From: Panopea generosa
Taxonomy: Eukaryota > Mollusca > Bivalvia > Adapedonta > Hiatellidae
Direction of reading: 5' to 3'
DNA: 64,000 nucleotides
Assembly: GCA_029582155.1 (NCBI GenBank)
Contig: CM055901.1
Location: 46,063,228 to 46,127,227, forward strand
Positions 1 through 64,000 of this stretch are shown here, in pieces (the stretch's first letter is position 1; each line of letters starts with the position of its first letter). Under the pieces are notes generated by a model, which searched no databases, was not told the DNA's origin, and worked only from the letters and a program-made list of their open reading frames with translations. The position numbers and the translations under genes are program-made.

Positions 1-659
1 TTTAGCCGCCCCACCCACACCACCCCACTCCTTCCCGCAAGTGATTTATGTACATGCTGATAATCCTCACAAGAGTACTTAAGTACGGACAGACAGACGG
101 AAGGACAGGCAAAATTGTGAAAAATTAAACTACTTTCTACAACTTCGATACACAGGGGTATAACCAGTACGATAAGCAATTGCTGCAACTAAACTTTTGA
201 AATTTAATGCCTTTTGATAAGTATCCTTTAAAGTATTAAGAACAACCCCAATGTGTACAAAAAACAACATGTTCAGTTGCCTCATATACACATTTCTTCT
301 TTTACATAAATGCACAAATACATATATAAATCTACATCAATAATTCACACGTGTCGGTTCAAAAGTTCAGCATTTACCGACGACATGGCCTACCCGACAA
401 GGCATCAGAATTATTCATCTTGTGATATGAGTATCGACAATGTGCATTCTGTTTTCATTAATTGCTGAATAGGTTTATCGCTAGCTTCAGAATACCATAA
501 TGGAACAACGCTGTTTGCCTGCTGCGCACATCAACACTAGGTATATGACTGAAATAAAGCTGGGATTAAACGATGTAGTCAATGTCAATTATAACGGGAT
601 GCACGACGATCTTGAAATCTATTTCACTTCGGTTTCTGCATTATTTGCTTGATTCTGTT
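1..659. other. Unique AT-rich DNA, no gene seen
   Basis: This stretch precedes the first minisatellite. I see no open frame of convincing composition, no splice-flanked exon and no RNA gene. The only frames are short and AT-driven. Confidence 0.5.
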
Positions 660-1350
660 TAGTTAATCAATTTCAGATTTGCATGTTTTAGTCTGTTTAA
701 GGTTAGGGCGATGTCAGTCAACTTCTGAGTTGCATGTTTTAGTCTGTTTAGGTTAGGGGGTGTCAGTTAATTTCTGAGTTGCATATTTTAGTCTGTTTAT
801 GTTAGGGGGTGTCAGTCAATTTCTGAGTTGCATGTTTTAGTCTGTTTAGGTTAGGGGATGTCAGTCAATTTCTGAGTTGCATGTTTTAGTCTGTTTAGGT
901 TAGGGGGATGTCAGTCAATTTCTGAGTTGCATGTTTTAGTCTGTTTAAGGTTAGGGGGATGTCAGTCAATTTCTGAGTTGCATGTTTTAGTCTTTTTAAG
1001 GTTTGGGATGTCAGTCAATTTCTGAGTTGCATGTTTTAGTCTGTTTAGGTTAAGGGGATGTCAGTCAATTTCTGAGTTGCATGTTTTAGTCTGTTTAAGG
1101 TTAGGGGGGTGTCAGTCAGTTTTGAGTTGCATGTTTTAGTCTGTTTAGATTAGGGGGATGTCTGTCAATTTCTGAGTTGCATGTTTTAGTCTGTTTAAGG
1201 TAAGGGGGTGTCAGTCAATTTTTGAGTTGCATGTTTTAGTCTGTTTAGATTAAGGGGATGTCTGTCAATTTCTGAGTTGCATGTTTTAGTCTGTTTAAGG
1301 TTAGGGGGTGTCAGTCAATTTTTGAGTTGCATGTTTTAGTCTGTTTATGG

Positions 1351-1396
<46 letters not shown>

Positions 1397-1605
1397 GTCA
1401 GTCAATTTTTGAGTTGCATGTTTTAGTCTGTTTAGATTAGGGGGATGTCTGTCAATTTCTGAGTTGCATGTTTTAGTCTGTTTAAGGTTAGGGGGTGTCA
1501 GTCAATTTCTGAGTTGCATGTTTTGGTCTGTTTAGATTAGGGGGATGTCTGTCAATTTCTGTGTTGCATGTTTTAGTCTGTTTATGGTCAGGGGGTTTCT
1601 GTTTG
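660..1605. repeat. 51-bp minisatellite, about 18 copies
   Basis: The unit is about 50-52 bp: GAGTTGCATGTTTTAGTCTG, then TTTAGGTTAGGGGG, then a TGTCAGTCAATTTCT segment. Variation sits mostly in the G run (4-7 G) and the bases just before it. From about 1090 onward two variants alternate. One has GATTAGGGGGATGTCTGTC; the other has AGGTTAGGGGGTGTCAGTC. This gives a ~101-bp dimeric order. One copy carries a very long poly-G expansion. The TTAGGG inside the unit is not in telomeric (6-bp) tandem array. Confidence 0.95.
1354..1395 (+). repeat. 42-nt poly-G tract
   Basis: An uninterrupted run of 42 G replaces the usual 5-6 G of the 51-bp unit in one monomer. All neighbouring units have short runs, so this is a single-monomer slippage expansion. 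The exact length in the molecule is uncertain because homopolymers of this size are hard to sequence. Confidence 0.85.
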
Positions 1606-1918
1606 ACGCTACCAGAGGTCCATCAGTATGTGATGTATTTCTTTCAAACTACAGCCACTCATATAATATATCCAATTACATAATGAGTGTCCTGGGGCGT
1701 TGCTCACATGGCTTTTTAAATAGAACATAAATCTGTCAAAAGTGGACACAACCAGCGTAATAAAAAAAAACATTTCACAATGAAAACAATAAAATGACTT
1801 ATATAAAAATGAAACAAGGGGTTAACGCCATGAAACGGTCAGTGGCAAACCCGCAGCTAGGGAGCCTATTTCTGGTTTAAGGAACTTTTTATTGGATACT
1901 AGTATTTAACATTTTCCT
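1606..1918. other. Unique spacer between two minisatellites
   Basis: About 310 bp of AT-rich sequence. A short open frame runs through part of it but starts inside the minisatellite and looks fortuitous. Confidence 0.5.
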
Positions 1919-2275
1919 TAAATACTATAAAATATCTATTTTGTCACCAGTGTTCTCAATACTTTAAAATATCTATTTTGTCACACCAGTGTTCTAAATA
2001 CTATAAAATATCTTTTTGTCACACCAGTGTTCTCAATACTTTAAATTATCTTTTTGTCACCAGTGTTCTCAATACTATAAAGTATCTATTTTGTCACACC
2101 AGTGTACTTACTACTATAAAATATCTATTTTGTCATACCAGTGTACTCAATACTATAAAATATCTATTTTGTCACCAGTGTTCTCAATACTATAAAGTAT
2201 CGATTTTTGTCACACCAGTGTACTCAATACAATAAAATATCTATTTTGTCACACCAGTGTTCTCAATACCAATAG
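1919..2275. repeat. 39-bp minisatellite, about 9 copies
   Basis: The unit reads AATACTATAAAATATCTATT then TTGTCACACCAGTGTTCTC (39 bp). Several copies lack the ACA of CACACC and are 36 bp. The AT-rich half and the CACCAGTG half are both well conserved. The array ends abruptly at about 2275. Confidence 0.93.
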
Positions 2276-2544
2276 ATTTTTTTTTCTTGAATGTATCCTC
2301 TTACTACTATAATTTTGTATTGTGAAAACTTATGAAAATATTGCTCAGAAAAATAAACAATATAAAGATATCAAAATGTACATAAATAAGGGCTCGTGTG
2401 ATTCTACAGCGTACTGCATTAAAATGTGCCCCTTTCACAGCGGTGGTGTTTCCTGAAAAGAGCGAGAATGAATGTACCCCTTGCCAGATTTAATCTCCTC
2501 AGTAGCCTGCTTCGCTTCTCACCGTTCCAGTTATTGTTACGTGT

Positions 2545-3000
2545 TATTTATAGGTGTAACCCAACATTGATTTTTGTTCTTTATTATATAGTAAATAATA
2601 AAAGTTTGAAGGCTTGTCATTCATAGAGAATCCAAAATGAAAGAAGTGAAATCTACATTTTACGGTTTGTCAACCTCTGCACAATCAAAATATGATGAGA
2701 AAAGTAGGGGTCATGTGTCATATAAGAGATTTTTTTCTGGTCAGTGTGTACACTGGTGACAAAGTGAAAGTAGACTTCTAAAATCATGTATTCATACCCC
2801 AATTTCCAAGCATCATTTTTTTTTCAAATGCTATCAAAATGTTCAAAATACACCAATAATGCCATTCAAATAAAAAAATGAGCATTAAAATAAGGAAAAT
2901 GCATTTTTAAAGAAGAAGAAATGAGAATCATTTATAACCGCCATCATGCGACTACCCCACGGAAGCACTTCCTTTTTGCAATGGTGGTACTATGCCTATA
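2545..3000 (+). mobile_element. Dispersed ~450-bp repeat, copy A
   Basis: This segment matches 35200-35588 on the same strand and 56889-57345 on the opposite strand. Shared landmarks, in order: GATTTTTGTTCTTTATT, GGCTTGTCATTCAT, AATGAAAGAAGTGAAA, GTCAACCTCTGC, GAGAAAAGTAG, ATCATGTATTCATAC, ATGTTCAAAATACA, GAGCATTAAAAT, AAAGAAGAAGAAAT and a final AATGGTGGT...TATGCC. A and C share both ends. No terminal inverted repeat, tRNA head or conserved long frame is visible, so the class is unknown. It could be a non-autonomous transposon or part of a larger repeat. The 270 bp before it hold no other recognised feature. Confidence 0.85.
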
Positions 3001-3343
3001 ATTATAATATTTATGCACTTATTGTGTTTTTGATTGATAATGTTTTTTTATTTAATTTTCTAAAATAGAATGAAGGTTTAGTGATTAAATCTCACGTTGC
3101 AGTAAATACGTTAATTATGGTAATGAGGGAAAAATAAGAGTCTGACATTATATTAAGATGCAATCAGATTGAATTCACCATTATTTTTATTCTTTACAAA
3201 CTATTTACTGTCGACATTTAAATTAAATAAATCACATGGAAATGAAATATATGATGAATTTTAACAGAATTTTATGAATCTCTTAATCATGTAAAAATAG
3301 AATCAGTTTTCAAACCACCAAGAAATAAATAAACATAACTTAC

Positions 3344-3416
3344 CGTTGACAAATGCGGTAAACCCAAAAACTATCACTGTCAAAACACCAAACGGCATTT
3401 TAAATATGTCCACCAT
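3344..3416 (-). CDS. Weak candidate first coding exon (signal-peptide-like)
   Basis: I do not recognise this. On the minus strand an ATG at 3416-3414 in a good start context (GAAATGG) opens a 24-codon frame whose core is MPFGVLTVIVFGFTAF. It is strongly hydrophobic, like a secretory signal peptide. It ends at a consensus splice donor, G|GTAAGT, with the intron starting at 3343. Splice phase is 1. Possible TATA-like sequence (ATATAAC) lies about 75 nt upstream. No matching downstream exon was identified, and short hydrophobic frames with a nearby GTAAGT are common by chance in AT-rich DNA. A gene relic or a pure coincidence are both possible. Confidence 0.22.
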
Positions 3417-3622
3417 TTCTACAACAACCTTCTGCAAGGCTGTCTCGACTGGTATAATAAACTATTTCAAGAACAAGAGGTATCTGACGTTATATGGCCA
3501 GCTTTTATTGGATAATATTGCTCTACCTGTGCCTATGGTTACCAGTAAACATATTCGCTACGTGCGAGACATTTACCGGTTTGTAAGCACATTGTCAGGC
3601 ATTGTTTCTTAAATATCATTGT

Positions 3623-3788
3623 TCATAAATTGTTTATGATTGTACCATATACGGGATCGTATAGCTGTCCAAGAGTCCTAGTGGCGTATTGCGTGGCAAC
3701 CGATGTTACTGGTTCCCCAACCGACGTGGTCATACCAAGGTCAATAAAAAGAATCAAAAGCATTTTTGCTTGGCGATCTGCGTCTTTA
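3623..3788 (-). CDS. Weak candidate terminal coding exon
   Basis: I do not recognise this. On the minus strand a pyrimidine-rich stretch followed by GCGTACAG could be a splice acceptor ending at 3789. The frame that follows encodes 54 residues, beginning KDADRQAKMLLILFIDLG and continuing through a TSVGEPVTSVATQYATR region to a TGA at 3625-3623. An AATAAA polyadenylation-like hexamer lies about 115 nt further downstream (3509-3504, minus). If real, the 3.85-8.7 kb satellite would lie in the intron before it. Its splice phase (one leading base) does not fit the candidate first exon at 3344-3416, so they would belong to different genes. Residue composition looks protein-like, but evidence is thin. 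Confidence 0.22.
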
Positions 3789-3844
3789 CTGTACGCAGTG
3801 AAAGAAAATTTGAACTAACCGTGTACAACGCATTGTGATACTCT

Positions 3845-6125
3845 CGACACGAGTGAGTATAATGTAAACGGGCCGAGTACTATGTCTTGTGAGATTGTTG
3901 ACATGTGTAAGTTTAATGTGAACGGGCCGAGTACCATGTCTTGTGAGAGTGTTGAGACGTGTACATGTAAATATAATGTGAACGGGCCGAGTACCATGTT
4001 TTGTGAGATTATTGACACGTGTAATTATAACGCAAACGGACCGAGTACCATGTCTTGTGAGATTGTTGACACGTGTGCATGTAAGTATAATGTGAACGGG
4101 CCGAGTACCATGTCTTGTGAGATTGTTGACACGTGTAATTATAACGCAATCGGGCCGAGTACCATGTCTTGCGAGATTGTTGACACGTGTACATGTAAGT
4201 ATAATGTGAAAGGGCCGAATACCATGTCTTGTGAGATTGTTGACACGTGTACATGTAAGTATAATGTAAACGGACCGAGTACCATGTCTTGTGAGATTGT
4301 TGACACGTGTACATGTAAGTATAATGTGAAAGGGCCGAATACCATGTCTTGTGAGATTGTTGACACGTGTACATGTAAGTATAATGTAAACGGACCGAGT
4401 ACCATGTCTTGTGAGATTGTTGACACGTGTACATGTAAGTATAATGTGAACGGGTCGAGAACCATGTCTTGTGAGATTGTTGACACGTGTACATGTAAGT
4501 ATAATGTGAACGGGCCGAGTACCATCCCTGTGAGACTGTTGACACGTGTAAGTATAATGTGAACAGGCCGAGTACCATGTCTTGTGACAATGTTGACACG
4601 TGTACATGTAAGTATAATGTGAACGGGTCGAGAACCATGTCTTGTGAGATTGTTGACATGCGTAATTATAATGCGAACGGGCCGAGTACCATGTCTTGTG
4701 AGATTGTTGACACGTGTACATGTAAATATAATGTGAACAGGCAGAGTACCATGTCTGTAAGATTATTGACATGTGTAAGTATAATGTGAACGGGCCGAGC
4801 ACATCCCTATGAGACTGTTGACACGTGTTAATATAATGTGAAAGGTCCGAGTACCATGTCTTGTGAGATTGTTTACATGTGTTAGTATTATAAGAACGGG
4901 CCGAGTAGTATGTCTTGTGAGACTGCTGACATGTGAAAGTGTAATTTGAACGGGCCGAGTACCATGCCGGTGAGATTGTTGACACGTGTACATGTAAGTA
5001 TAATGTGAACGGACCGAGTACCATGTCTTGTGAGATTGTCGACATGTGTAAGTATAATGCGAACGGGCCGAGTACCATGTCTTGTGAGATTGTTTAAACG
5101 TGTACATGTAAGTTTAATGTGAACGGGCCGAGTACCATCAGTGTGAAACTGTTGACACGTGTAAGTATAATTTGATGGACCGAGTACCATGTCTTGTGAG
5201 ACTGTTGACACATGTACATGTAAGTATAATGTGAACGGACCGAGTACCATGTCTTGTAAGTTTATTGACATGTGTTAGTATAATATGAACGGGCCGAGTA
5301 CTATGTCTTGTGAGACTGTTGACACGTGTAAGTATAATGTGAACAGGCCGAGTACCATGTCTAGTGAGATTGTTGACACGTGTACATGTAAGTATAATGT
5401 GAACAGGCCGAGTACCATGTCTTGTGAGATTGTTGGCACGTGTACATGTAAGTATAATGTGAACGGGCCGAGTACCATGTCTTGTGGGATTGTTGACACG
5501 TGTACATGTAAGTATAATGTGAAGGGCCGAGTACCATGTCTTGTGGGATTGTTGGCACGTGTACATGTAAGTATAATGTGAACGGGCCGAGTACCATGTC
5601 TTGTGGGATTGTTGACACGTGTATATGTAAGTATAATGTGAAGGGCCGAGTACCATACCTGTGAGACTGTTTACACGTGTAAGTATAATGTGAACGGGCC
5701 GAGTACCATGTCTAGTGAGATTGTTGACACGTGTAAGTATAATGTGAACGGGCCGAGTACCATGTCTAGTGAGATTGTTGACACGTGTACATGTAAGTAT
5801 AACGTGAACGGACCGAGTACCATCCCTTTGAGACTGTTGACACGTGTTAGTATAATATGAACGGACCAAGTATCATCCCTGTGAGGCTGTTGACACGTGT
5901 GAGTATAATGCGAACGGACCGAGTACCACATCTAGTGAAACTGTTGACACATGTAAATATAATGAGTACCATGTATTGTGAGACTGTTGACACGTGTAAG
6001 TATAATGTAAACGGACCGAGTACCACGTCTAGTTAGACTGTTGACACATGTTAATATAATGAGGACCGTGTATTGTGAGACTGTTGACACGTGTAATTAT
6101 AATGTGGACGGACCGAGAACCCACG
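3845..6125. repeat. 54/60-bp satellite, about 40 copies
   Basis: The unit is GTGAGATTGTTGACACGTGT, then an optional ACATGT, then AAGTATAATGTGAACGGGCC and GAGTACCATGTCTT. With the hexamer it is 60 bp, without it 54 bp. Each unit carries the palindrome ACACGTGT (an E-box core CACGTG). A 120-bp dimer marked by AAAGGGCCGAATACC is repeated in register at about 4205-4440. Because 54 and 60 are multiples of three, long frames stay open on both strands; these are not evidence of a protein. Confidence 0.95.
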
Positions 6126-6550
6126 GCTACTAAACGCCAGCTCCACCACCAACAAGTGGTGATAAGAAAATGAGCTAGCGACACGTCCGCGGTGGAGCTA
6201 ACGAGTATTTTTATTTGTACACACGTGAGTATGATTTACTTTTTGTCTTATATTTTTATTAATAGATCTCATTTCGAAAATCGGGCCATGTAGTACCGTG
6301 TACGAATACTTTTACTACTGGTTGGCCACGATTTAGTTTCAATATTTTGTAAATTGTGTTGTCAAAAGCTTTTCTCCTGATTCGGACTCGTGCATATTTT
6401 TATACATGTTCGAATTTCAACTACAATTAGATGTTAAGGCACACTGTAAGTACGTTCTTGCAGATATAAACAATTCAAATATTATAATAATTATACAGGA
6501 ACTCATCAGGCTTAATAAAACTTTCTTAAAAGAGAAATATGCATATATTT
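6126..6550. other. Unique 425-bp interruption of the satellite
   Basis: The repeat stops at 6125 after GACCGAGAACCC and resumes at about 6551 with ACGTGTAATTATAA. The insert is AT-rich and contains AGCTCCACC (from about 6140) and its complement GGTGGAGCT (about 6191-6200), which could pair over a 43-nt loop. No clear target-site duplication, tRNA head or long frame is visible. It may be an old insertion or a remnant of the original flank. Confidence 0.5.
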
Positions 6551-8720
6551 ATAAAAGTGGTGGAGACGTGTAATTATAATATAAACGGACCAAAAACCAT
6601 GTATTGTAGGACTGTTGACACGTGTAAGTACAATGTGAACGGACCGAGTACCACGTCTAGTGAGACTGTTGACATATGTAAATAATATTGCAATGAGTAC
6701 CATGTATTGTGAGATTGTTGACATGTGTAAGTATAATGTGAACTGACTGAGTACCATGTCTAATGAGATTGTTGACATATGTAATTATAATGTGAAAGGA
6801 CCGAGTACCACGTCTAGTGAGACTATTAACACATGCAAATATAATGAGTATCATGTATTGTGAGACTGTTGACACGTGTAAGTATAATGTGAACGGACCG
6901 AGTACCACGTCTAGTGAGACTGTTAACACATGTAAATATAATAAGTACCACGTCTAGTGAGACTGTTAACACATGTTAATATAATGAGCACCATGTATTG
7001 TGAGACTGATGACATTTGTAAGTATAATGTGAACGGGCCGAGTACCACGTCTAGTGAGACTGTTGACACATGTTAATATAATGAGTACCATGTATTGTGA
7101 GACTGATGACACGTGTAATTAAAACGTGAACGGGCCAAGTACCATGCCTAGTGAGATTGTTCACACATGTAAATATAATGAGTATCATGTATTGCGAGAC
7201 TGTTGACACGTGTAAGTGTAATGTGAACGGACCGAGAACCATGTCTAGTGAGACTGTTGACACATGTTAATATAATGAGTACTACGTATTGTGAGACTGT
7301 TGACACGTGTAAGTATAATGTGAACGGACCGAGTACCATGTCTAGTGAGACTGTTGACACATGTTAATATAATGAGTACCATGTATTGTGAGACTGATGA
7401 CACGTGTAATTAAAACGTGAACGGGCCGAGTACCATGCCTAGTGAGATTTGTTGACACATGTAAATATAATGAGTACCATGTATTGCGAGACTGTTGACA
7501 CGTGTAAGTGTAATGTGAACGGACCGAGAACCATGTCTAGTGAGACTGTTGACACATGTTAATATAATGAGTACTACGTATTGTGAGACTGTTGACACGT
7601 GTAAGTATAATGTGAACGGACCGAGTACCATGTCTAGTGAGACTGTTGACACATGTAAATATAATAAGAACCATGTATTGTGAGACTGTTGACACGTGTT
7701 AGTATAATGTGAACTGATGGAGTACCATGTATTGTGAGACTGTTGACACGTGTAAATATAATGTGAACGGACCGAGTACCACGTCTAGTGAGACTGGTGT
7801 CACATGTTAATATAATGAGTACCATGTATTGTGAGACTGTTGACATATGTTAATATAATAAGTACCATGTATTGTGAGACTGTTGACACGTGTAAGTATA
7901 ATGTGAACGGGCCGAGTACCACTTCTACTGAGACTGTTGACGTATGTAAATATAATGAGTACGATGTATTGTGAGATAGTTGACATGTGTAAGTATAATA
8001 TGAACTGACTGAGTACCATGTCTAGTGAGATTGTTGACATTTGTAAGTATAATGTGAACGGACCGAGTACCACGTCTAGTGAGACTGACACATGTAAATA
8101 TAATGAGTACAATGTATTGTGAGACTGTTGACACGTGTAATTATAATGTGAACGGGCCGAGTACCATGTCTAGTGAGATTGTTGACACATGTAAATATAA
8201 TAAGTACCATGTATTGTGAGACTGTTGAAACGTGTAAGTAAAATGTGAAAGGACCGAGTACCACGTCTAGTGAGATTGTTGACATTTGTAAGTAAAATGT
8301 GAAAGGACCGAGTACCATGTCTAGTGAGATTGTTGACATTTGTAAGTATAATGTGAACGGACCGAGTACCACGTCTAGTGAGATTGTTGACATTTGTAAT
8401 TATAATGTGAACGGGCCGAGTACCATGTCTAGTGAGACTGTTAACACATGTAAATATAATAAGTACCATGTATTGTGAGACTGTTGAAACGTGTAATTAT
8501 AATGTGAACGAACCTAAAACCATGTATTGTGAGACTGTTAACACGTGTAAGTATAATGTGAACGGACCGAGTACACGTCTTGAGAGATTGCTGACCCGTG
8601 TAAGTATAATGCAAACGGGTCGGGTACCACGCATTGTGAGACTGTTGACACGTGTAAGTATAACGAGAATGGAGCGAGTATCACGCAGTATGAGGTGACA
8701 TTTTTGACCTATGTAAGTAT
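6551..8720. repeat. 97-bp dimeric satellite related to the 54/60-bp array
   Basis: Two monomer types alternate. The long type (54 bp) has GTGAGACTGTTGACACGTGT, AAGTATAATGTGAACGGACC and GAGTACCACGTCTA. The short type (43 bp) has GTGAGACTGTTGACACATGT, AAATATAATGAGTACCATGT and ATT, lacking the AACGGACC part. Together they form a 97-bp higher-order unit. A three-dimer block (291 bp) is duplicated: the marker GACTGATGAC sits at 7101 and 7392. Toward the right edge (after about 8560) monomers diverge. Confidence 0.93.
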
Positions 8721-9437
8721 AACATGAAACCTATTTACGTTGTCCTCACAGGCAGTATCACTCCAAAAGTACTAAAGCCAGAGTATCAGGTCTGATCAAT
8801 CGTTGGCAATAAGATTATACTGCTTTCGTCGATGGAATACAGTAACAAAATTTTTCTAGTACAATCGCCAACCCATTTTAAGTAGGAAAGTAGCTCATAT
8901 TTTTCATATAAAATATGATATCTTTGTTTTTTAAAACTATGACCCAAATTAAATTTATCAACTATTCAGTAAGTTTTTGTTAATTTCTCTACAACGATCA
9001 CAAGTAAATGTATAATTAATTCTATCAATAATACAAGTGACAATCACGCAGTACAAAATAAATATCTACTGACAATGGCACATAGAAAGTTCCTGATTGC
9101 AGACCGTTATAATCACAGAGACTGTCAATCATTTTTTTGGACTCGATATCGATCAGCACCTGCGTGTATCAGCTGCCTACGGATGTAGCAGGTAATCGTC
9201 TCGTTATGATTTCTGTAAAATTATTGAATTATTCAGGGTAAACCATAGTTGGAAAAAACAGAAAACGCTGATATAACAAAGAAATGTGTCGCATGCCGAC
9301 ACTAGGAACGCAAATGCTAATAAAAGAATGGGGACAAATGCACAGCTACAATACGCTATTTAAATTGCAGTTTTATAATTGTGAAGGAATTACAAAAAAA
9401 AAACAACTGTTATTTACAATATTAAAAGGGGAGAAAC
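8721..9437. other. Unique AT-rich DNA, no gene seen
   Basis: About 700 bp between arrays. I see no convincing exon, promoter or RNA gene. Confidence 0.45.
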
Positions 9438-9530
9438 TAGTATAATATAATATAATATAATATAATGTAATGTAATGTAATGTAATGTAATGTAATGTAA
9501 TGTAATGTAATGTAATGTAATATAAGGTAA
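9438..9530. repeat. Compound pentanucleotide microsatellite (TATAA)n(TGTAA)n
   Basis: About four to five TATAA units pass into about fifteen TGTAA units, with a TATAA unit again at the right end. The pattern suggests a point change that then spread by slippage. Confidence 0.95.
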
Positions 9531-10046
9531 TAATGACTTGCACAAATAATAAAGTCTGAAAAGTTGTGGGTTTGAGCCCAACTTTGTCAAAACGCTTTAT
9601 GCGTGAAAATATGTCAGTTACTTTGTAGTTGGTTGATGGTCCTGCCAATTTGGATGTCTGGTCTTTCTTCCCAATGCATCCGAATGGCATATAAAAGCAT
9701 AACTATGCCATATATCAGGTGTTCGAAAGTGGCATTAAAATACCATCAAAATGATGTACTGCAGCGATCAATAGAACTTATATACCTAACTCATTTGACA
9801 ATCACACGTGTATTATCAATTTACCATTAGGAAATGTTTAATACGACAGCATAGAGATTCACCGAGCCAGTTGGAAGTTGTTTAATCAGCAATGGAAAAT
9901 GTGTCCAATAAGTCAGAATGTCAGAATAAGGCTAATGTGTCAAGCAACATGATATGTATTGTAAGATAATTTAGCCATACTAATTTCTGGTATTAATTAT
10001 TTTAAAGAATCGATAAAATGTGTTTATTTATATTTCGAGAAAATAA
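9531..10046. other. Unique DNA, no gene seen
   Basis: Ordinary AT-rich sequence. A 75-codon frame crosses part of it without features of a real exon. Confidence 0.4.
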
Positions 10047-10122
10047 AATCTTCTTCTTACTTCTTCCGTCTTCTTTTCTTCTTTTCGCCGTTTTCGTCTT
10101 CTTCTTCTTCGTCTTCTTCTAA
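10047..10122. repeat. TTC-rich imperfect microsatellite
   Basis: Repeated TTC/CTT trinucleotides broken by CCG and TCG. It is a pyrimidine-rich strand of about 75 nt. Confidence 0.8.
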
Positions 10123-10206
10123 ACATAAATATATTATAAATACTATCTGAAACCTATGGTGTTCCATTTGGACCATCACGTTTTTTTATATCTTAACCCC
10201 ATACCA

Positions 10207-10318
10207 CGAAAGTCTAAAGTCGAAACTACGATGGTGAAAGTCGTAATCACAATGGTGAAAATACGAAACTACGATGATGAAAACACGAAATCACGCAACT
10301 ACGATGGTGAAAACGCGA
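10207..10318. repeat. Degenerate ~21-bp repeat, about 5 copies
   Basis: Units of the type ACGAAACTACGATGGTGAAA recur with substitutions and small length changes. Confidence 0.75.
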
Positions 10319-10419
10319 TGTAATTAAATGTCCAACAGAGGGCATAACTATAGTTTAACACAAACCCTGATATTTCTAGAAATCCCAACGAAAAAAACAG
10401 GGAATTCTTTACCAAAATG

Positions 10420-10456
10420 TGACGTCAGTCTATTTTTGCTAAACAAACTGACCAAT
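10420..10456. promoter_or_regulatory. CRE plus CCAAT motif pair before the 106-bp array
   Basis: A perfect 8-bp CRE palindrome TGACGTCA (10420-10427) is followed 25 bp later by ACCAATCAGC, a canonical CCAAT-box context (CCAAT at 10452-10456). Both are known animal promoter elements. The 106-bp array begins about 90 bp downstream. No transcript start can be shown from sequence, so a chance match is possible. Confidence 0.25.
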
Positions 10457-11276
10457 CAGCGTAGTACTATCTCATTGTGACGGACTCAAGCATAGGAAGC
10501 TGTACCAGTTTAGCATCTGCGAGGCGTAGCATGAGTAAAATAGGGTAATACATTGGCAGTTCTCCTGTTGACCGCTCCAAGACATGAAGTTATTATTTTT
10601 GTATGTTTATATCTATGGTTCGAGAACTAGGGCATGTGTAAACTTAGGTTGGCGCTCCCCATTGGCAGTTCTCCTGTTGCCCGCTCCCAGACCTGTTGTC
10701 ATTATTTTTGTCTGTTGTATGTGTTCATCGTGAACGAGAGCATGCGTAAACTTAGGTTTGCGCTCCCCATTGGCAGTTCTCCTGTTGCCCGCTCCCAGAC
10801 CTGTTGTCATTATTTCTGTCTGTTTTATGTGTTCATCGTGAACGAGACCATGTGTAAACTTAGGTTTACGCTCCCCATTGACAGTTCTCCGGTTGCCGCT
10901 CTAAGGCCTGTTGTCATTATTTCTGTCTGTTTTATGTGTTCATCGTGAACGAGAGCATGTGTAAACTTAGGCTGACGCTCTCCATTGGCAGTTCTCCTGT
11001 TGCCCGCTCCCAGACCTGTTGTCATTATTTCTGTCTGTTTTATGTGTTCATCGTGAACGAGAGCATGTGTAAACTTAGGTTGACGCTCCATATTCGCAGT
11101 ACTCCTGTTGTCCGCTCCAAGCACTATTATTATTTTTGTATATTTATACCTGTGGACCGAGAAGTAGAGTATGTATAATCTAAGGTTGACGCTCCATATC
11201 CGCAGTTCTCCTGTTGTCCGCTCCAAGCACTGTTATTATTTTTGTATGTTTATACCTGTGGATCGAGAAGTAGGGC

Positions 11277-13182
11277 ATGCAGAAACTAAGGTTGATGCTC
11301 CATATTCGCAGTTCTCATGTTGTCCGTTCCAAGCACTGTTATTATTTTTGTATATTTATACCTGTGGATCGAGAAGTAGGGCATGTAGAAACTAAGGTTG
11401 ACGCTTCATATTCGCAGTTCTCATGTTGTCCGCTCCAAGCACTGTTATTATTTTTGTATGTTTATACCTGTGGATCGAGAAGTAGGGCATGTAGAAACTA
11501 AGGTTGACGCTCCATATTCGCAGTTCTCCTGTTGTCCGCTCCAAGCACTGTTATTATTTTTGTATGTTTATACCTGTGGATCGAGAAATAGGGCATGTAG
11601 AAACTTAGGTTGACGCTCCGAATTCGCAGTTCTCCTGTTGTCCACTCCAAGCACTGTTATTATTTTTGTATGTTTATACCTGTGGATCGAGAAGTAGGGT
11701 ATGTATAATCTAAGGTTGACGCTCCATATTCGCAGTTCTCCTGTTGTCCGCTCCTAGAACTGTTATTATTTTTGTATATTTATACCTGTGGATCGAGAAG
11801 TAGGGCATGTAGAAACTAAGGTTGACGCTCTATATTCGAAGTTCTCCTGTTGTCCGCCCCAAGCACTGTTATTATTTTTGTATGTTTATACCTGTGGATC
11901 GAGAAGTAGGGTATGTATAATCTAAGGTTGACGCTCCATATTCGCAGTGTCCTGTTGTCCGCTCCAAGCACTGTTATTATTTTTGTATGTTTATACCTGT
12001 GGATCGAGAAGTAGGGCATGTAGAAACTAAGGTTGACGCTCCATATTCGAAGCTCACCTGTTGTCCGCTCCAAGCACTGTTATTATTTGTGTATGTTTAT
12101 ACCTGTGGATCGAGAAGTAGGGCATGTAGAAACTAAGGTTGACGCTCTATATTCGAAGTTCTCCTGTTGTCCGCCCCAAGCACTGTTATTATTTTTGTAT
12201 GTTTATACCTGTGGATCGAGAAGTAGGGCATGCAGAAACTAAGGTTGATGCTCCATATTCGCAGTTCTCATGTTGTCCGTTCCAAGCACTGTTATTATTT
12301 TTGTATATTTATACCTGTGGATCGAGAAGTAGGGCATGTAGAAACTAAGGTTGACGCTTCATATTCGCAGTTCTCATGTTGTCCGCTCCAAGCACTGTTA
12401 TTATTTTTGTATGTTTATACCTGTGGATCGAGAAGTAGGGCATGTAGAAACTAAGGTTGACGCTCCATATTCGCAGTTCTCCTGTTGTCCGCTCCAAGCA
12501 CTGTTATTATTTTTGTATGTTTATACCTGTGGATCGAGAAATAGGGCATGTAGAAACTTAGGTTGACGCTCCGAATTCGCAGTTCTCCTGTTGTCCACTC
12601 CAAGCACTGTTATTATTTTTGTATGTTTATACCTGTGGATCGAGAAGTAGGGTATGTATAATCTAAGGTTGACGCTCCATATTCGCAGTTCTCCTGTTGT
12701 CCGCTCCTAGAACTGTTATTATTTTTGTATATTTATACCTGTGGATCGAGAAGTAGGGCATGAAGAAACTAAGGTTGACGCTCTATATTCGAAGTTCTCC
12801 TGTTGTCCGCCCCAAGCACTGTTATTATTTTTGTATGTTTATACCTGTGGATCGAGAAGTAGGGTATGTATAATCTAAGGTTGACGCTCCATATTCGCAG
12901 TTTCCTGTTGTCCGCTCCAAGCACTGTTATTATTTTTGTATGTTTATACCTGTGGATCGAGAAGTAGGGCATGTAGAAACTAAGGTTGACGCTCCATATT
13001 CGAAGCTCACCTGTTGTCCGCTCCAAGCACTGTTATTATTTGTGTATGTTTATACCTGTGGATCGAGAAGTAGGGCATGTAGAAACTAAGGTTGACGCTC
13101 CATATTCGAAGTTCTCCTGTTGTCCGCTCCTAGAACTGTTATTATTTTTGTATGTTTATACCTGTGGATCGAGAAGTAGGGC
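11277..13182. repeat. 9-monomer higher-order duplication (953 bp x 2)
   Basis: The marker GTTGATGCTCCATATTCGCA near 11290 recurs near 12243, and the variants between them recur in the same order. Boundaries are approximate. The unit is nine 106-bp monomers less one base. Confidence 0.85.
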
Positions 13183-13280
13183 ATGTAGAAACTAAGGTTG
13201 ACGCTCCATATTCGAAGCTCACCTGTTGTCCGCTCCAAGCACTGTTATTATTTTTGTATGTTTATACCTGTGGATCGAGA

Positions 13281-15398
13281 AGTAGGGTATGTAGAAACTA
13301 AGGTTGACGCTCAATATTCGCAGTTCTCCTGTTGTCCGCTCCAAGCACTGTTATTATTTGTGTATGTTTATACCTGTGGATCGAGAAGTAGAGTATGTAT
13401 AATCTAAGATTGACGCTCCATATTTGAAGTTCTCCTGTTGTCCGCTCCAAGCACTGTTATTATTTTTGTATGTTTATACCTGTGGATCGAGGAGTAGGGT
13501 ATGTATAATCTAAAGTTGACGATCCATATTCGCAGTTTCCTGTTGTCCGCTCCAAGCACTGTTATTATTTTTGTATGTTTATACCTGTGGATCGAGAAGT
13601 AGGGCATGTAGAAACTAAGGTTGACGCTCCATATTCGAAGCTCACCTGTTGTCCGCTCCAAGCACTGATATTATTTTTGTATGTTAATACCTGTGGATCG
13701 AGAAGTAGAGTATGTATAATCTAAGATTGACGCTCCATATTCGCAGTTCTCCTGTTGTCCGCTCCAAGTACTGTTATTATTTTTGTATGTTTATACCTGT
13801 GGATCGAGAAGTAGAGTATGTATAATCTAAGATTGACGCACCATATTCGCAGTTCTCCTGTTGTCCGCTCCAAGCACTGATATTATTTTTGTATGTTAAT
13901 ACCTGTGGATCGAGAAGTAGGGTATGTAGAAACTAAGGTTGACGCTCCATATTCGCAGTTCTCTTGTTGTCCGCTCCTAGAACTGTTATTATTTTTGTAT
14001 GTTTATACCTGTGGATCGAGAAGTAGGGCATGTAGAAACTAAGGTTGACGCTCCATATTCGAAGTTCTCCTGTTGTCCACTCCAAGCACTGATATTATTT
14101 TTGTATGTTAATACCTGTGGATCGAGAAGTAGGGCATGTATAATCTAAGGTTGACGCTCCATATTCGCAGTTCTCCTGTTGTCCGCTCCAAGCACTGTTA
14201 TTATTTTTGTATGTTTATACCTGTGGATCGAGAAGTAGGGCATGCAGAAACTAAGGTTGACGCTCCATATTCGCAGTTCTCCTGTTGTCCGCTCCAAGCA
14301 CTGTTATTATTTTTGTATGTTTATACCTGTGGATCGAGAAGTAGGGTATGTAGAAACTAAGGTTGACGCTCAATATTCGGAGTTCTCCTGTTGTCCGCTC
14401 CAAGCACTGTTATTATTTGTGTATGTTTATACCTGTGGATCGAGAAGTAGAGTATGTATAATCTAAGATTGACGCTCCATATTTGAAGTTCTCCTGTTGT
14501 CCGCTCCAAGCACTGTTATTATTTTTGTATGTTTATACCTGTGGATCGAGGAGTAGGGTATGTATAATCTAAAGTTGACGATCCATATTCGCAGTTTCCT
14601 GTTGTCCGCTCCAAGCACTGTTATTATTTTTGTATGTTTATACCTGTGGATCGAGAAGTAGGGCATGTAGAAACTAAGGTTGACGCTCCATATTCGAAGC
14701 TCACCTGTTGTCCGCTCCAAGCACTGATATTATTTTTGTATGTTAATACCTGTGGATCGAGAAGTAGAGTATGTATAATCTAAGATTGACGCTCCATATT
14801 CGCAGTTCTCCTGTTGTCCGCTCCAAGTACTGTTATTATTTTTGTATGTTTATACCTGTGGATCGAGAAGTAGAGTATGTATAATCTAAGATTGACGCAC
14901 CATATTCGCAGTTCTCCTGTTGTCCGCTCCAAGCACTGATATTATTTTTGTATGTTAATACCTGTGGATCGAGAAGTAGGGTATGTAGAAACTAAGGTTG
15001 ACGCTCCATATTCGCAGTTCTCTTGTTGTCCGCTCCTAGAACTGTTATTATTTTTGTATGTTTATACCTGTGGATCGAGAAGTAGGGCATGTAGAAACTA
15101 AGGTTGACGCTCCATATTCGAAGTTCTCCTGTTGTCCACTCCAAGCACTGATATTATTTTTGTATGTTAATACCTGTGGATCGAGAAGTAGGGCATGTAT
15201 AATCTAAGGTTGACGCTCCATATTCGCAGTTCTCCTGTTGTCCGCTCCAAGCACTGTTATTATTTTTGTATGTTTATACCTGTGGATCGAGAAGTAGGGC
15301 ATGCAGAAACTAAGGTTGACGCTCCATATTCGCAGTTCTCCTGTTGTCCGCTCCAAGCACTGTTATTATTTTTGTATGTTTATACCTGTGGATCGAGA
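13281..15398. repeat. 10-monomer higher-order duplication (1059 bp x 2)
   Basis: AGTAGGGTATGTAGAAACTA at 13281 recurs at 14340, and the rare variants CTAAAGTTGACGATCC, ATATTTGAAGTT and GTATGTTAATACC follow in the same order in both copies. Boundaries are approximate. Confidence 0.85.
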
Positions 15399-16879
15399 AG
15401 TAGGGCATGTAGAAACTAAGGTTGACGCTCCATATTTGCAGTTCTCCTGTTGTCCACTCCAAGCACTGTTATTATTTTTTAATGTTTATACCTGTGGATC
15501 GAGAAGTAGAGTATGTATAATCTAAGATTGACGCTCCATATTCGCAGTTCTCCTGTTGTCCGCTCCTAGAACTGTTATTATTTTTGTATGTTTATACCTG
15601 TGGATCGAGAAGTAGAGTATGTATAATCTAAGGTTGACGCTCCATATTCGAAGTTCTCCTGTTGTCCGCTCCAAGCACTGTTATTATTTTTGTATGTTTA
15701 TACCTGTGGATCGAGAAGTAGAGTATGTATAATCTAAGGTTGACGCTCCATATTCGCAGTTCTCCTGTTGTCCGCTCCAAGCACTGTTATTATTTTTGTA
15801 TGTTTATACCTGTGGATCGAGAAGTAGGGCATGTAGAAACTAAGGTTGACGCTCCATATTCGCAGTTCTCCTGTTGTCCACTCCAAGCACTGTTATTATT
15901 TTTTTATGTTTATACCTGTGGATCGAGAAGTAGAGTATGTATAATCTAAGATTGACGCTCCATATTCGAAGTTCTCCTATTGTCGTCTCCAAGCACTGTT
16001 ATTATTTTTGTATGTTTATACCTGTGGATCGAGAAGTAGAGTATGTATAATCTAAGGTTGACGCTCCATATTCGAAGTTCTCCTGTTGTCCGCTCCAAGC
16101 ACTGTTATTATTTTTGTATGTTTATACCTGTGGATCGAGAAGTAGAGTATGTATAATCTAAGGTTGACGCTCCATATTCGAATTTCTCCTGTTGTCCGCT
16201 CCTAGAACTGTTATTATTTTTGTATGTTTATACCTGTGGATCGAGAAGTAGAGTATGTATAATTTAAGGTTGACGCTCCGTATTCGAAGTTCACCTGTTG
16301 TCCGCTCCAAGCACTGTTATATTTTTTGTATGTTTATACCTGTGGATCGAGAAGTAGAATATGTATAATCTAAGGTTGACACTCCGAATTCGCAGTTCTC
16401 CTGTTGTCCGCTCCAAGCACTGTTATTATTTTTGTATGTTTATATCTGTGGATCGAGAAGTAGAATATGTATAATCTAGGGTTGACGCTCCGAATTCGCA
16501 GTTCTCCTGTTGTCCGCTCCAAGCACTGTTATTATTTTTGTATGTTTATACCTGTGGATCGAGAAGTAGAGTATGTATAATCTAAGGTTGACGCTCCATA
16601 TTCGAAGTTCTCCTGTTGTCCGCTCCAAGCACTGTTATATTTTTTGTATGTTTATACCTGTGGATCGAGAAGTAGGGCATGTAGAAACTAAGGTTGACGC
16701 TCCATATTCGAAGTTCTCCTGTTGTCCGCTCCAAGCACTGTTATTATTTTTGTATGTTTATACCTGTGGATCGAGAAGTAGGGCATGTTGAAACTAAGGT
16801 TGACGCTCCATATTCGAAGTTCTCTTGTTGTCGGCTCCAAGCACTGTTATTATTTTTGTATGTTTATACCTGTGGATCG

Positions 16880-19001
16880 AGAAGTAGAGTATGTATAATC
16901 TAAGGTTGACGCTCCATATTCGAAGTTCTCCTGTTGTCCGCTCCAAGCACTGTTATATTTTTTGTATGTTTATACCTGTGGATCGAGAAGTAGAGTATGT
17001 AGAATCTAAGGTTGACGCTCCATATTCGAAGTTCTCCTGTTGTCCGCTCCAAGCACTGTTATATTTTTTGTATGTTTATACCTGTGGATCGAGAAGTAGA
17101 GTATGTATAATCTAAGGTTGACGCTCCATATTCGAAGTTCTCCTATTGTCGTCTCCAAGCACTGTTATTATTTTTGTATGTTTATACCTGTGGATCGAGA
17201 AGTAGAGTATGTATAATCTAAGGTTGACGCTCCATATTCGAAGTTCTCCTGTTGTCCGCTCCAAGCACTGTTATTATTTTTGTATGTTTATACCTGTGGA
17301 TCGAGAAGTAGAGTATGTATAATCTAAGGTTGACGCTCCATATTCGAAGTTCTCCTGTTGTCCGCTCCAAGCACTGTTATATTTTTTTGTATGTTTATAC
17401 CTGTGGATCGAGAAGTAGAGTATGTATAATCTAAGGTTGACGCTCCATATTCGAAGTTCTCCTGTTGTCGGCTCCAAGCACTGTTATTATTTTTGTATGT
17501 TTATACCTGTGGATCGAGAAGTAGAGTATGTATAATCTAAGGTTGACGCTCCATATTCGAAGTTCTCCTGTTGTCCGCTCCAAGCACTGTTATATTTTTT
17601 GTATGTTTATACCTGTGGATCGAGAAGTAGAGTATGTATAATCTAAGGTTGACGCTCCATATTCGAAGTTCTCCTGTTGTCGGCTCCAAGCACTGTTATT
17701 ATTTTTGTATGTTTATACCTGTGGATCGAGAAGTAGGGTATGTATAATCTAAGGTTGACGCTCCATATTCGCAGTTCTCCTGTTGTCCGCTCCTAGAACT
17801 GTTATTATTTTTGTATATTTATACCTGTGGATCGAGAAGTAGGGCATGTAGAAACTAAGGTTGACGCTCTATATTCGAAGTTCTCCTGTTGTCCGCCCCA
17901 AGCACTGTTATTATTTTTGTATGTTTATACCTGTGGATCGAGAAGTAGAGTATGTATAATCTAAGGTTGACGCTCCATATTCGAAGTTCTCATGTTGTCC
18001 GCTCCAAGCACTGTTATATTTTTTGTATGTTTATACCTGTGGATCGAGAAGTAGAGTATGTAGAATCTAAGGTTGACGCTCCATATTCGAAGTTCTCCTG
18101 TTGTCCGCTCCAAGCACTGTTATATTTTTTGTATGTTTATACCTGTGGATCGAGAAGTAGAGTATGTATAATCTAAGGTTGACGCTCCATATTCGAAGTT
18201 CTCCTATTGTCGTCTCCAAGCACTGTTATTATTTTTGTATGTTTATACCTGTGGATCGAGAAGTAGAGTATGTATAATCTAAGGTTGACGCTCCATATTC
18301 GAAGTTCTCCTGTTGTCCGCTCCAAGCACTGTTATTATTTTTGTATGTTTATACCTGTGGATCGAGAAGTAGAGTATGTATAATCTAAGGTTGACGCTCC
18401 ATATTCGAAGTTCTCCTGTTGTCCGCTCCAAGCACTGTTATATTTTTTTGTATGTTTATACCTGTGGATCGAGTAGTAGAGTATGTATAATCTAAGGTTG
18501 ACGCTCCATATTCGAAGTTCTCCTGTTGTCGGCTCCAAGCACTGTTATTATTTTTGTATGTTTATACCTGTGGATCGAGAAGTAGAGTATGTATAATCTA
18601 AGGTTGACGCTCCATATTCGAAGTTCTCCTGTTGTCCGCTCCAAGCACTGTTATATTTTTTGTATGTTTATACCTGTGGATCGAGAAGTAGAGTATGTAT
18701 AATCTAAGGTTGACGCTCCATATTCGAAGTTCTCCTGTTGTCGGCTCCAAGCACTGTTATTATTTTTGTATGTTTATACCTGTGGATCGAGAAGTAGAGT
18801 ATGTAGAATCTAAGGTTGACGCTCCGTATTCGCAGTTCTCCTGTTGTCGGCTCCAAGCACTGTTATTATTTTTTAATGTTTATACCTGTGGATCGAGAAG
18901 TAGAGTATGTATAATCTAAGGTTGACGATCCATATTCGAAGTTCTCCTGTTGTCGGCTCCAAGCACTGTTATTATTTTTGTATGTTTATACCTGTGGATC
19001 G
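16880..19001. repeat. 10-monomer higher-order duplication (1061 bp x 2)
   Basis: Monomers with the shortened TTATATTTTTTGTATG tract and the variant TCCTATTGTCGTCTCC occur in the same order at 1061-bp spacing (for example the variant near 17150 and near 18211). Boundaries are approximate. Confidence 0.82.
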
Positions 19002-19445
19002 AGAAGTAGAGTATGTATAATCTAAGGTTGACGCTCCATATTCGAAGTTCTCCTGTTGTCCGCTCCAAGCACTGTTATATTTTTTGTATGTTTATACCTG
19101 TGGATCGAGAAGTAGAGTATGTATAATCTAAGGTTGACGCTCCATATTCGAAGTTCTCCTGTTGTCGGCTCCAAGCACTGTTATTATTTTTGTATGTTTA
19201 TACCTGTGGATCGAGAAGTAGAGTATGTATAATCTAAGGTTGACGCTCCATATTCGAAGTTCTCCTGTTGTCCGCTCTAAGCACTGTTATTATTTCTTTA
19301 TGTTTAAATCTGTGCATCGATAACTAGGCAATTTGAAAACTTAGGCTGGCGTTCCCCATTGTCAGTTCTACTGTTGACCTTTTGTCATTATTTATGCTGT
19401 ATGTTTATATCTGTGCATCGAGAACTAGGACATGTGGTGGTTTTG

Positions 19446-20264
19446 CTTATGGCCGGTTCTTTTTATATTTGTGTGCATGTGTTATTGTGCTGCTTGTTTA
19501 TGCTGTAGTGGTGAATTACGCCTCCCAGATGTAAAACGATCACAGCTTTCCACTCTTGAAAACGAAAACGTATGAATAGGATCAAATAGAAGTTTTTATT
19601 GCGACATCATCCTTTGCAACTCACTTCCAAACCACCGGTTTATTACCTAAATAAGATGCCATCGCAACATAAACTTCTTTTTGAACCTATTCAAAGCCTA
19701 AAATTGCTTTTTGTAAGGTTAAAATATAATCTACAGGGGCCTAGCTAGTTTCATTTAAATTGTACACCCGATAGTTTTCCCTAGGTAGGAGTGTGACCCC
19801 CCTGAAGCCCGAGACAAGCTGAGATTTTCCGGGCCTATTATGTCCAAAAGCAACTGTGACACTGATCCTATGGTAACGGTGACTATGACCTTTGAATGCT
19901 ACGTCGCTTGTTTATCACTTATCAAGAAGAAAAAGAAAAAGATGTGTTTATCCACGTTATACCTGTACGAAAGTTTCCTTGGAGTGTATAAACAACATAA
20001 TTAATAAAGGGAGATCACTACAGTGACCTCCAAAGCAATACCAGCAATCTGACAAAAAAGATCGAGTATTTCCCACTGTGCAAATGTTTTATGATCTATA
20101 TTTAGAGGTTTATGTCACAAGTAATGTGTTAAAATCATTAAAGCATGCAATGACTGCTGTCTGTATCTACCATTACATAAGTTTATAACCTTATTCAAGA
20201 TAGAATGCACGGTCAGTCGTGATTCAATATGTACTGAAACGATAGAAATTTAACAGGCTTATCA
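19446..20264. other. Unique DNA with one foldback sequence
   Basis: About 800 bp between two arrays. It contains the imperfect inverted repeat listed separately at 19573-19694 and otherwise no recognised gene or element. Confidence 0.5.
19573..19694. repeat. Imperfect inverted repeat with ~40-nt arms
   Basis: The left arm 19573-19612 (TGAATAGGATCAAATAGAAG and following TTTTTATTGCGACATCATC) is complementary to the right arm 19653-19694, with roughly 34 of 40 positions paired and few gaps. The loop is about 40 nt. It could be a hairpin RNA precursor, a small foldback transposon or a relic. Nothing in sequence decides between these. Confidence 0.75.
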
Positions 20265-20982
20265 AATTTTAATAAACCTGACCTATCTCATGACGATTAC
20301 CATTCATATATGTTAATAAACCTGGCCTATCTCATGACGATTACCATTCATATATGTTAATAAACCTGGCCTATCTCATGACGATTACCATTCATATATG
20401 TAAATAAACCTGGCCTATCTCATGACGATTACCATTCATATATGTTAATAAACCTGGCCTATCTCATGACGATTACCATTCATATATGTTAATAAACCTG
20501 GCCTATCTCATGACGATTACCATTCATATATGTTAATAAACCTGGCCTATCTCATGACGATTACCATTCATATATGTTAATAAACCTGGCCTATCTCATG
20601 ATGATTACCATTCATATATGTTAATAAACCTGGCCTATCTCATGACGATTACCATTCATATATGTTAATAAACCTGGCCTATCTCATGACGATTACCATT
20701 CATATATGTTAATAAACCTGGCCTATCTCATGACGATTACCATTCATATATGTTAATAAACCTGGCCTATCTCATGACGATTACCATTCATATATGTTAA
20801 TAAACCTGGCCTATCTCATGACGATTACCATTCATATATGTTAATAAACCTGGCCTATCTCATGACGATTACCATTCATATATGTTAATAAACCTGGCCT
20901 ATCTCATGACGATTACCATTCATATATGTTAATTAACCTAGCCTATCTCATGACGATTGCCATTCATATATGTTAATAAATA
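20265..20982. repeat. 44-bp near-perfect minisatellite, about 16 copies
   Basis: The unit is GTTAATAAACCTGGCCTATC, TCATGACGATTACCATTCAT, ATAT. Interior copies differ by at most a base or two; only the first (GACCTATC) and last (AATTAACCTAGCC) units carry several changes. This is the most homogeneous array of the window and so probably a recent expansion. Confidence 0.96.
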
Positions 20983-21139
20983 ATTCAATACTTGCGTGTT
21001 TGTTAACCAGCATTTTGCTGGAACGTTTTACTTGATTTCTGTTCAAATATTGAATGGGGTATAGTTTAAAGCCATTTTCATCACATACTGTTATTGTATG
21101 GTGTTTTGTGTAACTTTTAATCATTTTTCAGTCATATCG

Positions 21140-21405
21140 CGACGAGGTCTACTTGAGACAATATTCTGAGCGCTGTCACACTGGAATATCATGCCGCAGA
21201 CACATGGCATGATACCCCTACTCAGGCACATATTATACTGACACCGGGTCGACCAGACCTAGAAGTATTCTCTAAATATTTATCACCAAGCGAGGAAGAT
21301 ACTAGAACCATTTTCCAAGTCTTAAGAGTAACCCGGCCGAGGATCAAACCAGTAACTTTCCGCATCTGATGCGGATGCTCTACCACTGGACCACCAATGA
21401 ACACA
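21140..21405 (-). mobile_element. SINE-like element with tRNA-derived head
   Basis: Read on the minus strand it begins near 21402 with GGTGGTCCAGTGGTAGAGCA (an RNA polymerase III A-box region) and has a B-box-like CTGGTTTGATCCTCGG near 21350. A unique body follows, containing GGTCGACCCGGTGTCAGTAT and ending near CAGCGCTCAGAATATTG. Such tRNA-headed elements depend on LINE proteins for movement. Its body is unlike the tRNA-Leu-like family next to it. Exact ends and target duplication were not established. The 61-codon frame on it is a shadow. Confidence 0.7.
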
Positions 21406-21474
21406 AATACTATATGTTATATAGGTAGAGGAAGAGTTCAGATACAACAAGGACTCTCTTTATAATTCCTTGGA

Positions 21475-21600
21475 TACAAGTTCAATCTGAGTAAAATCCT
21501 ACTGTTTTCCGCAAATAATTGGCAAACTTCCTCACATAAATATATTGGATTGTGTTGGACTCGAACCTATGACATCAGTGGCAGAGGAAAGTCTGAATAT
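21475..21600 (-). mobile_element. Partial SINE of the tRNA-Leu-like family
   Basis: The minus strand reads GTCATAGGTTCGAGTCC (B box), then TATGTGAGGAAGTTTGCCAA, TTATTTGCGGAAAACAG and TTTTACTCAGATTGAAC. This matches the central domain of the plus-strand SINE just to its right and of the copy at 54986. The A-box end and the tail are not recognisable, so it is truncated or decayed. It lies head to head with the element at 21605. Confidence 0.72.
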
Positions 21601-24600
21601 GTATGAGGAGGGGGTGGGTCGGTTCCTCCATGGCCTAATAGTCAAAGATGCTATCTTAAGAACACTCTACCTCTCCACGCTAAGGTCGTAGGTTCTAGTT
21701 CTGCTCGCTCCAAAAACTTTAGGTGAGGAAGTTTGCCAGTTACATGTGGAAGGGTGGTGGTACTACTCAGATTCATTCTGCGATCTACCTCTAACAATAA
21801 AACTGGATAAGCCATATACATAACCTGAATTGTGATGTAAATGTACCGGTACCTCTACCAATTGAACTGGAAAAGCCATATACATCACCTGAAATGTGAT
21901 GTAAATGTACAGGTACCGCTGCCAATTAAACGTAATAAGCCATATATATAACCTGAAATGTGATGTAAATGTACCGGAACCTCTACCAATAAAACTGGAT
22001 AAGCCATATATATAACGTGAAATGTGATGTAAATGTACCGATACATCTACTAATAAAACTGGATAAGCCATATATACAACCTGAAATGTGATGTAAATGT
22101 ACCGGTACCTATACCAATCAAACTGGATAATCCATATATATAACCTGAAATGTGATGTAAATGTACCGGTACCTCTACCAATTAAACTGGATAAGCCATA
22201 TATATAACCTGAAATGTGATGTAAATGTACCGTACCTCTACCAATAAAACTGGATAAGCCATATATATAACCTGAAATGTGATGTAAATGTACCGGTACC
22301 TCTACCAATTGAACTGGAAAAGCCATATATATAACATGAAATGTGATTTAAATGTACCGGTACCTCTACCAATTAAACTGGATAAGCCATATATATAACC
22401 TGAAATGTGATGTAAATGTACCGGTACCTCTACCAATTGAACTGGAAAAGCCATATATATAACATGAAATGTGATGTAAATGTACAGGTACCTCTACCAA
22501 TAAAACTGGATAATCCATATATATAACCTGAAATGTGATGTAAATGTACCGGTACCTCTACCTATAAAACTTGATAATCCATATATATAACGTGAAATGT
22601 GATGTAAATGTACCGGTACCTCTACCAATTGAACTGGAAAAGCCATATATATAACCTGAAATGTGATGTAAATGTACCGGTACCTCTACCAATTGAACTG
22701 GAAAAGCCATATATATAAACTGAAATGTGATGTAAATGTACAGGTACCTCTACCAATAAAACTGGATAATCCATATATATAACCTGAAATGTGATGTAAA
22801 TGTACCGGTACCTCTACCTATAAAACTTGATAATCCATATATATAACGTGAAATGTGATGTAAATGTACCGGTACCTCTACCAATTGAACTGGAAAAGCC
22901 ATATATATAGCATGAAATGTGATGTAAATGTACCGGTACTTCTACCAATAAAACTGGATAATCCATATATATAACCTGAAATGTGATGTAAATGTACCTG
23001 TACCTCTACCAATTGAACTGGAAAAGCCATATATTTAACCTGAAATGTGATTTAAATGTACCGGTACCTCTACCAATTAAACTGGATAAGCCATATATAT
23101 AACCTGAAATGTGATGTAAATTTACAGGTACCTCTACCAATTGAACTGGAAAAGCCATATATTTAACCTGAAATGTGATTTAAATGTACCGGTACCTCTA
23201 CCAATTGAACTGGAAAAGCCATATATATAGCATGAAATGTGATGTAAATGTACCGGTACTTCTACCAATAAAACTGGATAATCCATATATATAACCTGAA
23301 ATGTGATGTAAATGTACAGGTACCTCTACCAATTGAACTGGAAAAGCCATATATATAACATGAAATGTGATGTAAATGTACCGGTACCTCTACCAATAAA
23401 ACTGGATAATCCATATATATAACCTGAAATGTGATTTAAATGTACCGGTACCTCTACCTATAAAACTTGATAATCCATATATATAACGTGAAATGTGATG
23501 TAAATGTACCGGTACCTCTACCAATTGAACTGGAAAAGCCATATATATAACCTGAAATGTGATGTAAATGTACCTGTACCTCTACCAATTGAACTGGAAA
23601 AGCCATATATTTAACCTGAAATGTGATTTAAATGTACCGGTACCTCTACCAATTGAACTGGAAAAGCCATATATATAGCATGAAATGTGATGTAAATGTA
23701 CCGGTACTTCTACCAATAAAACTGGATAATCCATATATATAACCTGAAATGTGATGTAAATGTACAGGTACCTCTACCAATTGAACTGGAAAAGCCATAT
23801 ATATAACATGAAATGTGATGTAAATGTACCGGTACCTCTACCAATAAAACTGGATAATCCATATATATAACCTGAAATGTGATTTAAATGTACCGGTACC
23901 TCTACCTATAAAACTTGATAATCCATATATATAACGTGAAATGTGATGTAAATGTACCGGTACCTCTACCAATTGAACTGGAAAAGCCATATATATAACC
24001 TGAAATGTGATGTAAATGTACCGGTACCTCTACCAATAAAACTGGATAAGCCATATATATAAACTGAAATGTCATGTAAATGTACCGGTACTTCTACCAA
24101 TTGAACTGGAAAAGTCATATATATAACCTGAAATGTGATGTAAATGTACCGGTACCTCTACCAATGAAACTGGATAAGCCATATATATAACCTGAAATGT
24201 GATGTAAATGTACCGTTACCTCTACCAATAAAACTGGATAAGCCATATATATAACCTGAAATGTGATGTAAATGTACCGGTACCTCTACCAATTAAACTG
24301 GATAAGCCATATATATAAACTGAAATGTGATGTAAATGTACCGGATCCTCTACTAATCAAACTGGATAAGCCATATATATAACCTGAAATGTGATGTAAA
24401 TGTACCGGTACTTCTACCAATTGAACTGGAAAAGCCATATATATAACCTGAAATGTGATGTAAATGTATCGGAACCTCTACTAATAAAACTGGATAAGCC
24501 ATATATTATATAACCTGAAATGTGATGTAAATGTACCGGTGCCTCTACTAATAAAACTGGATAAGCCGTATATTATATAACCTGAAACGTGATGTAAATG

Positions 24601-26934
24601 TACCGATACCTCTACCAATTGAACTGGAAAAGCCATATATATAGCATGAAATGTGATGTAAATGTACAGGTACCTCTACCAATAAAACTGGATAATCCAT
24701 ATATATAACCTGAAATGTGATGTAAATGTACCGGTACCTCTACCTATAAAACTTGATAATCCATATATATAACGTGAAATGTGATGTAAATGTACCGGTA
24801 CCTCTACCAATTGAACTGGAAAAGCCATATATATAACCTGAAATGTGATGTAAATGTACCGGTACCTCTACCAATTGAACTGGAAAAGCCATATATATAG
24901 CATGAAATGTGATGTAAATGTATCGGTACCTCTACCAATAAAACTGGATAATCTATATATATAACCTGAAATGTGATGTAAATGTACCTGTACCTCTACC
25001 AATTGAACTGGAAAAGCCATATATTTAACCTGAAATGTGATTTAAATGTACCGGTACCTCTACCAATTAAACTGGATAAGCCATATATATAACCTGAAAT
25101 GTGATGTAAATTTACCGGTACCTCTACCAATTGAACTGGAAAAGCCATATATATAACATGAAATGTGATGTAAATGTACCGGTACCTCTACCAATAAAAC
25201 TGGATAATCCATATATATAACCTGAAATGTGATGTAAATGTACCGGTACCTCTACCAATAAAACTGGATAATCCATATATATAACCTGAAATGTGATTTA
25301 AATGTACCGGTACCTCTACCTATAAAACTTGATAATCCATATATATAACGTGAAATGTGATGTAAATGTACCGGTACCTCTACCAATTGAACTGGAAAAG
25401 CCATATATATAACCTGAAATGTGATGTAAATGTATCGGTACCTCTACCAATAAAACTGGATAAGCCATATATATAACCTGAAATGTCATGTAAATGTACC
25501 GGTACTTCTACCAATTGAACTGGAAAAGCCATATATATAACCTGAAATGTGATGTAAATGTACCGGTACCTCTACCAATGAAACTGGATAAGCCATATAT
25601 ATAACCTGAAATGTGATGTAAATGTACCGGTACCTCTACCAATTAAACTGGATAAGCCATATATATAACCTGAAATGTGATGTAAATGTACCGGTACCTC
25701 TACTAATCAAACTGGATAAGCCATATATATAACCTGAAATGTGATGTAAATGTACCGGTACTTCTACCAATTGAACTGGAAAAGCCATATATATAATCTG
25801 AAATGTGATGTAAATGTATCGGAACCTCCACTAATAAAACTGGATAAGCCATATATTATATAACCTGAAATGTGATGTAAATGTACCGGTGCCTCTACCA
25901 ATTGAACTGGATAATCAATATATATAACCTGAAATGTGATGTAAATGTACCGGTACCTCTACCAATAAAACTTGATAAGCCATAACCTGAAATGTGATGT
26001 AAATGTACCGGTACCTCTACCAATCAAACTGGATAATCAATATATATAACCTGAAATGTGATGTAAATGTACCGGTACCTCTACCAATCAAACTGGATAA
26101 TCAATATATCTAACCTGAAATGTGATGTAAATGTACCGGTACCTCTACCAATCAAACTGGATAATCAATATATATAACCTGAAATGTGATGTAAATGTAC
26201 CGGTACCTCTACCAATAAAACTTGATAGTCCATATATATAACCTGAAATGTGATGTAAATGTACCGGTACCTCTACCAATTAAACTGGATTAGCCATATA
26301 TATAACCTGAAATGTGATGTAAATGTACCGGTACCTCTACCAATTAAACTGGACAAACCATATATATAACGTGAAATGTGATGTAAATGTACCGGTACTT
26401 CTACCAATTAAACTGGATAAGTCATATTATATAACCTGAAATGTGATGTAAATGAACAGGTACCTCTACCAATAAAACTGGATAATCCTTATATATAACC
26501 TGAAATATGATGTAAATGAACAGGTACCTCTACCAATTAAACGAGACAAGCCATATGTATAACCTGAAATGTGATGTAAATGTACCGGTACCTCTACCAA
26601 TTAAACGAGACAAGCCATATTAATAACCTGACATGTGATGTAAATGTACCGGTACCTCTACCAATAAAATTGGACAAGCCATATATATAACCTGAAATGT
26701 GATGTAAATGTACCGGTACCTCTACCAATTAAACTGGATAAGCCATATATATAACCTAAAATGTGATGTAAATGTTGCAGTAACTCTACCAATTTAACTG
26801 GCTAAGCCATATATATAACCTGAAATGTGATGTAAATGTACCGGTACCTCTACCAATAAAACTGGATAAGCCATATATATAACCTGAAATGTGATGTGAA
26901 TGTACCGGAACCTCTACCAATCAAACTTGATAAT

Positions 26935-26936
<2 letters not shown>

Positions 26937-27003
<67 letters not shown>
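26937..27003. repeat. (TA)n tract, ~67 nt
   Basis: The ATATATATA part of one 64-bp monomer is expanded to about 67 nt of alternating AT. A shorter sister tract lies in the duplicated block at 28904-28967. Confidence 0.92.
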
Positions 27004-27004
<1 letters not shown>

Positions 27005-28901
27005 CGTAAAATGTAATATAAATGTACCGGTACCTCTACCAATTAAACTGGATAAGTCATATATATAACCTGAAATGTGACGTAAATGTACCGGTACCTC
27101 CACCAATCAAACTGAATAAGCCATATATATAACCTGAAATGTGATGTAAATGTACCGGTACATCTACCAATCAAACTGGATAAGCTATATATATAACCTG
27201 AAATGTTATGTAAATGTACCGGTACCTCTACCAATAAAACTGGATAAGCCATATATATAACCTGAAATGTGATGTAAATGTACCGGTAATTCTACCAATA
27301 AAACTTGATAAGCCATATATATAACCTGAAATGTGATGTAAATGTACCGGTACCTCTACCAATAAAACTGGACAAACCATATATATAACCTGAAATGTGA
27401 TGTAAATGTACCGGTACCTCTACCAATAAAACTGGATAAGCAATATATATAACCTGAAATGTGATGTAAATGTACCGGTACCTCTCTCAATTAAACTGGA
27501 TAAGTCATATATATAACCTGAAATGTGACGTAAATGTACCGGTACCTCTACCAATCAAACTGAATAAGCCATATATATAACCTGAAATGTGATGTAAATG
27601 TACCGGTACATCTACCAATCAAACTGGATAAGCTGTATATATAACCTGAAATGTTATGTAAATGTACCGGTACCTCTACCAATAAAACTGGATAAGCCAT
27701 ATATATAACCTGAAATGTGATGTAAATGTACCGGTAATTCTACCAATAAAACTTGATAAGCCATATATATAACCTGAAATGTGATGTAAATGTACAGGTA
27801 CCTCTACCAATAAAACTGGACAAACCATATATATAACCTGAAATGTGATGTAAATGTACCGGTACCTCTACCAATAAAACTTGATAAGCCATAACCTGAA
27901 ATGTGATGTAAATGTACCGGTACCTCTACCAATCAAACTGGATAATCAATATATATAACCTGAAATGTGATGTAAATGTACCGGTACCTCTACCAATCAA
28001 ACTGGATAATCAATATATATAACCTGAAATGTGATGTAAATGTACCGGTACCTCTACTAATAAAACTGGATAAGCCATAACCTGAAATGTGATGTAAATG
28101 TACCGGTACCTCTACCAATCAAACTGGATAATCAATATATATAACCTGAAATGTGATGTAAATGTACCGGTACCTCTACCAATAAAACTTGATAGTCCAT
28201 ATATATAACCTGAAATGTGATGTAAATGTACCGGTACCTCTACCAATTAAACTGGATTAGCCATATATATAACCTGAAATGTGATGTAAATGTACCGGTA
28301 CCTCTACCAATTAAACTGGACAAACCATATATATAACGTGAAATGTGATGTAAATGTACCGGTACTTCTACCAATTAAACTGGATAAGTCATATTATATA
28401 ACCTGAAATGTGATGTAAATGAACAGGTACCTCTACCAATAAAACTGGATAATCCTTATATATAACCTGAAATATGATGTAAATGAACAGGTACCTCTAC
28501 CAATTAAACGAGACAAGCCATATGTATAACCTGAAATGTGATGTAAATGTACCGGTACCTCTACCAATTAAACGAGACAAGCCATATTAATAACCTGACA
28601 TGTGATGTAAATGTACCGGTACCTCTACCAATAAAATTGGACAAGCCATATATATAACCTGAAATGTGATGTAAATGTACCGGTACCTCTACCAATTAAA
28701 CTGGATAAGCCATATATATAACCTAAAATGTGATGTAAATGTTGCAGTAACTCTACCAATTTAACTGGCTAAGCCATATATATAACCTGAAATGTGATGT
28801 AAATGTACCGGTACCTCTACCAATAAAACTGGATAAGCCATATATATAACCTGAAATGTGATGTGAATGTACCGGAACCTCTACCAATCAAACTTGATAA
28901 T

Positions 28902-28903
<2 letters not shown>

Positions 28904-28967
<64 letters not shown>
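28904..28967. repeat. (TA)n tract, ~64 nt
   Basis: This is the sister of the tract at 26937, in the second copy of the ~1.9-kb block. The small length difference is what slippage after the block duplication would give. Confidence 0.92.
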
Positions 28968-29999
28968 CGTAAAATGTAATATAAATGTACCGGTACCTCT
29001 ACCAATTAAACTGGATAAGTCATATATATAACCTGAAATGTGACGTAAATGTACCGGTACCTCCACCAATCAAACTGAATAAGCCATATATATAACCTGA
29101 AATGTGATGTAAATGTACCGGTACATCTACCAATCAAACTGGATAAGCTATATATATAACCTGAAATGTTATGTAAATGTACCGGTACCTCTACCAATAA
29201 AACTGGATAAGCCATATATATAACCTGAAATGTGATGTAAATGTACCGGTAATTCTACCAATAAAACTTGATAAGCCATATATATAACCTGAAATGTGAT
29301 GTAAATGTACCGGTACCTCTACCAATAAAACTGGACAAACCATATATATAACCTGAAATGTGATGTAAATGTACCGGTACCTCTACCAATAAAACTGGAT
29401 AAGCAATATATATAACCTGAAATGTGATGTAAATGTACCGGTACCTCTCTCAATTAAACTGGATAAGTCATATATATAACCTGAAATGTGACGTAAATGT
29501 ACCGGTACCTCTACCAATCAAACTGAATAAGCCATATATATAACCTGAAATGTGATGTAAATGTACCGGTACATCTACCAATCAAACTGGATAAGCTGTA
29601 TATATAACCTGAAATGTTATGTAAATGTACCGGTACCTCTACCAATAAAACTGGATAAGCCATATATATAACCTGAAATGTGATGTAAATGTACCGGTAA
29701 TTCTACCAATAAAACTTGATAAGCCATATATATAACCTGAAATGTGATGTAAATGTACAGGTACCTCTACCAATAAAACTGGACAAACCATATATATAAC
29801 CTGAAATGTGATGTAAATGTACCGGTACCTCTACCAATAAAACTGGATAAGCAATATATATAACCTGAAATGTGATGTAAATGTACCGGTACCTCTCTCA
29901 ATTAAACTGGATAAACCATATATATAACCTGAAATGTGATGTAAATGTACAGGTACCTCTACCAATAAAACTGGATAAGCCATATATATAACCTGAAAT

Positions 30000-32290
30000 G
30001 TGATGTAAATGTACAGGTACCTCTACCAATAAAACTGGATAACTATATATATTACTGAAATGTGATGTAAATGTACCGGTACCTCTACCAATAAAACTGG
30101 ATAAGCCATATATATAACCTGAAATGTGATATTAATGTACCGGTACCTCTACCAATAAAACTGGATAATCCATATATATAACCTGAAATGTGATGTAAAT
30201 GTACCGGTACCTCTATCAATAAATCTGGATAAGCCATATATATATAACCTGAAATGTGATGTAAATGTACAGGTACCTCTACCAATAAAACTGGATAACT
30301 ATATATATTACTGAAATGTGATGTAAATGTACAGGTACCTCTACCAATAAAACTGGATAAGCCATATATTTATAACCTGAAATGTGATGTAAATGTACCG
30401 GTACCTCTACCAATAAAACTGGATAATCCATATATATATAACCTGAAATGTGATGTAAATGTACCGGTAACTCTATCAATAAAACTTGATAATCCATATA
30501 TATACAACCTGAAATGTGATGTTTATGTACCGGTACATCTACCAATCAAACTGGATAAGCTATATATATAACCTGAAATGTTATGTAAATGTACCGGTAC
30601 CTCTACCAATTAAACTGGATTAGCCATATATATAACCTGAAATGTGATGTAAATGTACAGGTACCTCTACCAATTAAACTGGACAAGCCATATATATAAC
30701 CTGAAATGTGATGTAAATGTACAGGTACCTCTACCAATTAAACTGGATTAGCCATATATATAACCTGAAATGTGATGTAAATGTACCGGTACCTCTACCA
30801 ATTAAACTCGACAAGCCATATATATATAACCTGAAATGTGATGTAAATGTACCGGTACCTCTACCAATTAAACTGGATTAGCCATATGTATAACCTGAAA
30901 TGTGATGTAAATGTACCGGTACCTCTACCAATTAAACTGGATTAGCCATATATATAACCTGAAATGTGATGTAAATGTACCGGTACCTCTACCAATTAAA
31001 CTGGATTAGCCATATATATATAACCTGAAATGTGTTGTAAATGTACCGGTACCTCTACCAATTAAACTGGATAAGCCATATATATAACCTGAAATGTGTT
31101 GTAAATGTACCGGTACTTCTACCAATTAAACTGGATAAGCCATATATATAACCAATAAAACTGGATAAGCCATATATATAACCTGAAATGTGATGTAAAT
31201 GTACAGGTACCTCTACCAATAAAACTGGATAACTATATATATATTACTGAAATGTGATGTAAATGTACCGGTACCTCTACCAATAAAACTGGATAAGCCA
31301 TATATATAACCTGAAATGTGATATTAATGTACCGATACCTCTACCAATAAAACTGGATAATCCATATATATAACCTGAAATGTGATGTTAATGTACCGGT
31401 ACCTCTATCAATAAATCTGGATAAGCCATATATATATAACCTGAAATGTGATGTAAATGTACAGGTACCTCTACCAATAAAACTGGATAACTATATATAT
31501 TACTGAAATGTGATGTAAATGTACAGGTACCTCTACCAATAAAACTGGATAAGCCATATATTTATAACCTGAAATGTGATGTAAATGTACCGGTACCTCT
31601 ACCAATAAAACTGGATAATCCATATATATATAACCTGAAATGTGATGTAAATGTACCGGTACCTCTATCAATAAAACTTGATAATCCATATATATACAAC
31701 CTGAAATGTGATGTTTATGAACCGATACATCTACCAATCAAACTGGATAAGCTATATATATAACCTGAAATGTTATGTAAATGTACCGGTACCTCTACCA
31801 ATTAAACTGGATTAGCCATATATATAACCTGAAATGTGATGTAAATGTACAGGTACCTCTACCAATTAAACTGGACAAGCCATATATATAACCTGAAATG
31901 TGATGTAAATGTACAGGTACCTCTACCAATTAAACTGGATTAGCCATATATATAACCTGAAATGTGATGTAAATGTACCGGTACTTCTACCAATTAAACT
32001 CGACAAGCCATATATATATAACCTGAAATGTGATGTAAATGTACCGGTACCTCTACCAATTAAACTGGATTAGCCATATGTATAACCTGAAATGTGATGT
32101 AAATGTACCGGTACCTCTACCAATTAAACTGGATTAGCCATATATATAACCTGAAATGTGATGTAAATGTACCGGTACCTCTACCAATTAAACTGGATTA
32201 GCCATATATATATAACCTGAAATGTGTTGTAAATGTACCGGTACCTCTACCAATTAAACTGGATAAGCCATATATATAACCTGAAATGTG
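30000..32290. repeat. 1.19-kb higher-order duplication in the 64-bp array
   Basis: The rare monomer CTCTATCAATAAATCTGG occurs at 30211 and 31403 (1192 bp apart), with matching order of the neighbours GATAACTATATATATTACTG and TATATACAACCTG in both copies. Boundaries are approximate. Confidence 0.82.
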
Positions 32291-32310
32291 ATGTAAATGT
32301 ACAGGTACCT

Positions 32311-32880
32311 TTACCGATTAAACTGGATAAGCCATATGTATAACCTGAAATGTGATGTTAATGTACCGGAACCTCTACCAATAAAACTGGATAAGCCATA
32401 TATATTACCTGAAATGTGATGTAAATGTACCGGTACCTCTACCGATAAAACTGGATAAGCCATATATATAACCTGAAATGTGATGTAAATGTACCGGTAC
32501 CTCTACCAATGAAACTGGATAAGCCATATATATAACCTGAAATGTGATGTAAATGTACAGGTACCTTTACCGATTAAACTGGATAAGCCATATATATAAC
32601 CTGAAATATGATGTTAATGTACCGGAACCTCTACCAATAAAACTGGATAAGCCATATATATTACCTGAAATGTGATGTAAATGTACCGGTACCTCTACCG
32701 ATAAAACTGGATAAGCCATATATATAACCTGAAATGTGATGTAAATGTACCGGTACCTCTACCAATGAAACTGGATAAGCCATATATATAACCTGAAATG
32801 TGATGTAAATGTACAGGTACCTTTACCGATTAAACTGGATAAGCCATATATATAACCTGAAATGTGATGTTAATGTACCG
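32311..32880. repeat. Exact 256-bp (4 x 64) higher-order repeat
   Basis: TTACCGATTAAACTGG starts at 32311, 32567 and 32823, that is at exactly 256-bp steps, with the same three monomers in between. Confidence 0.9.
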
Positions 32881-34322
32881 GAACCTCTACCAGTTAAACT
32901 GGAAAAGCCATATATATAACCTGAAATGAGTTGTAAATGTACCGGTACCTCTACCAATTGAACTGGATAAGCCATATATATAACCTGAAATGTGTTGTAA
33001 ATGTACCGGTACCTCTACCAATAAAACTGGACAAGCCATATATATAACCTGTAATGTGTTGTATTGTAAATGTACCGATACCTCTACCAATTAAACTGGA
33101 CAAGCCATATATATAACCTGAAATGTTATGTAAATGTACCGGTACCTCTACCAATCAAACTGGATAAGCCATATATATAACCTGAAATGTGTTGTAAATG
33201 TACCGGTACCTCTACCAATAAAACTGGACAAGCAATACATATAACCTGAAATGTGATGTAAATGTACCGATACCTCTACCAATAAAACTGGATAAGCCAT
33301 ATATATAACCTGAAATGTGATGTAAATGTACTGGTACCTCTACCAATAAAACTGGACAAGCCATATATATAACCTGAAATGTGATGTAAATGTACCGGTA
33401 CGTCTACCAATTAAACTGGACAAGCCATATATATAACCTGAAATGTGCTGTAAATGTACCGGAACCTCTACCAATAAAACTGGATAAGCCATATATATTA
33501 CCTGAAATGTGATGTAAATGTACTGGTACCTATACCAATTAAACTGGACAAGCCATATATATATAACCTGAAATGTGATGTAAATGTACAGGTACCTCTA
33601 CCAATAAAACTGGATAAGCCATGTATATAACCTGAAATGTGATGTAAATGTGCCGGTACCTCTACCAATTAAACTGGACAAGCCATATACATAACCTGAA
33701 ATGTGATGTAAATGTACCCGTACCTCTACCAATAAAACTGGATAAGCCATGTATATTACTGAAATGTGATATAAATGTACCGGTACCTCTACCAATTAAA
33801 CTGGTCAAGCCATATACATAACCTGAAATGTGATTGAAATATACCGGTACTTCTACCAATTAAACTGGATATGTCATATGTATAACCTGAAATGTGATGT
33901 AAATATACTGATACCTCTACCAATTAAACTGGATAAGCAATATATATATTTTGAAATGTGATGTAAATGTACCGGTACCTCTACCAATAAAACTGGACAA
34001 GCCATATGTATAACCTGAAATGTGATGTAAATGTACCGGTACCTCTACCAATAAAACTGGATCAGCCATATATGTAACCTGAAATGTGATGTAAATGTAC
34101 CGGTACCTCTACCAATAAAACTGGACAAGCCATATGTATAACCTGAAATGTGATGTAAATGTACCGGTACCTCTACCAATAAAACTGGATCAGCCATATA
34201 TGTAACCTGAAATGTGATGTAAATGTACCGGTACATCTACCAATTAAACTGGATAAGCCATATATATAACTTAAATTGTTATGTATATATATATTGCGTT
34301 AAACGTCATTCAATATATGTAT

Positions 34323-34817
34323 ATTAAATCGATTAAAGGATCGGGCTAAGTAGATATAAACTACGATTGACTGTCTGCAAGTCAACTGTATAATTGACTG
34401 TTAATGTACGACACAATGCTAGACACTGACATATCGGTGGTGCCAATACTGTATCATTTATGGCATGCAGCATTTTATTTCACGTGCTCACATCGAAAAA
34501 GAGTTTGACTATTCATTTAAATTCATAAAATTTGTTTATAATATTGCAATATAGAAGTAAACTTCACATAACTACACTGTTGTGTCGTTGTGCAAGAATG
34601 GCATTAACGAAGCGACACATTTCTGATAAATTACAAAGTCTTAGATGCTGCAAGCCAAACCACTTTAATGGTATTGTTATTAAAACAACTGCAGACGTTA
34701 ATAAGTATGAACTTTTTAATAATTATTCACATTTGTTTCAAGATGAATCACGGATGACATGTTTTTTGTAATATTAATGTCACACGCTCCGTATTGCACA
34801 TACTGTACCGAATTAAG
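34323..34817. other. Unique DNA, no gene seen
   Basis: About 500 bp of AT-rich flank. A 79-codon frame at 34532-34771 begins at a TTG rather than an ATG and shows no recognisable domain, so I do not call it a gene. Confidence 0.45.
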
Positions 34818-35165
34818 TTTGCACTCTTTTGAAGCAGACGGCATTGTAAATAGTGCAATATTTTGAAGCAAACGGCATTATAAATAGTGCAATCTTTTGA
34901 TGCAGATGGCATTTTAAATATTGCATCGTTTGAAGCAGACGGCATTATAAATATGCAATCTTTTGAAGCAGACGGCATTATAATTATTGCAATCTTTTGA
35001 AGCAGACCGCTTTATAAATATTGCAATCTTTTGAAGCAGACGGCGTTATAAATATTGCAATCTTTTGAAGCAGACCGCTTTATAAATATTGCAATCTTTT
35101 GAAGCAGACCGCTTTATAAATATTGCATCGTTTGAAGCAGACGGCGTTATTAATATTGCAAATTC
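34818..35165. repeat. 34-bp minisatellite, about 10 copies
   Basis: The unit is GCAATCTTTTGAAGCAGACG then GCATTATAAATATT (34 bp). Variants ACCGCTTTATAA and ACGGCGTTATAA alternate in the right half. Confidence 0.93.
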
Positions 35166-35199
35166 AAACAAGTGGCCACAAACAATATGAAATAGGTAA

Positions 35200-35588
35200 A
35201 AGCTTGTCATTCACAGAAAGATCAAAATGAAAGAAGTGAAACTTACATTTTACTGTTTATCAACCTCTGCAATAACAAGCTATGATGATAAAAGTAGGGG
35301 CCATTCAGCATATACGAGATTTCTTTTCCGTTCAGTGTGTATATTTACACTGTTAACAGTACATTTAGACTTCCAAAATCATGTATTCATGCCTTTATTT
35401 ACAAACATCATATTTTTTTTAATTAACAATTCAAATATGACAATGCTTATAACATGTTCAAAATACATCATGAATGTCATTTAAATTAAAAAGATAAGCA
35501 TTAATTTAAGGAAAATGCATTTTTAAAGAAATGAAACAGGGATTTTAATAACCGCCATTATACGACAGCATTTTCTTGTTTCCAATAT
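35200..35588 (+). mobile_element. Dispersed ~450-bp repeat, copy B
   Basis: It starts at AGCTTGTCATTCACAG and follows copy A through AATGAAAGAAGTGAAACTTA, CATGTATTCATGCC, AACATGTTCAAAATACATCA and a TTTCTTGTTTCCAATATCA end. The first ~80 bp seen in copies A and C are missing or diverged, and the last ~10 bp are lost. The 85-codon frame on it keeps the start MKEVK..FY.LSTSA of the other copies but is not open in them, so it is probably not coding. Confidence 0.83.
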
Positions 35589-35671
35589 CATATATCACTA
35601 GGCTGGCGGTTTGTGGTTTTGTGATTTTGTATAAAACTAGCATGTAAAACGTGCATCAATTCAATATCAAA

Positions 35672-35968
35672 CGGCGGGCCCGATAAGCTTAGACGGTTAC
35701 GCGTCTGACTATCAATCCAGGGGTCGAGAGACCGAATCCCCGCTCGGCAACAGTCTCCGTGATGATTGATATACGACATTGTGTCTCATTATCATTCTTC
35801 TCTCACCGTTGATTCAAGTGGGAAAGTTATCAGTTACTTGCGGAGATGGGGTGTGCTCGTGCACTGGTTAACCTTTCATGATCCCAGGAAACAGTGGTTA
35901 GGTTAATTGATCGTCTGTTAGCCCTCGTCACATAAAAATGACGCTTAGTATTCAATCAATCAATTCAA
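35672..35968 (+). mobile_element. SINE with tRNA-Arg-like head and target duplication
   Basis: The head has TAAGCTTAGACGG (A box) and ACGCGTCTGACTATC, which resembles the anticodon arm region of tRNA-Arg, then GGGGTCGAGAGACCGAATCC (B-box region). The central domain GGGAAAGTTATCAGTTACTT matches the tRNA-Leu-like SINEs. The segment CCCAGGAAACAGTGGTTAGG is shared with 37329-37560. The 3' end is TGACGCTTAG followed by (ATTCA/ATCA) repeats. TCAATATCAAA flanks it at 35661-35671 and 35969-35979, a convincing 11-bp target-site duplication. Pol III transcription and LINE-driven retroposition are inferred from the family type. Confidence 0.85.
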
Positions 35969-36159
35969 TCAATATCAAAGACATGGTTGAACTGCAAATC
36001 AATGAATAATTGACTAACGTTTATAAAATATCTACGAACTTCTTCTGCGTAATATTTGAAATTAAAGAAACAATCAGGAACTGATTTTATCCTCCCATTA
36101 AAAGTATCCTCACGACAGGCATATACATGTCTGAAATGGCTTCTCTTCAATATTACCAT
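35965..36159 (-). CDS. Hypothetical ORF, 64 codons
   Basis: I do not recognise this. A frame starting at ATG (36159-36157) encodes MVILKRSHFRHVYACREDTF and continues with basic and aromatic residues (region FFNFKYYAEEVRRYF) to a TGA. Residue composition is protein-like and less biased than most AT-driven frames here. There is no clear splice site, and it runs into the tail and target site of the neighbouring SINE, so the last codons (LQFNHVFDID) may be read-through. It could be an exon relic with the next frame, or chance. Confidence 0.15.
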   Translation of the reverse strand: MVILKRSHFRHVYACREDTFNGRIKSVPDCFFNFKYYAEEVRRYFINVSQLFIDLQFNHVFDID

Positions 36160-36215
36160 AATTTATAAAAACTAATCACAAAAGTTTATCAAATATATCT
36201 TGAACAATTTCAATA

Positions 36216-36446
36216 TTAAACCACACTGCATATTTTAATCATTTTGCACTGGTAACGTTCGTCATGTATCTGGTTAAAACGACTCAAACCACAGTCTTTA
36301 ATCAAGCACCGTGCATTCACGTCATGAATCCATCTTTCGTACAAATAATCTTGCATTTCACACGCACCTGTCAAATATTGTGTCCTATTCAACGAATACA
36401 GGTACAGCCATATGCATATATGATATGAATTAACTTTAATGAGCAT
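36216..36446 (-). CDS. Hypothetical small cysteine-containing ORF
   Basis: I do not recognise this. From the first ATG in frame (36446) it encodes 76 residues: MLIKVNSYHICIWLYLY, then TGACEMQDYLYERWIHDV, NARCLIKDCGLSRFN and YQCKMIKICSVV, with six cysteines. The frame is open further upstream, where hydrophobic residues (LLFTTFL) precede the ATG, but there is no other ATG. A secreted cysteine-rich peptide is conceivable, but the hydrophobic start is weak from the real ATG. It lies 57 bp upstream of the frame at 35965-36159 and in a different phase. Chance frame is the main alternative. Confidence 0.18.
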   Translation of the reverse strand: MLIKVNSYHICIWLYLYSLNRTQYLTGACEMQDYLYERWIHDVNARCLIKDCGLSRFNQIHDERYQCKMIKICSVV

Positions 36447-36740
36447 AAGAAATGTAGTAAATAACAACACATGTTTGAGATAATTGTTTTCCTTTCAGTC
36501 AGGTAGTATTACAATATTTCTTATTGAAAGACTGACTGAAGTGTAGAGCATAACATTTGCAGTTGCATGTTATAATAAAAGTTGACGAACACATAATATA
36601 TCTAAATAAATCACTTCTATAGGATTTTTTTCAAATTGACAGCTTCATGCAAATTAATTTTCTTTATAAAATAAAGGCGGGCGAACAAATGCATGTGGTT
36701 GTTTACTTTTTACAATATTGGACCTACTTAAAACTGACTG
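36447..36740. other. Unique DNA with a short inverted repeat
   Basis: TTCAGTCAG near 36495 and its complement CTGACTGAA near 36532 could form a 9-bp stem over a ~28-nt loop. Nothing else was recognised. Confidence 0.4.
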
Positions 36741-37216
36741 TGGTCACTCTGTCCTCAGATAAACAGGGTAACGTAATTATGTAATATATGACCACTCTCT
36801 CCTCTGATGAACACGGCACACGTAATTATGTAATGTGTGACCACTCAGTCCTCAGATAAACACGACATACGCAATAATGTAATACGTGGCCATTTGTCCT
36901 CTGATAAACACGGCACACGTAATTATGTATTGTGTGGCCAATCTGCCCTCAGATAAACACGGCACATGTTATATATTGCCACTCTGTCCTAAGATAAACA
37001 TGGCACACGTATTCATGTAATATGTGGCAACTCTGTCCTCAGATAAACACGAAACACGTAATAATGTAAAATGTGGTCATTCTGTCCTCAGATAAACACG
37101 ACACACGTAATTATGTAATCTGTTGCCAATCTGTTCTCAGCTAAACACGACACCCGTAATTATATAATACGTGGCAACTCTGTCCTCAGATAAACACGGC
37201 ACACATAATTATGAAA
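36741..37216. repeat. ~49-bp minisatellite, about 10 copies
   Basis: The unit is ACTCTGTCCTCAGATAAACA, CGGCACACGTAATTATGTAA, TATGTGGCC. Copies are moderately diverged, with CGACACACG, CGAAACACG and CAATCTGCC variants. Confidence 0.92.
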
Positions 37217-37328
37217 GCGAACCGAACCGTTTGTGTGCTCTTTATACGTACATATACTGAATCCTGTGATCTGAAAACCATTACTTACGCAAAAGAAAAT
37301 GTGCATATGGATATTACTCCTTTGAGGA

Positions 37329-37560
37329 ACCCGCCTCCTTGACCGAGTGGATAAGGTCACCTCTGGGGGTTACTGGTTCGAGCACCACGCGGTACCCCGA
37401 CCGACCATATGGCTCTTTATGTGAGAACTTTGGAAGTTTTACATACGGAGGATAGGGTCTGGTACTGGTAAGAAACCCAGGAACGATGGTTAGGTAAATT
37501 GCCCGCCTGTATATGACTGATAGATTGTTGGAAAACGGAGATTAAACTCCTTTTTAGGCA
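37329..37560 (+). mobile_element. SINE with tRNA-derived head
   Basis: The head CGCCTCCTTGACCGAGTGGA (A-box region) is followed by TTACTGGTTCGAGCACCACG (B box). The body has ATGTGAGAACTTTGGAAG (the central domain seen in the other SINEs), GGGTCTGGTACTGGTAAGAA, CCCAGGAACGATGGTTAGGT, TGACTGATAGATTGTTGGAA and an AACGGAGATTAAAC end. The second half matches the minus-strand SINE at 37779-38095, giving an inverted pair about 220 bp apart. No clear target duplication was identified. Confidence 0.8.
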
Positions 37561-37778
37561 GCTATTGTTGAATGAGTTACCGTTTGTCCTACTAGTACTA
37601 GCCAAGGAACTTGTTTAATTTCTTTCACGAATAAAAAAATAATCGCATAACAATCGAATAGGTCAGTTTTTTCACCATTCTCGTATATTTGCAGTTATGT
37701 TCATTCAATGTGAAAACCGCCTACCTCCTGTCTAAGTGGTTGAGCATTGAATTTTACCGTAATCACGTGACTATTTTC

Positions 37779-38095
37779 TGGTTTGGTTTGGTTTTGTTAA
37801 GATTTTAACGCCCGTTTTTCAACAATCTTTAAGTCACATACAGGTTAACCATCGTACCTGGATTTCCTACCAGTACCAGACCCCTATCATTCGCAAGAAA
37901 TTGTCAACTTTATCACATTTAAGAGCTATATGGTCGAGGTCCCCGCGGGGCTCAACCAACCATAATTTATTATTTAAAGTTAAAACTGTAAAACACAAAA
38001 ATAAGACCTGACGCATCCGGGGATCGAACTCTGATATTTTGATTACCAGTAAACTATGCTCACCACTACACCACCGCAACTTCACTTCATTTTCG
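37779..38095 (-). mobile_element. SINE with tRNA-derived head, inverted to its neighbour
   Basis: The minus strand starts with GTTGCGGTGGTGTAGTGGTG (A-box region) and AGAGTTCGATCCCCGGATGC (B box). The body has GGTCTGGTACTGGTAGGAAA, TCCAGGTACGATGGTTAACC, GACTTAAAGATTGTTGAAAA and ACGGGCGTTAAAATC, with a tail of AACC-type repeats. The head differs from the 37329 copy while the 3' half is shared, so different tRNA heads sit on one body. Frames on either strand here are shadows of the SINE. Confidence 0.82.
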
Positions 38096-38966
38096 TGTCA
38101 TTTTACTTTAATAGCGTACACACAAATCGATAATCACACTGACTTTAAACACAACTTTAACTCCAGTAAAGTTGTAGATTGTACTAAAATATATCGATTT
38201 TTAAAGATGTACATGATCGCTTTTTATACAAAACTCGCTGAATTGAGAGACGAAGGTGCTATTCAGACATATTCCAAGAAGGTCAATTTTCTATAGTATA
38301 TGGACTCTATCTATGTTCGCTCACTTTATGCTCACTTTTTTCTGTAGTTAAATCACTTGTTCATGTTTATTGACCATGCTTGTCAAAAGGAACTACAATA
38401 GTATCAACAGCGATAATTATCATAAATTAGCTTGCAGCATCGCAAAAACGTTGAATGGTGACTTCGCCGGAAGTATAGTCACTACCCTCCTAAAATGAAC
38501 CAAATTCAGTAAATATTAATCTCCCTTACTGTCCGCATGTTAGAAGTAGTAATTTTTCTACAAAATGAACACAGAACAGCTGTGCTATAACGGTATATAA
38601 ATACTTTCAAAACTTTATCTGATGTGTCACAAAGTCTTGTCAGAAGTAGTATTATGACACCCACAGTTGGCCATATTGCTTTATATACGTTATAGAATGT
38701 ACACGTATAAAAGCAAATCAGATAAAATTTAATTGTGCATTTATATATTCATGTGAAGCATATTTATGGAAGATAGCAAAACATGTATGTTTACGCAAGT
38801 ACACTACGATACAAAAACCATCAATACAGAGAACGTAAATACAATGCATGTACTGCTCAATCACCAACAGTTTTGTTTTGTACTTTGTTATAAATGTAAC
38901 GTTACCTGGCAGGACGTTGCTGTATTATCAGCAAATAAACATATATTGCAAGTGTGGTTATTTTAA
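38096..38966. other. Unique DNA, no gene established
   Basis: AT-rich. It includes a 66-codon frame at 38766-38966 (plus strand, true ATG, starting MEDSKTCMFTQVHY) with four or five cysteines but no splice context, domain or good start context. I regard it as probably fortuitous. Confidence 0.4.
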
Positions 38967-39243
38967 TTCATGTGGGGGAGTCATAATATTATGACCGAGG
39001 TGTCATTAAACTATATAAAATATTGGCCGGGGAGTCATTTTTTCTATTAAATAACGACCGGGGAAGGTCATTTTTCTACGGGGGTCAAAATACTGCATAA
39101 GGGGTCATTTTACTTCATGTGATGGGAGTCATAATAGTATGACTGGGGAGTCATTATACTATATGAAATATTGACCGGGTAGTCATTTTTTTCTATAAAA
39201 TAACGACCGGGAATCGTAATTCTAAGGGGGTCAAAATACTTCC
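38967..39243. repeat. 147-bp direct repeat, two diverged copies
   Basis: TTCATGTGGGGGAGTCATAA at 38967 recurs as TTCATGTGATGGGAGTCATA at 39114. Both are followed by ATGAC, GGGGAGTCAT, ATTAAATAACGACCGGG-like and GGGGGTCAAAATACT segments. Within each copy GGGGTCATTTT-like pieces recur, so it may itself derive from a shorter unit. Confidence 0.88.
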
Positions 39244-39421
39244 TTACACTGGCGAAGAAAGGAAACAAAAACGTAAAGAAGACCGTGTTCCAAATTACTC
39301 ACAAAAGCAATGAACTACTTTGCAGAATGGGCAACGTAGAGAAATACACAGGTGATTATTCATAAACGTTTATAACGGGGGCTAAGCAAGTACGCTCCTT
39401 TTCCCAGCCGTGAGAAAATAG

Positions 39422-42350
39422 TACGACTATTCTGCACCCATGTATAGTGTACATCCAATTCTGCACTCTTGTATAGTGTACATAAAATTCTGCACCTCAG
39501 TATAATGTACATCCAGTTATGTGTACATCCAATTATGCACTCTTGTATAGTGTACATCCAATTCTACACCCTTGTATAGTGTACATCCAATTCTACACCC
39601 TTGTATAGTGTACATCCAATTCTGCACCCTTGTATAGTGTACATCCAATTCTCCACCCTTGTAGAGTGTACATCCAATTCTACACCCTTGTATAGTGTAC
39701 ATCCATTTCTACACCCTTGTGTAGTGTACATCCAATTCTGCACTCTTGTATAGTGAACATCCAATTCTCCACCCTTGTAGAGTGTACATCCAGTTCTGCA
39801 CCCTTGTATAGTGTACATCCAGTTCTCCACCCTTGTAGAGTGTACATTAAATTCTGCCCCCTTGTATAGTGTACATCCAATTCTGCACCCTTGTATAGTG
39901 AACATCCATTTCTCCACCCTTGTATAGTGTACATCCAATTCTGCACCCTTGTATAGTGTACATCCAGTTCTGCACCCTTGCATAGTGCAAATCCAATTCT
40001 CCACCCTTGTAGAGTGCACATCCAGTTCTGCACCCTTGTATAGTGTACATCCAGTTCCGCACCCTTGTATAGTGTACATTAAATTCTGCACCCTTGTATA
40101 GTGTATATCCACTTCTGCACACTTGTAAAGTGTACATCAATTTTTGCACCCTTGTATAGTGTGCACCAAGTTCTACACCCTTGTATAGTGTACATCCAAT
40201 TCTGCAACCTTGAATAGTGTATACCCAATTCTGCACCCTTGTATAGTATACATCCAATTCTGCACCCTTGTATAGTGTATGTCAAGTTCTGCAGTTCTGC
40301 ACCCTTGTATAGTGTACACCCAGTTCTGCACCCTTGTATAGTGTACATCCCATTCTGCAACCTTGTATAGCGTACACCCAATTATGCACCCTTGTAAAGT
40401 GTACATCCAATTCTGCACCCTTGTATAGTGAACATCCAATTCTGCACTTTTGTATAGCGTACATCCAATTCTGCACCCTTGTATAGTGTAAATCCAATTC
40501 CGCTTCCTTGTATAGTGTACATCCAAGTAAGCACCCTTGTATAGTGTACACCCAGTTCTGCACCCTTGTATAGTGCACATCCAATTCTGCAACCTTGTAT
40601 AGTGTACATCCAATTCTGCACCCTTGTATAGAGTATGTTAAATTATGCAGTTATGCACCCTTGTATGGTGTACACCCAGTTCTGCACCCTTGTATAGAGT
40701 ATGTCAAATTCTGCACCCTTGTATAGAGTATGTCAAATTCTGCAGTTCTGCACCCTTGTAAAGTGTACATCATATTCTGCAACCTTGTATAGAGTTCATC
40801 CAATTCTGCACCCTTGTATAGTGTACATCCAATTATGCACCCTTGTATAGTGTACATCCAATTCTGTACCCTCTTATAGTGAACATCCAATTCTGCACTC
40901 TTGTATAGTGTACATCCAATTCTGCACCCTTGTAAAGTGTACATCCAGTTCTGCTCCCTTGTATAGTGTACATCAAATTCTACACCCTTGTATAGTGTAT
41001 ATCCAACTCTGCGCCTTTTTATAGTGTACATCCAGTTCTGTTCCCTTGTATAGTGCACATCCAATTCAGCAACTTATATAGTGTACATCCAATTCTGCAT
41101 CCTTGTATAGTGTACATCCAATTCTGCATCCTTGTATAGTGTACATCCAATTCTTCACCCTTGTATAGTGTACATCCAGTTTTGCGCCCTTGTATAGTGT
41201 ACATCCAATTCAGCACCCTTGTATGGTGTACATCCAATCCTGCGCCCCTGTATAGTGTACATCAAATTCGGCTCCTTTGTATAATGTACATCCAATTCTG
41301 CAATCTTGTCTAGTGTACATCCAATTCTGCAATCTTGTATAGTGTACATCCAATTCTGCACTTTTGTATAGTGTACATCCAATTATGCACCCTTGTATAG
41401 TGTACATCCAATGCTGCCCCCTTGTATACTGCACATCCAATTATGCACCCTTGTATAGTGTACATCCAATTCTGCTCCCTTGTATAGTGTATTACCAGTT
41501 ATGCACCCTTGTATAGTGTACAACCAGTTCTGCACCCATGTATAGTGTACATCCAATTATGCCCCTTTGTATAGTGTACATCCATTTCTGCACCATTGTA
41601 TAGTGTACATCCAATTCTGCTCCCTTGTATAGCGTACATACATTTCTGAACCCTTGCATAGTGTACATTCTTTTCTGCGCCATTGTATAGTTGCATCCAT
41701 TTCTGCACATTTGTATATTGTACATCCATTTCTGCACCCTTTTATAGTGTACATCCAATTCTGCAATCTTGTAAATTGTCATCCATTTCTGCACCCTTGT
41801 ATAGTGTACATCCAATTCTGCACCCTTGTATAGTGTACATCCAATTCTGTATCCTTGTATAGTGTACATCCAATTCTGCACCCTTGTGTATTGTACATCC
41901 ATTTCTGCACCCTTGTGTAGTGTACATCCAATTCTGCATCCTTGTATAGTGTACATCCATTTTTGCACCCTTGTGTAGTGTACATCCAATTCTGCTTCCT
42001 TGTATAGTGTACATCCAATTCTGCACCCTTGTATAGTGTACACCCAGTTCTGCACCCTTGTATAGTGTACATCCAATTCTGCTTCCTTGTATAGTGTACA
42101 TCCAATTCTGCACCCTTGTATAGTGTACATCTGATTCTGCACCATTGTATAGTGAAAATCTAATTCTGCACCCTTGTATAGTGTACATCCAATTCTGCAA
42201 CCTTGTATAGTTTACATCTAAATCTGCACCCTTGTATAGTGTACATCCATTTTTGCACCATTGTATAGTGTATATCCAATTATGCACCCTTGTATTGTGT
42301 ATATCCATTTCTGTACCCTTGTATAGTTTACATCCATTTCTGCTCCAGCA
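39422..42350. repeat. 30-bp minisatellite, about 97 copies
   Basis: The unit is CTTGTATAGTGTACATCCAA then TTCTGCACCC (30 bp). Because 30 is a multiple of three and the minus strand is stop-free in all three phases, frames up to 217 codons appear (repeats such as MYTIQGCRIG, CTLYKGAELD, DVHYTRVQNW). Copies vary at synonymous and non-synonymous sites alike and contain indels, so selection for a protein is not indicated. Its right end was caught in the 2066-bp duplication that follows. Confidence 0.96.
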
Positions 42351-44138
42351 AGCTGAAGATACAGCACTTGTAAATAAAACGAAAAGGAACAAAATGTAAG
42401 TTATATCATGGTACAGAAAATTCCACCCTTTTTGATGAATTATAACTGTAGCATGATACAGTCCAACTGCACCAAAACCATAGTTAAATATGCAGATATG
42501 ATTTCGTTGTTAGCGTTGTATTCACATAATTTTTACAACACATAATTAGTAGCAAATTGTTACATTTGCATAATTGAAATAAATCCGCGATTCCATAATT
42601 TTAGTAGCATGGGCTACCGCTTTGGAACAAACAGTCATAATGCAAGACATACTAAAAAAGCGACAGCTGGGGTTACCGCCATGGAGCACACAGTAATAAA
42701 ACAATATATGCTTATAATACAATATATACTTAATATAGTAGTGACAGAATCGGTTACCACCTTGGACCAAGCAGTAATAATGTAAAAAGTACTAAAAATA
42801 GAAGTGATAATGTGCGTAACCGCCTTGGACCAAGCAGTTATAATGCAAAATATATTAAAATAGAAATGGCAGCATGGGTTACCGCCTTATAGCAAGCAAT
42901 ACAAATACAATATATACCAAAAATAAAAATGACAGCATGTGTAACCACCTTAGAGCAGACAGTAATAATGCAATATATACTAAAATAGAAATGGCAGCAT
43001 GGGTTATCGCCTTATAGCAAGCAATACTAATACAATATATACCAAATATAGCAGTGACAGCATGTGTTACCGCCTTAGAACAGACAGTAATAATGTAATA
43101 TATACAAAAATAGAAATGGCAGCATGGGTTACTGCCTTATAGCAAGCAATACTAATACAATATATACCAAAAATAGAAGTTACAACATGTGTTACCGCCT
43201 TGAAACAGACAGTAATAATGCAATATATACTTAAATAGAAATGGCAACATGGGTTACCGCCTTATAGCAAGCAATACTAATACAATATATACCAAAAATA
43301 GAAGTGACAGCATGTGTTACCTTCTTAGAATAAACAGCAACAGAACAAGATATACTTGATCTGGAAGAAGTAACAGCATGTATTACCGCCGTGGACCGGT
43401 CAGTTTGGCTATATTATAATGGATATCGAAATATGCATATGTTTTATGCCCGAGTGCAATGATTGGACGGCCTCGTCACGTCTGATACACCGAAACACGT
43501 GTTTCACGGACAATATCAATAATTTATATATTACGAAAACATCTATTTTTGCTGCTATCTGACAACTAGCCACTTTTTTTATTCATTTTTTAATAATTCA
43601 TAACATACCTTCGTAATGTTTGCATATTTTAAATATAGATTTGAAATGTATAACTATATTAGTAACATTAATATAAAAGCGGCACGGTGCTCGGTACAAC
43701 ATTGTGTTAGCCGGAAAAGAATTTTGGTCAGAATTAGAACACTGATTAATTGTAAAGTGACATCAAAGCGGTACAATAAACTCTATAGAACTATTATTAT
43801 GAATATTTCATTATTAAAACATAAATATTAGCAGACTAACGTCAATTAGTTTTATCTAAAATATTGGTATTGTACAATAGATAACGTGATACGCGTGTAT
43901 TTTATAAATACGTCAATAAAATACTCTTGTACTGTCATTGATTTTAAAACATTGATATAAGAGGAGACTTTGTTTCGAATAATAACTGTTTAAGGAAATT
44001 CATAAGGACTTTTGAAATTTTTAAAATTGGCTAAAATATTTTTGTTCAGTATATGTTCATCAAACAAGTCAAAATAATATATTGAAAAGGGATAACATAA
44101 CTTGGGCTACGTGCCTAGATTAGAATAAAATAGACCTT
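42073..44138. repeat. 2066-bp tandem segmental duplication, copy 1
   Basis: It begins inside the 30-bp array (CCAATTCTGCTTCCTTG) and ends at ATAAAATAGACCTT. It holds about 270 bp of the array, a ~62-bp array and about 700 bp of unique DNA. That unique part includes a perfect 14-bp palindrome GAAACACGTGTTTC (43492-43505) and a 71-codon frame (43616-43831) of unknown nature. I found no difference from copy 2 where I compared them. The same two bases, CC, follow both junctions, consistent with a 2-bp microhomology breakpoint. Confidence 0.95.
42595..43440. repeat. ~62-bp minisatellite with dimeric order, copy 1
   Basis: Monomers of the type ATAGAAATGGCAGCATGGGT, TACCGCCTTATAGCAAGCAA, TACTAATACAATATATACC alternate with AGTGACAGCATGTGTTACCG, CCTTAGAACAGACAGTAATA, ATGCAATATATACTA. 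The higher-order unit is ~125 bp. The left part is more diverged. Confidence 0.9.
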
Positions 44139-46204
44139 CCAATTCTGCTTCCTTGTATAGTGTACATCCAATTCTGCACCCTTGTATAGTGTACATCTGA
44201 TTCTGCACCATTGTATAGTGAAAATCTAATTCTGCACCCTTGTATAGTGTACATCCAATTCTGCAACCTTGTATAGTTTACATCTAAATCTGCACCCTTG
44301 TATAGTGTACATCCATTTTTGCACCATTGTATAGTGTATATCCAATTATGCACCCTTGTATTGTGTATATCCATTTCTGTACCCTTGTATAGTTTACATC
44401 CATTTCTGCTCCAGCAAGCTGAAGATACAGCACTTGTAAATAAAACGAAAAGGAACAAAATGTAAGTTATATCATGGTACAGAAAATTCCACCCTTTTTG
44501 ATGAATTATAACTGTAGCATGATACAGTCCAACTGCACCAAAACCATAGTTAAATATGCAGATATGATTTCGTTGTTAGCGTTGTATTCACATAATTTTT
44601 ACAACACATAATTAGTAGCAAATTGTTACATTTGCATAATTGAAATAAATCCGCGATTCCATAATTTTAGTAGCATGGGCTACCGCTTTGGAACAAACAG
44701 TCATAATGCAAGACATACTAAAAAAGCGACAGCTGGGGTTACCGCCATGGAGCACACAGTAATAAAACAATATATGCTTATAATACAATATATACTTAAT
44801 ATAGTAGTGACAGAATCGGTTACCACCTTGGACCAAGCAGTAATAATGTAAAAAGTACTAAAAATAGAAGTGATAATGTGCGTAACCGCCTTGGACCAAG
44901 CAGTTATAATGCAAAATATATTAAAATAGAAATGGCAGCATGGGTTACCGCCTTATAGCAAGCAATACAAATACAATATATACCAAAAATAAAAATGACA
45001 GCATGTGTAACCACCTTAGAGCAGACAGTAATAATGCAATATATACTAAAATAGAAATGGCAGCATGGGTTATCGCCTTATAGCAAGCAATACTAATACA
45101 ATATATACCAAATATAGCAGTGACAGCATGTGTTACCGCCTTAGAACAGACAGTAATAATGTAATATATACAAAAATAGAAATGGCAGCATGGGTTACTG
45201 CCTTATAGCAAGCAATACTAATACAATATATACCAAAAATAGAAGTTACAACATGTGTTACCGCCTTGAAACAGACAGTAATAATGCAATATATACTTAA
45301 ATAGAAATGGCAACATGGGTTACCGCCTTATAGCAAGCAATACTAATACAATATATACCAAAAATAGAAGTGACAGCATGTGTTACCTTCTTAGAATAAA
45401 CAGCAACAGAACAAGATATACTTGATCTGGAAGAAGTAACAGCATGTATTACCGCCGTGGACCGGTCAGTTTGGCTATATTATAATGGATATCGAAATAT
45501 GCATATGTTTTATGCCCGAGTGCAATGATTGGACGGCCTCGTCACGTCTGATACACCGAAACACGTGTTTCACGGACAATATCAATAATTTATATATTAC
45601 GAAAACATCTATTTTTGCTGCTATCTGACAACTAGCCACTTTTTTTATTCATTTTTTAATAATTCATAACATACCTTCGTAATGTTTGCATATTTTAAAT
45701 ATAGATTTGAAATGTATAACTATATTAGTAACATTAATATAAAAGCGGCACGGTGCTCGGTACAACATTGTGTTAGCCGGAAAAGAATTTTGGTCAGAAT
45801 TAGAACACTGATTAATTGTAAAGTGACATCAAAGCGGTACAATAAACTCTATAGAACTATTATTATGAATATTTCATTATTAAAACATAAATATTAGCAG
45901 ACTAACGTCAATTAGTTTTATCTAAAATATTGGTATTGTACAATAGATAACGTGATACGCGTGTATTTTATAAATACGTCAATAAAATACTCTTGTACTG
46001 TCATTGATTTTAAAACATTGATATAAGAGGAGACTTTGTTTCGAATAATAACTGTTTAAGGAAATTCATAAGGACTTTTGAAATTTTTAAAATTGGCTAA
46101 AATATTTTTGTTCAGTATATGTTCATCAAACAAGTCAAAATAATATATTGAAAAGGGATAACATAACTTGGGCTACGTGCCTAGATTAGAATAAAATAGA
46201 CCTT
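44139..46204. repeat. 2066-bp tandem segmental duplication, copy 2
   Basis: Directly adjacent to copy 1 in the same orientation. It starts with about 270 bp of 30-bp repeats that stand apart from the main array, which shows that the duplicated segment included the array's right end. Near-identity means either a very recent duplication or an assembly duplication. Confidence 0.95.
44661..45506. repeat. ~62-bp minisatellite, copy 2
   Basis: This is the same array as at 42595-43440, carried along in the second 2066-bp segment. Confidence 0.9.
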
Positions 46205-47084
46205 CCGCTTAAAAGCGCAACATATTTTGTGACGTATTAAATGATTCGTGTGTTTTCATTTTGAATTAAAATTGATCCGTTATACACAGGGGTGGATCCA
46301 GGATTTCAGTTTAGAAGGGTGAAGAGGAGGCGCAACACAAAATCTGAACGGGCAAGTAACATATGGGAGATTAGAGGGGAGTTGGGGCGTACGCCAGTTG
46401 ATCCGTCATTGACTCAGGTTTCATGTAGTAAAACTTGTTTCATCTTAGAAAGTCCGACTGACATCAAGCAGTAGTTAAAGGCTGTCTATTTTAAGAATGG
46501 GGATTTTATTTCAAGTTTACCAATCCAATTTAAATATCGATTTTGTCACGTTTTGTTGTATTTGCCATACCAAACCATTCGAATTTGATTTTAATGATAA
46601 TGAGATGCTTTTCACCAATTTGAAAAATTAATTTAATTTTAAAACATTTCTATGTGTTTTTCTGATATAGTCCATTTTAACCCACCAAATTACCATATTT
46701 TTTAATTTTACAGGTCCTAGGAAATTATTAATTATTCATGTTCGTTTAAGAAATGGTTGCAGTAACCTAAATTATGATTTATTTGTTAGCAAAATAAAAT
46801 TATTATTTAATATGTGAATAATAGAACTCCGAACACTATTTCACGCAATGACCTTCATTTTAAATGACTGACTTCGTCTTTTTCATGCAATACGTCACCT
46901 TTAATCTTTAAGTGTTAACGCTTTGTTACATGGGAGTGATAATATCTTAGACGGTAAAAATATGTTTGTCCATTGCCCAAACTTATATTAAAGACACTAA
47001 ATGTTTTGATTGACAATATATCTTATATACCGCACAGTGGAACCTCTCATCTGATACGTAAATGAAACAATTAATTATAATTCA
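46205..47084. other. Mostly unique DNA with a hAT-like end
   Basis: CAGGGGTGGATCCAGGATTT at 46287-46306 resembles the CAGGGG(T/C)GGATCCAGG terminus common among hAT-type DNA transposons. No matching inverted end was found nearby, so at most a fragment is present. The remaining DNA is AT-rich with no recognised gene. Confidence 0.35.
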
Positions 47085-48095
47085 ACATGTTTTATCCCAG
47101 GTCTGCTTCCAATATACTCATTCAAGTACAACACCACTTTATACTGGGAACTAAACTCAACCCTTCAAAAAGTTTTAAATATGGACCATGTTTTATCCCA
47201 GGTCTGCTACCAACATACTCATGCTAGTATAACAATACATTATATTGGGAACTAAACTCAACCCTTCAAAAAGTTTTAAATATGGACCATGTTTTATCCC
47301 AGGTCTGCTACCAACATACTCATACTAGTATAACAATACATTATATTGGGAACTATACTTAATCCTTAAAAAGTTTTAGATATGGTACATGTTTTATCCC
47401 AGGTCTGCTACCAACATACTCATGCTAGTATAACAATACATTATATTGGACACTATACTTAATCCTCAAAAAAGTTTTAGATATGGTACATGTTTTATCC
47501 CAGGTCTGCTACCAATATACTCATGCTAGTATAACAATACTTTATATTGGGAACTATACTTAATCCTTCAAATAGTTTTAAATAATCCCTGGTCTGCTAC
47601 CAAATACTCATGCTAGTATAACAAAACATTATATTGGGAACTATACTTAATCCTTCAAAAAGTTTTAAATATGGACCATGTTTTATCCCAGGTCTGCTAC
47701 CAACATACTCATGCTGGCATAGCAATACTTTATATTGGGAACTATACTTAATCCTTCAAATTGTTTTAAATAATCCCAGGTCTGCTACCAAATACTCATG
47801 CTGGCATAGCAATACTTTATATTGGGAACTATACTTAATCCTTCAAACAGTTTATTAATATGGAACATGTTTTATCCCAGGTCTGCTACCAATATACTCA
47901 TGCTAGTACAACAATACTTTATACTGGGAACTATACTAAATCCTTCAAAAAATTTTAAATATGGAACATATTTTATCTCACGTATGCTACCAATATACTC
48001 ATGCTAGTATTACAATACTTTATATTGGGAACTATATTCAACCCTTCAAAAAGTTTTAAATATGGAACATGTTTTATCCCAAGTCTGCTATCATT
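47085..48095. repeat. ~101-bp minisatellite, about 10 copies
   Basis: The unit is GTTTTATCCCAGGTCTGCTA, CCAACATACTCATGCTAGTA, TAACAATACATTATATTGGG, AACTATACTTAATCCTTCAA, AAAGTTTTAAATATGGAACA, T. Two copies (near 47580 and 47770) lack the ATGGACCATGTTTTATC part. Confidence 0.93.
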
Positions 48096-49381
48096 TTATC
48101 AGTTCGTATATGTCGCTTGCATTAAGTTTGTTAAATATGTGATAGAATTGTTTGAATAACATTGTTAAACAAGGTTAATTATTTATGCCACATCTAGATA
48201 TGCGGATACAATATCCATACTTGCACTTTTCAAGTTGACAAGTATATTGACCCTGGTAATTGTCTATTCAAACTAATTTTAGCATATTACTTTGGTCTGC
48301 CGTTATAGTTGTAATTAGTTACAAAATATCATCACATTTGTTTAATGTTTAAATATCACTTTAAAATTATATGTGTTATTGTCATCTCGTAAATTAGAGC
48401 ATATTACCGTTGTTTACAACTTGGTTGAAGTATATCAGTGTGGTCTTAGTCGATCCGTCAACCAACCGCAATATCCCGTATTTCATTTATACTACACCAT
48501 CCATTTCTTCTATTTAAATGTCAACCGTCGATATCAATGGGATGATTACTACGTTTCACGATAAGTTATAACTACGATAGAAGATGTAGTTGAAGTCATT
48601 GGTGTTGAAAATATATCGGGAGTGTGACAAAGTTGACAAACAGACAGAACAAGCATACCACACCTGAAGTTCGAAACAACCCACACTAAACGAAACAGTC
48701 ATGCAGTTCAAGAGAAAAGATTACGTTTACGAAAATAACATTTTAGGCAGCTTACAAAGTAATCATTCAAACAACTTTAAATATAACAAATGCGTAAGGA
48801 CATTTCTACAAAGCAGTAACCACGTTTACCAGCTCGGTACGAAAGTTTGCCAGATACTTGCAGTAATTTCTTCGCCAATTAAACTTAATACTTAAAGTGT
48901 TAAAAATGGATTAAAGTCATTAAATACACACTCCTGTATATTGCTTTTTCATTCATGTTTGCGTTTGTATTTTATTGTACAATTTTTTGTTCTATTTTGA
49001 TAAAGTGTTTTGGCGGTGCAGTTTTTTTAACTCTGAGTACTTATCTTTTTTTTTTGTTTGATTTGTATATGAGGTCGGTATTTTTGTTGTTTATTTCATG
49101 ACACTATATAATATGCTATCGATGTTGGTGGAAATAATTACCCTTTTATTATATACTCTCCTATATAGTTTTCACGCCAAACTGCCAAATGTATCTACTC
49201 ATGGACTCGCAGTTCATTATATGCTAGGTTAGAGCCTCGGTAGATATTTAGCTTTTAATACATCTTTTTTTTTTTTTCAAGTTTTTTTTGTATGTGAGTG
49301 TTTTAAATAATAACACATAAAATATTGGCATAGGTGAAAAACATTATTTGTCCTAAAATTTGAGTAGAATGCAGCATTTGT
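48096..49381. other. Unique DNA, no gene established
   Basis: AT-rich, with T-runs near 49030-49060 and 49260-49280. A 64-codon frame at 48701-48895 (plus, ATG, starting MQFKRKDYVYENNILGS) has no splice or domain support. Confidence 0.4.
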
Positions 49382-49424
49382 CCCCCCCCCCCCCCCCGCC
49401 CCCAAAACCCCATCCCCAACCCCG
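49382..49424. repeat. Poly-C rich tract
   Basis: Sixteen C in a row, then G, five C, AAAA and further short C runs. This complements the poly-G tract at 1354 in type but shows no sequence relationship beyond that. Confidence 0.85.
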
Positions 49425-49545
49425 TACCTACAATACAAGAACTCTCCACCAGTTTGCCCTTCCCGAATATTTAAATCGCTCCTGCTCGTATTGAAATATC
49501 ATCTACTTACAAAATCATTTAAATCCAAGCTTGCTATCATCTTTT

Positions 49546-49766
49546 CTCATTCGAATAAGTGATATCACTTATTCAAATTCGAATATGTGATATCACCTTT
49601 TCGAAACGAATGGGTGATATCACTCCTTCGAATGAGTGCTATCACTCATTCGAATAGGTGATATCACTCATTCGTTTCAAATGAGTGTTATCACTTATTC
49701 GAATGACTGATATCACTTATTCGAATCAGTGATATCACCTATTTGAATAAGTGATATCATTTATTG
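49546..49766. repeat. 22-bp palindromic tandem repeat, about 10 units
   Basis: The unit TTCGAATAAGTGATATCACT-TA is self-complementary, with two symmetry centres per period: TTCGAA and GATATC. The whole ~220 bp can therefore fold on itself from almost any centre. Substitutions are often mirrored on both sides of a centre (AATGAGTG...CACTCATT, AATCAGTG and AATGACTG). Confidence 0.92.
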
Positions 49767-50054
49767 AGGTTAAATAGTAAAACGGCATCCCATAGTGTTG
49801 TGTGTGAAAAGTTGTTTTATAAAGATAAAGAGAAACTAGATATGTGTTTCCTCCAGGGTAACACATTTATCTAAATAGTGTTCATGTGTGACGCTCAACT
49901 TTAAATATCTTTAACGATTGTCAAGCTAATACAATACAGTTGATAAGATTACACCGCTTTTGTTGTTTTAGATCAGGCATTATCACAAACTGCTTATAAA
50001 CTGTATTATAGTTTTCAATATTAAAAAAGAATAACGATACTTCAAGTTACATGT
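49767..50054. other. Unique AT-rich spacer
   Basis: About 290 bp without recognised features. Confidence 0.4.
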
Positions 50055-53000
50055 GTCCAGTAAGTTTTATCGCGTATATATATAATAAATTTTATCATAA
50101 TGGCCAATGAAAGAAATGTTACTTTAAGTTGCTTATAAAGAGTAAGTTTTATCGCGTATATATCATGAACTGTATTACAATGGCCAGTGCAAGAAATACG
50201 TTACTTCAAGTTGCTTATATACAATAAGTTTTATCATCAATTGCGTATATCTGATTAACTTCATTGTAATGGCCAATACAAGAAAAACGTTACTTCAAGT
50301 GGCTTATATACAGTAAGTTTAATCATCAATTGCATATATATGATAAACTTCATTATACTGATCAATTCAACGAATACGTTACTTCAAGTTTCTTATATAC
50401 AGTATGTTTGATCATCAATTGCGTATTTATGATAAACTTCATTAGAATGGCCAATGCAAGAAATACGTTACTTCAAGTTGTTTATAAACAGTAAGTTTTA
50501 TCACCAGTTGCGTAAATATGATAAACATTATTATAATGGCCGATGCAAGAAATACGTTACTTCAAGTTGTTATATACAGTAAGATTAATCATCAATTGCG
50601 TATGTATGATGAACTTCATATAATGGTCAATGCAAGAAATACGTTACTTCAATTTGCTTATATACAGTACGTTTTATCACCAGTTGCTTATATAATATAA
50701 ATAAATTATAGTATCCAATGCAAAAATACGTTTCTTCAAATTGAATATACAGTAAGTTTTATCATCAATTGCGAATATATGATAAACTTCATTATAATGA
50801 CCAATGCAAGAGATACGTTACTTCAAGCTGTTTATATACAGTTAGTTTGTTCATCAATTGCATATACATAATAAACTTCATTATAATGGCCAATGCAAGA
50901 AATATGTTACATCAAGTTGCTTATATACAGTTAGGTTTATCATCAATTGCGTACATATAATAAACTTCATTATAATGGTCAATGCAAGGAAAATGTTACT
51001 TAAAGTTGCTTATATACAGTAAGTTTTATCACCAGTTGCATATATGATAAACTTCATTTTAATGGCCAATGCAAGAAATACGTTACTTCAAGTTGCTTAT
51101 ATACAGTAAGTATAATCATCAATTGCGTTTACATGATAAACATCATTTTAATTACCAATGCAAGAATATGTTACTTCAAGTTGCTTATATACAGTTAGGT
51201 TTATCATCAATTGCGTATAAATGATAAACTTCATTGTAATGGCCAATGCAAGAAATACGATATTTCAATTGGCTTATAAACAGTAAGTTTTCTCATCAAT
51301 TGCATATTTATGATAAACTTCATTATAATGGCCAGTGCAAGAAATACGTTTCTTCAAGTGGTTTATATACAGTAAGTTTTATCATCAGTTGCGTATATAT
51401 GTTAACTTCATTATTATGGCCAATGCAAGAAATACGTTACTTCAAGTTGCTTATATACAGTAAGATTTATCATCAATTACGTATTTACGATAAACTTCAT
51501 TATAATTGCCAATGCGAGAAATACGTTATTTCAAGTTACTTATATACAGTAAGTTTGATCATCAATTGCGTATACATGATAAACTTCATTGTAATGGCCA
51601 ATGCAAGAAATTGTTACTTCAAGTTGCTTATATACAGTTAGGTTAATCTTCAAATACGTACATATAATAAACTTTATTACAATGGTCAATGCAAGGAATA
51701 CGTTACTTCAAGTTGCTTATATACAGTAAGTTTTATCATCAATTGCGTATATATGATAAACTTCATTGTAATGGCCATTGCAAGAAATACGCTATTTCAA
51801 TTGGCTTATATACAGTAAGTTTTATCATCAATTGCGTATTTATGATAAACCTTATTATAACGGCCAATGCAAGAAATACGTTACTTCAAGTGGCTTATAT
51901 AAAGTAAGTTTTATTATCAATTGCGTATATATGATAAACTTCATTATAATGGCAAATGCAAGAAATACGTTACTTCAAGATGCTTATATACAGTAAGTTT
52001 TATCATCAATTGCGTATTTATGATAAACTTAATTATACTGGCCAATGCAAGAAATACGTTTTTTTTCAAGTTGCTTATATACAGTTAGTTTTATCACCAG
52101 TTGCGTATATATCAAGAACTTTATTATAATGGCCAATGCAAGAAATACGTTACTTCAAGTTGCTTATATACAGTAAGTTTGATCATCAATTGCGTATACA
52201 TGATAAACTTCTTTATGATGGCCAATGCAAAAATACGTTACTTCAAGTTGCTTATATGCAGTTAGGCTTATCAGCAATTGCGTACATATTATAAACTGTA
52301 TTATATTGGTCAATCCAAGGAATACGTTACTTCAAGTTGCTTATAAACAGTAAGTTTTATCATCAATTGCGTATATATGATAAACTTCATTGTAATGGCC
52401 AATACAAGAAATACGCTATTTCAATTGGCTTATATACAGTAAGTTTTATCATCAATTGCGTATTTATGATAAACCTTATTATAATGGCCAATGCAAGAAA
52501 TACGTTACTTCAAGTGGCTTATATAAAGTAAGTTTTATCATCAATTGCATATATTTGATAAACTACATTATAGTGGCAAATGCAAGAAATACGTTACTTC
52601 AAGTTGCTTATATACAGTAAGTTTATCATCAATTGCGTATATATGCTACTCTTCATTATTATAGTCAATGCAAGAAATACGTTACTTCAAGTTGCTTATA
52701 TACAGTAAGTTTGACCACCAACTGCGTATATATGATAAACTTCATTTTAATGGCCAATGCAAGAAATACGTTACTTCAAGCTGCTTATATACAGTAAGTT
52801 TGATCATCAATTGCGTATACATGATAAACATTAGTATAATGGCCAATGGAAGAAATACGTTACTTCAAGTTGCTTTTATACAGTTTAGTTTATCATCAAT
52901 TGCGTATATATGATAAACTTCATTGTAATGGCGAATGCAAGAAATACGTTACTTCAATTGGCTTATATACAGTAAGAGTTATCATCAATTGCGTATATAT

Positions 53001-53250
53001 GATAAACTTCATTATAGTAGCCAATGCAAGAAATACGTTTCTTCAAATTGAATATATACAGTAAATTGTATCACCAGTTGCTTATGTATAATAAACGTTA
53101 TTATAATGGCCAATGCAAGGAATACGTTACTTCAAGTTGCCTTTATACAGTAAGTTTGATCATCAATTGCGTATACATTATAAACTTCATTAAAACGGCC
53201 AATGCAAGAAATACGTAACTACACGTTGCTTACATACAGTAAGTTTACTC
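50055..53250. repeat. 89-bp satellite, about 36 copies
   Basis: The unit is AAGTTTTATCATCAATTGCG, TATATATGATAAACTTCATT, ATAATGGCCAATGCAAGAAA, TACGTTACTTCAAGTTGCTT, ATATACAGT. Copies show scattered substitutions and a local higher-order repeat of about seven units: the variant GCTATTTCAATTGGCTTATA occurs at 51791 and 52415. Open frames of 60-130 codons here are artefacts. Confidence 0.95.
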
Positions 53251-54195
53251 CGCCGTGCTTATCTTATATGTAAGAATCTATTTGCGTTATACAATGTTAA
53301 TAATGCCCCTCTATCACATGCTATTGATTAGGAAGGGCAGATTGACTATATCAAAATCAATTCATGGTAATAATTTTTTTTTATAATAAAGTCAGCAGTG
53401 AAATAGCTACATACTTTAGAAATTCCATTTAGAAGATGTAATTTACAAAATGTGTCAGGAAAACATGACCATACAATAATGGATGTTATGACATGTGTGC
53501 ACAATATATATCAAATATGTTGACCATAAAAACGGGTTTGTTTACGAAAAAGCGTAACTATTTTACATATGTTCGGATCTACGAGCAAATTGCATATTTA
53601 ATAAGTATGCTATTTGTATGCATCTTATGTATCTGTTTTAACTAATCTTTTCAACTCCATGCCAATCAATGTGTTGTTGTTGAAATAATTTATATAATGT
53701 TGTCATTTCATTTGTGTTAAAATGACACACGATCAATCAATGCTACACATTTTCTGTTTTGTCAAGTCTGATTCCTTTACCGTATATCGGTCCATCAGTG
53801 CAATAAGGTACCAAGCGTATATGAAATAAGAAGGTACCTGGTCCTTTTGTGCACCAATGGGGCGATATGCTCTTGGCGGTGCATTCGCACCTTTTTCATA
53901 TGAGACCGAGGACCAGTCTATGTTTTGTTTTAATTGTATTGTCAATAACCAAACGACAGTGAAAATATATTGCAAACTTTAAATGTTATCGGACACGCTC
54001 GTGCAATTATAACATTGTATTTAAATTTGAGAACGAAATGACAAAAATGCAAAAATGCAAAGAAAACACTTTCATTTGGTTGAAACTTGTTATATTTAAC
54101 CTCGATATATTTAGACAAACGTGTAACCGGGGGTAATTGGTGTGCTTCTTTAATGGTTGTTACTTTGTTGTTATTGAATTGGCGTTAAATACACA
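53251..54195. other. Unique DNA, no gene established
   Basis: AT-rich with a short GC-richer patch (53810-53930), which gives an 80-codon minus-strand frame that starts at TTG. No domain, splice site or RNA gene was recognised. Confidence 0.4.
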
Positions 54196-54199
54196 CACC

Positions 54200-54465
54200 A
54201 CTATTACATTCCCCATAGGGCTCCATTGTATGCCCAAAACAACGTAAAAAAACAAAATCTGTAGCATGTGCCTGGGCTCAAATTCTTGACTGGTTCAAGA
54301 TATGCAATTATAAAGGGAAACAAACATACATTGACCAGGTTGGTTATTTTATAATTCAATACTTTTGTGATATCTATCAATTTCAAGAGTAATAATATGT
54401 CAACCATTCGCCCACGATGCGGTTCGAACCAACGAAATGACACACAATTGTCCAGAAAGCTGGTG
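54200..54465 (-). mobile_element. Probable SINE-like element
   Basis: The minus strand has CGTTGGTTCGAACCGCATCG, a good pol III B box, preceded by a weak A-box region (GCTGACACCAGCTTTCTGG). It ends near GGGCATACAATGGAGCCCTA TGGGGAATG. The body is not shared with the other SINEs of this window. Ends and target duplication were not resolved; a chance B box is the alternative. Confidence 0.4.
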
Positions 54466-54985
54466 TCAGCATCAAATTTTCAGTACTGATTTCTAAAATA
54501 CTGACCATTTAACTCATGCTAGTAAAAAAATCATTGCAGTACAAAGCCCAGGGCAAGAAGATAAAGAGAGTTAAAAAAAAATTTCTACCTCCTTCATCTG
54601 GATATATATTTGTAACGAGTTTTTGTTATGACGTCGTCTATCAGTAATTTAAGCCAGGCGTATATTAGATGTAGTTCAATTAATTATATCAGTATGTTAA
54701 TGAATGTTTTATCGAGTAAAACATATAACAGCATACGAATGAATAAATAAATAATCACTTTTATCATATATAGGAATCTGATGTTGTTTTGTTATTGTGG
54801 GGTGAAACGTAGTAATAAGTTCTTGTGATACGCATTGCAGGTAATCCTTGCGTCAGTTAATGTAATATATTATTTTTATGGAACATCCTTTTATGTTTTG
54901 GTAATGTCGAATTTTAAAAGTTCTAAAAAACTTTAAACATAATTTTGACGAATTCCATCTTTTGCATCTTGTCCCAAAACGATCG

Positions 54986-55247
54986 GAGGGTCCTCCGTGG
55001 CCGAGTGGTCTAAGGCGCCGTCTCAAGATCACTTACCTCTCACCGCTATGGTCGTAGGTTCGAGTCCCGCTTGCTCCAAAAACTTTATGTGAGAAAGTTT
55101 CCAGTTACTTGCGGAAGGACGGTGGTTCTACTCAGTCTGACTCAGTCTGAGGTCTTCCTCCACCAGTAAAACTGGATATGCCATATATAACCTGAAATGT
55201 GTTGAAAATGGCGTTAAACCCCATTCAAAAAAAAAAAAACAAAAAAA
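54986..55247 (+). mobile_element. Intact SINE, tRNA-Leu-like head, with target duplication
   Basis: The head GTGGCCGAGTGGTCTAAGGC is the classic A-box region of tRNA-Leu, followed by GCCGTCTCAAGAT (a CAA anticodon-loop-like sequence) and GGTCGTAGGTTCGAGTCCCG (B box). It cannot be a working tRNA because the acceptor ends do not pair. The central domain AAGTTTCCAGTTACTTGCGG is shared with the other SINEs. One tail unit, CCAGTAAAACTGGATATGCC then ATATATAACCTGAAATGTG, equals one monomer of the 64-bp satellite. It ends with GGCGTTAAACC and poly-A. AAAACGATCG flanks it (54976-54985 and 55248-55257). Pol III transcription and LINE-aided insertion are inferred from family type. Confidence 0.92.
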
Positions 55248-55257
55248 AAAACGATCG

Positions 55258-56133
55258 AAATGTAATCTCCTGTTTTCTTAATCCGCGCACCAGCGGTCCA
55301 CATCAATTCGAAAACCCACGTGATAGTCGTTACTAATTGGAGTGCAGAAACGTGTAGAAATAGGTCACCTGACGTAATAAACGCCATTTGCATTATGGGC
55401 AAGAAATCCTAATTGAACCATTGAAAGAACTATACATGCAAATTTGTTATCGAGTTATATATATATATACACTTTCATTACCGACGTAGTTAGTTTGGTC
55501 CGGCAACTGAATGTTGACAACCAAAACAAATTAAACCAAAATGTCTTCATGCGTGTATGTTTTAATATTCTGGAAATTCTAGATAGCTATTCCCGCGACT
55601 CCCACGCCCATGAAGGGTGACCGTATTACCAATGACATATATTGCAAACTGTTACACCATAATTAAACATGTTAGACTAATATGTTCATATGGCTCTTAG
55701 AACATTAAAAGGAAACGAAACGTATACTACATGTAACTATAATTACATTTGCATGCAAGGTATTATAAATGAAACACTAGTGGGAAACAAAGTATGTAGT
55801 CGTTGTTCCATTTTGTCCTAATTGTTTTCTTTGAATTTATTTAACTTTTACTGCGCACGTTCACACGTGTCAATATTCCGGAAGCGGCTTTAAAACGATA
55901 TCAAATGAAATATAGACTGTGTGTACGTGACCTACCTGTTTTACGCATAAAGTGCATTTTTCAAACGGATTACACGAATATAGAGATAGACCTTAAACTA
56001 TTGAGATTACAATTTTTATGCGTAAAATGCGGTTTTTTTCATACCGTGCGATTGCGTGTTGCATGCTGAATCTTATACGGTTCAATCAAATTTGTAAAGT
56101 GTCTATGTGTTACTCGTTTTTTATACTACTGCA
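55258..56133. other. Unique DNA, no gene seen
   Basis: AT-rich with a short TA run near 55460. No convincing frame or RNA gene was recognised. Confidence 0.45.
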
Positions 56134-56135
56134 CG

Positions 56136-56203
<68 letters not shown>

Positions 56204-56205
56204 TG
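56134..56205. repeat. (TGCG)n microsatellite
   Basis: About 18 tetranucleotide units of alternating purine and pyrimidine, a composition that favours Z-form DNA. The cysteine/arginine/alanine and threonine/histidine/arginine frames over it are artefacts. Confidence 0.97.
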
Positions 56206-56888
56206 AATATGTATGTGCGTGTGTAAGTGCGCGTGTGTGTAGAGTGCGTACCTGGTCTAACAATTAAGCGTTTGACAAAAGGTGTTCGAACACCGTTCAA
56301 GATCATGTTCTGTGTCCTTTAGCAATACACTTTGTTCGCGTAAATTTAATATTGATTAGTATAAGTAAGTGTCTATATAGTGATAATTTATTTTACAATC
56401 AATGTAGATCTAAAAAAATAATATGTAATTTGATTGTAAAACAAACTTTTTCTCAACCGATTTATTTTCAAAAGTGACATTTGGTTTTAATACCGAAAAA
56501 TAACCTACTGTTTAACTGTATTGCGAATATTTTCTAGATACGATCATCCCGCGTAACCATTGGGTATTCTTTTTTATCTGAGTGTACTTTATAACGAATG
56601 AATACAGTGTGTATTAATGCACAATAATATAATACAACTTCTTTTATCTTAAATGAAACATTGTCTTTTATCTTACATCAAACAATCTAAGATACCAAAT
56701 ACATTAATTAAATCTTAGTTGCTGAAATTGATTAGTGTCATTTGCGAACGTTTTATGTTCGTTTCCTCATTCATTTATATACATGCGTTGTGTACTGAGA
56801 TCCTGCACAGCTAATACACACACGTTTTATAAAAATATGTAATAAAGTCTGCTTTTTTTCAGCGCACTCTGTGTTTCAAGCGATCCTT
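56206..56888. other. Unique DNA with one tRNA-like motif
   Basis: Near 56245-56300, ACCTGGTCTAACAATTAAGC and GGTGTTCGAACACC look like weak A and B boxes; the support is poor. The rest is AT-rich and unassigned. Confidence 0.35.
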
Positions 56889-57345
56889 TTGGCATAAAAC
56901 CACCATTGGAAACAGGAAATGCTTCCATGGTGTAGTCGCATAATATAATCCTTATTTCTTCTTCTTTAAAAAAGAAGGTTCCTCATTTTAATGCTCAGTT
57001 TTTATTTGAATTGCTTTATTGATGTATTTTGAACATTTCGAAAGTACTGTCATGTTTGAATTGTGAATTTAGAAAAAAATGAAACTTGGTAATGTGTGTA
57101 TGAATACATGATTTCGGAAGTCTACTTTTACTTTGTCAACAGTCTACATTCTGAACAGAAAAAAAATCTCTAATATGACACATGACCACTACTTTTCTCA
57201 TATTTTGGTAGAGCAGAGGTTGACAAAGAGTAAAATATAAGTTTCACTTCTTTCATTTTGGGTCTCTCAATGAATGACAAGCCTTCAAACTTTTATTATT
57301 TAATAGAATAAAGAACAAAAATCAAATCAAGGTGGGCTTACACGT
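56889..57345 (-). mobile_element. Dispersed ~450-bp repeat, copy C
   Basis: The reverse complement follows copy A almost end to end, from AACGTGTAAGCCCACCTTG-like sequence and GATTTTTGTTCTTTATT, through AATGAAAGAAGTGAAACTTA and AGAGATTTTTTTTCTG, to AATGGTGGTTTTATGCC. A start-to-end match between A and C defines the element length as about 450 bp. The inner frame seen in copy B is interrupted here. Confidence 0.85.
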
Positions 57346-57701
57346 TTTTATCCCACTACCAATGTAACAGTGACTCGTGCTGTGCGGTGATTGTAAAAGA
57401 CCGCCTCGTGCTTTAAACCAATGTTATTATTTCTGACAAATAGCCCTGTTTCACCGAAATATGCATTTCAACAAATAAAGAGAATGGTTGGAATTAAAGC
57501 GTAAATATCACAATTTATCCAGACATTGATTTTTTTTAAGGTTACACTATTACGTACATGTACTACTTTAGAATTTATTTTCAAAATGTGTTCGATTAAG
57601 CAAATAGAAACTTATACATAGAACAAATGCAATTTTAATTAGCAATGCATTTTAACAAATTGAAATCAGATAATATACTTCATGACATTTATTCTTATTC
57701 C
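57346..57701. other. Unique DNA, no gene seen
   Basis: AT-rich spacer between copy C and the exon candidate. Confidence 0.4.
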
Positions 57702-57866
57702 ACTTCAGCAAATTAATAATGAATGTGTTCAATTTGAACAGTTTCACAATACGTGTAACGGTAAAATCAAACCGAACGTCAACACGCCATTTAAAGTTGT
57801 GCCATGTTCACTGGTTTGGTTAAATGTTCAGCCATTATGCGATTCAAGGGTGCAAAATGAATGATG
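57702..57866 (+). CDS. Weak exon candidate after a splice-acceptor-like tract
   Basis: I do not recognise this. A pyrimidine-rich tract (TTTATTCTTATTCCACTTCAG) could act as a splice acceptor ending near 57707. The frame after it reads NNECVQFEQFHNTCNG, then PFKVVPCSLVWLNVQPLCDS, to a stop at 57866, with four cysteines. A second frame shifted by one base (57824-58204) contains a hydrophobic stretch WSIVFVYVVIVVLSF that could span a membrane. A frameshifted relic of a single-pass membrane protein is possible, but chance is at least as likely. Confidence 0.13.
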
Positions 57867-58196
57867 GAAAGAACACGACCACTGTACCTTATACGTTTCA
57901 TTCTAGTTATTCATTTGTTGATGTGTTTTCCTTTACAATTTGTATGTTAAATTGTTCTTCTTTGCACAACCGGTGCATCTCCATTCCTTTTAGAGGTATA
58001 GAAGTTTTATGTATTGGTACGCTGCTAAACCAAAACTATAATTATTCAACTGTTGAACGTGTCACTAGTGTCTGGTCAATTGTTTTTGTTTACGTTGTTA
58101 TTGTTGTCTTGTCGTTTAAAACACATTATCTTGTTTTTAAAAATAGCCACGTTTACTTGTACTTTGCAACAATTTGCAACAATCGCCATGTTATCG

Positions 58197-58365
58197 GTCA
58201 GTAACCTCTGCCAGTAACCTCTGCCAGAAGCCTCTGCCAGTAACCTCTGCCGGTAGCCTCTGTCAGTAACCTCTTACAGTAACCTGTGCAAGTAACCTCT
58301 GCCAGTAACATATGTCAGAAACCTCTGCTAGTAACCTCTGCTTGTAACTTCTGCAAGTAATCACT
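58197..58365. repeat. 13-bp minisatellite, about 13 copies
   Basis: The plus strand reads CCTCTGCCAGTAA units. On the minus strand the unit is GTTACTGGCAGAG, continuous with the SINE central domain GTTACTTGCAGAA at the end nearest the SINE head. Substitutions increase toward that end (AAGCAG, CTAGCAG). Confidence 0.93.
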
Positions 58366-58498
58366 GGCAACTAGCAAACTTTATTACAAAATTTATTCCA
58401 AGCAAGCACGACTCTAACATTTGACCTTATCGATGAGAGGTAAGTGATCTTGAGACAGCGGCTTAGGCCACTCGGCCACGAAGGTCCCTTTCTTACTG
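58366..58498 (-). mobile_element. SINE head and centre of the tRNA-Leu-like family
   Basis: The minus strand reads CTTCGTGGCCGAGTGGCCTA, GCCGCTGTCTCAAGATCACT and TACCTCTCATCGATAAGGTC, close to the intact copy at 54986. The B box is decayed (AAATGTTAGAGTCGTGCTTG). Then AAGTTTGCTAGTTGCC and ATTACTTGCAGAA lead directly into the 13-bp minisatellite. The 3' tail is absent, replaced by the repeat. Confidence 0.82.
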
Positions 58499-58613
58499 GT
58501 TGAAAGGAAGTCCTTAGTTTGATTTGTCGTCCTTCGATATTCTAGTATATAACAGAGGAACGGTAAGAGGTAGTTTTATGTTGAATATCAAAGAAACATA
58601 TTACGAATGCACA

Positions 58614-58795
58614 AAGCAGGCTGGTAGTGTAGTAGATAGGGTGATGGGCACTCATGACAGAGGTTACGGGTTCGATCTCGATTTCGATCCGGTTTTTCTA
58701 ACAAAAATAATTCAGTTTTGGTTTTACCAAGGAAACGATATCGAGAGCTGTTCGTATAAGTTTTCAGTACTTAATGAAATCGGGCAAAAATGAAT
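58614..58795 (+). mobile_element. Probable SINE-like element
   Basis: GGCTGGTAGTGTAGTAGATA (A-box region) and GAGGTTACGGGTTCGATCTC (B box) give a tRNA-like head. A short body follows, with TTCAGTTTTGGTTTTACCAA. Ends were not defined. The 89-codon frame over it is a shadow. Confidence 0.55.
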
Positions 58796-59810
58796 TAGAA
58801 TAAACTTATCGCAAATATCTAATTTCAGGTCATGCAGATTAAACAATATTTCATTCACATACTGTGTATGATATGTGTATCTTTACCATAATATCATTCG
58901 TATCATACCAGTACATCGTTCAAAAGCGAATAAGGATTTAAAAGAAAGCTTAGAAAAACTATTTAACTGTGTTTCCTTACTAGTTCATCGATTAGGCTGT
59001 TTTATGCGTTTATGGTCACTTGCAAAGGTGACACCATCCTTAATGTTGGTATCCAAAAGTGATTCTCGCGAGATCACTGTTGACATTACAAGGTCAGGAG
59101 AACACAGTATGTAAAACGGTGGCTTATCTTCAACTCTTTATTTCCCTCTTGTGGCAACTATTTTTTATGAGATTTCTATTTTTGTGGTGACTTAACAACC
59201 ATTATTGACGTTAATGTAATTAGTGACGTATGCTCTATTTGAAATTGTAATTGATCAAAATGATGAATGTCTTGTAATACAATATGCTTGTATGTACACA
59301 TACACACATACATGTATTCATGTTTTATACGTCACAAACTTTTACTGCGATTTTACGCTGTTCTAATCAGCAATTTATATTTGCTGTATTGTTTTAATAT
59401 ACTTATGTTTCTTTCAAAATGAACTTATGTCCACCAGCTTATTTATTGATGCGAAACTTGATAAAAGAGCGGAATAAAGTGCATAAGTATGATACGGGGA
59501 ATAAAGAGAGAAGTTTGATGTGTAATCATGTTACCTAGAAAAAAGAGTGAGATTTGGTGCTTCATTATGACTCCAGGGTGAATAGTGGAGTTCGGTGCTT
59601 CATTATTATACCACGACTATACGTGCACTCTAAAAATCAAAATTCATTAAAAAGATATGACTGTAAAGACAGAAACCCAGCTTTGCACGTGTGCATTATG
59701 GATGGGTAAATTTCATGTACAACAAAAATCGATAAAAAATTCTTCAGTAAATCGATTCTGATAAAAATACATAAATATTGTTCAAACAGTCCCATTAAAC
59801 TTCAAAAAAA
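58796..59810. other. Unique DNA, no gene established
   Basis: AT-rich. A 79-codon frame (58875-59114) starts at GTG and has no recognised domain. Confidence 0.4.
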
Positions 59811-60040
59811 CACATTTTTAGCTCTACTGGCCAAAGGCGCGTCTGTCGCACTTTCTCTGAAACCACTAGGCCAATTAAACTTAAACTTCACATGCATGTT
59901 TCTGTTGCATAGGAGATTATACAGAATTTTTTTTTTTTCGATCTGAAATTCAAGATGGCAACCGTTACTAAAAATAGTCAAAAACTTAAAACATATTCTT
60001 CTCATGAACAACCCAACAGATTTTCAAAATGTTTATGTAG
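59811..60040 (-). other. Possible dispersed-repeat fragment
   Basis: The minus strand contains CCATCTTGAATTTCAGATCG, a poly-A run, and GGCCTAGTGGTTTCAGAGAA followed by GTGCGACAGACGCG. This composition reminds me of a dispersed repeat widely seen in invertebrate sequence, but I cannot name it and there is no second copy in the window. Confidence 0.25.
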
Positions 60041-60982
60041 TATGATGACCAACTATAGTATTGTTAGATTTGTTCAAATGGTGTCCCTAGGGTTAAATAT
60101 GACCCCGTCCCGATAGTTCAATTAGGAGACACATGTCAGGGGATTCGGCAAATCGCCAATAACCAATCAGTTGCCAGTTCGGGACTCATTTTTTTATAAA
60201 TCGCTGATTTATTTTTATAGAACAAAACTATTCAATAGTAAAATAGTTTATAACAATAGATAAACACCAGTCCCGTGTCGTTCTTTCTGCAAACCATTGA
60301 TTATTTTCACCAGAAGGTGATTCAAAATTTCCAGTTGGGGATTTGGACGAATTGCCAACTACCAATCAGTTGCCACCTTGGGATTCAGATATTAAATTAA
60401 TATACATCCGTTTTCTACTGACTATATTTTTAAACATATAAACACGAGTAAAATATATAAATTAAATAGTGATTATAATAACGCATTCGCCTGAATCCCC
60501 AACCGGTCGTTGATTATTCGAATGTCCAACTACAAACTTCAACTTCCATCTACCTAAGTAACTTTACATTCATTCATGACTCCCCGTTTTCTTCCGAAGG
60601 TGTTTAACCGGAGAGAGACGGACATTGATTTTTAAACAAAATCTATTTTTAATCATTTAAAATAATGTACTTTAAGCTTTTGTTTACAAAGTCTCTCAGT
60701 GGTCTAATAAACATGTAATCTATCATCTTGAAGTGTAAAACTGACTTAAATTAAAACTAAAAACGACCGTTTCAGAAGAAAAATGAGACTTTTAAAAAAC
60801 ACACACAATTTATTGACATATTGCGCAGCAATATGTGAAGAGATGGCGACCATCCAGACATCATCATTTGGATTGAACAAGCCCCCAGTGTTTCCGTGTG
60901 CGCTATGTATCCATTTTCAGATGAAGAAAATGTTAATACCAATCTAGTAGACGGATAGCATATCGACAACGTGTGATCTATA
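60041..60982. other. Unique DNA with a short direct repeat pair
   Basis: GGGGATTCGGCAAATCGCCA (60139) with ACCAATCAGTTGCCA nearby is echoed about 200 bp later by GGGGATTTGGACGAATTGCC (about 60338) and ACCAATCAGTTGCCA. An inverted partial match (CTGAATCCCCAACC) lies near 60491. No gene was recognised. Confidence 0.5.
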
Positions 60983-63900
60983 GTCTTTACGTGTACACGT
61001 GTTGTTGAGGAGATAGGTATGTTCACGTCTTTACGTGTACACGTGTTGTTGTGGAGAAGGGTATGTTTACGTCTTTACGTGTACACGTGTTGTTGAGGAG
61101 GAAGGGTATGTTCACGTCTTTACGTGCACACGTGTTGTTGTGGAGAAGGATATGTTCACGTCTTTACGTGTACACGTGTTGTTGAGGACAAGGATATGTT
61201 CACGTCTTTACGTGTACACGCGTTGTTGAGGAGGAAGGGTATGTTCACGTCATTACGTGTACACGTATTGTTGGGGACAAGGATATGTTCACGTCTTTAC
61301 GTGTACACGTGTTGTTGAGGAGGAAGGGTATGTTCACGTCGTTACGTGCACACGTATTGTTAGGGAGGAGGGTATGTTCACATCTTTACGTGTACACTTG
61401 TTATTGGGGAGGAAGGGTATGTTCACGTCTTTACGTGCACACGTATTGTTGGGGAGGAGGGTATGTTCACATCTTTACGTGTACATGTGTTGTTGAGGAG
61501 AAGGGTATGTTCACGTCTTTACGTGCACACGTATTGTTGGGGAGAATGGTCTGTTCACGGCTTTACGTGTACACGTGTTGTTGAGGAGAAGGGTATGTTC
61601 ACGTCTTTACGTGTACACGTGTTGTTGAGGAGAAGGGTATGTTCACGTCTTTACGTGTACACGTGTTGTTGAAGAGAAGGGTATGTTAACGTCTTTATGT
61701 GTAAACGTGTTGTTGAGGAGAAGGGTATGTTCACGTCTTTACGTGTACACTTATTATTGAGGAGAAGGGTATGTTCACGTCTTTACGTGTACACGTATTG
61801 TTGAGGAGAACGGTCTGTTCACGTCTTTACGTGTACACATGTTGTTGAGGAGAAGGGCCTGTTCACGTCTTTACGTGTACACGTATTGTTGAGGAGAATG
61901 ATATGTTCACGTCTTTACGTGTACACGTATTGTTGAGGAGGAGGGTATATTCACATCTTTACGTGTACACGTGTTGTCGAGGAGAAGGGTATGTTCACGT
62001 CTTTACGTGTACACGTATTGTTGGGGAGAATGGTCTGTTCACGTCTTTACGTGTACACGTGTTGTTGTGGAGGAGGGTATGTTCACGTCTTTACGTATAC
62101 ACGTGTTGTTGAGGAGAAGGGTATATTCACATCTTTACGTGTACACATATTGTTGGGAAGAAGTGTATGTTCACGTCTTTACGTGTACACGTATTGTTGA
62201 GGAGAAGGGTATGTTCACGTCTTTACGTGTACACGTGTTGTTGAGGAGAGCGGTATGTTCACGTCTTTACGTGTACACGTGTTGTTGAAGAGAAGGGTAT
62301 GTTCACGTCTTTATGTGTAAACGTGTTGTTGAGGAGAAGGGTATGTTCACGTCTTTACGTGTACACTTATTATTGAGGAGAAGGGTATGTTCACGTCTTT
62401 ACGTGTACACGTATTGTTGAGGAGAATGGTCTGTTCACATCTTTACGTGTACACGTGTTGTTGAGGAGAAGGGCCTGTTCACGTCTTTACGTGTACACGT
62501 GTTCTTGAGGAGAAGGATATGTTCACGTCTTTACGTGTACACGTATTGTTGAGGAGGAGGGTATATTCACATCTTTACGTGCACACGTATTGTTTGGGAG
62601 AAGGGTATGTTCACGTCTTTACGTGTACACGTGTTGTTGAGGAGAAGGGTATGTTCACGTCTTTACGTGTACACGTATTGTTGAGGAGAAGGGTCTGTTC
62701 ACGTCTTTACGTGTACACGTGTTGTTGAGAAGAAGGGTATGTTCACGTCTTTACGTGTACACGTGTTGTTGAGAAGAAGGGTATCTTTACGGCTTTACGT
62801 GTACACGTGTTGTTGAGAAGAAGGGTATCTTCACATATTTACGTGTACACGTGTTGTTGAAGAGAAGGGTTTGTTCACGTCTTTACGTGTCCACGTATTG
62901 TTGGAGAGAAGGGTATGTTCACGTCTTTACGTGTACACGAATTGTTGAAAAGAAGTGTATGTTCACATCTTTACGTGTACACGTATTGTTTGGGAGAAGG
63001 GTATGTTCACGTCTTTACGTGTACACGTGTTGTTGACGAGGAGGGTTTATTCATATCTTTATGTGTACGCGTATTGTTGAAGAGAAGGGTATGTCCACGT
63101 CTTTATGTGTACACGTATTGTTGAAAAAAAAGTGTATGTTCACGTCTTTACGTGTACACGTGTTGATGGGAAGAAGGATATGTTTACATCTTTACGTGTA
63201 CAAATGTTGTTGGGGAGAAGGATATGTTCACGTCTTTACGTGTACACTTGTGTTGAGGAGAAGGGTATGTTTACGACTTTACTTATACACGTACTGTTAG
63301 GGAGAAGGATATGTTCACGTCTTTACGTGTACACGTATTGTTGAGGAGAAGGGTATGTTCACGTCTTTACGTATACTCGTGTTGTTGAGAAGAAGGGTAT
63401 GTTCACGTCTTTACGTGTACATGTATTGTTGAGGAGAAGGGTATGTTCACGTCTTTACGTGTACATGTATTGTTGAGGAGAAAGGTATGTTCACGTCTTT
63501 ACGTATACTCGTGTTGTTGAGAAGAAGGATATGTTCACGTCTTTACGTGAACACTTGTGTTGAGGAGAAGGGTATGTTTACGACTTTACTTATACACGTA
63601 CTGTTAGGGAGAAGGATATGTTCACGTCTTTACGTGTACACGTTTTGTTGAGGAGAAGGGTCTGTTCACGTCTTTACGTGCACACGTGTTGTTGAGAAGA
63701 AGGGTATGTTCACGTCTTTACGTGTACACGTTTTGTTGAGGAGAAGGGTCTGTTCACGTCTTTACGTGCACACGTGTTGTTGAGAAGAAGGGTATGTTCA
63801 CGTCTTTACGTGTACACATATTGTTGAGAAGAAGTGTACGTTCACGTCTTTACGTGTACATGTGTTGTTGAGGAGGAGGGTATGTTCACGTCTTTACGTG

Positions 63901-64000
63901 TACACGTGTTGTAAAGGAGAAGGGTATGTTCACGTCTTTACGTGTACACGTGTTGATGGGAAGAAAGATATGTTCACGTCTTTACGTGTACAAGTGTTGT
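60983..64000. repeat. 44-bp satellite, about 68 copies, open at window end
   Basis: The unit is GTATGTTCACGTCTTTACGT, GTACACGTGTTGTTGAGGAG, AAGG. Each holds the 12-bp palindrome ACGTGTACACGT and the E-box core CACGTG. Variants include ATTGTTGGGGA, GAGGAGGAAGGG (46-47 bp) and GTCTGTTC. The array is not finished at 64000, so its full size is unknown. All frames of 60-105 codons in it are repeat artefacts. Confidence 0.96.

Follow-up and report, generated by a model that had tools for sequence, protein, structure and literature searches.

A 12.5-kb tandem array in Panopea generosa that probably grew from the 3' tail of one SINE

The window, which is the whole stretch of 64,000 nucleotides that was analysed, contains a tandem array of 64-bp units bordered on the left by the head and central body of a SINE and on the right by a SINE 3' terminus, all in the same orientation (Table 1). 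The array has a period of 64 and 194.8 copies (TRF), well above the minimum of four head-to-tail units in the description of SINE-derived satellites (PMC10702118), and the mean pairwise identity between its units is 91% (monomer decomposition). An antisense SINE (21051-21592) adjoins the array-bearing SINE on its left. The intact young SINE that lies further to the right in the window belongs to the same family, is flanked on both sides by AAAACGATCG (54976-54985 and 55248-55257), and has at least 41 genome matches at 98-100%, itself included, among the matches listed. By eye, an A-rich end and a flanking repeat of about 10-13 bases were recognised in each of eight young copies (L001-L008, including the copy in the window). 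The family is presumably a mollusc-type SINE, and GGTTCGAGTCC in the intact copy resembles a Pol III B box. ARAGORN (bacterial settings) and Rfam (gathering cut-offs) reported nothing in the window.

Table 1. Parts of the array-bearing SINE and related features in the window.
Feature	Position	Strand	Basis or remark
Candidate left target-site duplication ATATGTAT	21597-21604	no strand	read directly; weak
Head and central body of the SINE that bears the array	21605-21785	+	BLAST to intact SINE and alignment
G-rich addition at SINE 5' end	21605-21620		recognisable SINE begins at 21621
Tandem array, 64-bp unit, ~195 copies	21786-34285	+	TRF, monomer decomposition, unit mapping
~1.8-kb block with a second copy further right in the array	26109-27893	+	lag identity
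SINE 3' terminus TGCGTTAAACGTCATTCA, closing the array	34295-34312	+	3/18 mismatches against the intact SINE end; control draws
Candidate right target-site duplication ATATGTAT	34315-34322	no strand	read directly; weak
Intact young member of the SINE family, one tail unit, A-rich end	54986-55247	+	

A preliminary description of this DNA had placed a SINE head and body to the left of the array and the SINE terminus to its right, and both assignments were borne out. By BLAST, 21621-21843 is 80% identical to the intact copy (54986-55227) over positions 3-225 of the latter (E 1.7e-51), and head and body continue into the first unit without a break. The only other matches to the terminus in the window at up to 5 mismatches were the intact SINE and an overlapping reverse match with 5 mismatches. 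The local score of the terminus was 25, whereas none of 15,804 control draws scored above 21; these remained from 20,000 draws once those located within the array or at the position of the intact SINE had been removed. When the array was excised, the joined flanks aligned to a single SINE, with 179 of 225 consensus positions identical (79.6%); the array-bearing element had been excluded from the consensus used for this alignment. The flanks are most likely the two parts of one element rather than two different SINEs, as the preliminary description had it. A similarity to the family of only some 80% was too low to single out a source copy.

The repeat unit corresponds to positions 158-211 of the 228-base consensus, in the 3' region of the SINE (unit mapping). 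Its proposed identity with the single tail unit of the intact SINE was confirmed, with 50 of 56 aligned letters identical plus a 2-bp indel; against the family consensus the figure is 50 of 54 letters, in an alignment that leaves out 2 bases at the 5' end of the unit and about 6 (TACCGG) at its 3' end. Because the unit does not contain the SINE terminus, it points to an internal duplication. Within the array, near-identical blocks of many units recur: 26109-27001 is repeated at a lag of 1,967 bp and 26937-27893 at a lag of 1,963 bp, both at 99.6%, the shift in lag coming after an (AT)n run, and 600-bp windows inside the array are duplicated at 100%. A second block of 0.65 kb is repeated at 99.2%. 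The two blocks recur 2.0 and 1.2 kb away, respectively, and are thus 99.2-99.6% identical, as compared to 91% between units in general. A gradient of divergence from edge to centre was also considered, but only units 1-3 and the final unit stand out and there is no trend along the array. Edge units (the first six and the last four) were inspected for SINE-like diagnostic letters, and in each of them 0 of 6 differences showed the SINE state.

We searched the 1.47-Gb genome for the junction between units (GTACCGG-TACCTC). At up to 2 mismatches it had 171 matches, and since all 171 fall in the array of the window, the junction is private to it. Of 3,935 candidate relatives 39 were scored, and none of these (0/39) runs into a second unit. 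Tail units were also counted at 33 SINE body-ends, which lie in 28 loci fetched for the family (matches short of consensus position 140 being dropped): 28 of these ends are followed by one tail and three by none, and the other two come from one locus with two SINEs (L044). It should be noted here that the searches for relatives and for tail arrays both omitted the window's own copies from their listings, and that both therefore miss loci.

We consider it likely that the array arose from the single tail of one old SINE, which was duplicated in place after insertion and then grew. An old tRNA-type SINE would have inserted here with an ordinary single 3' tail, of which some 54-64 bases, excluding the 3' terminus, would have been duplicated in place. 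The resulting tandem pair could then have grown, either through unequal exchange or through replication-based copying of many-unit blocks, until it comprised about 195 units, while the 5' part and the 3' terminus of the SINE would have remained at the array edges. The preliminary description had also proposed one split SINE with a tail that grew after insertion, and this is the reading best supported by the order and orientation of the flanks, the lack of head or body matches inside the array, the private junction and the 39 relatives; the part of it that places the first duplication at this site after insertion is inferred, like the molecular process of growth.

A different history, in which two SINEs of the same orientation recombined or came to flank a pre-existing array, so that head and terminus stem from different insertions, appears quite improbable. 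Consecutive SINEs do exist in this genome, as at L044, and an antisense SINE lies directly to the left of the array-bearing one. However, when the whole SINE was used as query within the array, only positions 171-225 matched (196 matches, all on the plus strand), no match extended beyond position 225, and the SINE head and body alone gave no match in the array at E values up to 1. Moreover, no separate terminus belongs to the left copy and no separate head to the right end. The 8-bp sequence ATATGTAT common to both flanks helps little to decide between one insertion and two. Random pairs of 40-base stretches share an 8-mer in 3.1% of cases; the rate is 5.9% when the right flank is kept constant and 1.5% when the left one is. 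Between the left copy of the 8-mer and the recognisable start of the SINE there are some 16 G-rich bases. The candidate duplication that had been proposed to flank the whole element is present as letters on both sides, but with a chance of 1.5-6% it adds little and is too weak to serve as proof of a single insertion.

Ten further loci in the genome proved to be arrays of the same SINE tail region; their periods range from 50 to 65 bp, and seven pairs of breakpoints occur among them. These loci were chosen because they looked tandem, with several matches each (10 of 11 such loci were fetched, C1:75663089 being left out), in a search in which 39 of 930 candidates were scored. Four loci (L051, L052, L053 and L055) were fetched with ample sequence to the left of the array, and in these SINE body or head is found directly upstream. 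Breakpoints are common to the pairs L052/L057, L053/L054 and L055/L056, and a spacing of 55 bp is the commonest: among 20 tail-pair loci listed, 11 show it, several of them with a single pair listed. Shared junctions and spacing would equally result if the same short matches had been used for duplication repeatedly. Pair counts for the cluster at C2:10889-13378 are partial, the locus total being unaffected, and the array at C1:100633311 advances in steps of 20 bp, three of which make up the printed period of 60; such arrays yield several overlapping pairs.

The shared breakpoints, together with the frequent 55-bp spacing, suggest that some tails may have been duplicated before insertion and then spread by retroposition, as a retroposing subfamily with duplicated tails would leave them. 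The same could apply to the array in the window if its relatives no longer exist or differ from it at more than 2 positions in the junction. In that case two or more tail units would already have arisen in the source copy and come in with the inserted SINE, the later growth alone being local. We regard this as unlikely, albeit the most probable of the alternatives, in view of the absence of the array junction anywhere else at up to 2 mismatches and of a second unit in the 39 scored relatives. Growth from a single tail after insertion remains our preferred reading. Re-initiation of reverse transcriptase on the 3' tail is not favoured as the source of the units, because repeats made in this way should include the SINE terminus, whereas the units here and at the ten loci stop short of it. 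That the satellite came first and lent its tail to the SINE family is very improbable indeed. Unit and tail are homologous, but homology alone gives no direction; the tail motif TGCCATATATAACCTG occurs at 14,779 exact places genome-wide, as opposed to the one locus of the array junction, and the other arrays are built from different sub-segments of the same tail, which makes the SINE the likelier common ancestor.

We tentatively suggest that the SINE 3' tail may be a hotspot for array birth, with on the order of hundreds of arrays of two to about 195 units, many having breakpoints of their own, and with other parts of the SINE rarely repeated at this spacing. Exact pairs of the tail motif number 3,285 genome-wide versus 21 for one body motif, but these are raw counts, and the body control covers one motif and one range of spacings, so that body arrays of other periods are missed. 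In the 28 fetched loci, exact tail, body and head motifs were found in 20, 15 and 12 cases, respectively, these loci having been picked by queries that contain the tail. Twenty sampled 10-kb stretches (at round-number coordinates on 13 contigs, hence not random) contained no exact copy of the tail, body or head motif; at up to 2 mismatches they contained 4, 6 and 1, respectively. Eight of the nine copies in the family consensus, partial or full, come from these stretches, which for this reason score high against it. If the suggestion is correct, the tail sequence or its handling would drive satellite birth, and a tail bias upheld by a full count would provide a handle on satellite-prone sequence.

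The preliminary description had considered a visible satellite birth of this kind unusual. This view did not hold up, given the further tail arrays in the same genome and an uncommon variant in rattlesnakes that has both SINE termini with repeats between them (PMC10702118). The birth of satellites from SINEs is already described in squamate reptiles, with sSat1-3 as examples (PMC10702118), and the present array is a further case. As in sSat1-3, the unit is a portion of the SINE and shorter than it, and the terminal units lead into the SINE ends, here head and body on the left and terminus on the right. Likenesses listed for sSat1-3 also include arrays of up to hundreds of units (more than 1,200 at one locus), breakpoints that differ between taxa, and greater homogeneity of longer arrays (PMC10702118). 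In contrast to sSat1-3, other SINE families and another host are involved, and the arrays found here derive from the SINE 3' region, which was, however, also the query. Furthermore, the major sSat variants have the same unit at many loci, whereas the 64-bp unit is confined to one, although loci with variable units of their own are described as well (PMC10702118). The array lies at 46.06-46.13 Mb of contig C8, which extends to at least 76.6 Mb (match at C8:76612767), and does not follow the subtelomeric preference of the sSats, a tendency rather than a requirement (PMC10702118). In the limpet Patella caerulea, PcH-sat derives from Nin-SINE and likewise contains a SINE segment in its unit, of 118 bp (PMC11121367). 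Its 179-bp unit makes up about 10% of the genome and is pericentromeric on five chromosome pairs (PMC11121367), unlike the single 12.5-kb array described here with a junction found nowhere else. A review lists further tandem repeats born from SINEs or SINE-like elements, namely salamander Hy/Pol III, Xenopus satellite 1, mouse B1-derived (GGCAGA)n and Alu minisatellites, which involve other elements, regions and hosts (PMC9659126).

The origins of satellites are often hard to trace later, whereas at this locus origin, edges and unexpanded relatives can all be read. Parallel arrays from one known ancestor would make breakpoints, microhomology, growth and homogenisation measurable against a common start. 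Two further arrays were considered as possible products of the same SINE family. A 48-bp array at L010 is at most a doubtful candidate for a tail-born array, since it matches over 23-25 bases only (E 7e-4 among 59 units) and no SINE was seen in the flanking sequence that was read. For a 13-bp array at 58199-58360, an origin from the SINE body is suggestive but not firm: 10 of the 13 letters of its unit match at the point where the SINE match stops, with a chance of about 4% there and of 16% anywhere in the SINE.

The 64-bp tandem array in the window (G000:C8:46063228-46127227 of a 1.474-Gb host genome in 39 contigs) is real, and its reading as the expanded tail of a SINE is likely to be right in its core. 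The preliminary description had placed a SINE head and central domain to the left of about 195 tail copies and the SINE terminus to their right, and all of these parts were recovered (Table). Monomer decomposition divided the array region into 198 pieces; 189 of these are near-complete units, on average 91% identical to one another. Since the left SINE match extends to position 21843, the SINE body is continuous with the first unit, and the terminus on the right scored higher than all 15,804 control draws. When the two flanks were joined by script, 179 identities were obtained over 225 consensus positions (79.6%), compared to 80-89% for eight copies from sampled stretches and 94% for the young intact copy, all nine being themselves members of the consensus against which they were scored. 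With the whole SINE as query, the array interior was matched at positions 171-225 only, and the head and body (positions 1-165) had no match in the array interior at E-values up to 1.

Features of the array-bearing SINE and other repeats in the window
Feature	Position	Details
Left SINE part	21621-21843	80% identity to positions 3-225 of the intact SINE (54986-55227), E 1.7e-51
Tandem array	21786-34285	64-bp unit, 194.8 copies
SINE 3' terminus, right edge of array	34295-34312	3/18 mismatches
Block within array	26109-27893	repeated ~1,965 bp onward, 99.6%
Block within array	30471-31116	repeated 1,192 bp onward, 99.2%
(AT)n runs >60 bp in array	26937-27003, 28904-28966
Old antisense SINE copy	21051-21592 (-)
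44-bp array	20269-20980	16 near-identical units
SINE head	58489-58376 (-)
13-bp minisatellite	58360-58199
Paired array segments	42696-43337, 44762-45403	2,066 bp apart

The unit also corresponds to the single tail unit of the intact SINE, with 50 of 56 letters identical and a 2-bp indel. On the family consensus it is located at positions 158-211 (50 of 54 letters the same), its final bases TACCGG being without counterpart in this alignment. Because the SINE terminus is absent from the unit, the unit represents an internal SINE segment. As read from the unit, the 10-base palindrome GTACCGGTAC is present at the consensus junction between successive units. Judging from its 3' end (GCGTTAAAC, CATTCA), the SINE may be of a mollusc type.

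The order and orientation of the flanks agree with a single split element rather than two insertions. The proposed target-site duplication exists in so far as the 8-mer ATATGTAT is common to both flanks, but it is a weak sign of one insertion: an 8-mer is shared by chance in 3.1% of random 40-base pairs, a figure that becomes 5.9% if the right flank is kept as it is and 1.5% if the left one is. The form that convincing evidence takes can be seen in young family copies: in all eight inspected by eye (L001-L008, including the one in the window), the ends are A-rich and the flanks repeated. Directly left of the array-bearing copy lies the old antisense copy of the same SINE, which by eye seems to be interrupted by another tRNA-like element; the 44-bp array is found ~70 bp past its 3' end.

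Two blocks within the array are repeated nearly identically, and 600-bp windows inside the array reach up to 100% identity to block copies against the general unit identity of 91%, which indicates that ten to nearly thirty units per block were copied late. Units differ by a mean of 5.4 at lag 1 and 5.8 overall, neighbours thus being barely closer than distant units, in agreement with repeated exchange of blocks. At 6 of 56 letters the unit consensus departs from the tail of the intact SINE, and at 4 of 54 from the family consensus; the array-bearing element as a whole is ~20% off the family consensus. This would fit homogenisation once the element had aged. The two (AT)n runs occupy equivalent places in the block copies 1.97 kb apart.

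The junction of the 64-bp units is private to this locus: at up to two mismatches the genome contains 171 occurrences, all 171 of them in the window array, the pattern counts covering the whole genome according to the search tool. The scored relatives of the left SINE (39 of 3,935 candidates) all end by position 240 of the 310-position query and hence stop before unit 2, which begins at position 246; this search and a three-unit search were incomplete, the window's own copies being absent from the matches listed. Most family copies counted have a single tail: among 33 SINE body-ends in 28 family loci, excluding matches short of consensus position 140, 28 have one tail, three have none and two lie in L044. 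In this last locus, two same-orientation SINEs separated by ~400 bp, together with additional pieces of tail, form a tandem or nested cluster. No second tail unit was found at the SINE matches of 20 sampled 10-kb stretches, a doubtful 48-bp array of 28 units aside (L010:6180-7533), in which a 23-25-base part resembles the SINE tail and in whose flanks, as far as read, no SINE was found.

The same tail segment has made arrays repeatedly in this genome, which goes beyond the preliminary description and makes satellite birth countable. Among the matches listed, the three-unit query had 74 elsewhere, with longer alignments at ~80% at best and many in tandem. Ten of the 11 multi-match loci among them were examined, and each proved to be an array of the SINE 3' region, the periods being 63, 65, 60, 59, 52, 50, 55, 55, 59 and 53; since the loci were chosen for tandem matches to a tail query, this proportion is uninformative on frequency or on the preferred SINE part. 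Their breakpoints are at positions 141-153 and 193-204 (158 and 211 in the window array) and form seven pairs, with common pairs in L052/L057, L053/L054 and L055/L056. The array is immediately preceded by SINE body or head at L051, L052, L053 and L055, the four loci with a left edge well inside the fetched stretch. At L055 the SINE terminus also closes the array; with its seven units, this locus appears to repeat the window architecture on a small scale, its head lying outside the fetched sequence.

Genome-wide, the tail motif TGCCATATATAACCTG occurs at 14,779 exact places and forms 3,285 exact pairs with 27-57 bases between them (none inside the window), compared to 0 for the reversed-pattern control. 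The first 100 pairs listed come from about 130 Mb, made up of C1 and the initial 28.7 Mb of C2, and fall into 20 loci; in 11 of these the spacing is mainly 55 bp. Roughly extrapolated, assuming that the remainder is alike, this gives ~220 loci. By the same test, the body motif AAACTTTATGTGAGAA gave 21 pairs at 2 loci in the whole genome. In the sequences counted, single copies of the two motifs are of similar abundance, with 20 exact tail and 15 exact body motifs in the 28 family loci, which were chosen by queries containing the SINE tail, and 4 and 6, respectively, at up to two mismatches in the sampled stretches. The contrast in pairs is large, but a single motif stands for each region, and the one range of spacings covered was chosen from the tail arrays. 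The sole sizeable AAACTTTATGTGAGAA array in this search (G000:C12:59156196-59159547, 3.3 kb) has mostly 46-bp steps. In two stretches, C1:4905469-4905524 and C1:100633311-100633466, copies of the 16-base tail motif follow one another every 20 bp; the tail may therefore have supplied a much shorter unit as well.

The window array is a clear and well-preserved example of the already known SINE-derived satellites. It shares the structural features of those of squamates, for which a survey of 56 genomes describes units that are SINE parts with breakpoints varying between taxa, more than 1,200 units at one locus and, uncommonly, arrays whose repeats lie between the two SINE termini (PMC10702118). 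A limpet satellite includes a 118-bp Nin-SINE segment (PMC11121367), and further SINE-born repeats are collected in a review (PMC9659126). Among the titles listed from open-licence papers, none concerned tail arrays of the present SINE. A SINE-tail array of ~2.5 kb close to a contig end (G000:C2:10889-13378, in the first 13 kb) recalls the subtelomeric preference reported for the squamate satellites.

Listed tandem arrays make up ~65% of the window, and Tandem Repeats Finder assigned 28% of 200 kb at round-number positions elsewhere (L009-L028) to tandem repeats, including several arrays of 20-100-bp units with more than 100 copies. The genome thus seems permissive to array growth generally, so that nearness of a SINE and an array is in itself no evidence; what counts is the identity between the unit and a SINE part. 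On the reverse strand (58199-58489), a SINE head is followed directly by the 13-bp minisatellite. The minisatellite unit is similar to the SINE body at the point where the SINE match ends, and this may be a second array that arose within a SINE. The paired array segments have identical Tandem Repeats Finder rows and partly identical reading frames beside them, which points to a duplication of ~2 kb.
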